Shown: piece by piece, positions 1-46,182 of the stretch
How positions within the stretch are numbered: position 1 is the first letter of the stretch
Layout: every line of letters starts with the position of its first letter
IMG/VR virus record: IMGVR_UViG_3300020152_000006
Location: 1 to 46,182 of that record
Strand: one strand, 5' to 3'
Source of the DNA: a virus
DNA: 46,182 bases
Program-made: the position numbers and the translations under genes
The notes under the pieces: generated by a model
What the model saw: only the letters and a program-made list of their open reading frames with translations
Told to the model about the DNA's origin: nothing
The model's database searches: none

Positions 1-127
1 ACGGCCGTACAGTCTCGCTTCTGCACTTTGACGGCGCCCAGGACAGCACAACATTCACCGACCAGTACGGTCGCGTGTGGACGCCGCACGGGAACGCGAA
101 AATCGACACCGTGGATAGCGTCTTTGG
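1..127. repeat. terminal direct repeat, left copy (assembly overlap)
   Basis: Bases 1-127 are identical to 46056-46182. The reading frame of the LamG tail gene continues through the join without a break, so the two copies are one genomic locus. A 127-base exact overlap is typical of a circular contig from a k=127 assembler. It is therefore best read as an assembly artefact and not as the phage's own terminal repeat. Confidence 0.95.
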
Positions 128-662
128 TGGCGCGAGCCTCCGTCTGGATGGAAGCGGCGACTATCTGACCGCCGCTGCTAGCGTGGACTTTCAGCCGTCG
201 GGCGACTTCACGGCCGAGTGTTGGTTCAACGCCAGCTCTTACGATTCCAAGGACTTTCTCTACCTGCTGTCCAATCGGGATGTTTCCGGAACTAGCTTCG
301 ACAATTCCTGGTCGTTGGGCATCAAGCCGAGCAACGGGCTCAGCGCGACTACTTGGGTCGTGGGCGGGGGCACGCGCTCCATTGAAGGTGGCGGTGCCAT
401 CCCCGTTGGAACTTGGCACCACGTCGCCCTTTGTCGCGATGGAAATACGGCCCGTCTGTTCCTAGACGGAAGCCTCGTTGGTTCCGTAGACATGACAGGA
501 ACCACCTACTCCGCGGTCGCTGGCGATATGTTTCGTATCGGCGCGGGCCATAACGGAGCAACGAGCGGGCGGGACTTCAAGGGTTGGATTGACGAAGTCC
601 GCATCATCAAGGGACAAGCGCTTTACACCGCCGACTTCACGCCCCCGAGTTCACCCTTCTAA
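3..662 (+). CDS. LamG-domain tail protein, C-terminal part (continues from 45350)
   Basis: This is the second half of a gene that begins at 45350 and crosses the assembly join; the joined protein has about 455 residues. The part seen here is one concanavalin-like (LamG/Laminin_G_3) jelly-roll domain. Recognisable blocks are LLHFDGAQDSTTF, ASLRLDGSGDYL, WHHVALCRDGNTARLFLDG and GWIDEVRIIKGQALYT. The same blocks occur in the first half, so the protein is an internal duplication. Such domains bind carbohydrates, and the position between the tail-fibre gene and a beta-propeller gene suggests a receptor-binding tail component. The GTG at 75 is not the real start, because the frame is open from base 3 and continues from the other end. 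Base composition is visibly less GC-rich than in the replication genes, which fits exchange of host-range genes. Confidence 0.85.
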   Translation, partial: GRTVSLLHFDGAQDSTTFTDQYGRVWTPHGNAKIDTVDSVFGGASLRLDGSGDYLTAAASVDFQPSGDFTAECWFNASSYDSKDFLYLLSNRDVSGTSFDNSWSLGIKPSNGLSATTWVVGGGTRSIEGGGAIPVGTWHHVALCRDGNTARLFLDGSLVGSVDMTGTTYSAVAGDMFRIGAGHNGATSGRDFKGWIDEVRIIKGQALYTADFTPPSSPF

Positions 663-671
663 AGGATCTCC

Positions 672-2468
672 ATGCATATTCGACTTTTCGAGCGCCCGTC
701 GCCAGTTGGCGGGACTCTTCAGGGTGCACTGGAAGTCGTCGGAAGTCTTCCAGTGGCTCGGGTGGCGCAGTCGTACACCGGACGGCTGGACATCGTCAAC
801 GCCATTGGCGCCTGCACTGTCGAGATGCTCGATGGCAGTCTTCCCCCCGGGGCCACTGTGTATGTGGACAACGACACACACCAGGTCGTTGTCACCTGGC
901 CGTCGTATCAATCCGGCGACACGCCGATCGCAAACGCCAGCCTTGAGGCCGGCAACGCGGACGGCTGGCAGCTCGGCCCCGGCTGGAGCGTCACGGACGA
1001 CAATGCCACCGATGGCGACTACACCCTCGTCTACGCCAACAACGGCGGTGACTCCCGCGCGGTCAGCACGACGCGCGCGGAAGTCTCCCCGGGAACTTCG
1101 GTACACGCCTCATGCGACGTCCGACAGGGTGCGTCCTCTTCCGGCAACGCCGGCGCTTGCGTGCTTCTGGAATTCCGGGACGCCTCGGGACTCCTTCTGT
1201 CCACCTTCGAGGGAAACCTCGTCGACCAAGGCTCGAACAACGAAAGCCAGGTCTCGAGCGTCGTTGCGAGTGCCCCGACGGGCACCGCCACGGTCAACAT
1301 CGGGACCCGGGGGTTCCGTAAGCGGCAGAACCGAGAGGTCTGGGTCGACAACTTCTCTTGGAACGTTCAGCGAGAAGAGGTCGGCGTAAACATCACTGGT
1401 TCCTACTGCATCACGCTTCGCGTCCATGACTCCGCCGGCCGACAGGCTGATTGGGAAGGCTGCGTCGAGGTGGCGGGAACGGGTACGAAGTGGTGGGGCA
1501 CCAAGGGCACTAGCGTTCTCTATTCGACCGACGACCCCGTCAACGGCCCTTGGGTCGCTCACGAGATGGGCTTCACGGTGGCGTCGCTTGTCCCGCTAGA
1601 CCAGCAGCGAATGATCGTCACCGGAGGCGGTCGTCTACTAGATCTCTCGAGCGGCGTGCCTGTCGTAGTGAGCACCGGTCATGTCGTACCTTCGCCCGCG
1701 TCGCTCAAGTATGTGACCTTCTGGCCGGCAACCGCCGGAAAGCCGGAGATCATCCTCTATCACAACGGCAGCGGCCAAGTCGCCTACTCTACGGACCTGG
1801 GCCTGACCTTCGAGACAAAAGCACGTCCCCTCGCCGATGACTCCGACTCTCCGCCTGTTCGCCTGTCGAGCGGCCGGTGGGTTCGAGGCGCGTGGCAGGG
1901 AGGTCCTCGCAACTGGGTCGGGTCTTACTCCGATGCGATCGTGCCCGACACCGCAGACTGGATCGCCGGCACCCCCGGGTTCGGAGATAGTCTTCAGAGC
2001 ACCGGCCCGCTTCTGCTTCTTGAGGATGAAGTCTGGGGCATCAGCTACGCACCAACCGCTTCTCCTGCGCGTCGGGTCGCCATGTCTTCCAATGGTGCGA
2101 CGTGGACGAGTGAGTTGGCAACCGACGTTTTCACCGAAGGTGCTATCACCAACCTCGGCAGCGACAGCCGATGCATCATGCATTGGAACGGTAGCGTGGC
2201 GGTCCTCTCCGAAGGCCAGAACGGCGTTCTGCACACGACCACCGACAACGGTGGCTCGTGGCGACACCGCTCACTCGGCGGTTCCCTGACCCCGATTCTG
2301 ATTGCAGAAGCAGAGGGCACCATCATGGTCAATCTCCAGAACGCCCTTCCGCGCTACAGCACCGACGGCGGAGACACCTGGGATCTGCTTCCAAACCCAC
2401 TCGAACTAACTGTGATCGTCCCCACCGCGCTCGGAGACGAGTCTGCACCCGGCGGCGTCTGGAACTAA
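672..2468 (+). CDS. Asp-box (BNR/sialidase-like) beta-propeller tail protein
   Basis: A 598-residue protein starting 9 bases after the LamG gene, preceded by AAAGGATCTCC. The N-terminal part (about residues 25-85) looks like an Ig-like fold, followed by a jelly-roll-like stretch (about 90-230) that may bind carbohydrate. The C-terminal half has repeated Asp-box-type motifs: YSTDDPVNGPW, YSTDLGLTFE, TTTDNGGSWRH and YSTDGGDTWDLL. These are typical of sialidase-like beta-propellers. The catalytic Arg triad of true sialidases could not be identified, so it may bind glycans instead of cutting them. With the LamG gene upstream and the fibre gene beyond it, this is probably a receptor-recognition or depolymerising tail protein. 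The function is inferred from fold motifs and position. Confidence 0.7.
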   Translation: MHIRLFERPSPVGGTLQGALEVVGSLPVARVAQSYTGRLDIVNAIGACTVEMLDGSLPPGATVYVDNDTHQVVVTWPSYQSGDTPIANASLEAGNADGWQLGPGWSVTDDNATDGDYTLVYANNGGDSRAVSTTRAEVSPGTSVHASCDVRQGASSSGNAGACVLLEFRDASGLLLSTFEGNLVDQGSNNESQVSSVVASAPTGTATVNIGTRGFRKRQNREVWVDNFSWNVQREEVGVNITGSYCITLRVHDSAGRQADWEGCVEVAGTGTKWWGTKGTSVLYSTDDPVNGPWVAHEMGFTVASLVPLDQQRMIVTGGGRLLDLSSGVPVVVSTGHVVPSPASLKYVTFWPATAGKPEIILYHNGSGQVAYSTDLGLTFETKARPLADDSDSPPVRLSSGRWVRGAWQGGPRNWVGSYSDAIVPDTADWIAGTPGFGDSLQSTGPLLLLEDEVWGISYAPTASPARRVAMSSNGATWTSELATDVFTEGAITNLGSDSRCIMHWNGSVAVLSEGQNGVLHTTTDNGGSWRHRSLGGSLTPILIAEAEGTIMVNLQNALPRYSTDGGDTWDLLPNPLELTVIVPTALGDESAPGGVWN

Positions 2469-2474
2469 CTTCAC

Positions 2475-2714
2475 ATGAAAACCGAAGCCATCACCGCGGG
2501 CCTCACGAAGCTCGCGGTAGGGGTCGTCACGGCCGTCACCATTGGTGGCGGCGCGGCGATCATCAAGTCCTCGGCGGCGAACGCCGTGCAGGACCAGCGC
2601 CTCTCCGCACTCGAGCGCAACGCCGAGAAGATGGACGCGCTGTCCGACAAGCTCGACGAGACCAACAAGAACGTCGCGATCCTCAACGCGCGACTGGAGG
2701 CAGGCCGTGAGTAA
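2475..2714 (+). CDS. small membrane protein with coiled coil (holin or spanin candidate)
   Basis: A 79-residue protein. Residues about 10-33 form one hydrophobic, glycine-rich segment (LAVGVVTAVTIGGGAAIIKS), followed by a charged heptad-like helix to the C-terminus (LSALERNAEKMDALSDKLDE). One membrane span plus a coiled coil would fit a class-II/III holin, an inner-membrane spanin-like protein or a virion membrane factor. In T7 the holin gene 17.5 sits at this place, between the fibre and the small terminase gene, which supports the holin idea. However, a separate holin/spanin block lies at 26.1-27.5 kb. It overlaps the small terminase start by 8 bases, so translation is coupled. Confidence 0.6.
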   Translation: MKTEAITAGLTKLAVGVVTAVTIGGGAAIIKSSAANAVQDQRLSALERNAEKMDALSDKLDETNKNVAILNARLEAGRE

Positions 2715-2985
2715 GCGCGCCTCCTCCGACCAGCTCGACTCTCTGCACGCGCTCCAGGCGGCCACCCTCCAGGCGGAGGTGAAGCGCTACACGGAGCACC
2801 GCAACCCGGAGACCGGCGAGCTGGATCCGCAGCCGGTCCCGCCGGCGCTCTTGGCGCAGATCACGAAGTTCCTCAAGGACAACGGCATCGACTCGCCGGC
2901 GCGCGCGACGAAGCTCCGCGATGAACTCGGCGAACGTATGCCGGATCTCGAGGACGTCGAGAACGAGCACGGGGTCTACCAGTAG
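2707..2985 (+). CDS. terS: terminase small subunit (T7 gp18-like DNA maturase A)
   Basis: The 92-residue reading starts at GTG 2707, inside the end of the preceding gene. The frame is open further upstream, but that part is an Arg/Ser/Thr-rich shadow of the membrane-protein gene and is rejected. The protein has an N-terminal helix (LDSLHALQAATLQAEVKRYTE), a Pro-rich linker and the block PPALLAQITKFLKDNGID, which resembles DNA maturase A proteins of T7-like phages (about 89 residues in T7). It would recognise concatemeric phage DNA and hand it to the large subunit at 3582. The assignment rests on size, pattern and its place two genes before the large terminase. Confidence 0.75.
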   Translation: MSKRASSDQLDSLHALQAATLQAEVKRYTEHRNPETGELDPQPVPPALLAQITKFLKDNGIDSPARATKLRDELGERMPDLEDVENEHGVYQ

Positions 2986-3182
2986 TGGCCCCACTCCACG
3001 ACTGGGCGTGCCGCTGCGGCGAGATCTTCGAGGGGCGCTCCGCGAACCCTGACGCCTCGCCGGCGTGCCCCCGCTGCCACCAGGTCTGCTCCGCGACCCG
3101 GTTGCCCTCGAAGCCACTGAACGTGGTCTTCAGGGGCTCCGGGTTCTACATCACGGACTCGAAAGGGTCCCGCGACCAATAA
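2985..3182 (+). CDS. small zinc-ribbon protein (FmdB-like)
   Basis: A 65-residue protein starting at GTG 2985, which overlaps the stop codon of the small terminase gene by one base (TAGTG). Cysteine pairs at residues 9/11 and 28/31, plus C35, form a zinc-ribbon-like pattern (ACRCGEIFEG ... ACPRCHQVC). This recalls FmdB-type zinc ribbons, although the first pair is C-x-C, not C-x2-C. It could bind nucleic acid or act as a packaging accessory between the two terminase genes. No specific function is assigned. Confidence 0.65.
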   Translation: MAPLHDWACRCGEIFEGRSANPDASPACPRCHQVCSATRLPSKPLNVVFRGSGFYITDSKGSRDQ

Positions 3183-3191
3183 GGAAACCGC

Positions 3192-3458
3192 ATGTCCTAC
3201 AACGTCTCGCTGATCGTTCCTGATTCCCGCGCCGGCCGTCCTCCGCTCACCATCCCCGTGCCGCGCCCGGCCGCGAGCTACGCGATGGGCGACGTGGTCG
3301 TCATCCGCGACGACGCCTACGATGCCGGCGGCGACGTCTTCCAGATCACCGGCCCGGGCTACCACGACCCGGCGACCCGGGAACTCCGCTACCCGGCGGC
3401 GAAGATCTCGATGAACGACGTGCCCGAGGGCATGGTCAAGCTGTTCCGCCGCCGGTAA
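3192..3458 (+). CDS. hypothetical protein between the terminase genes
   Basis: An 88-residue protein with ATG 3192 preceded by AATAAGGAAACC, a good ribosome-binding site. It is rich in short beta-strand-like stretches (YNVSLIVPDS, PLTIPVPRPA, GDVVVIRDDAYD) and ends in basic residues (KLFRRR). No membrane span, signal peptide or catalytic motif is visible. Its place between the terminase subunits suggests a packaging or virion accessory role, but I do not recognise the family. Confidence 0.7.
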   Translation: MSYNVSLIVPDSRAGRPPLTIPVPRPAASYAMGDVVVIRDDAYDAGGDVFQITGPGYHDPATRELRYPAAKISMNDVPEGMVKLFRRR

Positions 3459-3524
3459 ACCGCGGCGTCACCAATGGTCCCCTAAGGGCCACCATCGCCC
3501 ACAAGCTACCACCCTGCCAAGCGA

Positions 3525-3545
3525 CCCCAGGTGCCCCTCCTGGGG
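3525..3545 (+). other. inverted repeat before the large terminase gene
   Basis: CCCCAGG at 3525-3531 pairs with CCTGGGG at 3539-3545 around a 7-base loop. There is no T-tract after it, so it is more likely an mRNA-processing or translation-control hairpin than a rho-independent terminator. It lies in the 123-base gap 3459-3581, which holds no gene. Confidence 0.5.
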
Positions 3546-3581
3546 CCACTGAGGGCGTCTGGAGGGCACTTCAAGGACCCG

Positions 3582-5276
3582 ATGTCCAAGACCCATTCGT
3601 ACCCCGAGTGGGTACAGACCGAGAGTGAACGGAAGCTGCACGACGACTTCCGCTACTTCCTCTGGTTCATCCTCGACCACCTGAAGTTCAAGGCGACGCC
3701 GCGTCAGCTCCAGGTCGCGCAGCTCCTACAGCACGGTCCCCGCCGGCACATGATCCAGGGCTTCCGCGGCCTGGGTAAGAGCTGGATCACGGCGGCGTTC
3801 GTGCTGTGGGTGCTCTACCGCAACCCGAACGAGCGCATCCTGGTCGTCTCGGCGAACGAATACAAGGCGACCGAGTTCTCGACGTTCACCCGGCGGCTGA
3901 TCGACGAGGTCGAGCTGCTCCACTTCCTGCGCCCCCGCGCCGGTCAGCGCGACGCCACGATGGCGTTCGACGTCGGCCCCTCGGACGCCGCGCAGGCGCC
4001 TTCGGTTCGAGCCGCGGGCATCTTCGGCCAGATCACCGGCGGCCGCGCCTCGCTGATCGTCCCCGACGACATCGAGGTCCCGAAGAACTCCCTGACCGAG
4101 GTCATGCGCGAGCGCCTGTCCGAGGCGATCAAGGAGTTCGACGCCGTCCTGACCCCCGGCGGCCGCATCAAGTACCTCGGCACGCCGCAGACCGAGCAGA
4201 GCGTCTACCGCGCGCTGCCTGGCCGCGGCTACCAGATCGACGTCATCCCGGCGCGCTACCCGGCGCCGGAGCAGATGCACGCCTACGACGGCACGCTGCT
4301 GAAGTCCATCCGCGAGGAGCTGGAGGCCAACCCGCGGCTCGCGGGCCACTCCACGGACCCCGAGCGGTTCACCGATCTCGACCTGGCCGAGCGCGAGGCG
4401 AGCTACGGCAAGTCGGGCTTCGCGCTCCAGTTCATGCTGGACACGAGCCTGTCCGACGCCGAGCGCTACCCGCTCAAGACGGCCGACTTCATCTTGGCCG
4501 ACGTCGACCTCGAGACCACTCCGGCGAAGCTCGTGTGGACCTCGGATCCGCGCAACGCGGCCACCGACGTCGACAACCTGGGCTTCTCCGGCGATCGGCT
4601 CTACCGGCCGATGCACGTCTCCGAGACGCTGCTGGGCTGGCAGGGCAAGATCCTGGTGATCGACCCATCCGGACGCGGCAAGGACGAGACCGCCTACGTC
4701 GTGCTCTACCAGGGCGGCGGCATGGTGGCCCTCGCGGACACCGGCGGCTACACCGATGGCTACGGCGAGGGGACCCTGAAGGGCCTCGCCGAGCTGGCCG
4801 CCAGGCACAAGGTCAACCGCGTGCTGATCGAGTCGAACTACGGCGACGGCATGTTCGCGGCGCTCCTGAAGCCCGTGCTGGCGAAGATCTACCCCTGCAC
4901 GATCGAGGAGATCCGCGCCACCGGCCAGAAAGAGGTCCGCATCATCCAGGACCTCGAGCCCGTGCTGAACCAGCACCGGCTGATCCTGGACGCCCGAGCG
5001 GCCCGCAAGGACACCCAGGACGGCGTGATGTCGCTCCTGTACCAGCTCACGCACATCACCAAGGACCGCGGCGCCTTGCGCCACGACGACCGGGTGGACT
5101 GCCTGGCCCACGGTGTCCGCTACTTCCTGCGCCAGCTCCAGCAGGACGCCGCCGCCGTGGAGGACCAGATCCTCGAGAAGGCGAGGGATGAGCAGATCCG
5201 CGACTTCGTGGCGAAGTGGTACGGCCGCTCGCCGAAGAAGCCGCGGTTCATGTCGACCAACCGCGGCGTGCGGTAA
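3582..5276 (+). CDS. terL: terminase large subunit (T7 gp19-like)
   Basis: A 564-residue ATPase-nuclease that packages DNA into the prohead and cuts it. The N-terminal ATPase has FRGLGKSW (K66, the T7-type Walker A variant) and LIVPDDIEVP (D162/D163, Walker B). The blocks RPRAGQRDATMAFDVGPS and YLGTPQTE are close to T7 gp19. The C-terminal RNase H-like nuclease starts at ILVIDPSGRGKDE (D361) and includes ESNYGDGMF and HDDRVDCLAHG. I chose ATG 3582; a GTG at 3531 would add 17 residues from the hairpin region. Length and motif order match the family (T7: 586). It is the last gene before the 1.3-kb non-coding stretch, as gene 19 is before the right end of T7. Confidence 0.95.
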   Translation: MSKTHSYPEWVQTESERKLHDDFRYFLWFILDHLKFKATPRQLQVAQLLQHGPRRHMIQGFRGLGKSWITAAFVLWVLYRNPNERILVVSANEYKATEFSTFTRRLIDEVELLHFLRPRAGQRDATMAFDVGPSDAAQAPSVRAAGIFGQITGGRASLIVPDDIEVPKNSLTEVMRERLSEAIKEFDAVLTPGGRIKYLGTPQTEQSVYRALPGRGYQIDVIPARYPAPEQMHAYDGTLLKSIREELEANPRLAGHSTDPERFTDLDLAEREASYGKSGFALQFMLDTSLSDAERYPLKTADFILADVDLETTPAKLVWTSDPRNAATDVDNLGFSGDRLYRPMHVSETLLGWQGKILVIDPSGRGKDETAYVVLYQGGGMVALADTGGYTDGYGEGTLKGLAELAARHKVNRVLIESNYGDGMFAALLKPVLAKIYPCTIEEIRATGQKEVRIIQDLEPVLNQHRLILDARAARKDTQDGVMSLLYQLTHITKDRGALRHDDRVDCLAHGVRYFLRQLQQDAAAVEDQILEKARDEQIRDFVAKWYGRSPKKPRFMSTNRGVR

Positions 5277-5472
5277 GCTGTTGCGTCTCCCCCGGAAGGG
5301 CCACCTTTCCGATGGATTGGTCTCCCTTGGTCGGGGATGCCTGGAAGGGGGAGACACTCCCGCCTACGGCGGGGGAGACCCTCCCGCTAGTGTTCCACGG
5401 GAAACATTCTCCTGAAGGAAACCTGAAGTCCACCTCGGGTGGTCACTTGACGGAGACCACTCTCTAGTATAT

Positions 5473-5486
5473 ACGCGCGCGCGCGT
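5473..5486. other. alternating CG palindrome in an AT-rich patch
   Basis: ACGCGCGCGCGCGT is a perfect 14-bp alternating purine-pyrimidine palindrome. It is flanked by AGTATAT on the left and TTTAAGATATA on the right. Alternating CG of this kind can flip to Z-DNA under supercoiling, and the AT-rich flanks would melt easily. It may mark an origin, an end-proximal signal or a promoter region. Confidence 0.5.
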
Positions 5487-5513
5487 TTAAGATATACCTA
5501 TAGTGGAACCTAC

Positions 5514-5535
5514 ATAGAAACCGAAGGTTTCCTAT
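5514..5535 (+). other. hairpin GAAACC-GAA-GGTTTC
   Basis: ATAGAAACC (5514-5522) pairs with GGTTTCCTAT (5526-5535) around a GAA loop with one bulged C. A closely similar hairpin, GGTTTCC-GATA-GGAAACC, lies at 16787-16804 just after the RNA polymerase gene and before a phage promoter. The recurrence suggests a processing or termination signal of the phage. Confidence 0.5.
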
Positions 5536-6216
5536 AGGGATTGCTTAGTGTAGTAGTAGCCTAAGTAGCACCTGATGACTCCTCCAGTGGCACCTCGGGA
5601 TCTCCTGGGGTTCCTCTGGAGGAGCCTTCGGTGCCCCGGAGCCGACAACCTCCTAGATCGTCCCCTACGGGCAACCAATCCCCGTCCCGCTACGGTGGCC
5701 CCGGGGATACCTCAGGTGGCCCTCCTGGGGCCGTACAGGAGCTTCTAGGGGCATCCGGGACCCGGCTAGAGCCACGCCTCCCGGAATCCGGCCAGGAAGA
5801 CCACGACCAGGACCACGACGATGATGGCCCATGCCGCTCCATCGGAGCTGCCTGGCAGACGTCGGCGCAAGGGGAGCCTCCGGGGATCTCGAGGTGGACC
5901 TGGAGTGTACCGCGGTCCCCGTTTCGTTAGAAAAATGCGAGGGGGTCTCGATCGGGCGATCGGCCGCGATTCCCCCCTTGGGGGTGCCCGCCGGCACGCC
6001 TGCACGGTCTCTCGGGGGCGCCTGCGGTAGCCCTGCGGGGGCGCGTGGGTGGCTCACCGGGCACGCATGGGCACATGGGCGCGTTGAATGCCGCGCCGTG
6101 GCTGGCCTGCGGTGGGATTCAGGCTCCCTTGGGCCTGTGTCGAGGGCGTCTATCGCGTGGGCGCACGCCTACACACACGCGGCAAGGCTCCGCGCCTGCG
6201 CCGGGTCGCGCGCTGA

Positions 6217-6249
6217 AACGGCCACGCCCGTTCGGCCTCCTGTTTTTTT
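6217..6249 (+). terminator. possible rho-independent terminator with seven-T run
   Basis: AACGG (6217-6221) pairs with CCGTT (6228-6232), and GGCC at 6220 can alternatively pair with GGCC at 6234. Seven Ts follow at 6243-6249, the only such run in this GC-rich stretch. The gap between stem and T-run is longer than usual, so confidence is limited. It could end late read-through transcription before the early genes. Confidence 0.35.
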
Positions 6250-6255
6250 CGGCCC

Positions 6256-6310
6256 GGCCACCTCGGGCCACCTCGGGTCCACCGCCGGGCCACCGCCGGG
6301 CCACCTCGGG
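6256..6310. repeat. five helically phased CCACC repeats
   Basis: CCACC occurs at 6258, 6268, 6279, 6290 and 6301, spacings 10, 11, 11 and 11 bases, in units of the form GGGCCACCTCG or GGGCCACCGCC. Spacing of one helical turn places every copy on the same face of the DNA. This is the arrangement of iterons and multi-site protein assembly. Its position between terminase and early genes would suit a packaging (pac/cos-like) or replication-initiation site. Confidence 0.6.
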
Positions 6311-6311
6311 A

Positions 6312-6360
6312 GCCTTGACGCGCCCTCGTAGGGGCGTGCGTGTGGTGCCTTGACGCGCCC
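6312..6360. repeat. direct repeat GCCTTGACGCGCCC, two copies 35 bp apart
   Basis: The 14-mer GCCTTGACGCGCCC is found at 6312-6325 and again at 6347-6360. It follows directly after the phased CCACC block. A third, weaker relative (TTGCCTTGCCGCGC) lies near 6409. The embedded TTGACG resembles a -35 hexamer, but no fitting -10 follows, so a protein-binding role is more likely. Confidence 0.5.
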
Positions 6361-6475
6361 GAGGGTGTGCGTGGGTGCGCGCGTAGTGGCACCGCGGGGC
6401 GCCTGCGGGTTGCCTTGCCGCGCACGGGCAGGGGCGCGCGGTCTCACTGGGGCGCCGGGAGTGGGGCGTTAAGCG

Positions 6476-6495
6476 TTCGTTAAAGTGTGAACGAA
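6476..6495. promoter_or_regulatory. 20-bp dyad upstream of early promoter (operator candidate)
   Basis: TTCGTT (6476-6481) and AACGAA (6490-6495) form a perfect inverted repeat with an 8-base centre, 23 bases upstream of the TTGACA at 6519. This is the usual size and spacing of a dimeric helix-turn-helix repressor site. The MarR-like protein encoded at 12507 is the obvious candidate binder, but no second copy of the full dyad was found near its own gene. Confidence 0.4.
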
Positions 6496-6518
6496 GTCGC
6501 AAATCCGAACATTGGCGC

Positions 6519-6546
6519 TTGACAGTGTTCAGGGGCCATGCATCAT
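6519..6546 (+). promoter_or_regulatory. sigma70-like early promoter candidate
   Basis: A consensus -35 (TTGACA, 6519-6524) is followed after 16 bases by CATCAT (6541-6546), four of six matches to TATAAT. Transcription would start just before the leader hairpin at 6555 and the first small early gene at 6613. T7-like phages need host-polymerase promoters in exactly this place. Confidence 0.45.
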
Positions 6547-6554
6547 GGGCGACA

Positions 6555-6612
6555 GGTTGCCACGAGGCGACCAGCGCCGTACAGGCGACCATCACCACAA
6601 GGGAGACCATCC
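6555..6612 (+). promoter_or_regulatory. structured leader of gene 6613 (GGTTGCC hairpin plus SD)
   Basis: Hairpin GGTTGCC-ACGA-GGCGACC at 6555-6572 is followed by a small stem CGCC-gtaca-GGCG (6575-6587), then CACAAGGGAGACCATCC and the ATG at 6613. The same first hairpin recurs at 9736-9753. AAGGGAGA is the Shine-Dalgarno element. This is the first of at least eight related leaders in the early block. Confidence 0.65.
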
Positions 6613-6792
6613 ATGCTCAACGAACGAGAGACCGCGCGCCTGCTGGCCCTGAAAGCGCGGCTGTTGCAGACGCAATCCGACCTCGGCGATTTGCACCTGT
6701 CGCCGAACCTCGCCGATGGCGAAAGCGCCGCGATTGACCGCGCGCTGGAGGCGCTGGACGCGGCCGACATGGCGCTCGTGATTTTCACCTGA
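6613..6792 (+). CDS. small early protein, unrecognised (59 aa)
   Basis: The first early gene; ATG 6613 follows a strong AAGGGAGACC ribosome-binding leader. The 59-residue product is almost entirely helical and charged (ERETARLLALKARLLQTQSD ... AAIDRALEALDAADMALV), consistent with a coiled-coil helical hairpin. There is no cysteine, membrane segment or known motif. As the first gene behind the candidate early promoter it occupies the place of T7 gene 0.3 (anti-restriction Ocr), but it has no visible similarity and the function is unknown. Confidence 0.65.
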   Translation: MLNERETARLLALKARLLQTQSDLGDLHLSPNLADGESAAIDRALEALDAADMALVIFT

Positions 6793-6794
6793 TC

Positions 6795-6861
6795 GCCAGC
6801 CTATGCGCCTGCCATATGCGGGCGCATACACGGGCGCTTAGTCCGAACAAGGGAGACCACC
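6795..6861 (+). promoter_or_regulatory. structured leader of gene 6862
   Basis: First hairpin TATGCGCC (6802-6809)/GGCGCATA (6821-6828); second short stem CGGG (6831-6834)/TCCG (6842-6845); then AACAAGGGAGACCACC and ATG. Same layout as the other early leaders but with different stem sequences. Confidence 0.6.
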
Positions 6862-12556: not shown

Positions 12557-12857
12557 GGAATTGTCGGATGGCGTGTCGAGCGACATGACCATCCGGCAGA
12601 TCGCCGCGCTGCTGTACCTAGCGTCTCGCCCCGACGGCGTGACGCAACAGCAGCTCGCGGAAGCCATCGACAGTAGCAAGTCCGTGACGGCCAAGCTCGT
12701 CGCGGCGCTGTCCTCCAAGACCGGGGACATCCGTCGCGACGGCCTGGGCATGATCGACGTGGACTTGAATCCAAGCGACCTACGCGGCCGCATCCTCACG
12801 CTGTCCAAGAACGGCGAGAAGATGATCGGCCGCTTCACCCGCGCGCTCGCGGAGTAG
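12507..12857 (+). CDS. MarR-like winged-helix transcriptional regulator
   Basis: A 116-residue protein with a strong ribosome site (GGGAGGGAG) before ATG 12507. It has a winged-helix pattern: MTIRQIAALLYLASRPDGVT, then QQQLAEAIDSSKSVTAKLVA as the likely recognition helix-turn-helix, then a wing ending DLRGRILTLSKNGEKMI. The last block matches the DxRGRxLxLTxxG wing typical of the MarR family. Lying directly before integrase, with only 29 bases between them, it is the best candidate for a lysogeny repressor or a regulator of integration. Candidate binding sites are the inverted repeats at 12303 and 6476. The MarR-like family call is fairly safe; the lysogeny role is inferred. Confidence 0.7.
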   Translation: MDVNASLKAGRAFRAIRELSDGVSSDMTIRQIAALLYLASRPDGVTQQQLAEAIDSSKSVTAKLVAALSSKTGDIRRDGLGMIDVDLNPSDLRGRILTLSKNGEKMIGRFTRALAE

Positions 12858-12886
12858 TAGGCGACAGACACAAGGGAGACCAGCAC

Positions 12887-14017
12887 ATGAAGCTAGTGAA
12901 GCGCGGAGGGACGTGGCAAGTCCACTTCGAGGATATGCACGGCCAACGCCAGCGTATCTCGACCGGCATCCGAGTTAATCCGGCTCTGCCGGACGAAGGC
13001 AAGGCGTCGGCAAACCTCGCGGGCATCGAGAAGATGCGGGCCGCGCTGATGGGCAACGTGCCTGCGGAGGTACGCCGCGCAGCGGGCAAGTACCGCACGC
13101 TCGCCCAGGCGCTCCACTACACGCTCGACCACCACTGGGAGAAGAAGAAGGCCAACCGATCCTTCCGCTACCGCGTTGACCTGATCTCCAAGGACATCGG
13201 CTACTGGCGCCTGGACGAGATCACCTATTCGATGCTGGAGGACTACGGGAACGAGCTGGAGAAGCGCGGCAACTCGGAGGCCACCCGCAACCGCAAAATG
13301 TCGGCCATCCACTTCGCGATGAAGCAGGCGCAGCGGCGCGGCGAGATCGAGAAGATCCCGGACATCCCGCGCTGGGCCGAGAACAACGTGAAGGAACGCT
13401 ACCTCACGCTCGAAGAGGAACGCACGCTGCTCGATTCCATCGCGAAGAACGCCGCGGCCGCCGACCTCCAAGGGCAGTACCTCCTTGCCCTGGTCCCGTT
13501 CCTGCTGGACACCGGCCTGCGCGCCAGCGAGGCGCTGCTCCAGCGTGAGCAGGACTTGGGCGATCGCATCTGGCTCAAGCACGGCTCGACCAAGTCGGGC
13601 AAGGGCCGCGTCGTGCCGCTGACCGAGCGGGCGAGGGCGTCGCTGAACACCCTCTTCGATTCCCCGTTCCACTGGGAACTGGTGGGCGCCTACGCACGCG
13701 ACCGGAGTCTCCCCACGCAACGCCTCGGGGGCATCTTCAAGCGCGCGGTGAAGCGCGCGGGGATCAAGGGGATCACCCTCCACACCCTGCGGCATACCTG
13801 CGCGTCCCGCCTGGTGCAAGCCGGGATGGACCTGTATCGGGTGAAGGAGTGGCTCGGCCATTCCTCGATCGTCGTCACCGAGCGCTACGCCCACCTCGCG
13901 CCGAAGAGCCTGGACGCCGGCGTTGCCGCGCTCGAGTCCTTCCAGCGGCCCGCCGCGGAAGGTGTCCCGCTGGCAACCACTGGCACGCCGAGTGTCCGCG
14001 GCGACATGGTTCACTAA
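12887..14017 (+). CDS. int: tyrosine site-specific recombinase (phage integrase)
   Basis: A 376-residue tyrosine recombinase with a complete active site: R212 (TGLRASEA), K236 (STKSGKGRVVPL), H299 and R302 (LHTLRHTCASR), H325 (WLGHSS) and nucleophile Y334 (TERYAHLAP). An N-terminal arm-binding-like region (KRGGTWQVHFEDMHGQRQRI) and a SAM-like core-binding domain (about 65-165) precede it. ATG 12887 follows the early-type leader ACACAAGGGAGACCAGCAC. It would insert the phage genome into a host tRNA gene; an attP candidate lies 103 bases downstream. Integrases just before the RNA polymerase gene are known in T7-like cyanophages and pelagiphages, so the arrangement has precedent. Confidence 0.93.
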   Translation: MKLVKRGGTWQVHFEDMHGQRQRISTGIRVNPALPDEGKASANLAGIEKMRAALMGNVPAEVRRAAGKYRTLAQALHYTLDHHWEKKKANRSFRYRVDLISKDIGYWRLDEITYSMLEDYGNELEKRGNSEATRNRKMSAIHFAMKQAQRRGEIEKIPDIPRWAENNVKERYLTLEEERTLLDSIAKNAAAADLQGQYLLALVPFLLDTGLRASEALLQREQDLGDRIWLKHGSTKSGKGRVVPLTERARASLNTLFDSPFHWELVGAYARDRSLPTQRLGGIFKRAVKRAGIKGITLHTLRHTCASRLVQAGMDLYRVKEWLGHSSIVVTERYAHLAPKSLDAGVAALESFQRPAAEGVPLATTGTPSVRGDMVH

Positions 14018-14094
14018 AGGGAACCAAATCCGCCGCCGTTTGGCACACCCAGCGGCGGCGTCAAGAAGCGGAAGTCGAGGGGATTCAGGGGTTT

Positions 14095-14111
14095 ACGGGC
14101 ACGAAGCCCGT
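14095..14111 (+). terminator. hairpin after the integrase gene
   Basis: ACGGGC (14095-14100), loop ACGAA, GCCCGT (14106-14111). The T-tract is poor (TTGAG), so it is a weak terminator or simply a stable 3' end for the integrase mRNA. It directly adjoins the tRNA-like attP core. Confidence 0.4.
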
Positions 14112-14119
14112 TGAGATCA

Positions 14120-14167
14120 TGCCGGAGGAGGGACTCGAACTCCCACGAATCCGGCGCCACACCTGAG
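14120..14167 (-). other. attP: attP candidate: 3' half of a tRNA-Leu(CAG)-like sequence
   Basis: Read on the minus strand from 14167 to 14120, this starts with CTCAGGT, the anticodon loop of tRNA-Leu(CAG). It continues with a variable-arm-like TGGCGCCGGATTCGT, the T-arm GGGAG-TTCGAGT-CCCTC, acceptor strand CTCCGGC and discriminator A. No 5' half is present, so it is not a working tRNA gene. One T-stem pair is broken (A opposite C), as expected in a phage copy free to drift. Phages that use tyrosine integrases commonly carry the 3' end of the target tRNA as attP so that the host gene is restored. The crossover probably lies in the anticodon or T-loop. Confidence 0.65.
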
Positions 14168-14190
14168 TTTCTTCTCTGACTTCCTGACAC

Positions 14191-14216
14191 GCACGGCACC
14201 AATTCCGGTGCTGTGC
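14191..14216 (+). other. 10-bp hairpin upstream of the RNA polymerase promoter
   Basis: GCACGGCACC (14191-14200) pairs with GGTGCTGTGC (14207-14216) around AATTCC, with one G-U pair. It lies between attP and the phage promoter at 14244, and could be an integrase/excision factor site, an RNase III site or an insulator. TGACAC repeats at 14185 and 14235 flank it. Confidence 0.5.
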
Positions 14217-14243
14217 CACGAGCGGGCACACCTCTGACACACC

Positions 14244-14260
14244 GTCAGTGCTTGCTCTAG
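14244..14260 (+). promoter_or_regulatory. phage RNA polymerase promoter, copy 1 (before its own gene)
   Basis: GTCAGTGCTTGCTCTAG, identical at all 17 positions to copies at 16809 and 28534. All three are on the + strand at the heads of transcription units and lie outside coding sequence. That is how promoters of single-subunit T7-like polymerases are distributed. This copy ends 38 bases before the GTG start of the RNA polymerase gene. Confidence 0.8.
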
Positions 14261-14298
14261 CTATCGGGGCGAAGCCCCAAGTTCAGGGAGAACTTCAA

Positions 14299-16785
14299 GT
14301 GACACACGAGACCTATCAGGAGCGCGCGGAGCGTCAGCGCGAGATCGAGCAGGACGCCCTCGCACTGGGCGTCACCCGCTACCGGAGTGACCGGCCCCTG
14401 CCGTGGCAGACCGGCAACCACGACCGAGGGGAGACAGACCTGGCCCCCGGCAAGACCCTCCTCAAGCGCTACGTCGAGCCCGTCGCCGAGGCGCTGGCCG
14501 AGTTCCTCGACGCGACTGCCGCGGGCAAGGCTGTCCACAAGTCCGTGTCGGCCCAGTACCTCGTCCACATCGACCCGCTCCAGGCGGCCTACCTGGCCTT
14601 GCGGTTCGGGATCAACGGCGCCTCCGCCGGCAAGACCTTCACCAACGTCGCGCTGAACATCGGCGACGCCATCCAGGAGCACCTGGAGATGCTGAAGATG
14701 GCGAAGGACCACCCCGGGCTCCACCGGAAGCTCACTCGCCAGCTCGCGCGGTCCACCTCGGCCGAGCACCGGCTGGGCGTGCTCCGGCACGTCCGCGAGA
14801 AGTACGCGCTGGAGCGCATGGCCTGGTCCAAGCAGGAACGTCTGCACATCGGGACCAAGATGATCGAGATGCTCCTGGCCGCCACGCCGCTCTTCGAGAC
14901 CGTGAAGCATAGCCAGGGCGCCAACCGCACCACGCAGTTCCTCCAGTTCACCCCGGACACCGTCGAGTGGCTGGAGAAGACCCACGGGCGCTGCGAGCTG
15001 CTGTCCCCGATCCACCTCCCGATGATCGTCCCGCCGCGGAAGTGGCGCACCCCGTTCAGCGGCGGCTACCTGACCGACGCCCTCCGGCCGAAGCTGGTCC
15101 GCACCCGGAACCGGAACTACCTGGACGAGCTGGGCGGCGTCGACCTGACCGCGGTCATGTCGGCCGTCAACGCCGTGCAGGAGACACCGTGGCGCATCTC
15201 GCGGAAGGTCCTGGAGGTGCTCGACGAGGAGCTGACGATGGGCGGCGGCGTCGCCGGCCTGCCGCGCCAGCATCCCCTTCCGCTGCCCCCGCGGCCCGCC
15301 TCGGTGCCCGAGGGGCTCCCTGCCGACAAGCTGACGGCGTCCCAGAAGGAAGACCTCACCGCCTGGAAGGCGGCCGCAGCCAAGGTCCACGCCGAGAACG
15401 CGGCGAACGAGCAGGAGAGGATCGTCCTGGCCCAGAAGCTCTACGTCGCCTACCGCTTCCAGGACGAGGAGTCCATCTACTTCCCGCACTACCTCGACTT
15501 CCGCGGCCGCGTGTACCCGATGACGGCCTACCTCAACCCGCAGGGCGATGATGTCTGCCGCGGGATGCTGGAGTTCGCCGACGGCAAGCCGCTGGGCGAG
15601 GACGGGGCGTTCTGGCTGGCGGTCCACATCGCCGGCCTCTGGGGAGTCGACAAGGTGTCCTTCGAGGAGCGCTACAACTGGGTGAAGGAGCACGAGGAGA
15701 AGATCCTGGCCGCCGCGCTGGAGCCCCACGCCGACGACGCCTTCTGGCGCACCGCGGAGAAGCCGTGGCAAGCCTTAGCGGCGTGCATCGACTGGCTGGG
15801 CTATAGCCTCAACGGCGACACCCACGTCTCGCACCTTCCGATCGCGATGGACGGGTCCTGCTCGGGCCTCCAGCACTACTCGGCCCTGCTCCGGGATCCC
15901 GTCGGCGGCTGCGCGGTGAACCTCGTGCCCCAGGAAATCCCCGCCGACGTCTACTCGATGGTCGCCGAACGCGCCCAAGATTTGTCCAATGGTTTCCTCA
16001 AGGACACCAATCTAGGGCACATGGCGCGCGCCTGGGAGGGCAAGTTCGTCCGCAAGATCGCGAAGCAGCCGACCATGACGCTGTGCTACTCGGCGACCAA
16101 GTTCGGCATGAAGCAGCAGATCGAGAGTGCGCTGCGCAAGCTGGACGAGGAGGGGCCGTTCCTGCCCGAGGACGTGGACCGCTACAAGGCGGCCATCTAC
16201 GCCGCGGACATCATCTGGGAAGCCCTCGGTGACACCGTCGTCGCCGCCAGCGGGGCGATGGAGTGGCTCAAGCGGGTGTCGGACGTGGCCGTCGAGGCCA
16301 ACATGCCGATCCGCTGGACCTCGCCGATCGGTCTGCCGGTGATGCAGGACTACCGCGAGCAGCGCGGCAAGCAGATCGCCGTCTTCCTCGGCGGCCGGCG
16401 TCTGCAACTGATGGTCAACGAGGACACGGACACTCGGTCCAAGCGGCGCCAGTCCAGCGGCATCGCCCCGAACTTCGTCCACTCGCTCGACGCGGCACAC
16501 CTCCTGGCGACCGTGAACCTGGCGACGCTCAACGGCATCCGCCACTTCGCCATGATCCACGACTCCTTCGGGTGCCACGCCGCGGACACGACCCTGATGA
16601 ACGCGGTGCTGCGCGAGTCCTTCGTTGACCAGTACGAAGAGCCCGTGCTGGAGAGGTTCCGCAACGACATCGTCGAGCAACTCTCGATGACCCACCCGGA
16701 GCTGGCGGAGAAGATCCCGCCGTTGCCTCCGACCGGAACGCTGGAGCTGGCCGCTGTGAAGGACAGCGAGTTCTTCTTTGCCTAA
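14299..16785 (+). CDS. single-subunit DNA-dependent RNA polymerase (T7 gp1-like)
   Basis: An 828-residue phage RNA polymerase. The palm has D518 in AMDGSCSGLQHYSALLRD and D755 in MIHDSFG (T7 D537 and D812). The fingers have K589 and Y597 in AKQPTMTLCYSATKFG (T7 K631 and Y639). GIAPNFVHSLDAAHL and the C-terminal foot EFFFA also match the family. The specificity-loop region lies before that block (around RWTSPIGLPVMQDYREQRG). I chose GTG 14299, with AGGGAG ten bases before it, because an earlier in-frame GTG (14248) lies inside the promoter. The enzyme should transcribe the replication and virion blocks from the 17-bp promoter, and also its own gene. T7's enzyme has 883 residues. Confidence 0.96.
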   Translation: MTHETYQERAERQREIEQDALALGVTRYRSDRPLPWQTGNHDRGETDLAPGKTLLKRYVEPVAEALAEFLDATAAGKAVHKSVSAQYLVHIDPLQAAYLALRFGINGASAGKTFTNVALNIGDAIQEHLEMLKMAKDHPGLHRKLTRQLARSTSAEHRLGVLRHVREKYALERMAWSKQERLHIGTKMIEMLLAATPLFETVKHSQGANRTTQFLQFTPDTVEWLEKTHGRCELLSPIHLPMIVPPRKWRTPFSGGYLTDALRPKLVRTRNRNYLDELGGVDLTAVMSAVNAVQETPWRISRKVLEVLDEELTMGGGVAGLPRQHPLPLPPRPASVPEGLPADKLTASQKEDLTAWKAAAAKVHAENAANEQERIVLAQKLYVAYRFQDEESIYFPHYLDFRGRVYPMTAYLNPQGDDVCRGMLEFADGKPLGEDGAFWLAVHIAGLWGVDKVSFEERYNWVKEHEEKILAAALEPHADDAFWRTAEKPWQALAACIDWLGYSLNGDTHVSHLPIAMDGSCSGLQHYSALLRDPVGGCAVNLVPQEIPADVYSMVAERAQDLSNGFLKDTNLGHMARAWEGKFVRKIAKQPTMTLCYSATKFGMKQQIESALRKLDEEGPFLPEDVDRYKAAIYAADIIWEALGDTVVAASGAMEWLKRVSDVAVEANMPIRWTSPIGLPVMQDYREQRGKQIAVFLGGRRLQLMVNEDTDTRSKRRQSSGIAPNFVHSLDAAHLLATVNLATLNGIRHFAMIHDSFGCHAADTTLMNAVLRESFVDQYEEPVLERFRNDIVEQLSMTHPELAEKIPPLPPTGTLELAAVKDSEFFFA

Positions 16786-16786
16786 A

Positions 16787-16804
16787 GGTTTCCGATAGGA
16801 AACC
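16787..16804 (+). terminator. hairpin GGTTTCC-GATA-GGAAACC after the RNA polymerase gene
   Basis: A perfect 7-bp stem (16787-16793/16798-16804) begins two bases after the stop codon and ends five bases before the next phage promoter. No T-run follows, so it may be an RNase III-type processing site or a weak terminator. It resembles the hairpin at 5514. Confidence 0.5.
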
Positions 16805-16808
16805 AAAG

Positions 16809-16825
16809 GTCAGTGCTTGCTCTAG
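16809..16825 (+). promoter_or_regulatory. phage RNA polymerase promoter, copy 2 (replication block)
   Basis: Exact second copy of GTCAGTGCTTGCTCTAG, 24 bases after the RNA polymerase stop codon. It would drive the run of genes from 16916 through the replication genes. Confidence 0.8.
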
Positions 16826-16838
16826 CAATTCCTCCAAA

Positions 16839-16893
16839 CGCGACCCCCGCCGGACCTCCTGGCTCTCCCTCTGGGACCCGGCGGCGGGGCGCG
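16839..16893 (+). promoter_or_regulatory. GC-rich stem-loop in the leader of gene 16916
   Basis: CGCG (16839-16842) and CCCCGCCGG (16845-16853) pair with CCGGCGGCGGGG (16878-16889) and CGCG (16890-16893), with a three-base bulge. The loop is about 24 bases. It lies between promoter copy 2 and the ribosome site CCAAGGGAGACACCC, so the replication-block mRNA starts with a very stable structure. Confidence 0.5.
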
Positions 16894-16915
16894 ACCTACA
16901 CCAAGGGAGACACCC

Positions 16916-17203
16916 ATGTTGCAGCCCCACAACGTCACCGATCGCCTCGGCTGGGTTTCGCCGGTCGCGATCCAGCCCGCGGCCTTCCGCGTCCTCGACA
17001 GGCTCCAGCGCCTCGACCCCGCAGTCCAGATCACGGCAACCGCCGTGGCCTTGTGCGCGATGTCGGAGGCGCTGGGCCTGCGTATGCGGGACGTCATCAA
17101 CGTGGCTGAGAACACCCTCCGGGATTCCGAGGGTCCGTACACCACGCACATCCAGGCCATTCGCGAGTACGCGAAGGGCGAGCTTCTACGAAAGGGAGAG
17201 TGA
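16916..17203 (+). CDS. hypothetical protein, first gene after promoter copy 2 (95 aa)
   Basis: A 95-residue protein with ATG 16916 after CCAAGGGAGACACCC, the same ribosome motif as the early genes. The sequence is helical with a hydrophobic core (AVQITATAVALCAMSEALGL RMRDVINVAENTL) and no membrane-length span. In T7-like phages this place holds small host-takeover or ligase-region genes; no similarity can be claimed. It ends one base before the next start. Confidence 0.7.
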   Translation: MLQPHNVTDRLGWVSPVAIQPAAFRVLDRLQRLDPAVQITATAVALCAMSEALGLRMRDVINVAENTLRDSEGPYTTHIQAIREYAKGELLRKGE

Positions 17204-17204
17204 G

Positions 17205-17414
17205 ATGAAGAACAGCCGAAACGCCAAGCCCCGCCGCATGTCGGCCTTCGAGCGCGAGACCGAGCGCCGCCGCAAGGAGATGCTCCGCAACATCGCCGGC
17301 CGCGTGGCCCATGTGCCGAAGTCGACGCTCCGCCTCCTGCCTCGATCCATGCGGCTGATGCTGATTCCGCCGAAGAGGGGCGCGAACGTGCAGATCAAGG
17401 CGGTGGTGGCATGA
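17205..17414 (+). CDS. small highly basic protein, unrecognised (69 aa)
   Basis: ATG 17205 follows AAAGGGAGAGTG. The 69-residue product is very rich in Arg and Lys (NAKPRRMSAFERETERRRKE; HVPKSTLRLLPRSMRLMLIP), pointing to nucleic-acid binding. No zinc or helix-turn-helix motif is visible. It overlaps the next gene by four bases. Confidence 0.65.
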   Translation: MKNSRNAKPRRMSAFERETERRRKEMLRNIAGRVAHVPKSTLRLLPRSMRLMLIPPKRGANVQIKAVVA

Positions 17415-17665
17415 ACTCCGGTCTGAAGCGCACTGTCGCCGCCCGCGGCCGCTTGATCCACCGCAGCAAGGACATCGAGCGGCACGTCCTGGTGTTGCCG
17501 AGTGGCGCCGAGATCTTCCTCGGTATGCGCGTCAGTACCGGGAAGGTCGGCGGCCGCAACGACGGGCGCACGTTCGTCGCCGGCATCCAGGCCGCGAAGC
17601 GAAGCGGGCTCTGGAGCGCGGCGGGCATCCGTTCGCTGAAGCAAGAGGTGTGGCATGGCCGATAA
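17411..17665 (+). CDS. small basic protein, unrecognised (84 aa)
   Basis: ATG 17411 is coupled to the preceding stop. The 84-residue product has a beta-rich basic core (RLIHRSKDIERHVLVLPSGA EIFLGMRVSTG) and a helical end. The size and charge suggest a nucleic-acid or nucleoprotein partner. It overlaps the following gene by 11 bases. No family is recognised. Confidence 0.65.
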   Translation: MNSGLKRTVAARGRLIHRSKDIERHVLVLPSGAEIFLGMRVSTGKVGGRNDGRTFVAGIQAAKRSGLWSAAGIRSLKQEVWHGR

Positions 17666-17855
17666 GAAGGCCGTCTACATCCACTCGCAGTCTTTCTTCG
17701 ACGGCGACCGCTGGGCCGCCCACGACAAGGTCGGCGAACTCCTGGCGCGCGGCGTCGGGCAGATCGCCGTCTCCCGCAAGGGCGACGCCTACACCGTGTC
17801 CTGGCCCGAGCGTTTCATCCCGCCGGCGCTGCCGCCGAAGGCGAACGTCGCATGA
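17655..17855 (+). CDS. small protein, unrecognised (66 aa)
   Basis: ATG 17655 lies inside the end of the preceding gene, after AAGAGGTGTGGC. The 66-residue product has a strand-helix-strand pattern (KKAVYIHSQSFFDGDRWAAH; GQIAVSRKGDAYTVSWPER). No motif is recognised. It overlaps the next gene by four bases, in a run of small coupled genes leading to SSB. Confidence 0.65.
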   Translation: MADKKAVYIHSQSFFDGDRWAAHDKVGELLARGVGQIAVSRKGDAYTVSWPERFIPPALPPKANVA

Positions 17856-18037
17856 CCCTCTACCACTCGACGCTCTACGTCGACACCCACGGAGTCGTTA
17901 TGACCAACCGCGTGTTCTTCATCAACGCCGCCATCGAGGAGATGCAGGCGACCGGCTACCTCTGCGAGCAGACGCTCCAGAGCCTTTCCCGCGACGAGCT
18001 TCAGCTCGTACAGCAGCGCGCCCGAGGAGGCAACTGA
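17852..18037 (+). CDS. small protein, unrecognised (61 aa)
   Basis: ATG 17852 overlaps the previous stop. The 61-residue product begins with a beta-hairpin-like MTLYHSTLYVDTHGVVMTNR and continues with an amphipathic helix containing one cysteine (IEEMQATGYLCEQTLQSLSR). No known motif. Coupled on both sides. Confidence 0.6.
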   Translation: MTLYHSTLYVDTHGVVMTNRVFFINAAIEEMQATGYLCEQTLQSLSRDELQLVQQRARGGN

Positions 18038-18279
18038 TGGCCCGCACCAAGCAGCACCCGCACGTCGGCAGATACGTGGCCCACTTCGAGGACGCCGACC
18101 CGAACGATCGCTCCCCGACTTATGACACCGCCGAGGAGGCCCTAGAGGCTCGCCGGCTGGCCGCCGAACACGGCATGGCGGATGACGGCGACGTCGTCTA
18201 CGTCTACGCGATCGTCGGCGTCAAGGCGATCCGCAAGCCAACCCTCACCGAGAACCTGGCGGAGGACCTGTCGGAATGA
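18037..18279 (+). CDS. small acidic protein, unrecognised (80 aa)
   Basis: The start is ATG 18037, sharing a base with the preceding TGA and following CCGAGGAGGCAAC. The frame is open far upstream, but that part is a shadow. The 80-residue product has a basic head and acidic body (VGRYVAHFEDADPNDRSPTY; DDGDVVYVYAIVGVKAIRKP) and an acidic tail. Function unknown. Confidence 0.65.
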   Translation: MARTKQHPHVGRYVAHFEDADPNDRSPTYDTAEEALEARRLAAEHGMADDGDVVYVYAIVGVKAIRKPTLTENLAEDLSE

Positions 18280-18701
18280 AGGTCCTCCCCGCAGGCACCC
18301 GCCGTTTCCTCCTGATCGACACCGCGGAGGTCGACCGCAACTTCCAGCGCCGTGCAGCTCGCGGCGCCGTTGCGATCGTAGCCGAGGCCGACCCGGATCG
18401 TCCCGGCACCTTCATCTACCACTCCGGCTTCGGCGTCCTGGCCGATGGCCCGGTGTCGCTCGCCTACGCCCCGACCGGCAAGGTCGCGGTCTACAAGCCC
18501 GGCTACCGGATGCCCCGCAAGGACGTCCGCGCCGCCTTCGTGACCGAGGGCCGCGTGGCGATTGCCGAGGATGTCAACGAGGCGCTCTCGCTGGAGATCG
18601 ACGCCGCCCCGATGCCCACCGCATCGAGCACCGAAACGTCCACCACCCGACCGTCGGCCAAGAAGGCGACCGTCAAGAAGACCGAGGAGAACAGCCAGTA
18701 G
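18276..18701 (+). CDS. hypothetical protein upstream of SSB (141 aa)
   Basis: A 141-residue protein from ATG 18276, coupled to the preceding gene. The first 105 residues are beta-rich (GTRRFLLIDTAEVDRNFQRR; GAVAIVAEADPDRPGTFIYH), followed by a Ser/Thr- and Lys-rich tail (TASSTETSTTRPSAKKATVK) that is probably flexible. Its stop overlaps the SSB start by one base. Tight coupling to SSB suggests a replication or recombination partner. Confidence 0.65.
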   Translation: MKVLPAGTRRFLLIDTAEVDRNFQRRAARGAVAIVAEADPDRPGTFIYHSGFGVLADGPVSLAYAPTGKVAVYKPGYRMPRKDVRAAFVTEGRVAIAEDVNEALSLEIDAAPMPTASSTETSTTRPSAKKATVKKTEENSQ

Positions 18702-19399
18702 TGGCAAAGCAGAATGACCGGCTCGAGGTCAACGTCGTCACGCCCCGCGGCGTCGCGATCTACCCGAAGCTCAACAAGCCGGACACCAAGTTCGACGCCG
18801 ACGGCGTCTACGAGACCAAGCTCAAGTTCGATCCCGACGCCACCGACGGCGTCATCGGCAAGAAGACCTCCACCTGGGCGGACATCAAGGCGGCCGTCGA
18901 CGCGAACCAGGCCGAGTTCCTGGCGCAGAAGAAGGCCGAACTCGCCAAGGGCGACGGCAAGGCCAAGAACAAGGCCAAGTCGATCGAGTCTGTCGAGTGG
19001 GGCGTCGAGCCCGACGTCAACGACGAGGGCGAAGAGACCGGCCTGGTCGTCGTCAAGGCGAAGATGAAGGCCAGCGGCACGTCCAAGAAGGACGGCTCCA
19101 AGTGGGAGCGCAAGCCGCGCCTGTTCGACGCCAAGGGCAAGCCGATGTCCGGCGACAAGGCGATCTGGGGCGGCTCGACCCTGAAGGTCGCCGGCAAGGT
19201 CGTCCCGTACTACAACGCGAAGGACAACGTCGTCGGTTCCACGTTCTACCTGGAAGGCGTGCAGGTCATCGACCTCGTCTCCGGTGGCGGGCGTGACGCC
19301 GGCTCGATGGGCTTCGGCGAAGAGGACGGCTACACCGAGGAGGAGACTCCGTTCGGCGTGGAAGACAGCGGCGACGACGGTGACGACGGCAACTTCTAA
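18701..19399 (+). CDS. single-stranded DNA-binding protein (T7 gp2.5-like)
   Basis: A 232-residue protein starting at GTG 18701 (TAGTG overlap). It has an OB-fold-like N-terminal domain (NVVTPRGVAIYPKLNKPDTK; GVYETKLKFDPDATDG) and the block IWGGSTLKVAGKVVPYYNAK, similar to IGGGSKLKVKYSLVPYKW of T7 gp2.5. It ends in a long acidic tail finishing GDDGDDGNF. In T7 the acidic tail with its last phenylalanine binds DNA polymerase and primase-helicase, and the same layout is kept here (T7 gp2.5: 232 residues). The protein coats single strands and coordinates the replisome. The gene order SSB, resolvase, amidase, primase-helicase follows T7 genes 2.5, 3, 3.5, 4. Confidence 0.88.
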   Translation: MAKQNDRLEVNVVTPRGVAIYPKLNKPDTKFDADGVYETKLKFDPDATDGVIGKKTSTWADIKAAVDANQAEFLAQKKAELAKGDGKAKNKAKSIESVEWGVEPDVNDEGEETGLVVVKAKMKASGTSKKDGSKWERKPRLFDAKGKPMSGDKAIWGGSTLKVAGKVVPYYNAKDNVVGSTFYLEGVQVIDLVSGGGRDAGSMGFGEEDGYTEEETPFGVEDSGDDGDDGNF

Positions 19400-19808
19400 G
19401 CTGCGTTTCCGTCTGGATCTCGACCCGATGCCGGCACCCAGGCCTCGGGCTCGAGCCATCCTGCCGAAGGGCGGCCGCAAGCCGATCGCCACGATCTACA
19501 ACCCCAGCGAATACACCGCCTGGAAGGACTCCGCGAAGGAGATGATCCGCGAGGAGCTGGCGGAAGCGGCGTTGCCGCTGGAAGGCCCGCTCACCGTCGG
19601 GATCATCGTCACCGTCGAACGTCCGAAGACCACCAAGCTCTCGGCGCCGAAGCCCGACGTCGACAACTTCGCGAAGGGCGTGCTCGACGCGATGACCGCA
19701 GCGGGCGTCTGGGGCGACGACTCCCAAGTGGAGTTCCTGGCAATCAAGAAACAGTGGGGCGAGTTCGGCTCCATCGACGTCGAGGTCACACCCGGCGTCC
19801 CCGTCTAG
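19380..19808 (+). CDS. RusA-family Holliday junction resolvase
   Basis: The central block PKPDVDNFAKGVLDAMTAAG followed by VWGDDSQVEFL is the RusA signature, with the metal-binding aspartates D-x-D and a later DD. RusA cleaves four-way junctions as a dimer. It stands where T7 has endonuclease I (gene 3), so a different fold has taken over the task of clearing branched DNA before packaging. The start is uncertain: GTG 19380 (142 residues) overlaps SSB by 20 bases and keeps the N-terminal strand KLRFRLDLDPMPAPRPR. ATG 19428 would cut into it. Confidence 0.85.
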   Translation: MTTATSKLRFRLDLDPMPAPRPRARAILPKGGRKPIATIYNPSEYTAWKDSAKEMIREELAEAALPLEGPLTVGIIVTVERPKTTKLSAPKPDVDNFAKGVLDAMTAAGVWGDDSQVEFLAIKKQWGEFGSIDVEVTPGVPV

Positions 19809-19817
19809 GAGACACCA

Positions 19818-20270
19818 CTGACTACCATCCAGTACCGCGCGCTCGATCCGGCGCGCGTCGGCTTCATTGTGGTCCACTGTGCCGCGACCCGGCCCAGCCA
19901 AGACCTCGACGTCAACGACATCCGCCGGATGCACCTCCAGCGCGGCTTCATCGACGTCGGCTACCACTTCGTCATCAAGCGCGACGGCACGGTCCAAGAT
20001 GGCCGCCCGCTCGATCGCCAGGGCGCGCACGTCAGCGGCTACAACCACCTGAGCGTGGGCGTATGCCTGATCGGCGGCGTCTCCGAAGACGACGTCAACG
20101 TGCCCGAAAACAACTTCACGTCGGCGCAGTTCGCATCCCTGCGAACGCTGCTCGCCGACCTGAAGACCAACCACTTCCCGCACGCCGAGATCCTCGGCCA
20201 CCGGGACATCCCCCGCGTCCGTAAGGCGTGCCCGTCGTTCGACGTGCGCGAGTGGTGGGACAACGCCTGA
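19818..20270 (+). CDS. T7-lysozyme-like N-acetylmuramoyl-L-alanine amidase (endolysin)
   Basis: A zinc amidase of the T7 gp3.5 type. With M1 at CTG 19818 it has 150 residues (T7: 151). Zinc ligands are H20 (IVVHCAATRPSQ), H128 (LGHRDIPR) and C138 (KACPSFD), with Y49 (VGYHFVIKRDG) and K136 near the site. The only ATG/GTG-type start is GTG 19869, which would remove the first strand and two residues before the zinc histidine. CTG 19818 lies six bases after AGGAG and restores the full fold, so a CTG start is likely. It cuts the cell wall at lysis. In T7 the same protein also binds and inhibits RNA polymerase, which may apply here. Confidence 0.88.
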   Translation: MTTIQYRALDPARVGFIVVHCAATRPSQDLDVNDIRRMHLQRGFIDVGYHFVIKRDGTVQDGRPLDRQGAHVSGYNHLSVGVCLIGGVSEDDVNVPENNFTSAQFASLRTLLADLKTNHFPHAEILGHRDIPRVRKACPSFDVREWWDNA

Positions 20271-20280
20271 GGAGGCAAGC

Positions 20281-20487
20281 ATGGAGATCCAAGAAGAGCG
20301 GGAGGAGCGTAAGGCTCTGATGTTCTCCCAGAGAGAAATTGGCGCGGTATATCGCGACGCCGACGGCGACTTGGTCATCGCGGACGACGAAGAGGGGGTG
20401 GTACGGCTGAGTGATGGTTTCCGGTGGTCGCCGGGGCCCAATACCGAGCTGACTCCGGTCAACACGAAGCTAGTCGTCAAGTCGTGA
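20281..20487 (+). CDS. small acidic protein, unrecognised (68 aa)
   Basis: ATG 20281 follows GAGGAGGCAAGC, a very good ribosome site. The 68-residue product has a charged N-terminal helix (EIQEEREERKALMFSQREIG) and a beta-like second half (AVYRDADGDLVIADDEEGVV RLSDGF). It overlaps the nucleotidase gene by four bases. No family is recognised. Confidence 0.65.
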   Translation: MEIQEEREERKALMFSQREIGAVYRDADGDLVIADDEEGVVRLSDGFRWSPGPNTELTPVNTKLVVKS

Positions 20488-20963
20488 CCCAGACCCTCTT
20501 CCTGGACCTCGACGGTGTCTTCGCGGACTTCGACGGTGGCTTCCCGGCCATGTTCGGTTTCGACCATCGGGAAGCCGGCGACGAGGTCATGTGGAAGACG
20601 ATCAACAAGTACGGCACGTTCTTCCGGGATCTCCCGGTGTGCCCCGGGTCGCTCGAGTTCTTCGACTCGGTCAAGCACCTCGAGCCGATGATCCTGACCG
20701 CGTGTCCGAAGGACGACTTCGAGAACATCGCGCAGCAGAAGCGCGCTTGGGTGCGTGAGCACCTCGGCGACGACGTGCGGATCATCTACACGCCCGGCGG
20801 CAAGTCCAAGCCGCTCTACATGCACCGCCCCGGCGACATCCTGATCGACGACTTCGAGACCAACGTCCGGCGCTGGCGGAAGGCCGGCGGCCTGGGCATC
20901 CATCACACCGGCGACTTCTGGCTTACCCGAGTAGCCATGAACGAAGCCTACCACCGGAGATGA
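20484..20963 (+). CDS. HAD-superfamily phosphatase, 5'(3')-deoxyribonucleotidase-like
   Basis: A 159-residue HAD protein from GTG 20484. Motif I is FLDLDGVFADF (D8 nucleophile, D10). Motif II is the Thr of LTACPKDD, motif III the Lys of YTPGGKSKPLYM, and motif IV is DILIDDFETN. The small cap and size fit 5'(3')-deoxyribonucleotidases, which dephosphorylate deoxynucleotides. Next to primase-helicase and a dNTP diphosphohydrolase-like gene, it probably adjusts nucleotide pools. Other HAD substrates cannot be excluded. Confidence 0.75.
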   Translation: MTQTLFLDLDGVFADFDGGFPAMFGFDHREAGDEVMWKTINKYGTFFRDLPVCPGSLEFFDSVKHLEPMILTACPKDDFENIAQQKRAWVREHLGDDVRIIYTPGGKSKPLYMHRPGDILIDDFETNVRRWRKAGGLGIHHTGDFWLTRVAMNEAYHRR

Positions 20964-20964
20964 A

Positions 20965-22596
20965 ATGGCCGAAGATTCGACCTGCATCGGGCACGAGCCG
21001 TGTCCCGCGTGCGGATCGCAAGACAATCTCGCCCGCTACGATGACGGCCACGGCTACTGCTTCGGATGCCAGCACTACGAAGCCGGCCCGTCGGAGGCTC
21101 TGCCCGAACGAGGCGGCGGCGATGGTGGAGGACGGCGTGCGGAGCTTGTTGCCGGTGAAACCCTGGCGATCCCCTCACGCCGACTGACCGAGGAAACCTG
21201 CCGCAAGTGGGGCTACCAGGTCGGCAAGGCCCGGCATCCCAAGACCAAGCAACTCGAGCCCGTACAGATCGCGACGTACCGCGACGACGCCGGCCGCCCC
21301 GTGGCGCAGAAGCTACGCTGGCGCGACAAGGCGATGCAGTTCGTCGGAGAGCCTAAGAAGGCCGGTCTGTACGGGCAACACCTGTGGCGTGACGGCGGCA
21401 AGCGAGTCGTCATCACCGAGGGCGAGATCGACGCGCTGTCCGTGTCCCAGCTCCAGAGCAACAAGTGGCCCGTGGTGTCCATCCCGAACGGCGCCAGCGG
21501 GGCCAAGAAGTCCCTGTCGAAGGCCCTGGAGTGGCTCAACAAGTTCGACGAAGTCGTGCTGATGTTCGACGACGACGACGCCGGCCGCGCCGCGGTCGAG
21601 GAGTGCGCTCCGCTATTCCCGGCGGGGAAGTGCAAGGTCGCTCGGATTGACGGCTACAAGGATGCCAGCGAGGCCCTGGTCGCCGGTGACGGCAACCGCG
21701 TCATCGACGCCATGTGGGGCGCGAAGGAGTACCGGCCCGACGGCATCGTCGACGTCGACTCCGTGCTCACTCGGGCGCTCAAGAAGATCGTCCAGTCCGA
21801 CCTCCATTGGCCCTGGCCTTCGCTCGACCGGCTCACCTACGGGCGACGCCGCGGCGAGGTCTACGGCTTCGCGGCCGGCACCGGCATGGGCAAGACGACG
21901 CTGTTCAAGCAGATCCAGGCGCACATCCTGGTCGAGGAGAAGCTCCCGATCGGTGTGATCGCGCTGGAAGAGGCGACCCACCACACGCTCAAGACCGTGG
22001 CCGGCGTCATCGACGGCGTCCGCTACCACGTCCCAGGCGTGGAGTACGACGAAGAGAAGGCCGCGGCCACCATGCGTGCGTTGCAGGGTCGGCTCTTCAT
22101 GTACGACCACTTCGGCGGCGCGACCTACGAGACGGTGATCGAGAAGATCCGCTACATGCACCACGCCTTCGGCGTGCGTGACTTCTTCCTCGACCACCTC
22201 ACGGCCCTGGCCGCGACGATGGGCGACGACGAGCGCAAGGCGATCGACCTGATGATGGCCGAGCTGTCGGCGCTGATGATCGAGCTGGACTCCACGCTTT
22301 ACTACATCAGCCACCTCTCCACGCCGGACGGCAAGTCCCACGAGGAGGGCGGGCGCGTGCTAGAGCGTCACCTCCGCGGATCGCGCTCCATCGCGTACTG
22401 GTCGCACTTCATCTTCGCCCTCGAAGGCGACAAGCAAGACCTCGGATCACCGCGCGTCTTCCGGGTCCTCAAGGACCGCTTCACGGGCGACTCGAACGGC
22501 CTGACGTTTGGCCTGCAATACGAGAGGGACACCGGCCGGCTGGTCGAGTGTCCACTCGACGACGGACCGTTCCGTGACGAATCCGTTGGCTTCTGA
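20965..22596 (+). CDS. primase-helicase (T7 gp4-like)
   Basis: A 543-residue bifunctional replisome protein. The N-terminal zinc finger has C13, C16, C32 and C35 (PCPACGSQ ... YCFGCQHY). The TOPRIM primase domain follows with E152 in VVITEGEIDALS and the acidic MFDDDDAGR. The C-terminal RecA-like helicase has Walker A GTGMGKTT (K310), VIALEEATHH and the later block FFLDHLTALA, then ISHLS. It makes RNA primers and unwinds the fork as a ring (T7 gp4: 566 residues). The stop of the nucleotidase lies two bases before its ATG. Confidence 0.95.
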   Translation: MAEDSTCIGHEPCPACGSQDNLARYDDGHGYCFGCQHYEAGPSEALPERGGGDGGGRRAELVAGETLAIPSRRLTEETCRKWGYQVGKARHPKTKQLEPVQIATYRDDAGRPVAQKLRWRDKAMQFVGEPKKAGLYGQHLWRDGGKRVVITEGEIDALSVSQLQSNKWPVVSIPNGASGAKKSLSKALEWLNKFDEVVLMFDDDDAGRAAVEECAPLFPAGKCKVARIDGYKDASEALVAGDGNRVIDAMWGAKEYRPDGIVDVDSVLTRALKKIVQSDLHWPWPSLDRLTYGRRRGEVYGFAAGTGMGKTTLFKQIQAHILVEEKLPIGVIALEEATHHTLKTVAGVIDGVRYHVPGVEYDEEKAAATMRALQGRLFMYDHFGGATYETVIEKIRYMHHAFGVRDFFLDHLTALAATMGDDERKAIDLMMAELSALMIELDSTLYYISHLSTPDGKSHEEGGRVLERHLRGSRSIAYWSHFIFALEGDKQDLGSPRVFRVLKDRFTGDSNGLTFGLQYERDTGRLVECPLDDGPFRDESVGF

Positions 22597-22741
22597 ACCC
22601 ACGCTGCTGAACCTGGAGTGCCGCCTCGCGGCACTTCACCAGGACCGCAAGTTCCGCCCCGGGGATCCGTGGCACGTCCTATTCACTCCCGAGGAGATCG
22701 CCATGATGTTCAACAAGGAGCCGGCCGATGGCGGTCGGTGA
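22574..22741 (+). CDS. small protein overlapping the primase-helicase end (55 aa)
   Basis: A 55-residue frame from GTG 22574, overlapping the primase-helicase by 23 bases and the next gene by 14. The sequence looks protein-like (LLNLECRLAALHQDRKFRPG DPWHVLFTPEEIAMMFNKEP) with a helix and an amphipathic FTPEEIAMMF block. It fills the only gap between two firm genes in the same direction. Function unknown. Confidence 0.5.
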   Translation: MTNPLASEPTLLNLECRLAALHQDRKFRPGDPWHVLFTPEEIAMMFNKEPADGGR

Positions 22742-23366
22742 CGTCAACTCCAGCGCCCGCGGCTCGGGCGCGCGCTACAACGACGGCAAGCCGGACCTCT
22801 CGCTGATCCCGCTGACGATCGTGGCCGCGAGCTTCCCCGCCGCCGGCACGGTCGGCGCCTCGCTGAACCTCCTGGGCCTGTTCCAGGCGTCCGGCAACGG
22901 CGACCGCCTCCAGGAAGCGCTGTGGGAAGTCAACGGCCACTGGCGCGACGCTGCCCGCGTGTTCGAGTACGGCAAGAAGAAGTACGCCGCTTGGAACTGG
23001 GCGAAGGGCATGGCCTGGTCCATTCCGCTCGCCTGCGCCGCGCGCCATGCACTCGCCATCCTCGAAGGCGAGGAGACCGACCCCGAGTCGGGCCTCCCGC
23101 ACATCGGGCACTACATGGCGAACCTCGTGATGCTCGCGCACTTCGTCCGGTGGTTCCCGGAGGGCAACGACCTCCCGCCTCCGGAGCTGTTCCGCGAGGC
23201 GGGGCCGGTGTTCTCTCGCCACTCGCCCGAGGGCTTCGAGGAAGTTCTCAACCCGGCCCTTGTCCAAGAGAGAGCCCGAGACTTCGTCAACGGCGTCCTG
23301 GGCAAGCCGTCGGCACCCTGGCCGGCGTCGGCCTACTTCCCCCCGTACACCAACCCCGAGTCCTGA
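22728..23366 (+). CDS. dATP/dGTP diphosphohydrolase-like protein (MazG-like helical, DUF5664 type)
   Basis: A 212-residue protein with AAGGAG seven bases before ATG 22728. The blocks ARYNDGKPDLSLIPL, VFEYGKKKYAAWNWAKGM, ARHALAILEGEETDPESGLP and HIGHYMANLVMLAHF match the phage family named dATP/dGTP diphosphohydrolase N-terminal (DUF5664). The Glu/Asp/His residues in the last two blocks resemble the metal site of MazG-type all-alpha NTP hydrolases. It would hydrolyse dNTPs and adjust pools for replication. In some phages with 2-aminoadenine DNA related enzymes remove dATP, but no purZ-like gene is present here. The C-terminal third is not recognised. Confidence 0.65.
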   Translation: MAVGDVNSSARGSGARYNDGKPDLSLIPLTIVAASFPAAGTVGASLNLLGLFQASGNGDRLQEALWEVNGHWRDAARVFEYGKKKYAAWNWAKGMAWSIPLACAARHALAILEGEETDPESGLPHIGHYMANLVMLAHFVRWFPEGNDLPPPELFREAGPVFSRHSPEGFEEVLNPALVQERARDFVNGVLGKPSAPWPASAYFPPYTNPES

Positions 23367-23375
23367 GGAGGACCT

Positions 23376-23612
23376 ATGCAGAACCCGCTCTACACGATCT
23401 TCGGCCTCTTCATGGTCCGCCGGGTCGACTCCATCCTGTCCGCGCTGGCCGCCGCCGCCGACCGCCTCGAGAAGTCGGTCGAGCAGCACGACGGCCTGGC
23501 CGAGAAGTACGCGCGCGCCGCCAACAAGTTTTCGGCGATGCGTGCCGAGGCGGAGACCGAGGCCGAGCGCGCCCATCGCGTCGCCCAGCGCGTCCGCGAA
23601 CTCCTGAGCTAA
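23376..23612 (+). CDS. small coiled-coil protein, unrecognised (78 aa)
   Basis: ATG 23376 follows TGAGGAGGACCT. The 78-residue protein has a short hydrophobic start (LYTIFGLFMVRRVDSILSAL) and a long charged helix with many Ala/Glu/Arg residues (MRAEAETEAERAHRVAQRVR). It may be peripheral at a membrane or a coiled-coil partner protein. A strong terminator follows 21 bases after its stop, so it closes the first replication sub-unit. Confidence 0.65.
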   Translation: MQNPLYTIFGLFMVRRVDSILSALAAAADRLEKSVEQHDGLAEKYARAANKFSAMRAEAETEAERAHRVAQRVRELLS

Positions 23613-23633
23613 GGCACCACCGCAGTTCCCCCT

Positions 23634-23661
23634 AAGCCCGCTTCGGCGGGCTTTCCTTTTT
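23634..23661 (+). terminator. rho-independent terminator
   Basis: AAGCCCGC (23634-23641), UUCG-type tetraloop TTCG, GCGGGCTT (23646-23653), then CCTTTTT. A textbook host-type terminator, placed between the diphosphohydrolase region and the DNA polymerase region. It should trim host-polymerase transcripts and may only partly stop the phage enzyme. Confidence 0.85.
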
Positions 23662-23672
23662 CTGGAGGCCCT

Positions 23673-23837
23673 ATGACCCCCTACGACCACTGGAAGACCA
23701 CCGAGCCGGAGACCGAGGAAGAGCTGTCCCTCCGCCTGGCCCGCACGAATCGCCAGCCTACGCGCTCGCTTCCAGACCCGCACGGCGAGTGGGCCGACTA
23801 CGTCTACGACCCGCTGAGTCGCCAGGGCTTCGAGTAG
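23673..23837 (+). CDS. small protein before DNA polymerase, unrecognised (54 aa)
   Basis: A 54-residue frame from ATG 23673 with GGAGG five bases upstream. The sequence is acidic with a Trp/Tyr-rich end (TPYDHWKTTEPETEEELSLR; GEWADYVYDPLSRQGFE). Its stop shares one base with the GTG of the DNA polymerase (TAGTG), which shows translational coupling. No family is recognised. Confidence 0.65.
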   Translation: MTPYDHWKTTEPETEEELSLRLARTNRQPTRSLPDPHGEWADYVYDPLSRQGFE

Positions 23838-25720
23838 TGGCCTTCAAGCGCATGGTCTTCGACGAGGAGACCGACGGCTTCCTCGAAGAAGTCACCAAGA
23901 TCCACGTTATCCGCATGATCGACCGGGACACCGGCCGGCGCCTGCGATTCACCAACTACGACACCTACCATGACGGCTCACTGGTCCGCGCCGACGGCGA
24001 CATCGAAAAAGCCAGGGACATCCTGGCGAACGCCGACGTCGTCTACTCCGCGAACGGCATCAAGTACGACGAGCCCGTCCTCGACAAGCTCTACGGCTTC
24101 CGCTCGAAGTACCACTTCGACGCCCGCGTCGCCGCCGCGCTGATCTGGACCAACCTCAAGGACGTCGACTTCGGTCTGCTCCGAAGCGGCAAGCTGCCCG
24201 AGGAGTTCCAGAAGAAGGGCCTGATCGGCCGCAACTCCGTGGAAGCCTGGGGCTACCGCCTCGGCGAACACAAGGGCGACTTCGATCCCAAGGACTTCGG
24301 CTACACCTGGGCCACCGTGCCATTCCTTCGGGAGATGGACGACTACTGCGCGCAGGACTGCGAGACGCTCCTGAAGTGGCTCGAGAAGATCGAGTCCAAG
24401 AACTACTCGCCGGAAGCCCTGGACCTGGAGATGCGCGTCGCGCGCATCATCGCCCAGCAGGAACGCAACGGCTTCGCGCTGGACGTGGCGGCCGCCGAGA
24501 AGCTCCTGGCCGAGCACCAGAAGAAGCTCAACGAGCTTTCGGTCTCCCTCCAGGACACCTTCCCGCCGTGGGAGGTCATCACCAAGCGCGCCGTCTCGAA
24601 GGTCAACAACAAGAAGCTCGGCCGCGTCAAGGGTGAGGAGTACGTCGTCAAGAAGACGATGCTCTTCAACCCAGGCTCGCGAGACCACATCGCCGATCGG
24701 CTACAGAAGCTCCGCGGTTGGGAGCCCTCGGAGTTCACCCCCGGCGGCAAGCCGAAGGTGGACGACGAGATCCTGTCCGCGCTGCCGTTCCCCGAGGCGA
24801 AGAAGCTCTCCGAATACTTCGCCGTCGAGAAGCGCATGGGCCAGCTCGAAGCTTGGCTTAAAGCCGTGGGTCCCGATGGTCGCGTGCATGGCACCGTCAA
24901 CTCGAATGGCGCCGTCACCGGCCGCATGACGCACGCCTCGCCAAACGTGGCGCAGGCAGACAAGAGCGAGTTCATGCGTGCGTGCTGGATCGCGCCGCCC
25001 CCGAAGGTACTAGTCGGCTGCGACGCCGAGGGCATCGAACTCCGGATGCTCGGTCACTACATGGCGCCCTACGACGGGGGCAAGTATGCCGACGCCGTGG
25101 TCAACGGGAAGAAGGAAGAAGGCACCGACGTCCATACGCTCAACCAGAAGGCCATTGGCCTGAACGAGCGCGACGGGGCCAAGACCTTCATCTACGCGCT
25201 GATCTACGGGGCAGGGGACTTCAAGCTCGGCACGATCGTCTACGACGACATGACCGACGACCAGAAGGCGAAGTTCAACGCCTCCCAGGGTCAGCGCGAC
25301 CGGAACCTCGCCAAGCTCGGCAAGGCACGCCGCGACCGCCTGATGAAGAACCTGCCGGCGCTCGCCAAGCTGACTGACGCGGTGAAGTCCGCCGCCAAGA
25401 AGCGCGGCTGGCTCCGCGGCCTCGACGGCCGCCTGCTGCACGTCCGCGGACAGCACTCCGCACTCAACACCCTGCTCCAGTCGGCCGGTGCCGTGGCGAT
25501 GAAGCAGGCCCTCGTCATCCTCGACGACCAGATCGCCGACAAGGCCCTCTTCGTGGCGAATGTCCACGACGAGTGGCAGATGGAGACCACCCCTGACCAA
25601 GCAGACTTCGTCGGCCGAACAGCAGCCGACGCCATCCGACTCGCCGGTGAGCACTTCCAACTCAAGTGCCCCCTCGCCGGAAGTTTCGATGTTGGACCGA
25701 ACTGGGCTCACACGCACTGA
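23837..25720 (+). CDS. family A DNA polymerase with 3'-5' exonuclease (T7 gp5-like)
   Basis: A 627-residue replicative polymerase. The exonuclease domain has D9 and E11 (FDEETDGFLEEVTK), D95 (HFDARV) and D174 (CAQDCE). The polymerase domain has motif A GCDAEGIELRMLGHYMA (D396), motif B RDGAKTFIYALIYGAG (R445, K449, Y453) and motif C NVHDEWQ (H577, D578). It ends GPNWAHTH, as T7 ends GPNWAICH. The GTG start 23837 overlaps the preceding stop. The thioredoxin-binding loop of T7 gp5 is not clearly present, since the protein is shorter (T7: 704), so processivity may rest on another factor. The last 32 bases overlap a homing-endonuclease gene. Confidence 0.95.
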   Translation: MAFKRMVFDEETDGFLEEVTKIHVIRMIDRDTGRRLRFTNYDTYHDGSLVRADGDIEKARDILANADVVYSANGIKYDEPVLDKLYGFRSKYHFDARVAAALIWTNLKDVDFGLLRSGKLPEEFQKKGLIGRNSVEAWGYRLGEHKGDFDPKDFGYTWATVPFLREMDDYCAQDCETLLKWLEKIESKNYSPEALDLEMRVARIIAQQERNGFALDVAAAEKLLAEHQKKLNELSVSLQDTFPPWEVITKRAVSKVNNKKLGRVKGEEYVVKKTMLFNPGSRDHIADRLQKLRGWEPSEFTPGGKPKVDDEILSALPFPEAKKLSEYFAVEKRMGQLEAWLKAVGPDGRVHGTVNSNGAVTGRMTHASPNVAQADKSEFMRACWIAPPPKVLVGCDAEGIELRMLGHYMAPYDGGKYADAVVNGKKEEGTDVHTLNQKAIGLNERDGAKTFIYALIYGAGDFKLGTIVYDDMTDDQKAKFNASQGQRDRNLAKLGKARRDRLMKNLPALAKLTDAVKSAAKKRGWLRGLDGRLLHVRGQHSALNTLLQSAGAVAMKQALVILDDQIADKALFVANVHDEWQMETTPDQADFVGRTAADAIRLAGEHFQLKCPLAGSFDVGPNWAHTH

Positions 25721-26078
25721 CCTCTACTACCTCGCCGGTTTCTTCGACGGCGAGGGCTCCATCGGCGTCGCCGGCGCATCCCTGAGCGTCCGCGTCGTGA
25801 ACACCTACAAGCCGATCCTCGAGCGCTTCCAGAAGGCTTGGGGCGGGAGCGTCGACACCCACCGCAAAGGCGACGACAAGTCGCGGCTGTGCTGGGTGTG
25901 GCGCCTCTACGGCGACAACGCCGAGCAGTTCCTCAACGACGTCGTGCCCATCCTCCGGGAGAAGGCGCCCCAGGCATACCTCGGGCTCCACTTCCGCACC
26001 CTCCGCCCGAGCGACCCGGCCCGCGAATACACCCGCCGCGCCCTGAGCCTGCTCAAGAAGACGACCCACTTCACATGA
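25689..26078 (+). CDS. single-motif LAGLIDADG homing endonuclease
   Basis: A 129-residue protein from ATG 25689, overlapping the DNA polymerase end by 32 bases. The motif LAGFFDGEGSIG (residues 15-26, catalytic D20/E22) is a clear LAGLIDADG helix. RVVNTYKPILERFQKAWGGS followed later by CWVWRLYGDNAEQFLNDVVP is the usual beta-alpha body. One motif means it would act as a homodimer on a near-palindromic site. There is no sign of an intron or intein, so it is free-standing. Such genes spread by cutting phages that lack them, often at conserved genes such as the polymerase next door. The start of its frame is fused into the conserved polymerase end, which is unusual. Confidence 0.85.
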   Translation: MLDRTGLTRTDLYYLAGFFDGEGSIGVAGASLSVRVVNTYKPILERFQKAWGGSVDTHRKGDDKSRLCWVWRLYGDNAEQFLNDVVPILREKAPQAYLGLHFRTLRPSDPAREYTRRALSLLKKTTHFT

Positions 26079-26227
26079 CCAATCCGACGTTCACGTTTAC
26101 CGATCTACTCCGCATCCTGGCGGGCTTCCCGTTCCTCCTACTGGCGACCGGTGTGGCCTACGTCGCCGGGTTCGTCGTCGACGGACATCAGGGAGGCAAG
26201 AGGCTGGTAGAAGACCTCCTCCGGTGA
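26075..26227 (+). CDS. small single-span membrane protein (50 aa)
   Basis: A 50-residue product from ATG 26075 (ATGA overlap). One hydrophobic segment, LLRILAGFPFLLLATGVAYV to about residue 33, is followed by a short basic tail (GGKRLVEDLLR). It opens the lysis block and overlaps the next membrane-protein gene by four bases. It could be an antiholin, a small holin or a lysis-timing factor. Confidence 0.65.
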   Translation: MTNPTFTFTDLLRILAGFPFLLLATGVAYVAGFVVDGHQGGKRLVEDLLR

Positions 26228-26571
26228 TCGACGCAATCTTCCGAGCGCTCTCGCAAGTCGTCGCGCTCCCCCAGCCGGTCCTCGCGATGCTTGCGGGGAC
26301 CCTGATCGCCTGGGGAGTGACCCAGCGTCTCAAGTTCGCGATCCCCGCCGAGTGGTCGGCAAAGGCGCGCGAGGTGGCTACCCAGTCCCTCGCGTTCCTC
26401 ACCGGCTTCCTGGCGACGTTCGCGCTGTTCCCCTACACCAACTTCCCCGCCAGCCTCGTCGCCGCGTTCGTGGTCGGCCTATGGTCCCCCGCGCTGTGGA
26501 ATGTGTCGATGCTGCTGATCGGCTGGAAGTGGCCCACCCTCCGCGACACGCTGTCGCAGGCGAAGCGATGA
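26224..26571 (+). CDS. putative holin (three membrane spans)
   Basis: A 115-residue protein from GTG 26224. Three hydrophobic segments are visible: about residues 15-35 (LPQPVLAMLAGTLIAWGVTQ), 55-71 (SLAFLTGFLATFALFPY) and 75-100 (ASLVAAFVVGLWSPALWNVS MLLIG). The charged ends and size fit a class-I-like holin. Directly before an Rz/Rz1-type spanin pair it is the best holin candidate. The muralytic enzyme itself is 6 kb upstream (19818). The family call rests on topology and context. Confidence 0.6.
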   Translation: MIDAIFRALSQVVALPQPVLAMLAGTLIAWGVTQRLKFAIPAEWSAKAREVATQSLAFLTGFLATFALFPYTNFPASLVAAFVVGLWSPALWNVSMLLIGWKWPTLRDTLSQAKR

Positions 26572-26948
26572 ACCCCATCCGAATCCTCCAGCTCGTCCTC
26601 GCGCTGGTGTTGATCGGCGCCGGCGTGGCTGGCGTCCTCTCCTACCGACACCTCGCCTCCAAGGCGGCCACCGCCGATGCACGCATCGAGACCGCCGAGG
26701 CGAACGCGAGGCGGGCGGCGGAGAACGTGCGCCTGCTCCAGAGCCGCCTCGACACGCTGTCGGGGGAAACCATCCGCCGTGACGAGTTCGACGCCCACCT
26801 CCGCGCCGAGCGCGCCGTCGTCAACCGCAACCTGGACACCGCATCCCGTGAAGATCCGAGTGCTGCTGGCTACCTCCGCCAGCCTATTCCTCAGCGCGTG
26901 CGGGACGCTTACGCCGTGCCCCGAGCCGCCTCCGACACCGAACGCTGA
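26568..26948 (+). CDS. inner-membrane spanin (Rz-like)
   Basis: A 126-residue protein from ATG 26568. An N-terminal membrane anchor (PIRILQLVLALVLIGAGVAG) is followed by a long periplasmic coiled coil (AATADARIETAEANARRAAE; VRLLQSRLDTLSGETIRRDE) and a Pro-containing end. This is the layout of i-spanins, which bridge to an outer-membrane lipoprotein and fuse the two membranes at the end of lysis. The partner gene starts inside it at 26848 in another frame. A two-membrane spanin indicates a Gram-negative host. Confidence 0.75.
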   Translation: MNPIRILQLVLALVLIGAGVAGVLSYRHLASKAATADARIETAEANARRAAENVRLLQSRLDTLSGETIRRDEFDAHLRAERAVVNRNLDTASREDPSAAGYLRQPIPQRVRDAYAVPRAASDTER

Positions 26949-27144
26949 CCCGTTCCTCCAACCCACCGTCATCGAGTACGCGCCGTCGCAGGACTGCCCG
27001 AACGGCCCCTACGCCACGATGCAAGCGCTGATGGACGACCCGACGTCGACCACGCGCTGCATCCTGGATTTCGCAGGGGGCGCGGAGGATGCGGTCAAGC
27101 GAGCGAACGACGACAAGAAGAGTGCCAAGGAGGTGCTGAAGTGA
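26848..27144 (+). CDS. outer-membrane lipoprotein spanin (Rz1-like)
   Basis: A 98-residue reading from GTG 26848, starting inside the Rz-like gene in the +1 frame and overlapping it by 101 bases. The signal peptide VKIRVLLATSASLFLSAC has a lipobox ending at C18, followed by the Pro-rich TPCPEPPPTPNADP typical of Rz1 proteins. The frame is open further upstream, but that part is a shadow of the i-spanin. The C-terminal half (CPNGPYATMQALMDDPTSTT) is longer than in most Rz1 proteins. It would pair with the i-spanin across the periplasm. Confidence 0.75.
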   Translation: MKIRVLLATSASLFLSACGTLTPCPEPPPTPNADPFLQPTVIEYAPSQDCPNGPYATMQALMDDPTSTTRCILDFAGGAEDAVKRANDDKKSAKEVLK

Positions 27145-27184
27145 AGTACCTCTACCCTGGAGGTGTTGAAGTGAAGTACCTCTA
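27129..27184 (+). repeat. 30-bp tandem duplication carrying ribosome site and start codon
   Basis: GGAGGTGCTGAAGTGAAGTA (27129 onward) recurs with one change as GGAGGTGTTGAAGTGAAGTA (27159 onward), each followed by CCTCTA. The 26-base matched segments start 30 bases apart. Each copy has its own Shine-Dalgarno element and GTG, so the lipoprotein gene has two in-frame starts ten codons apart. Confidence 0.85.
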
Positions 27185-27410
27185 TTGGGCGGCCTGCTTG
27201 GGCGTCGGTTTGATCCTCGGCTCGTGCGCCAGCATTGGCGGCGACGGCGCGGCCTGTTCTTATGCCCACGCGGACTACATCGCCCAGCGAAAGGCGATGG
27301 CCGAATGCACCGTCGCCAACAACTGCGTCCTCACTCCCGAGGCGTTCCTGAAGCTGGAGCGGGCGGAGGCCAACGCCATCGCCTCTTGCCCCGTGGAGGA
27401 GCAGAAGTGA
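27141..27410 (+). CDS. small lipoprotein with duplicated start site
   Basis: A lipoprotein readable from GTG 27141 (89 residues) or GTG 27171 (79 residues). From the second start the signal peptide is VKYLYWAACLGVGLILGSC, with lipobox LGSC. The mature part has four more cysteines (AACSYAHADY; MAECTVANNCVLT; ASCPVEEQK), which could form two disulphides in the periplasm. The first start overlaps the Rz1-like stop as GTGA. It may be a second o-spanin subunit, an exclusion lipoprotein or another lysis factor; the family is not recognised. Confidence 0.65.
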   Translation: MKYLYPGGVEVKYLYWAACLGVGLILGSCASIGGDGAACSYAHADYIAQRKAMAECTVANNCVLTPEAFLKLERAEANAIASCPVEEQK

Positions 27411-27538
27411 CCTGGCTCGCTGTGCAGGCGCGGATGCTCCGGAGCGTCGTGGTGGACGTCACGATCACCCTCGGGGCACTGATGGTGTTCTCCTGGATCG
27501 CCGTGGGGACTGTGCTGCTGCTGGGGGCGGCGCTTTGA
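27407..27538 (+). CDS. very small membrane protein (43 aa)
   Basis: A 43-residue frame from GTG 27407 (GTGA overlap). Almost the whole C-terminal 30 residues are hydrophobic (VVVDVTITLGALMVFSWIAV GTVLLLGAAL), one membrane span with an Arg-containing N-terminus. It completes the membrane-gene run 26075-27538 and could be a pinholin-like or antiholin peptide. The short length leaves some doubt. Confidence 0.55.
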   Translation: MTWLAVQARMLRSVVVDVTITLGALMVFSWIAVGTVLLLGAAL

Positions 27539-27759
27539 ACGTCCTCGTGACGTTCGTCGGTGGCCCCGCGAACCTTACCCAGCGTGTCCTCCTCCGCGGA
27601 GAACTTGGCCCGTTCTACGACGTAGCCGTGATGCCGGACATCTCCGACTACAAACCCGGGTACGAGCCGGATCGCGTGCTCGCACGCCGCGAACGGTACA
27701 TCATCAAGCAAGTCGCGCGGGACCACTTCGTCGCCCTCTACGAGTCTCTCCCGCTGTGA
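27535..27759 (+). CDS. hypothetical protein before the exonuclease (74 aa)
   Basis: A 74-residue product starting at TTG 27535, which overlaps the preceding TGA (TTTGA). The sequence is a normal soluble type (NVLVTFVGGPANLTQRVLLR; PDISDYKPGYEPDRVLARRE RYI). Its stop overlaps the exonuclease start by four bases, suggesting coupled expression. No family is recognised. Confidence 0.6.
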   Translation: MNVLVTFVGGPANLTQRVLLRGELGPFYDVAVMPDISDYKPGYEPDRVLARRERYIIKQVARDHFVALYESLPL

Positions 27760-28520
27760 GCCGCACCCTTCTGGTCGACGCGGACATCATGGCCTACGTC
27801 GCCTCAGCCGGCACCGAGGGCGTCTTCTACTTCAACGGCGAGGACGCCCCGCCGGCGGTAGACGAGAACCTCGAGGCCGCCCTGAGCATCGCCGAGCGGG
27901 ACATCGAAGCGCTGGCGAACAAGCTCAAGGCCACCAAGGTCATCGTCTGCCTCACCGACGACGAGAACTTCCGGCTCGGCGTGTATCCGCAATACAAGTC
28001 CAACCGCGCCTCCGTCCGCCGCCCCTCGACCCTGAAGCGGGTCAAGGAGTTCTACGCCGAGAAGTTCGAGTGCTACCAGCGCCCGGGCCTCGAGGCCGAC
28101 GATTGCATGGGCATCCTGTCGACCAGCGCCAAGCTGGTGCAGGGCGAGAAGATCATCGTCTCCTCCGACAAGGACATGCAGACCATCCCCGGCCTGCTGT
28201 TCAACCCACGCAAGGACAAGAAGCCGCGGCGGGTCTCCGAGCTGGAGGCCGACCGCTACTTTATGCAGCAGACGATCACCGGCGACGCCACCGACGGCTA
28301 CCCGGGGGCGCGCGGCGTGGGTCCCAAGTCGAAGTTCGTGGCCGCCCTGGCCGAGGCACCCGACGCCCGCTCCATGTGGGGCATCGTCGTCGACGCCTAC
28401 GAGTCCAAGGGCTTCACCGCGGACGACGCCCTGGTGCAAGCGAGGTGCGCACGCATCCTGCGCCACACCGACTGGGACTTCACCTCACGCAAGCCGAGGC
28501 TCTGGACGCCACCTCTGTAA
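27756..28520 (+). CDS. 5'-3' exonuclease (T7 gp6-like, FEN/5'-nuclease family)
   Basis: A 254-residue nuclease from GTG 27756. The acidic metal-binding motifs of the family are in order: LLVDADIMAY (D8, D10), the helical arch with VYPQYKSNR, GLEADDCMGILS, VSSDKDMQTIPG and TGDATDGYPGARGVGPKS. It removes RNA primers and degrades host DNA for nucleotides; T7 gp6 has 300 residues. It is the last gene of the replication block, before promoter copy 3. The lysis block inserted between it and DNA polymerase is not found in T7. Confidence 0.92.
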   Translation: MSRTLLVDADIMAYVASAGTEGVFYFNGEDAPPAVDENLEAALSIAERDIEALANKLKATKVIVCLTDDENFRLGVYPQYKSNRASVRRPSTLKRVKEFYAEKFECYQRPGLEADDCMGILSTSAKLVQGEKIIVSSDKDMQTIPGLLFNPRKDKKPRRVSELEADRYFMQQTITGDATDGYPGARGVGPKSKFVAALAEAPDARSMWGIVVDAYESKGFTADDALVQARCARILRHTDWDFTSRKPRLWTPPL

Positions 28521-28533
28521 ATCAAGGGGTTGC

Positions 28534-28550
28534 GTCAGTGCTTGCTCTAG
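28534..28550 (+). promoter_or_regulatory. phage RNA polymerase promoter, copy 3 (virion block)
   Basis: Exact third copy of GTCAGTGCTTGCTCTAG, 13 bases after the exonuclease stop codon. It stands in front of all structural genes. The 202-base gap 28521-28722 also holds the two hairpins listed next and no gene. Confidence 0.82.
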
Positions 28551-28647
28551 GTAGCACACCTCTAGGAAAGCTACTACTTCAAGTGGACCTGTAGTTCCCC
28601 CGAAGACGCCCTACGTCGCGTCTCCCGCGAAACGCCTATGGTCCACA

Positions 28648-28664
28648 CGCCCCGAAGAGGGGCG
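28648..28664 (+). other. hairpin CGCCCC-GAAGA-GGGGCG
   Basis: A perfect 6-bp GC stem between promoter copy 3 and the next terminator. It lacks a T-run, and may serve as an RNase III-type cleavage or mRNA-stabilising element at the 5' end of the late transcript. Confidence 0.45.
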
Positions 28665-28678
28665 CTTCTCCCCCGAAT

Positions 28679-28712
28679 CCCTCACACCTTCCCAGGTGTG
28701 GGGGATTTTTTT
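28679..28712 (+). terminator. strong rho-independent terminator before the virion genes
   Basis: CACACCT (28683-28689), loop TCCC, AGGTGTG (28694-28700), extended by C/G pairs, then GGGGA and seven Ts (28706-28712). It lies downstream of promoter copy 3 but upstream of the first structural gene. It probably blocks host-polymerase transcripts coming from the early block while letting part of the phage polymerase through. Confidence 0.85.
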
Positions 28713-28722
28713 CGAGGATCCC

Positions 28723-28959
28723 ATGTCGAGCCCCGCCAACGACCGCCAGCGTCATCGCCAGATCGTTGCCGAGAGTGCAGCGCTGGTCGACCTCCTGAAC
28801 GAGCTGTACCCGCCCACCAAGACCCCCGACTTGAACGCCACCGATCGCGAGATCGGCGCCTGGCTCGGTCGGCGTGAGCTGGTGGAGCGACTGAACACCC
28901 TGCGCCGGGAAGCCCTCCAGGGCTCTTCCGGTTCCCTTCCGCGCGTGATTGGAGGCTGA
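28723..28959 (+). CDS. hypothetical protein, first gene of the virion block (78 aa)
   Basis: ATG 28723 follows GAGGATCCC after the terminator. The 78-residue product is helical and charged (NDRQRHRQIVAESAALVDLL; TDREIGAWLGRRELVERLNT LRREALQ). In T7 the genes just before the portal (6.5-7.3) are small virion or assembly factors. This one may have a similar role, but no similarity is visible. Confidence 0.65.
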   Translation: MSSPANDRQRHRQIVAESAALVDLLNELYPPTKTPDLNATDREIGAWLGRRELVERLNTLRREALQGSSGSLPRVIGG

Positions 28960-28962
28960 CCT

Positions 28963-29253
28963 ATGTGCCTTGGCGGCCCCTCGATCAAGACGCCACCTCC
29001 CCAGCAAGTAGAGGAGGGGAAGGACCCCGTCTACATGCGGAACCCGTATCTCGACGGCCTCGGCATCGGCGCCGAGAACCGCGGCCGGAACTCCCTGCGC
29101 ATCGACGCGGGCTCCGGCGCCCCGAACACTTCGGCCCCCTTCCTGGGCATCGCGCCGAATCCTACCGCCAACGCAAGTCGCAAGGCCGGGCATCGCAACC
29201 AGACCCGGCGCTTTGACGGCGGCGGCCTGAACACCGGCCTGGGGATCTCCTGA
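28963..29253 (+). CDS. probable virion assembly protein (T7 gp7.3/6.7-like position)
   Basis: A 96-residue, low-complexity protein from ATG 28963 that opens MCLGGPSIKTPPPQQ and ends with RRFDGGGLNTGLGIS. A Gly-rich tail of GGGLNI type is seen at the end of T7 gp7.3 and related small virion proteins, and the gene lies directly before the portal as in T7. Rich in Asn, Gly and Pro, it is probably unstructured until assembled. Its stop overlaps the portal start by one base. The family link is an inference from position and the tail. Confidence 0.5.
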   Translation: MCLGGPSIKTPPPQQVEEGKDPVYMRNPYLDGLGIGAENRGRNSLRIDAGSGAPNTSAPFLGIAPNPTANASRKAGHRNQTRRFDGGGLNTGLGIS

Positions 29254-30788
29254 TGGCATACGAGACCACGGCCAAGTCCCTCTACGAGGGCATGACTGCC
29301 GATCGGCAGACGGCGCTGGACACGGCCCGCGAATGTTCGCGGCTGACGATCCCGTCGCTGCTGCCGCCGGACGGCACCAACACCACCACCACGCTCCCGC
29401 AGCCCTACCAGAGCCTCGGCGCCTACGGCGTCAACAACCTTGCGGCGAAGCTGCTGATGGCGCTCTACCCGCCCGGCAACGCCTTCTTCCGGTACATCCT
29501 GCCGGAGGCGATCGTCGACGAGGCGACAGCCGAGCTGTCGAACGAGGCGCGCTCCGAGATGCAGCGCAAGCTCGCGTCGATCGAGAACCGCGTCCTCCAG
29601 CGCTTCGAGACGAGCATCATCCGGCCCCAGAAGGCCGAGGCCCTGATGCACCTGGTCACGGCCGGCAACGTCCTGACCAAGTTCGAGTCGCTCGGCGAGT
29701 TCCGGATGTTCCGTCTGGACCAGTACGTTGTTCGGCGCGACGCCGCCGGCAATCCGCTGTGCGCGGCGATCAAGGAAACGGTCGCGGCCCAGATGCTCGA
29801 CCAGGAGACCAAGGACGCCTGCGGTGTCAAGCCGAAGGCCAAGACCGTCGACGTCTACACGGCGATCGAATGGACTGCCGAAGGCTGCTCCTGGCGCCAA
29901 GAGATCAACGACAAGGTCGTCCCGGAGTCCGAGGGCGAATCGCCTACCGATGTCTCGCCGTGGAATCCGCTCCGCTGGAAGGCGGTGCCGGGCTCCGACT
30001 ACGGCCGCGGCCACGTCGAGGAATACCTCGGCGACCTCCAGTCACTCGAGGGCCTCTCTCAGGCATCCGTCGAGTTCGCTGCGCTGGCCGCCAAGATCCT
30101 GTTCCTGGTCCACCCGGGCGCCACCACCAACGTCGAGGACGTGAACCGTGCTCGCTCGGGCGACGCTGTCGCCGGCGATGCCGCGGACATCGACGTCCTT
30201 CAGCTCGACAAGTATGCCGACTTCAAGGCCGTCGAGATGACCATTCAGCGGTTGGAGCAGCGCCTCGCGCGCGCGTTCCTGATCCGCTCGGGGATGATTC
30301 GAGACGCCGAGCGCGTCACCGCGGAGGAGATCCGCGACGTCGCTCAGGAACTCGAAGACACCCTCGGTGGCGTCTACACGGTCCTGGCCCAAGAAGAGCA
30401 GATGCCGTTCATCCGGCGCCTGCTGCTCACCCTGACGCAAGCTCACGACATCCCGCGGCTCCCCCCCGGCGCTGTCGAGCCCGTCGTGGTCACGGGCTTC
30501 CAGGCCCTCGGCCGCAACCACTCGCTCAACAAGCTCCGAGGCGCGCTGTCGGATCTCTCCGGGATCTTCGGTCCCGAGGGCCTCGTGCAGCTCCTCAACG
30601 GCTCCGATGTTGCCACCCGGGTTCTCCTGGGATGGGGCGTCGAGGACGCCGTGAGCGTCGTGAAGTCGAAGGAACAACTGGCGGCCGAACGCGCCGCTGC
30701 GATGCAGGCTGAACTCCGCGCCACGCTGGTAGAGAAGGGCACCGCACCCGCGGTGGCCGGCGCGATGAAGCAGGCCGCTCCGGAATAA
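29253..30788 (+). CDS. portal / head-tail connector protein (T7 gp8-like)
   Basis: A 511-residue portal. Typical T7-group blocks are LPQPYQSLGAYGVNNLAAKL, LYPPGNAFFR, VTAGNVLTKFESLG and the helical SGMIRDAERVTAEEIRDVAQ ELEDTLGGVYTVLAQEEQMP. The dodecamer forms the packaging channel and joins head to tail. T7 gp8 has 536 residues. Scaffold and capsid genes follow. Confidence 0.95.
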   Translation: MAYETTAKSLYEGMTADRQTALDTARECSRLTIPSLLPPDGTNTTTTLPQPYQSLGAYGVNNLAAKLLMALYPPGNAFFRYILPEAIVDEATAELSNEARSEMQRKLASIENRVLQRFETSIIRPQKAEALMHLVTAGNVLTKFESLGEFRMFRLDQYVVRRDAAGNPLCAAIKETVAAQMLDQETKDACGVKPKAKTVDVYTAIEWTAEGCSWRQEINDKVVPESEGESPTDVSPWNPLRWKAVPGSDYGRGHVEEYLGDLQSLEGLSQASVEFAALAAKILFLVHPGATTNVEDVNRARSGDAVAGDAADIDVLQLDKYADFKAVEMTIQRLEQRLARAFLIRSGMIRDAERVTAEEIRDVAQELEDTLGGVYTVLAQEEQMPFIRRLLLTLTQAHDIPRLPPGAVEPVVVTGFQALGRNHSLNKLRGALSDLSGIFGPEGLVQLLNGSDVATRVLLGWGVEDAVSVVKSKEQLAAERAAAMQAELRATLVEKGTAPAVAGAMKQAAPE

Positions 30789-30808
30789 ACCTGTCCCGAG
30801 GAGGACAC

Positions 30809-31672
30809 ATGGCAGAAGAGAAGACCGGCGAAGAGGGCAAGGTCGAGCTGACCCAAGAGCAGCTCGACGCCCAGAACGCCGAGAAGTACCGCACCCAACT
30901 CAACGGCGGTGAACCCACCGGCCAGGTGGTCGACGAAGGCAACAAGGGCGGCGAGAAGCCGCAGCGCCCCGAGCACATCCCGGAGAAGTTCTGGGACGCC
31001 GAGAAGGGCGAGGTCAACGTCGACGCGATGGCGAAGTCCTACGCCGAGCTGGAGAAGTCCAAGGCGAAGCCTGCGGAGAAGTCCGAGGCCGAGATGACGG
31101 ACGAGGAGAAGGCTGCGAAGGCGGAAGCCGACAAGGCCGCCGCCGAAGCCGCCACCGCGTTTGCCGAGCACCGCCAGAAGATGACGGACAAGATGCTCGC
31201 CGGCGAAGCGTTCGCAGACGAGGACTACGCGCCGTTCGAGAAGCTCGGCCTGTCCCGCGACGACGTCGACACCTTCGCTGCTGGCCTCCAGGCCATCGGC
31301 GAGCTGCACAAGGCCAAGGTCCATTCCGAGGCCGGTGGCGAAGACGCCTACAAGGACATGCTCGCCTGGGCGAAGGACAACTTCTCCGCGGAGGAGGTCG
31401 CCGCGTACAACCGCGACGTCCACTCCGGCGACAGCGCCGTGAGCCTCAACGCCGTGCGTGGCCTGGCCGCGCGCTACAAGCTGGCGAATGGCCGCGGCGG
31501 CCGCGACGTCACCAACAAGGGTGGCACCAAGACGACCGAGGGCTACCAGTCCAAGGCCGAGATGGTCGCCGACATGGCGAAGCCCGAGTACCGCACCAAC
31601 CCCGCCTTCCGAGAGGAAGTCATGCGGAAGGTCGGTGCCGCTCGTCGCGCCGGCGTCGATCTGACGGCCTAA
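30809..31672 (+). CDS. scaffolding / capsid assembly protein (T7 gp9-like)
   Basis: ATG 30809 has GAGGAGG just upstream. The 287-residue protein is very acidic and Lys/Glu/Ala-rich, as scaffolds are, with the block RPEHIPEKFWDAEKGEVNVD near residue 53 that is common in T7-like scaffolds. The long charged helix (residues 75-125) would drive assembly contacts. It directs prohead formation and then leaves. A metallopeptidase-like gene directly follows, which raises the possibility of proteolytic scaffold removal. Confidence 0.88.
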   Translation: MAEEKTGEEGKVELTQEQLDAQNAEKYRTQLNGGEPTGQVVDEGNKGGEKPQRPEHIPEKFWDAEKGEVNVDAMAKSYAELEKSKAKPAEKSEAEMTDEEKAAKAEADKAAAEAATAFAEHRQKMTDKMLAGEAFADEDYAPFEKLGLSRDDVDTFAAGLQAIGELHKAKVHSEAGGEDAYKDMLAWAKDNFSAEEVAAYNRDVHSGDSAVSLNAVRGLAARYKLANGRGGRDVTNKGGTKTTEGYQSKAEMVADMAKPEYRTNPAFREEVMRKVGAARRAGVDLTA

Positions 31673-31676
31673 GCGC

Positions 31677-32015
31677 ATGAAGCGCATCCCCAAGGGGTTC
31701 CAGATGGGTCCCCGTTGGATCTCGGTGGCGATCGTCTCCGAGGAGGAGATGCGCGACATCGTCAACAAGAACGACACGCCCTTGGGTCCCCGAGACATGG
31801 TCCCCAAGGGCTTGACCGTATTCGAGGCGAACGAGATCTACGTCCAGAAGGCGCACCGCGGCTTCACCAAGCAGTCGCAACTGCACACCTTCTGGCACGA
31901 ATACATGCACATGCTGTTCTGGTGCGTCGGGCGTGAGCGCCTGTCGCGCGACGAGACTCTCGTCGACGTCTGTGGAGCCATGCAGCTCCAGGCGATCCAG
32001 TCCGCAGAGTTCTAG
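31677..32015 (+). CDS. HExxH zinc-metallopeptidase-like protein between scaffold and capsid
   Basis: A 112-residue protein from ATG 31677, four bases after the scaffold stop. The helix LHTFWHEYMHMLF holds a complete zincin motif, H74-E75-x-x-H78, and E93 (RDETLVDVCGA) is placed where ImmA/IrrE-like and related gluzincin-type enzymes have their third ligand. The N-terminal half (PRWISVAIVSEEEMRDIVNK) forms the strands expected before the active helix. T7 itself has no protease at this position. A role in prohead maturation, scaffold degradation or attack on a host regulator are all possible. The zinc motif is directly visible; the substrate is unknown. Confidence 0.7.
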   Translation: MKRIPKGFQMGPRWISVAIVSEEEMRDIVNKNDTPLGPRDMVPKGLTVFEANEIYVQKAHRGFTKQSQLHTFWHEYMHMLFWCVGRERLSRDETLVDVCGAMQLQAIQSAEF

Positions 32016-32266
32016 TCGGCGTCGCCTCCTCCGTCGACTCAGATGCGGCTCACACGATTCCTCCAGCAGTAGGGCAACTGCGAGTCGGGCGTGCCGCCGC
32101 CCGCACCTAATTCGCGTCTCGGCTTGGAAGCCGACCGCAGTCGCTCCGAACGACCCATCCCTACGAGTACGAGAAGCCCGTCAAGGCGGACAACTTCGTC
32201 TGAAAGGAAAGGCAAGTCGGAGGAGCACATCAACCCTGTGCTCAACCACTTCAAGGATTCACCACA
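32016..32266 (+). other. 251-base gap before the capsid gene with a hairpin
   Basis: No gene is visible. A compact hairpin TCGGCT-TGGA-AGCCGA lies at 32118-32133, and a Shine-Dalgarno-like AAGGATT precedes the capsid ATG. No copy of the 17-bp phage promoter is present. The long untranslated leader may stabilise or process the capsid mRNA, the most abundant late message. Confidence 0.5.
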
Positions 32267-33301
32267 ATGGCAAATGCCAATCCGTCCCGCGTCGGCCAGA
32301 ACAACCTCTCTGGCGCCACGGACGACCTGTTCCTCGACGTCTTCGGCGGCGAGGTGCTGACCGCGTTCGAGACCGCCGTCAAGTTCAAGGACAAGGTCCG
32401 TACCCGTACCATCACCGAGGGCCGCTCCGCGCGCTTCCCGGCGGTGTACCGCGCCGTGGGCCAGTACCACACCCCGGGCGCCGAGATCACGGGCCAGAAC
32501 ATCCCGCACACCGAGATCTCCCTGACCGTCGACGACCTCCTGATCGCCGATGCGTTCGTGGCCCAGATCGACGAGCTGCGGAACCACTACGACGTCCGCG
32601 GCCCCTACGCGGCCGAGCTGGGTCGCGCTCTGGCGCTGGTCTACGATCGCATGGTCTCCATGTCGATCCTGAAGGCCGCGCGCGGCGCCGAGCTGTTCAC
32701 CGGCGACGGTGCTGGCGGCAAGATCATCCAGACCGACGTTGCCTCGGGCGCGGACTTCGCCGCCTCGGGTGCCGACCTCTGGCACGCGATGGGCCTGGCC
32801 GTCCAGACGCTCGACGAGAAGGACGTCCCGGTCGACATGGTCCCGGTCTACGGTGCCGTGCTGCCTGCCCAGTTCTACCTGATGGCGCAGGACAGCATGA
32901 ACATCGACCGCGACTTCGGCGGCCAGGGCTCGGTGCAGACCAACACCCTGTCCAACGCCTTCGGCGTGAACGTCATCAAGTCGAACGCGCTGCTGTTCGG
33001 CAAGGACGTCACCGCCTACGACGGCACGACCAACACCGACGGCCTCGTCGGCAAGCCCGACGACGTGAAGTACGGCCTGCCGGCCAACTTCCCGACCAAG
33101 TACCAGGCGGACCTGAGCGGTGCCACCGCGCCGGTCGCCCTGGTCTGGACCGACGCCGCGGCCGCGATGCTCCAGGTCCTCGGCCTCCAGATGGAAGCCG
33201 GTTGGGACATGCGTCGCCAGGGCACGCTGATGATCGCCAAGCTCGCCGCCGGTGGCGGTGCGCTGCGCTCGAAGTGCGCCGTGGAAATCGCGCTGACGTA
33301 A
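32267..33301 (+). CDS. major capsid protein (T7 gp10-like)
   Basis: A 344-residue capsid protein (T7 gp10A: 345). It begins MANANPSRVGQNN and has T7-group features: LFLDVFGGEVLTAFETAVKF, the N-arm to E-loop region TRTITEGRSARFPAVYRAVG, TVDDLLIADAFVAQIDEL and the C-terminal LQMEAGWDMRRQGTLMIAKL. It forms the HK97-fold shell. A strong terminator follows, as T-phi follows gene 10 in T7, so capsid is expressed more than the tail genes. Confidence 0.95.
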   Translation: MANANPSRVGQNNLSGATDDLFLDVFGGEVLTAFETAVKFKDKVRTRTITEGRSARFPAVYRAVGQYHTPGAEITGQNIPHTEISLTVDDLLIADAFVAQIDELRNHYDVRGPYAAELGRALALVYDRMVSMSILKAARGAELFTGDGAGGKIIQTDVASGADFAASGADLWHAMGLAVQTLDEKDVPVDMVPVYGAVLPAQFYLMAQDSMNIDRDFGGQGSVQTNTLSNAFGVNVIKSNALLFGKDVTAYDGTTNTDGLVGKPDDVKYGLPANFPTKYQADLSGATAPVALVWTDAAAAMLQVLGLQMEAGWDMRRQGTLMIAKLAAGGGALRSKCAVEIALT

Positions 33302-33324
33302 GCAACGCTTAGCGTCAACCCTCT

Positions 33325-33360
33325 GGGACCCCTTAGCTCCGGCTTTGGGGTCCCTTTTTT
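33325..33360 (+). terminator. rho-independent terminator after the capsid gene
   Basis: GGGACCCC (33325-33332) pairs with GGGGTCCC (33347-33354) around a 14-base loop, followed by six Ts. Its place matches T-phi of T7, which partly stops the phage polymerase after gene 10. Confidence 0.88.
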
Positions 33361-33379
33361 ACGCCCTCGGAGCCCTTTC

Positions 33380-33997
33380 ATGTCCACCCCAGTCCTCCCG
33401 CCGACTCCTCTGACGGCGCTCGACGCTGTTAACCAGATGCTCCAGTCGATCGGCCAGGGCCGAGTGAACTCGCTCAACACTTCGTCGAGCGTGGACGCGG
33501 AGAACGCCGAGGTGACGCTCGCCAACACCACGCGCGAGGTTCTGTCCCGCGGTTGGTGGTTCAACCGCGAGTACGACTACCCGTTGGTCGCAAGTGCCGA
33601 CGGCTACCTGGAGCTTCCGCTCAACTGCCTGAGTTTCGCGCCCCGTCGCGACTGGCAGACCTTTCTCGTGGAGCGCGCACGGCGCCTCTACGATCGCGTC
33701 AACCACACTTTCGAGTTCGAGCCCGGCTACACCGTCAACGGCTCGATCATCTGGCACCTGGCCTTCGACGACCTCCCGCACACCGCGCGCCAATACATCG
33801 GTCGCCGCGCAGGGCGCGAGTTCCAGATTGGCGCCGTTGGTGCCGACCTCCTCTACAAGTTCACTCGCGAGATGGAGCAGGAAGCCGAAGCCGAGCTGCT
33901 TCGTGAGCACCTGCGAATCGAGCAACCCAACGCCATCGCCGACAACGGCCAGGTGCTCCGCACTGTCGTCGCCGGCCGCGTTGGCTCCTGGAGATAA
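33380..33997 (+). CDS. tail tubular protein A (T7 gp11-like)
   Basis: A 205-residue protein (T7 gp11: 196). PLTALDAVNQMLQSIGQGRV near the start and LANTTREVLSRGWWFNREYD are typical of the family. It forms the upper ring of the short tail, bound to the portal. Start ATG 33380 is supported by GGAGCCC upstream. Confidence 0.93.
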   Translation: MSTPVLPPTPLTALDAVNQMLQSIGQGRVNSLNTSSSVDAENAEVTLANTTREVLSRGWWFNREYDYPLVASADGYLELPLNCLSFAPRRDWQTFLVERARRLYDRVNHTFEFEPGYTVNGSIIWHLAFDDLPHTARQYIGRRAGREFQIGAVGADLLYKFTREMEQEAEAELLREHLRIEQPNAIADNGQVLRTVVAGRVGSWR

Positions 33998-34000
33998 CCC

Positions 34001-36232
34001 ATGCTCGTGACCCGCCAGCTTCCCGCGCTGTTCAATGGCGTGTCGCAGCAGCCCGCCGCCGTGCGAAGCCCCTCCCAGTGGGAGAGCCAGGTCAACGCGA
34101 CGTCGTCCGTTGTGGACGGCGTCCGCAAGCGAAGCCCCCTCGAGCACATCGCGAAGATCTCGAGCGACCGCTTTGGCTCCGCCGCGCTGCATACGATCAA
34201 TCGCGATGTCACCGAGCGGTACGAGGTGATCGTCACCGAGACCGGGATCCGTGTCTTCGACATGGCCGGCGTCGAGAAGACCGTCACCGCACCGCTCGGC
34301 TGGGGCTACCTGGATCTCCCAGACGGCGCCGAGGCTCGCTTCGCGTTCACGCTGACTACCGTCGCGGACTACACCTTCGTCGTCAACAAGACGAAGGTCG
34401 TGGAGCTGCTCGACGTCGGCGCGGACCTCGACCCTCCGACCGACGAGTATTACTGGCTCAACCGCCCAGTCTCGTCGGCGCCGGCCGCGCTCTTCCAGTA
34501 CGACCCGCCGACTGACGGCGGTGGCGGCGGAGGCGCACCGGCACCCCCGGCACCCCCGGGGACCACCGTGACGCCCACCGCGGCCGGCACCCTCCAGGGC
34601 ACCGTGCAGACCCTTCAGGATCTCTCGGAACTCACCCCGGCGGCCGGCGACGTCTACAAGATCATCGGCACCAACGAGTCGAACTTCCAGAGCTACTACG
34701 TCATCTGGAGCGGCACGGCCTGGAACGAGACGGTCCTCCCGGGCCTGAAGAACCTGGTCGACGCCGAGACCATGCCCCACGCGCTGATCCGGCAGGGTGA
34801 CGGCACGTTCGTCTTCGGTCCCTTCGCGTGGTCCCCGCGCCGAGTGGGCGACGAGGCGACGAATCCGAACCCGACCTTCGTCGGCCGCGCGATCAAGGAC
34901 GTGATGTTCTATCGCAACCGGCTCGGTTTCCTGGTCGACGAGAATGTCGTCCTGTCCCGCGCCGGCGACTTCGGCAACTTCTACCGCCTGACCGTCGTGG
35001 ACTACCTCCCCGACGAGGTCGTGGACATCGCCGCGTCGGAGACCAAGGTCACGAAGATGGAGTACGCGGTTCCGCTCCAGAACTCGATGATGCTCTTCTC
35101 GGACCAGACCCAGTTCAAGCTGTCGCACGACCAGGTCTTCAGTGGCGCCACGGTGTCCCTGTCGACCACCACCCAGTATCCCGCGATTGCCGGCGTGCGT
35201 CCCGCGCAGTCCGGCGCCGACGTCTACTTCGGCTCGAAGGGCTCCGGCTACGGCCAGCTCCGCGAATACTTCGTCTCGAGCGACACCGACACGCACGACG
35301 CCTCGAACGTCTCGGCGCACGTCCCGACGTACCTCCCGGGCGACATCCACCAGATCATCGCCGCGCCGGAGTTCGACTTCGTCGGCGTGCTGACGGACAG
35401 CGAGCCGAGCCGCATCTACGTCTACCAGTATTACTGGCAGAGCGAGAGCGAAAAGGCGCAGTCGGCGTGGAACTACTGGGAAGTCCCGAGCGGCTCCACG
35501 ATCCTCGGTGCCGCGGCGCTCGGTGGCTACCTGTACCTGGTAGTGGATCGGGCCGACGGAACGTACCTGGAGCGCATCGCGCTCTTCTACGGGTCCGGCG
35601 TGGCCGACCTCCCGTTCCAGGTCTACCTCGATCGCCGCGCCGCGGTGACGGGCGTGTATGACGCCGACTTGAACACCACGACGTTCACGCTCCCCTACGG
35701 TGTCGCCGAAGGAGCCCGCGACAGCTTCCGGCTCGTCTTCGGCAACGACTTCGTCGGCCAGAAGGGCGCGTCCCGAAGCGGCCCCTCGATCACCTGGGTC
35801 TCCGAGACGGAGTTCTACGTCGCCGGCGACCGCACGGTCGGCGAGTGTGCCATCGGCTTCGTCTACGAGTGCCGCCTGGTGTTCTCCCGCCAGTTCCCCC
35901 AGAACTCCCGCGGGGAACCGCTGCACACCGGCCGGCTCCAGCTCAAGACCTTCTCGGTCTACCACATCGACACGGCGTACTTCCGCGTCGAGGTGCGGCC
36001 CTACGGCGCCGGAACCGATCCGCTCTACACCCGCGAGTTCCCGATGCGTCGGCCGAACATCGAGGGCCTGGGCGGCTTCGGCGACCCGGTGTTCGTCGAC
36101 GACAAGGCGAGCTTCGGCGTGCAGGCGAACGCCTCGCAGGCTGAGATCACGCTTATCAACGATTCCCACCTCGGCTTCTGCATCAACGGCGCCGAGTGGG
36201 AAGGCTTCTACCACAACCGAGCAAGGGCATGA
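34001..36232 (+). CDS. tail tubular protein B / nozzle (T7 gp12-like)
   Basis: A 743-residue protein (T7 gp12: 794) starting at ATG 34001. The opening TRQLPALFNGVSQQPAAVRS PSQWESQVNA is diagnostic of the family. A Gly/Pro-rich linker (TDGGGGGGAPAPPAPPGT) near residue 175 is followed by an insertion of about 80 residues before the conserved body resumes at GRAIKDVMFYRNRLGFLVDE. It builds the nozzle of the tail. The insert could be a surface domain and is worth comparing among relatives. Confidence 0.93.
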   Translation: MLVTRQLPALFNGVSQQPAAVRSPSQWESQVNATSSVVDGVRKRSPLEHIAKISSDRFGSAALHTINRDVTERYEVIVTETGIRVFDMAGVEKTVTAPLGWGYLDLPDGAEARFAFTLTTVADYTFVVNKTKVVELLDVGADLDPPTDEYYWLNRPVSSAPAALFQYDPPTDGGGGGGAPAPPAPPGTTVTPTAAGTLQGTVQTLQDLSELTPAAGDVYKIIGTNESNFQSYYVIWSGTAWNETVLPGLKNLVDAETMPHALIRQGDGTFVFGPFAWSPRRVGDEATNPNPTFVGRAIKDVMFYRNRLGFLVDENVVLSRAGDFGNFYRLTVVDYLPDEVVDIAASETKVTKMEYAVPLQNSMMLFSDQTQFKLSHDQVFSGATVSLSTTTQYPAIAGVRPAQSGADVYFGSKGSGYGQLREYFVSSDTDTHDASNVSAHVPTYLPGDIHQIIAAPEFDFVGVLTDSEPSRIYVYQYYWQSESEKAQSAWNYWEVPSGSTILGAAALGGYLYLVVDRADGTYLERIALFYGSGVADLPFQVYLDRRAAVTGVYDADLNTTTFTLPYGVAEGARDSFRLVFGNDFVGQKGASRSGPSITWVSETEFYVAGDRTVGECAIGFVYECRLVFSRQFPQNSRGEPLHTGRLQLKTFSVYHIDTAYFRVEVRPYGAGTDPLYTREFPMRRPNIEGLGGFGDPVFVDDKASFGVQANASQAEITLINDSHLGFCINGAEWEGFYHNRARA

Positions 36233-36714
36233 CCAAACACCAGATCGTACCTGCGGGCCTCGAGCACGCTCTCCAGCTTGCACCGCGGCTCCGCAAGGGC
36301 GACCTGGCAGAGATCAAGGCGGCCTCCGGAATGGAACCGGAGGACGCCCTGGTCCTGTCCCTTGCGATGGCCCCGAAGTCGTGGGCCTGGCTCTACAAGG
36401 GCCGCGTGATGGCGGTGTTCGGCGTGTCGCCGCATCCGTATCGCGACGGCGTCGGCGTGCCGTGGCTTCTGGCCGCGAACATCGGCCGCCACAAGACCTA
36501 CTTCGTTCGCCAGAGCCGGCGCTATGTCGCCGAGATGCTCGCCGAGTTCCCGGTCCTGGAGAACTACGTCGACTGCCGCAACACGGCGTCGATCCAATGG
36601 CTCCACTGGTGCGGCTTCGCGCTCGCCGAGGTGGTGCCGTTCTACGGCGTCCAGCGCCTCCCCTTCATCCGATTCTTCGCAGCGAGGTCACAAGAACAAT
36701 GTGCGACCCCGTAA
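36229..36714 (+). CDS. internal virion protein A-like (T7 gp13 position, GNAT-like fold)
   Basis: A 161-residue protein from ATG 36229 (ATGA overlap with the nozzle gene). The pattern LAMAPKSWAWLYKGRVMAVF GVSP, then RYVAEMLAEFPVLENYVDCR NTASIQWLHWCGF, resembles gp13-type proteins, which share a GNAT acetyltransferase-like layout. T7 gp13 has 138 residues and is needed for infectious virions. A catalytic acetyltransferase role is not implied. Its end overlaps the next gene by 16 bases. Confidence 0.7.
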   Translation: MTKHQIVPAGLEHALQLAPRLRKGDLAEIKAASGMEPEDALVLSLAMAPKSWAWLYKGRVMAVFGVSPHPYRDGVGVPWLLAANIGRHKTYFVRQSRRYVAEMLAEFPVLENYVDCRNTASIQWLHWCGFALAEVVPFYGVQRLPFIRFFAARSQEQCATP

Positions 36715-37181
36715 GCATCACCCTGGCCGCGGTCTCCATCATCGGATCGGTCGCTGCCAACCAGGCGCAGAATCGCGCCGCGCGCCGTCAAGCCGCGGCT
36801 ATCCAGACCCAGAGTGACCTCCAGGCTGAAGAGATCCGCGGTGCGCAGGGCCAGCAGCTCGACGAGCGCGCCCGTGCCGCCCGCCGCGAACGCGCCGCCG
36901 CTCGCGTGGCCGCCTCGGAGTCCGGCATCAACCTCGGCTCCAACTCGTTCCTGGCGATGCTCCAGACGTCGGAGATCAACCAGTCGATCGACTCGGGCCT
37001 GATCCTCAAGAACGAGAAGATCCAGCAGCGCTCCCGCGTCGCCGAGACCAACTCGATCCTCTCGGGCATCCACACCAAGACCGGACTCGGCATCGCGCTC
37101 GACGCGACCCAGGCCGGCGTCCAGGGCTACTTCGCCGGCGGCGGAAAGCCGTACCTCGGCAAGAAGCCCGGCAAGGGCTAA
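36699..37181 (+). CDS. internal virion protein B (T7 gp14-like)
   Basis: A 160-residue protein from ATG 36699; the same frame is open far upstream, but that is a shadow of the nozzle gene. It starts MCDPVSITLAAVSIIGSVAA (compare MCWAAAIPIAISG of T7 gp14) and continues with a long Ala/Arg/Gln helix. T7 gp14 is ejected first and forms a channel in the outer membrane. It is a little shorter than T7 gp14 (196). The context between gp13-like and gp15-like genes is conserved. Confidence 0.85.
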   Translation: MCDPVSITLAAVSIIGSVAANQAQNRAARRQAAAIQTQSDLQAEEIRGAQGQQLDERARAARRERAAARVAASESGINLGSNSFLAMLQTSEINQSIDSGLILKNEKIQQRSRVAETNSILSGIHTKTGLGIALDATQAGVQGYFAGGGKPYLGKKPGKG

Positions 37182-37190
37182 GGAGACCAC

Positions 37191-39341
37191 ATGGCACGTC
37201 CATACCAGACCCGGACCCAGCGCCGGGTCCAGGTCTCCATCGCGCCCGACGCGCAGCCGCGTCTCGACGTCGCGGCTCCGTTGAACGTCCGCACTCCAGA
37301 TGCGTCCACGTCGCCGCTCGCCGGCCTCGTGCAGGCGCTCGGCATCGGCGCCACGCTCTACGGCAAGAACCAGGAAGCCCGCAGGGAAGACGACTTCAAC
37401 GCCGGCGCGGCCGACGAGCAGCTCGACAAGGCTGACATGGAACGTGCGCGCCGATCGCGTGCCTACGCCGACGGCGCCTTCCAGACGCTCACGCTCGAGC
37501 AGTACCACGCCGCGGAGGCCAAGGTGGCCGCGAAGGCCGCCGAGGATCTCGACCACTCCCTTCCGATCGACGAGCAGATCGCCTCGATCGACGCCTGGAT
37601 GAAGGCCGAACTCGGCCCCCTGATCCAGGACGATCGCGCGAAGGTCCTGTTCGCCGAGCGCTACCAGCAGTTCATCAATAGCACCGCCGAGGCGATCCAG
37701 AAGAACCAGCTCGAGTCGAACGCGCGTGCGGCCGAGGACACCGTCCTAACCGACATCGCCACGACCATCAAGCGCACCGGCGGCTTCACCGCGGACAACT
37801 GGAACGAGTCCTTCCATCGCCTCTACTCCCAGACCGGCGACGCCGTGGGTGCCCGCAAGACGCTCGTGGGCGCCGTCATGCAAGAGGCGCTGAACGCTGC
37901 CTCGCGCGGTGAGGACTACAAGCGGTTCCGGGACATGATCCCGACCGAAGTGATCGGCCCCGACGGCGCCACGCTGCCGGGTCCCATGCGCTCTCCGGAG
38001 GTCCAGGCCCTCGTCAATCAGTCGATGGACAAGGCCGAGAACCTCTACGACCAGTTCCACACCAACCAGTACGCCGGCGTGCAAGCCAAGGCGTTCGTGG
38101 ACATGGACGACCTGGTCAACCAGGGCGCCCCGCTCACGCTGGCGACGTTCACCGAGCGCGGCTACACGATCGGCAACAAGCCCGGGGACACCTTCAGTCC
38201 CGAACGGGCCGCCTCGCTGATCGACCAGGCCGCCCGCGTGCGTGCCCGGCTGGCCGCGCAGCAGGCCACCCTCGACGGCTACATGGGCGCCTGGCGCTCC
38301 ACCGGCCGTCTTGCGGACACCCTCAATGCCCCCGGTGGTCCCGACTCGCAGGAGAAGCTCAACGACTTCTCACTGGGCATCTACCAGTCCGAGCTTGCCG
38401 CCCGCGGCGTGCCCGCAGAGGCGATGGCCGGCGAGGCCCTGGTCAAGGACCGGGCCACCGTCGACTACCTGGCGATGCGCACCGCGCAGGAAGGCGTCCC
38501 CTACGAGCCCCTGCGGACCACCCTGAACTCCATCAACCCGTCCGCCCCGGGTGACGTCACGGGCCGCCTGGAAGCCTACAAGCTCCTCAAGGCCCGCAAC
38601 CTCGCCGGCATGTACGTCGACGACAAGTCCGCGCTCGTGTACGAGGTCGCCCTCGGCGCCCACGACACCGGCATGGACGCGGCCGGCGTGGCCGACACGA
38701 TCCGCAAGATGGGCGACAAGGACACCTCGGCTTACGTCGCGGCGAACCTGCGGGAGATCAAGGCGTTCTCGAAGGGCGTCACCCTCAGCGAGGAGGGCAC
38801 CCTCTGGGACACCGAGGTCAACTCGAACGCCACCTCGACGGCCGCCTACATCAACGGCAAGTACGAGTCCCTGGCCGCCTCGGGCCTGGCCGCCGGCCTG
38901 TCGCCGGAAGCCGCCAAGGAGTACGCCACCAATCGCATCCAGCAGACCCACTCGCTTATCAAGGCGGGGGACGACTGGATGATGCTCCCGAAGACGGCCG
39001 TTCCAGATGCACGGAAAGCCACCGAGGCGCTCGACTGGTACGTCAACCAGCTCCCGAAGCTGGCGGTCGCGCGCGGCGTGCCGGAGGACGAAGAGCTGAC
39101 CATCCGGCCGGTCTTCGGCCACGGTCGCGCCCTTCGCTTCCAGGTGTACCGCGGCGTCGTGCCGCTCGAGAACACCTCTTTCACCCTTCCGGGTCTCCTC
39201 CAGACCTACCAGCGTGCGAACCCGCAGGCCGCGCCCCAGGCGAAGGCCGCTGCGAAGCAAGAGCGCGACCGGAAGATCCGCGACGAGTTCCCCATCGGCG
39301 GCGCCCCCAACGGCACCGCGGGCCTCGTCTTCGGCCAGTAA
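37191..39341 (+). CDS. internal virion protein C (T7 gp15-like)
   Basis: A 716-residue, mostly helical core protein (T7 gp15: 747). ATG 37191 follows AAGGAGACCAC, a ribosome site like that of the early leaders. Landmarks are the basic N-terminus (RPYQTRTQRRVQVS), VQALGIGATLYGKNQEAR, and the end FRVYRGVVPLEN-type segment seen here as RFQVYRGVVPLENTSFTLPG. With gp14 and gp16 it forms the internal core and ejection tube. Assignment rests on length, composition and order. Confidence 0.85.
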   Translation: MARPYQTRTQRRVQVSIAPDAQPRLDVAAPLNVRTPDASTSPLAGLVQALGIGATLYGKNQEARREDDFNAGAADEQLDKADMERARRSRAYADGAFQTLTLEQYHAAEAKVAAKAAEDLDHSLPIDEQIASIDAWMKAELGPLIQDDRAKVLFAERYQQFINSTAEAIQKNQLESNARAAEDTVLTDIATTIKRTGGFTADNWNESFHRLYSQTGDAVGARKTLVGAVMQEALNAASRGEDYKRFRDMIPTEVIGPDGATLPGPMRSPEVQALVNQSMDKAENLYDQFHTNQYAGVQAKAFVDMDDLVNQGAPLTLATFTERGYTIGNKPGDTFSPERAASLIDQAARVRARLAAQQATLDGYMGAWRSTGRLADTLNAPGGPDSQEKLNDFSLGIYQSELAARGVPAEAMAGEALVKDRATVDYLAMRTAQEGVPYEPLRTTLNSINPSAPGDVTGRLEAYKLLKARNLAGMYVDDKSALVYEVALGAHDTGMDAAGVADTIRKMGDKDTSAYVAANLREIKAFSKGVTLSEEGTLWDTEVNSNATSTAAYINGKYESLAASGLAAGLSPEAAKEYATNRIQQTHSLIKAGDDWMMLPKTAVPDARKATEALDWYVNQLPKLAVARGVPEDEELTIRPVFGHGRALRFQVYRGVVPLENTSFTLPGLLQTYQRANPQAAPQAKAAAKQERDRKIRDEFPIGGAPNGTAGLVFGQ

Positions 39342-39357
39342 ACCCACCAGGACCCAC

Positions 39358-39786
39358 ATGACCAACAGCAGCTTCGGCATCGCCGAGACGGACAAGTACG
39401 TCCGCAACATCCTGAGCCGGGCCGGCAAGCCGCCGGCGGGCGCAGACGCGGACGGCATGGTCGACTGGCTGCTGCCGCATGTGATCCACCAGGAGTCGGG
39501 TGGCGATCCCACCGCGGTCTCCCCGAAGGGCGCCCTCGGTCGCCTTCAGGTCATGCCCGCCACCGCGGCCAACCCCGGGTTCGGCATCGAGCCCGCCAAG
39601 GACCACTCCCCCGAGGAGCTGGAGCGCGTCGGCAAGGCGTACCTGAAGGCGATGATCGCCCGCTACCCCGGCCGTCCTGACCTTGCCTTGGCCGCGTACA
39701 ACGCGGGGCCGGGCAGGGCGGACAAGTGGGCCGGCGTGGACGTGATGGCCGCCAAGGAGGGCGGTCGCCCCGACCCTTTCGCGTAA
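39358..39786 (+). CDS. lytic transglycosylase module, N-terminal part of gp16
   Basis: A 142-residue SLT-type transglycosylase with catalytic E46 in HVIHQESGGDPTAVSPKGAL GRLQVMP and the later LALAAYNAGPGR. In T7 this domain is the N-terminus of gp16, which opens the cell wall during DNA entry. Here it stands in its own frame, ending at TAA 39784-39786 inside the beginning of the main gp16 frame. A slippery CCCTTTC just before the stop could join both by a -1 shift. If the frame change is real and unprogrammed, the phage would carry a separate small transglycosylase. Confidence 0.85.
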   Translation: MTNSSFGIAETDKYVRNILSRAGKPPAGADADGMVDWLLPHVIHQESGGDPTAVSPKGALGRLQVMPATAANPGFGIEPAKDHSPEELERVGKAYLKAMIARYPGRPDLALAAYNAGPGRADKWAGVDVMAAKEGGRPDPFA

Positions 39787-42700
39787 GCGCGGGTGTCGAA
39801 GGACTGGTCTCCGTTGCTCCCGACCTGGGAGAGCTGGAGACCGTCGATCGCACCCGCCCTGGCCCGACGTGGCGAGACTACTTCACCGACATCGTCGGGA
39901 ACGACTCGTCCATCGCGGCCTTCCACAACATCGTCGAGGACGCCGGCTACCACGTCGACCCGTCCTTCGACATCGGGCAGATCCCGGAACAGGAGTGGGC
40001 GCAGCTCACCGCCGGGATCCCCGAAGAGCTACAGCCGCGGCTTGGCGCCGCGGTCTCCCGAGAGCACCTGAACGTGCTCGCGGCGCGCGCTCGCGCAGAG
40101 CTGAACGCCGAGGAGGAGATCGCGCAGTTCGGCGGGTGGGGCGTGGCGGGGCGGTTCGCCCTGAACATGCTCGACCCCCTGAGCCTGGCCGTCGGCGCCG
40201 CCACGGGCGGCATCGGCGCTTCCACCAAGGCCGCGCGCCTGGCCCAAGCGGCGAAGTCCGCAACGGCCGCCGGTAAGTTCAAGGACGCCGCGGCCGCCGT
40301 CGAGGCCCTCGGTACGATCGCCCGCGGCAGCAAGTGGGCCGGCGCTGGCCGGGCCGCCACCGCGGCGGGCCTGGAGAACGCGGCCCTCGAGGCCGTGCTC
40401 AACCAGGGCAACATCACCCGCGACGGCTGGGACATCGCTACGGCCGGCCTCGCCGGCGGGCTGCTGGGCGCGGGCTTCTCCCGCGTGTTCCGTGGCCGAG
40501 AGATGGACGGCATCCGCACCGCATACGCAAGGGCGCGGGAGGAGCTGAACCTGGCCGAGCTGTCGCACACGATCGCGACCAAGCGCCAAGAGATCGAGAC
40601 CCGCCTGAAGTGGCTCCACGCCGACGGCGACGTCGCGCAGGCGCGCGCCGAGCTGAAGCAGCTCGAGACCCGCCTTGCCACCGAGCGCACCGCGCGCGAG
40701 GAGCGACTCGCCGCCGAGCAGGAGGTCCGCAAGGGCTTCCAGGACTCTCTCGCGGCCGCGCGCCGTAAGGAACTCGAGCCGATCTTGGCGCGCGCCGAGA
40801 ACGCCGAGAACATGCGCGTCCAGCTCGAGAACCGCGTCGGCAAGCACCGACAGGCGGTCGAGGAGCTTCAGGAACGCATCGAGCGTGGTGACACCTCGAA
40901 GGCGACCCTGGCGAACATGGTCAAGGCGTCGAAGCAGCTCCAGGAATCCGAGCGGCTCTACAACAACCACGTCGCCCGCACCTCGGGGCAGATGAAGGCC
41001 GCCGAGGCCGCGCGCGCAGAGATGCAGCAGGCCGCCTCGGTTCCGCCCGACGAGGCCGCCGCCTTCGCCGAGCGGATGTTCCAGCAGCGCCAAGCCGCCG
41101 AACGCGGCCGCGCCCAGGAGCGCGTGACCGCAGCCGAAAAGGCCGTGGAAGCGCGCCGTGCGTCCCTCCAGGGCGAACTCGACAACCTCGAGTCGCTCCG
41201 GCAGGCCGGCGTGCAGGCATCCGATCGCCAGGTGGCCGAGATCTTCGGCGCGGACTCCGCCTCCGCGGCCCGCTTCATGGGCTTCTACGAAGGCGTGCAT
41301 CCACACCTGGATGAAGACTCCGGTCTCCCCTCGGCGAACCCGGTGGCGCAGCTCGGCGCTAAGGGCGCACGCGGGAAGGTCGTAGACCTCCTGACGTTCC
41401 GCAAGGGTCCCTTCGCGACGTTCTCGATGATCCTTCGGGGCTCCCCGAACGAGACCGTCCGGAACGAGCTGGGCCGCATCGTCGGCAACAGCATCGGCAC
41501 CAAGGACGGCTCGGCCAACATGGTCGGCGCGTCCGAGATCGCCCACATCCTGCGACAGCGCTACGAGGCGAAGTTCCACCAGCTCGCCACGCCGGCCTAC
41601 AAGGATTGGGCAGAGCGCAACGGCATCGGCATCATGCAGCGACAGACGCGCCTGGCCCGCGAGGACTTCATGTCCGACGTCGGCCGCGCCATCCGCGGTG
41701 ACGTCTCGAAGACGGATCCGGCTGTCCTGAAGATGGCCGCGGGTGTCCGGAAGATCTTTGCGGAGTACCTGGCCGAGGCCAAGAACGCCGGCGTCAAGGG
41801 CTTCGAGAACGTGGAGCCGCGAGATGCGTACCTGCCCCGCGTGTTCGACTTCCACTCGATCCACGACGTCGAGACCCGCATCGGCTCCGACAGCCTGCGC
41901 CTCCTGGTGCAGAAGTCGATCCAGTCTGCGAACGAGGACATGGGCGACGCGCTGGCCGCGAAGATCGCCAAGGCATACGTCAAGCGGATGAAGGAACTCC
42001 GCGTCGGCGCCGACATCGGCCTGATGCAGGGCATGAAGTGGGACGACGTCGGCTTCCTGCGGCAGTTCCTTAACGACGCCGGGCTCGCCCCGCGCGAAGT
42101 GGAGGACGTCGTCACGGAGATGGCCGCGCTCAACGCCCGCCGCGAGCGGCAGACGGAGGGCTCGTTCCGCAACGCGAAGCATCGTGTCTCGCTGGACGAG
42201 AACTTCAGCATGTCCTTCCGCGACCAGCGTGCGCAGCAGGAAGGCCGCCTCGAGGACATCGAGGTCCGCGTGGCCGACCTGTTCGAGAACAACGTCGAGG
42301 CCCTGTTCGGCCGCTACAACCGAACGGTCGCCGGCCACGTCGGCCTGGCGAAGGTGGGCATCAAGACGAAGGCCGACTTCGAGGAGTCGATCGCCAAGGT
42401 GGAACGAGAACTCGAGGGAGACCTCGAGGAGCTGGAGCGCGTCCGCGACACCGCGGAGGCGGCCTATGCTCTCGTCACCGGCACGCCGATCGAGAAGGCC
42501 ACGACGCTCACGCGCCTGGGCCGAGCCGCGCGCGACTGGAACTTCACGACCACGATGGGTCAGTCCGGTTGGGCGCAGTTCCCCGACCTCGCCGGCCTGC
42601 TCCAGAAGGGCTACCTCGGTCACACCCTCAAGCACTTCCCGGAGGTCTTTCGGACCATCCGGCGTGTCGACGGGAAGATCGACGAGGCGTTCTACCGCGA

Positions 42701-43808
42701 GCAGGAAGCGTGGGTCGGCCTCGGCACGGACCTGTTCAACAACCGCACCTTCTCCTCCTTCGACTGGGGGCATGAAGGCGAGGGCCTGAATGGCGCGCTC
42801 GGCAAGTTCGAGCACGGCATCCGTGTCGCCGGCCGCGGCGTGCAGCGTGCATCCGGTCTGTCGTTCATGACCGAAATGTCGCAGCGCCTCACCGGTCGCG
42901 TCATCGTCCAGCGCCTCGTCAAGGATGTCCTGGAGGGCGGCGCCATCTCCGAAGACCGGGCTCTCCAGCTCGGCTTGACGGATGGCCTGAAGAAGCGCAT
43001 CGCCAAGCAGATCAAGGACCACACGGTCTGGGCGGACGGCGACTTCGGCGGCAAGGTCCAGATCGTGAACTACTCGGCCTGGACGGACACCGAAGCCCGC
43101 GACGCCATGCTCTACGCCGTGAGCCGAGAGGCCCGCCGCATGGTGCAGGAAGAGGACCTCGGGGACACCGCGCTCTGGATGCACAAGAACTGGGGCAAGA
43201 TCCTCGCCCAGTTCCGACGCTTCGCGCTCGTCAGCTACTCCCGTCAGCTCCTCCACGGCATCGCACACGCGGACGCCGAAGAGGCGACGCGAGTGATGAT
43301 CTCGATGGCGCTTGCGGCGATGGCCTACAACGCCCGCCACCACACCGCGATGGCGCTCAAGGAAGCCGGAGGTGCCACTCCGGAGGAGCTTGAGGAGTAC
43401 CGCGAGAAGTACCTGGGCATGGACCGCCTGGCGGCCGCTGCTCTGGCGAACTCGAGCTACTCGTCGATCCTCCCAGGCCTCTGGGATACCGGCCAGTATT
43501 ACTCGACCGGAACGCGCTTCTTCGACACGCGAACGAGCGGTCTCGGCTCGGACATCATCACCGGCAATCCCACCTATGGTCTCTTCCGCAACGCGGGGCG
43601 GGCCGTCGGCGGCGCCGCGCAGTCCGCACTCCGAGGCGACCGTCAGTTCGACGAGACGGACGCCGCGGCGATTCGCCGGCTACTCCCGTTCCAGAACGTC
43701 CTCGGCATGGACCTCCCGTTCGCCGCGCTCGCCTCGGGCCTTCCCGAGCGAGACGACGACGCGGATCCAGAGCACCTCGACTGGCTCACCAACGACAACC
43801 CGCAATAA
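39726..43808 (+). CDS. internal virion protein D / ejection protein (T7 gp16-like main part)
   Basis: The frame has 1360 codons from GTG 39726. Its first 20 residues (GRRGRDGRQGGRSPRPFR) are an Arg-rich shadow of the transglycosylase frame, so protein-like sequence starts near 39783. No ATG, GTG or TTG start is available there, and the first Met is about 145 residues in. This favours production as a -1 frameshift fusion of about 1,483 residues (T7 gp16: 1318). A long coiled coil (about residues 255-480) and the C-terminal helices fit the gp16 body. The protein is ejected into the cell and helps pull in the genome. Confidence 0.85.
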   Translation: MGRRGRDGRQGGRSPRPFRVSAGVEGLVSVAPDLGELETVDRTRPGPTWRDYFTDIVGNDSSIAAFHNIVEDAGYHVDPSFDIGQIPEQEWAQLTAGIPEELQPRLGAAVSREHLNVLAARARAELNAEEEIAQFGGWGVAGRFALNMLDPLSLAVGAATGGIGASTKAARLAQAAKSATAAGKFKDAAAAVEALGTIARGSKWAGAGRAATAAGLENAALEAVLNQGNITRDGWDIATAGLAGGLLGAGFSRVFRGREMDGIRTAYARAREELNLAELSHTIATKRQEIETRLKWLHADGDVAQARAELKQLETRLATERTAREERLAAEQEVRKGFQDSLAAARRKELEPILARAENAENMRVQLENRVGKHRQAVEELQERIERGDTSKATLANMVKASKQLQESERLYNNHVARTSGQMKAAEAARAEMQQAASVPPDEAAAFAERMFQQRQAAERGRAQERVTAAEKAVEARRASLQGELDNLESLRQAGVQASDRQVAEIFGADSASAARFMGFYEGVHPHLDEDSGLPSANPVAQLGAKGARGKVVDLLTFRKGPFATFSMILRGSPNETVRNELGRIVGNSIGTKDGSANMVGASEIAHILRQRYEAKFHQLATPAYKDWAERNGIGIMQRQTRLAREDFMSDVGRAIRGDVSKTDPAVLKMAAGVRKIFAEYLAEAKNAGVKGFENVEPRDAYLPRVFDFHSIHDVETRIGSDSLRLLVQKSIQSANEDMGDALAAKIAKAYVKRMKELRVGADIGLMQGMKWDDVGFLRQFLNDAGLAPREVEDVVTEMAALNARRERQTEGSFRNAKHRVSLDENFSMSFRDQRAQQEGRLEDIEVRVADLFENNVEALFGRYNRTVAGHVGLAKVGIKTKADFEESIAKVERELEGDLEELERVRDTAEAAYALVTGTPIEKATTLTRLGRAARDWNFTTTMGQSGWAQFPDLAGLLQKGYLGHTLKHFPEVFRTIRRVDGKIDEAFYREQEAWVGLGTDLFNNRTFSSFDWGHEGEGLNGALGKFEHGIRVAGRGVQRASGLSFMTEMSQRLTGRVIVQRLVKDVLEGGAISEDRALQLGLTDGLKKRIAKQIKDHTVWADGDFGGKVQIVNYSAWTDTEARDAMLYAVSREARRMVQEEDLGDTALWMHKNWGKILAQFRRFALVSYSRQLLHGIAHADAEEATRVMISMALAAMAYNARHHTAMALKEAGGATPEELEEYREKYLGMDRLAAAALANSSYSSILPGLWDTGQYYSTGTRFFDTRTSGLGSDIITGNPTYGLFRNAGRAVGGAAQSALRGDRQFDETDAAAIRRLLPFQNVLGMDLPFAALASGLPERDDDADPEHLDWLTNDNPQ
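39774..39842 (+). promoter_or_regulatory. candidate -1 programmed frameshift site in gp16
   Basis: C-CCT-TTC (39774-39780) fits the X-XXY-YYZ slippery rule in the transglycosylase frame, one codon before its TAA. Downstream, GGTCTCC (39806-39812) and GCTCCC (39816-39821) pair with GGGAG-A-GC and GGAGACC (39827-39842), a long stable stem. The 25-base spacer is longer than the usual 5-9, which is the main weakness. Confidence 0.5.
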
Positions 43809-43831
43809 GGCCCCTACGGGGGCCTTCCTCT
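43807..43831 (+). terminator. rho-independent terminator between gp16 and the tail fibre
   Basis: AAGGCCCC (43807-43814), loop TACG, GGGGCCTT (43819-43826), then CCTCTT. It starts within the gp16 stop codon. The T-tract is interrupted, so it is probably leaky and sets the ratio of fibre to core proteins. Confidence 0.7.
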
Positions 43832-43847
43832 TCACTGAAGGCCCCCT

Positions 43848-45350
43848 ATGACCACCAACGTCGTCTATCCCGCAGACGGTACGAATGACCTGTTCGCGGT
43901 GCCGTTCCCGTACCTGGATCGGTCGCACGTCTTCGTCTTCCTGGACGGGGAGCTGCTTCCGACCACCGCATACACCTGGGAGACGACCGGATCCGTCCGG
44001 TTCGTCTCTCCGCCGCCTGCCGACTCCAAGGTTGGCATCTACCGCCGCACGCCGGCGGACCCGCTGACCGAGTACCAGGCCGGCTCCACCGTCACCACCG
44101 AAGAGCTGGAGACGGATTCGCTACAAGCGCTGTATCGCATCGAAGAGATCGCGAACGGCACCATCGGCGGCGTCTACGACGCCAATGGAGACTTCGTCTG
44201 GGATGCCCAGGGCCACCGCATCGTCAACGTCGGTGATGCCGTCCTCGAGGGCGACGCCGTCAACCGGCGCACGCTGCTCCAGGCGATCGGCGACATGGTC
44301 AGCCTCGGCCTCAACACCTCCCCGAAATACTGGGAGATCGAAGGCGACGGCACGGAGACCACCTTCTTCATCCCCGGCGCCGACGTGACGGAGGCGGTCT
44401 TCTACGACGTCTTCGTGGCGGGCGTCGGCATCGAGCCGATTGATGGCTTCAATGTGTCGATCTCGCCTGACCCCGAAGGCTCCACGATCACCTTCACGAC
44501 TCCGCCGGGCGCCGGCGTTGAGACCTGGGTGATCCTCCGGGGCTACGCGAAGCCCGTCGGGAGCGACCTCTTCTCGAATGAAGAGTTCCTCGAGCTGCTG
44601 CGTCAGTTGATCCTCAACACGCTCTACGAGACGACCAACGTCCTCCGTCTGGGGCCGCTGAGCTTCCTGATTCCGCTATACGACGTCACCGGGACCGCCG
44701 AGACGATCGACGGCACGAAGCAGGGCTACCTGGTGCGTGCCACCAATGCGGCCCCGACCACGATCACGATGCGCGCCAACACCGGCAGCGAAACCCAAGA
44801 TTGGACTGCAAATCCGATTGCGGCGCCGTTCGTGTCCTTCAAGCAGCACGGCTCAGGCCAGATTACTCTGGCGGGCGAGGGGGGCGTGACTCTCACTTGC
44901 CCGGTCGGGTATCTGCCGAAGACCCGCGGAGTCAACTCAGTCATTACGGCGACCGCGGACTACATCGCCGGCGGCGTCTGGACGCTCTCGGGCGATCTGG
45001 CGTTCGACCCCGCGGCACTGGCCTACGGCGGGCCGGTTGAAACGGTTGCCAGTTCCGGTGGCGAGCTGAGCCTGGATATGGCGTTGGGCTCGAACTTCAA
45101 GATCACGCTCACCGAGAACACCGCTCTCGCAGTTTCAAACCTTGCCGGGACGGGCTACGTCGAAGAGTTCGAGGTCGAAATTACCCAAGACGCAACTGGC
45201 GGACACACGCTCACGCTCCCGGTGTCTTTTAAGGCTCTGGGCGGAAGTGACACGGCTGTCTCTGCCGCGGCGGGTTCAACAACCGTTCTGTCGGCCAAGA
45301 CGTTCGATGGCGGCGCCACCTGGCGGTACTCGATGCAGGAGTCGGAGTGA
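43848..45350 (+). CDS. tail fibre protein with T7 gp17-type N-terminal domain
   Basis: A 500-residue protein. The first 150 residues match the T7 tail-fibre adsorption domain: NVVYPADGTNDLFAVPFPYL DRSHVFVFLDGE, VGIYRRTP and LETDSLQALYRIEEI. This part binds the tail, while the rest is unrelated and beta-rich with Thr/Gly-rich repeats, presumably the trimeric shaft and a branch point. T7 gp17 has 553 residues. It lacks an evident receptor tip, which may be supplied by the LamG and beta-propeller proteins that follow. Its stop overlaps the LamG start (TGATG). Confidence 0.9.
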   Translation: MTTNVVYPADGTNDLFAVPFPYLDRSHVFVFLDGELLPTTAYTWETTGSVRFVSPPPADSKVGIYRRTPADPLTEYQAGSTVTTEELETDSLQALYRIEEIANGTIGGVYDANGDFVWDAQGHRIVNVGDAVLEGDAVNRRTLLQAIGDMVSLGLNTSPKYWEIEGDGTETTFFIPGADVTEAVFYDVFVAGVGIEPIDGFNVSISPDPEGSTITFTTPPGAGVETWVILRGYAKPVGSDLFSNEEFLELLRQLILNTLYETTNVLRLGPLSFLIPLYDVTGTAETIDGTKQGYLVRATNAAPTTITMRANTGSETQDWTANPIAAPFVSFKQHGSGQITLAGEGGVTLTCPVGYLPKTRGVNSVITATADYIAGGVWTLSGDLAFDPAALAYGGPVETVASSGGELSLDMALGSNFKITLTENTALAVSNLAGTGYVEEFEVEITQDATGGHTLTLPVSFKALGGSDTAVSAAAGSTTVLSAKTFDGGATWRYSMQESE

Positions 45351-46182
45351 TGCTTCGCCGGGCGTTGATTGCCGGCCGCGCCACCTCCGCTGATTCGTAC
45401 TCCGTCAACTACGCCACGCTCCTTCACTTCGATGGTGCCGACGGAAGCACAACCTTTACAGACGTCGCTGGTCGTTCTTGGACCGCGGCCGGCAACGCCC
45501 AGATCGATACGTCCGAATTTGTGTTTGGAGACGCGAGCCTTCGCCTAGATGGAACGGGCGATTCCATCTCGACCGCAGACAGTTCGGACCATAATTTTGG
45601 CTCTGGCGACTTTACTCTGGAGGGGCGCTTTCGCTTTTCCTCTGCTGCCGGTGAGCAGGGATTGTTCTCCAAGTATTCGACTGGCGGTGGCACTTCGATC
45701 CGCGGCTACAACATTCGCTACTCCGCCGCTAACGGGGGATTCCGCACCGTCCTAGGCAACGGCACAAGTTCAGGGGAAAGCCTAAACACCCCCTGGACGC
45801 CTGCGGTGGGCCAGTGGTATCACCTGGCATTTGTCCGCAGCGGTTCCACATACTTCATCTTCGTGGATGGAACGAAGGTCGAAGAGTACGCGCTGAGTTT
45901 GACGACTATCCAGGATGCCGCTATTGGCCTGGCAATTGGGGTATCGCAGACCGTCACCAACTCAAACTTCAACGGCTGGGTGGACGAAGTCCGTATCACC
46001 AAAGGCGCTGCCGTCTACACGGCGGGCTTCGCCCCCCCGTCTTCAGCCTACCCGGACGGCCGTACAGTCTCGCTTCTGCACTTTGACGGCGCCCAGGACA
46101 GCACAACATTCACCGACCAGTACGGTCGCGTGTGGACGCCGCACGGGAACGCGAAAATCGACACCGTGGATAGCGTCTTTGG
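45350..46182 (+). CDS. LamG-domain tail protein, N-terminal part (continues at base 3)
   Basis: The gene starts at ATG 45350 (TGATG overlap with the fibre gene) and stays open to the window end. The frame matches that at base 3 after removal of the 127-base overlap, giving about 455 residues ending at 662. After a short linker (LRRALIAGRATSADSYSVNY) the first LamG domain has LLHFDGADGSTTFTDVAGRS, ASLRLDGTGDSI, WYHLAFVRSGSTYFIFVDG and GWVDEVRITKGAAVYTAGF. The second domain repeats every block. It probably binds host-surface carbohydrate. The pair of domains arose by internal duplication followed by considerable divergence. Confidence 0.85.
   Translation, partial: MLRRALIAGRATSADSYSVNYATLLHFDGADGSTTFTDVAGRSWTAAGNAQIDTSEFVFGDASLRLDGTGDSISTADSSDHNFGSGDFTLEGRFRFSSAAGEQGLFSKYSTGGGTSIRGYNIRYSAANGGFRTVLGNGTSSGESLNTPWTPAVGQWYHLAFVRSGSTYFIFVDGTKVEEYALSLTTIQDAAIGLAIGVSQTVTNSNFNGWVDEVRITKGAAVYTAGFAPPSSAYPDGRTVSLLHFDGAQDSTTFTDQYGRVWTPHGNAKIDTVDSVF
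46056..46182. repeat. terminal direct repeat, right copy (assembly overlap)
   Basis: Identical to 1-127. It should be removed when the sequence is circularised, giving 46,055 bp. Confidence 0.95.

Follow-up and report, generated by a model that had tools for sequence, protein, structure and literature searches.

Gene 16 of an uncultured T7-like phage is probably expressed by programmed −1 ribosomal frameshifting

We analyzed a virus record of 46,182 bases (hereafter, the window), which represents an uncultured T7-like (autographivirid) phage with a GC-content of 66%. Its genes include those of a single-subunit RNA polymerase, a primase-helicase, a DNA polymerase, a terminase, a head-tail adaptor, a major head protein, a tail fibre and an integrase. 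The place of T7 gene 16, located 3′ of a 716-aa ORF in the gp15 position and 5′ of the tail fibre gene, is occupied by a split gene. This locus presents several properties of T7 gp16: an N-terminal SLT domain with a catalytic Glu, a homologous body and the gene order gp15-gp16-tail fibre. The SLT domain and the body are not, however, encoded in one open frame, and a −1 shift is needed to obtain continuity.

The first of the two frames, both on the + strand, is an ORF of 142 codons (39358-39786) that matches the Pfam SLT family (65.9 bits) and is predicted to encode a free SLT transglycosylase. Its end reads GAC CCT TTC GCG TAA, which yields the C-terminus DPFA and a stop codon at 39784-39786. 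The main frame, −1 relative to the SLT ORF, stays open over 39681-43808 and matches PHROG 342 (internal virion protein with endolysin domain; 435 bits). The two frames overlap, and the SLT ORF stops inside the gp16 frame, as stated in a preliminary description of this DNA. Homology of the main frame to three relatives (G001, G003 and G004) begins precisely where the heptamer C_CCT_TTC does, at base 39774. The SLT part of the relatives aligns to frame +1 of the window up to about 39738 and the remainder to frame +3 from 39774, where PFRVSAGVEG in the window faces PFRASAGVEE and PFRASSGIEG in the relatives. A slip at 39774 would join 141 residues to a gp16 body of 1,342 codons (39774-43808), and the sum of 1,483 residues agrees with the fusion of about this length proposed in the preliminary description (relatives: 1,473 residues in L003, 1,478 in L006 and 1,442 in L004). 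The claim that the main frame has no usable start needs a qualification: a nominal GTG does exist at 39726, the only start near the joint, but the 16 codons between this GTG and 39774 have no homology in relatives and the next ATG, GTG or TTG is found at 40074 (none in 39729-40073).

According to the predicted structure, the SLT domain is complete in the 0-frame product. Between residues 10 and 120, pLDDT mostly exceeds 90, and the tail is disordered from residue 129, so that the shift would fall in a linker. The ES, LQVMP and AYNAGP motifs are all contained in the SLT ORF, whose sequence also matches T7 gp16. When the model was searched with Foldseek, only lytic transglycosylases with the SLT fold were recovered, with marginal E-values, and the T7 core protein gp16 was among them. 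The phage also encodes a T7-lysozyme-like amidase endolysin (19869-20270), so that the phage does not depend on the free SLT protein as its sole lysin, a role that we discarded for this reason.

The heptamer C_CCT_TTC (39774-39780) lies one codon 5′ of the SLT stop and in the correct 0-frame phase, as previously noted. It is the sole X_XXY_YYZ heptamer in this phase within the overlap, where the other in-phase candidates are only tetramers, and the second frame is the −1 frame. Heptamers of the type H_HH.U_UU.Y rank among the best shifters in E. coli, and C_CC.U_UU.C drives high-level −1 shifting in this species (PMC4066793). We surveyed 476 heptamers on both strands of the window and of four related contigs (359 kb of strands). 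The heptamer at 39774 ranked first for downstream structure and was one of four with AGGAGG located 6-17 nt upstream, the range in which SDs were sought in PMC4066793.

The known stimulators of −1 shifting in bacteria are a Shine-Dalgarno (SD) sequence and a hairpin (PMC4066793, PMC5009743), and the SD stimulator is used by dnaX and about half of IS elements (PMC5009743). An AAGGAGG sequence at 39754-39760, absent from the preliminary description, ends 13 nt before the heptamer and has no start codon to serve; it thereby presents the features of an internal SD-like stimulator, within the range of 6-17 nt. AAGGAGG is found only twice on the + strand of the window, and the second, at 27127, has the position of a ribosome-binding site for the GTG at 27141. 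When a longer stretch was folded, a small hairpin upstream (GGCCGCC-AAGGAG-GGCGGUC, 39747-39768) displayed the SD in its loop, a conformation expected when the mRNA is free.

Downstream of the heptamer, a hairpin of 28 bp is predicted at 39789-39857, with its base 8 nt past the heptamer and an energy of −47.5 kcal/mol (70-nt fold). The preliminary description had placed a strong stem-loop at 39806-39842. A strong structure is indeed present, but our folding indicates that these positions are only the inner part, or tip, of the longer hairpin, whose base is 8 nt rather than 25 nt from the heptamer; alone, the shorter stem would be too far away for a classical signal. We folded 70-nt stretches from every start on the + strand of the 46-kb window and only the one starting at 39789 reached −47.5 kcal/mol or lower. 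The 100-nt stretch holding the hairpin presents a z-score of −5.1. We also recoded the region with the encoded residues fixed and the codons redrawn from the phage's own usage, and none of the 20,000 synonymous recodings folded as well as the hairpin. No other stretch of equal length in the main ORF has a mean codon frequency as low as that of the 24 hairpin codons. For comparison, hairpins of the IS3 family average 0.45 kcal/mol/nt and exceed their local mean by at least 0.09 (PMC4066793); the hairpin in the window reaches 0.68 kcal/mol/nt, a value raised by the 66% GC of the genome, with a local excess of 0.35 kcal/mol/nt. This structure is thus more stable than its surroundings and is located a few nucleotides past the heptamer. 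No family was matched when the whole window was scanned against Rfam. We discarded an intrinsic terminator, as the hairpin has no T-run (0 hits), and a pseudoknot through the loop GACCT, which has no complement within about 100 nt downstream.

We compared the locus to three distinct relatives with 52-61% identity: L003 (L008 is an identical gene from a second assembly), L004 and L006. In all of them, SLT and gp16 are encoded in one continuous frame. At the joint of L003, L004 and L006, we found neither such a heptamer nor AGGAGG, and the folds are ordinary (z = −0.29 for L003, z = −0.36 for L004 and −31.9 kcal/mol per 70 nt for L006). The frameshift site is therefore not conserved in these homologues; conservation supports, but does not define, a programmed site. 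The preliminary description had named continuous relatives without the heptamer as a refutation of frameshifting. L003/L008, L004 and L006 are relatives of this kind, and none of them keeps the heptamer and the split, but they also lack the SD and the hairpin. Across the window and the three relatives, the heptamer, SD and strong hairpin are present only where the frame is split, which suggests that a lineage-specific programmed shift fits better than a random loss of one base. L010 contains a similar SLT domain, but within another protein. Among sampled autographivirid records, gp16 is annotated as a single CDS in all six. The multi-frame flags of other entries in the comparison of relatives correspond to alternative-frame ORFs and not to genes.

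These results make programmed −1 frameshifting the best-supported reading of the sequence: the gene is split, the phase is correct, and the joint carries three cis elements that are rare in the genome and missing from unsplit relatives. Gene 16 is thus very probably expressed by a dnaX-like programmed −1 frameshift that gives a free transglycosylase and a gp16 of 1,483 aa. Ribosomes would translate the SLT domain and arrive at C_CCU_UUC, where the AAGGAGG 13 nt upstream would pair with the anti-SD of the ribosome and the 28-bp hairpin 8 nt downstream would block the entry side of the ribosome. Under the strain exerted by both elements, the Pro and Phe tRNAs would re-pair from CCU UUC to CCC UUU. 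Non-slipping ribosomes would read GCG UAA and release the free 142-aa transglycosylase, and slipping ribosomes would continue through ...RPDPF-RVSAGVE... to produce a 1,483-aa fusion similar to the gp16 of relatives. We infer the slippage itself and its rate, as well as the usefulness of a free SLT domain and of a limited dose of fused gp16.

Several observations weigh against a programmed shift: the split was seen in a single metagenome-derived record, all the relatives are continuous and hairpins are common at 66% GC, although none equals the one at 39789-39857. Our searches for a second copy of the split or for a closer relative (viral contigs by protein, by alignment and by the DNA pattern of the joint; genome contigs; phage records by DNA) returned none. 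Frame breaks in single genomes are more often errors or mutations (PMC3711429). The main rival explanation is therefore the loss of one base from a short homopolymer (CCC, TTT or CC) during sequencing or assembly, the gene being in reality continuous as in the relatives. The joint of L003 reads CCCCTTCCGC, and if one base were lost from such a run, the split would arise and CCCTTTC could be created by this loss alone; likewise, a single base lost from its CCCCTTCC run would lead to a similar split. Such an artefact does not account, however, for a perfect SD that lies 13 nt from the heptamer and serves no start codon, nor for the hairpin 8 nt away, the strongest of the genome; the relatives have neither. 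Moreover, the other genes that could be compared with the relatives are frame-intact (terminase, integrase, RNA polymerase, primase-helicase, DNA polymerase, adaptor, head protein, tail tube and gp15-like genes). Given that all three elements are missing from the continuous relatives and that these other genes are intact, we consider a stray base loss improbable.

Alternatively, the locus could encode two separate proteins in a translationally coupled arrangement, with a gp16 body that has its own start, either at GTG 39726 or through re-initiation close to the SLT stop. This GTG is in frame and preceded by a weak AGGGCGG, and a strong SD lies 5′ of the SLT stop. However, the codons that follow the GTG are those without homology in relatives, no other ATG, GTG or TTG follows before 40074, no start codon is suitably spaced from AAGGAGG, the hairpin would hinder re-initiation and the relatives encode a fusion, all of which makes separate proteins very improbable. 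Finally, gene 16 could recently have been inactivated by a true loss of a base, in the phage or in a decaying prophage. The latter is conceivable because the window encodes an integrase (12887-14017), but this scenario seems extremely unlikely: the genes for replication, transcription, packaging and the head are intact, and the coincidence of SD and hairpin would again be unexplained.

The proposed −1 frameshift at this locus finds its closest counterpart in the dnaX cassette of E. coli, in which SD, slippery heptamer and stem-loop follow one another in the identical order. The spacings observed here, 13 nt from the SD to the heptamer and 8 nt from the heptamer to the stem, fall within the range described for dnaX-type signals (PMC4066793, PMC5009743). 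In contrast, the heptamer of dnaX is A_AAA_AAG instead of C_CCU_UUC, and the present cassette has a much longer hairpin and is found in a phage structural gene. In some dnaX genes, the 0-frame stop directly follows the shift site (PMC5009743); as in this reversed arrangement, the shift would here give the longer product. Gene 10A/10B of T7 offers another precedent: there, too, the programmed −1 shift occurs in a T7-like phage and in a gene for a virion component, the capsid (PMC4283147). The shift in 10A/10B adds a short capsid extension, whereas here it concerns another gene and would join an enzyme domain of 142 aa to a body of 1,342 residues. The frameshift of the lambda-type tail assembly chaperone gpG/gpGT reportedly gives a short and a long product. 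It resembles the present case in that a phage morphogenesis gene yields both products from one start, but its proteins are unrelated to gp16 and contain no enzyme domain. Relative to T7 gp16 itself, the peptidoglycan transglycosylase of the ejectosome (PDB 6yt5, 7eyb, 7k5c), the architecture is alike: the SLT domain comes first and a large ejection protein follows, whose body matches PHROG 342 in both. In relatives, a single frame encodes the SLT domain and the body of gp16; here, a change of frame occurs in the linker past the SLT domain.

In the literature, of which our coverage is incomplete, we found no report of frameshifting in gp16 or another ejection protein. The mechanism is known, and its use in gene 16 appears to be new. 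If confirmed, a DNA-ejection protein of T7-like phages would join the genes controlled by frameshifting, by means of a compact and strong SD-heptamer-hairpin cassette, and a continuous gene would apparently have been replaced by a recoded one inside a small group of phages. Ordinary gene calling at this locus would give two unrelated ORFs. The shift would likely serve to set the dose of full-length gp16 and to supply extra free transglycosylase. That recoding purposely makes both a functional free transglycosylase and a functional fused gp16 in limited amount, and thereby separates functions joined in T7, is a more tentative proposal, to which we give slightly less than even chances. It is possible that the free enzyme is packaged, or that it contributes to opening the cell wall; if it is made, wall-cutting would not be delivered solely within the ejection complex in this lineage.

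We made several additional observations in the window. The integrase gene (PHROG 1; 12887-14017) is located directly 5′ of the T7-like RNA polymerase gene, which suggests a temperate autographivirid. Just 3′ of the DNA polymerase gene, the ORF 25560-26078 presents a LAGLIDADG-like domain (Pfam PF14528, E = 4e-5) and is kept in G001 and G003; it possibly encodes a homing endonuclease or a protein derived from one. The ORF 22728-23366 carries labels of weak length for dATP/dGTP pyrophosphohydrolase (MazG-like) and for a T7-lysozyme-type PHROG, over residues 73-152. Finally, the early region contains a repeated element, CGAACAAGGGAGACCACC-(ATG), immediately ahead of start codons (6838-6864, 7420-7446, 8793-8819 and 10975-11001, with related copies at 8367-8405 and 10066-10092), and strong hairpins are often found 5′ of these repeats. 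They contain GGGAGACC, which we take to resemble the transcript start of T7 promoters, and for this reason they may represent promoters of the phage polymerase; they may otherwise be conserved units of leader and ribosome-binding site.
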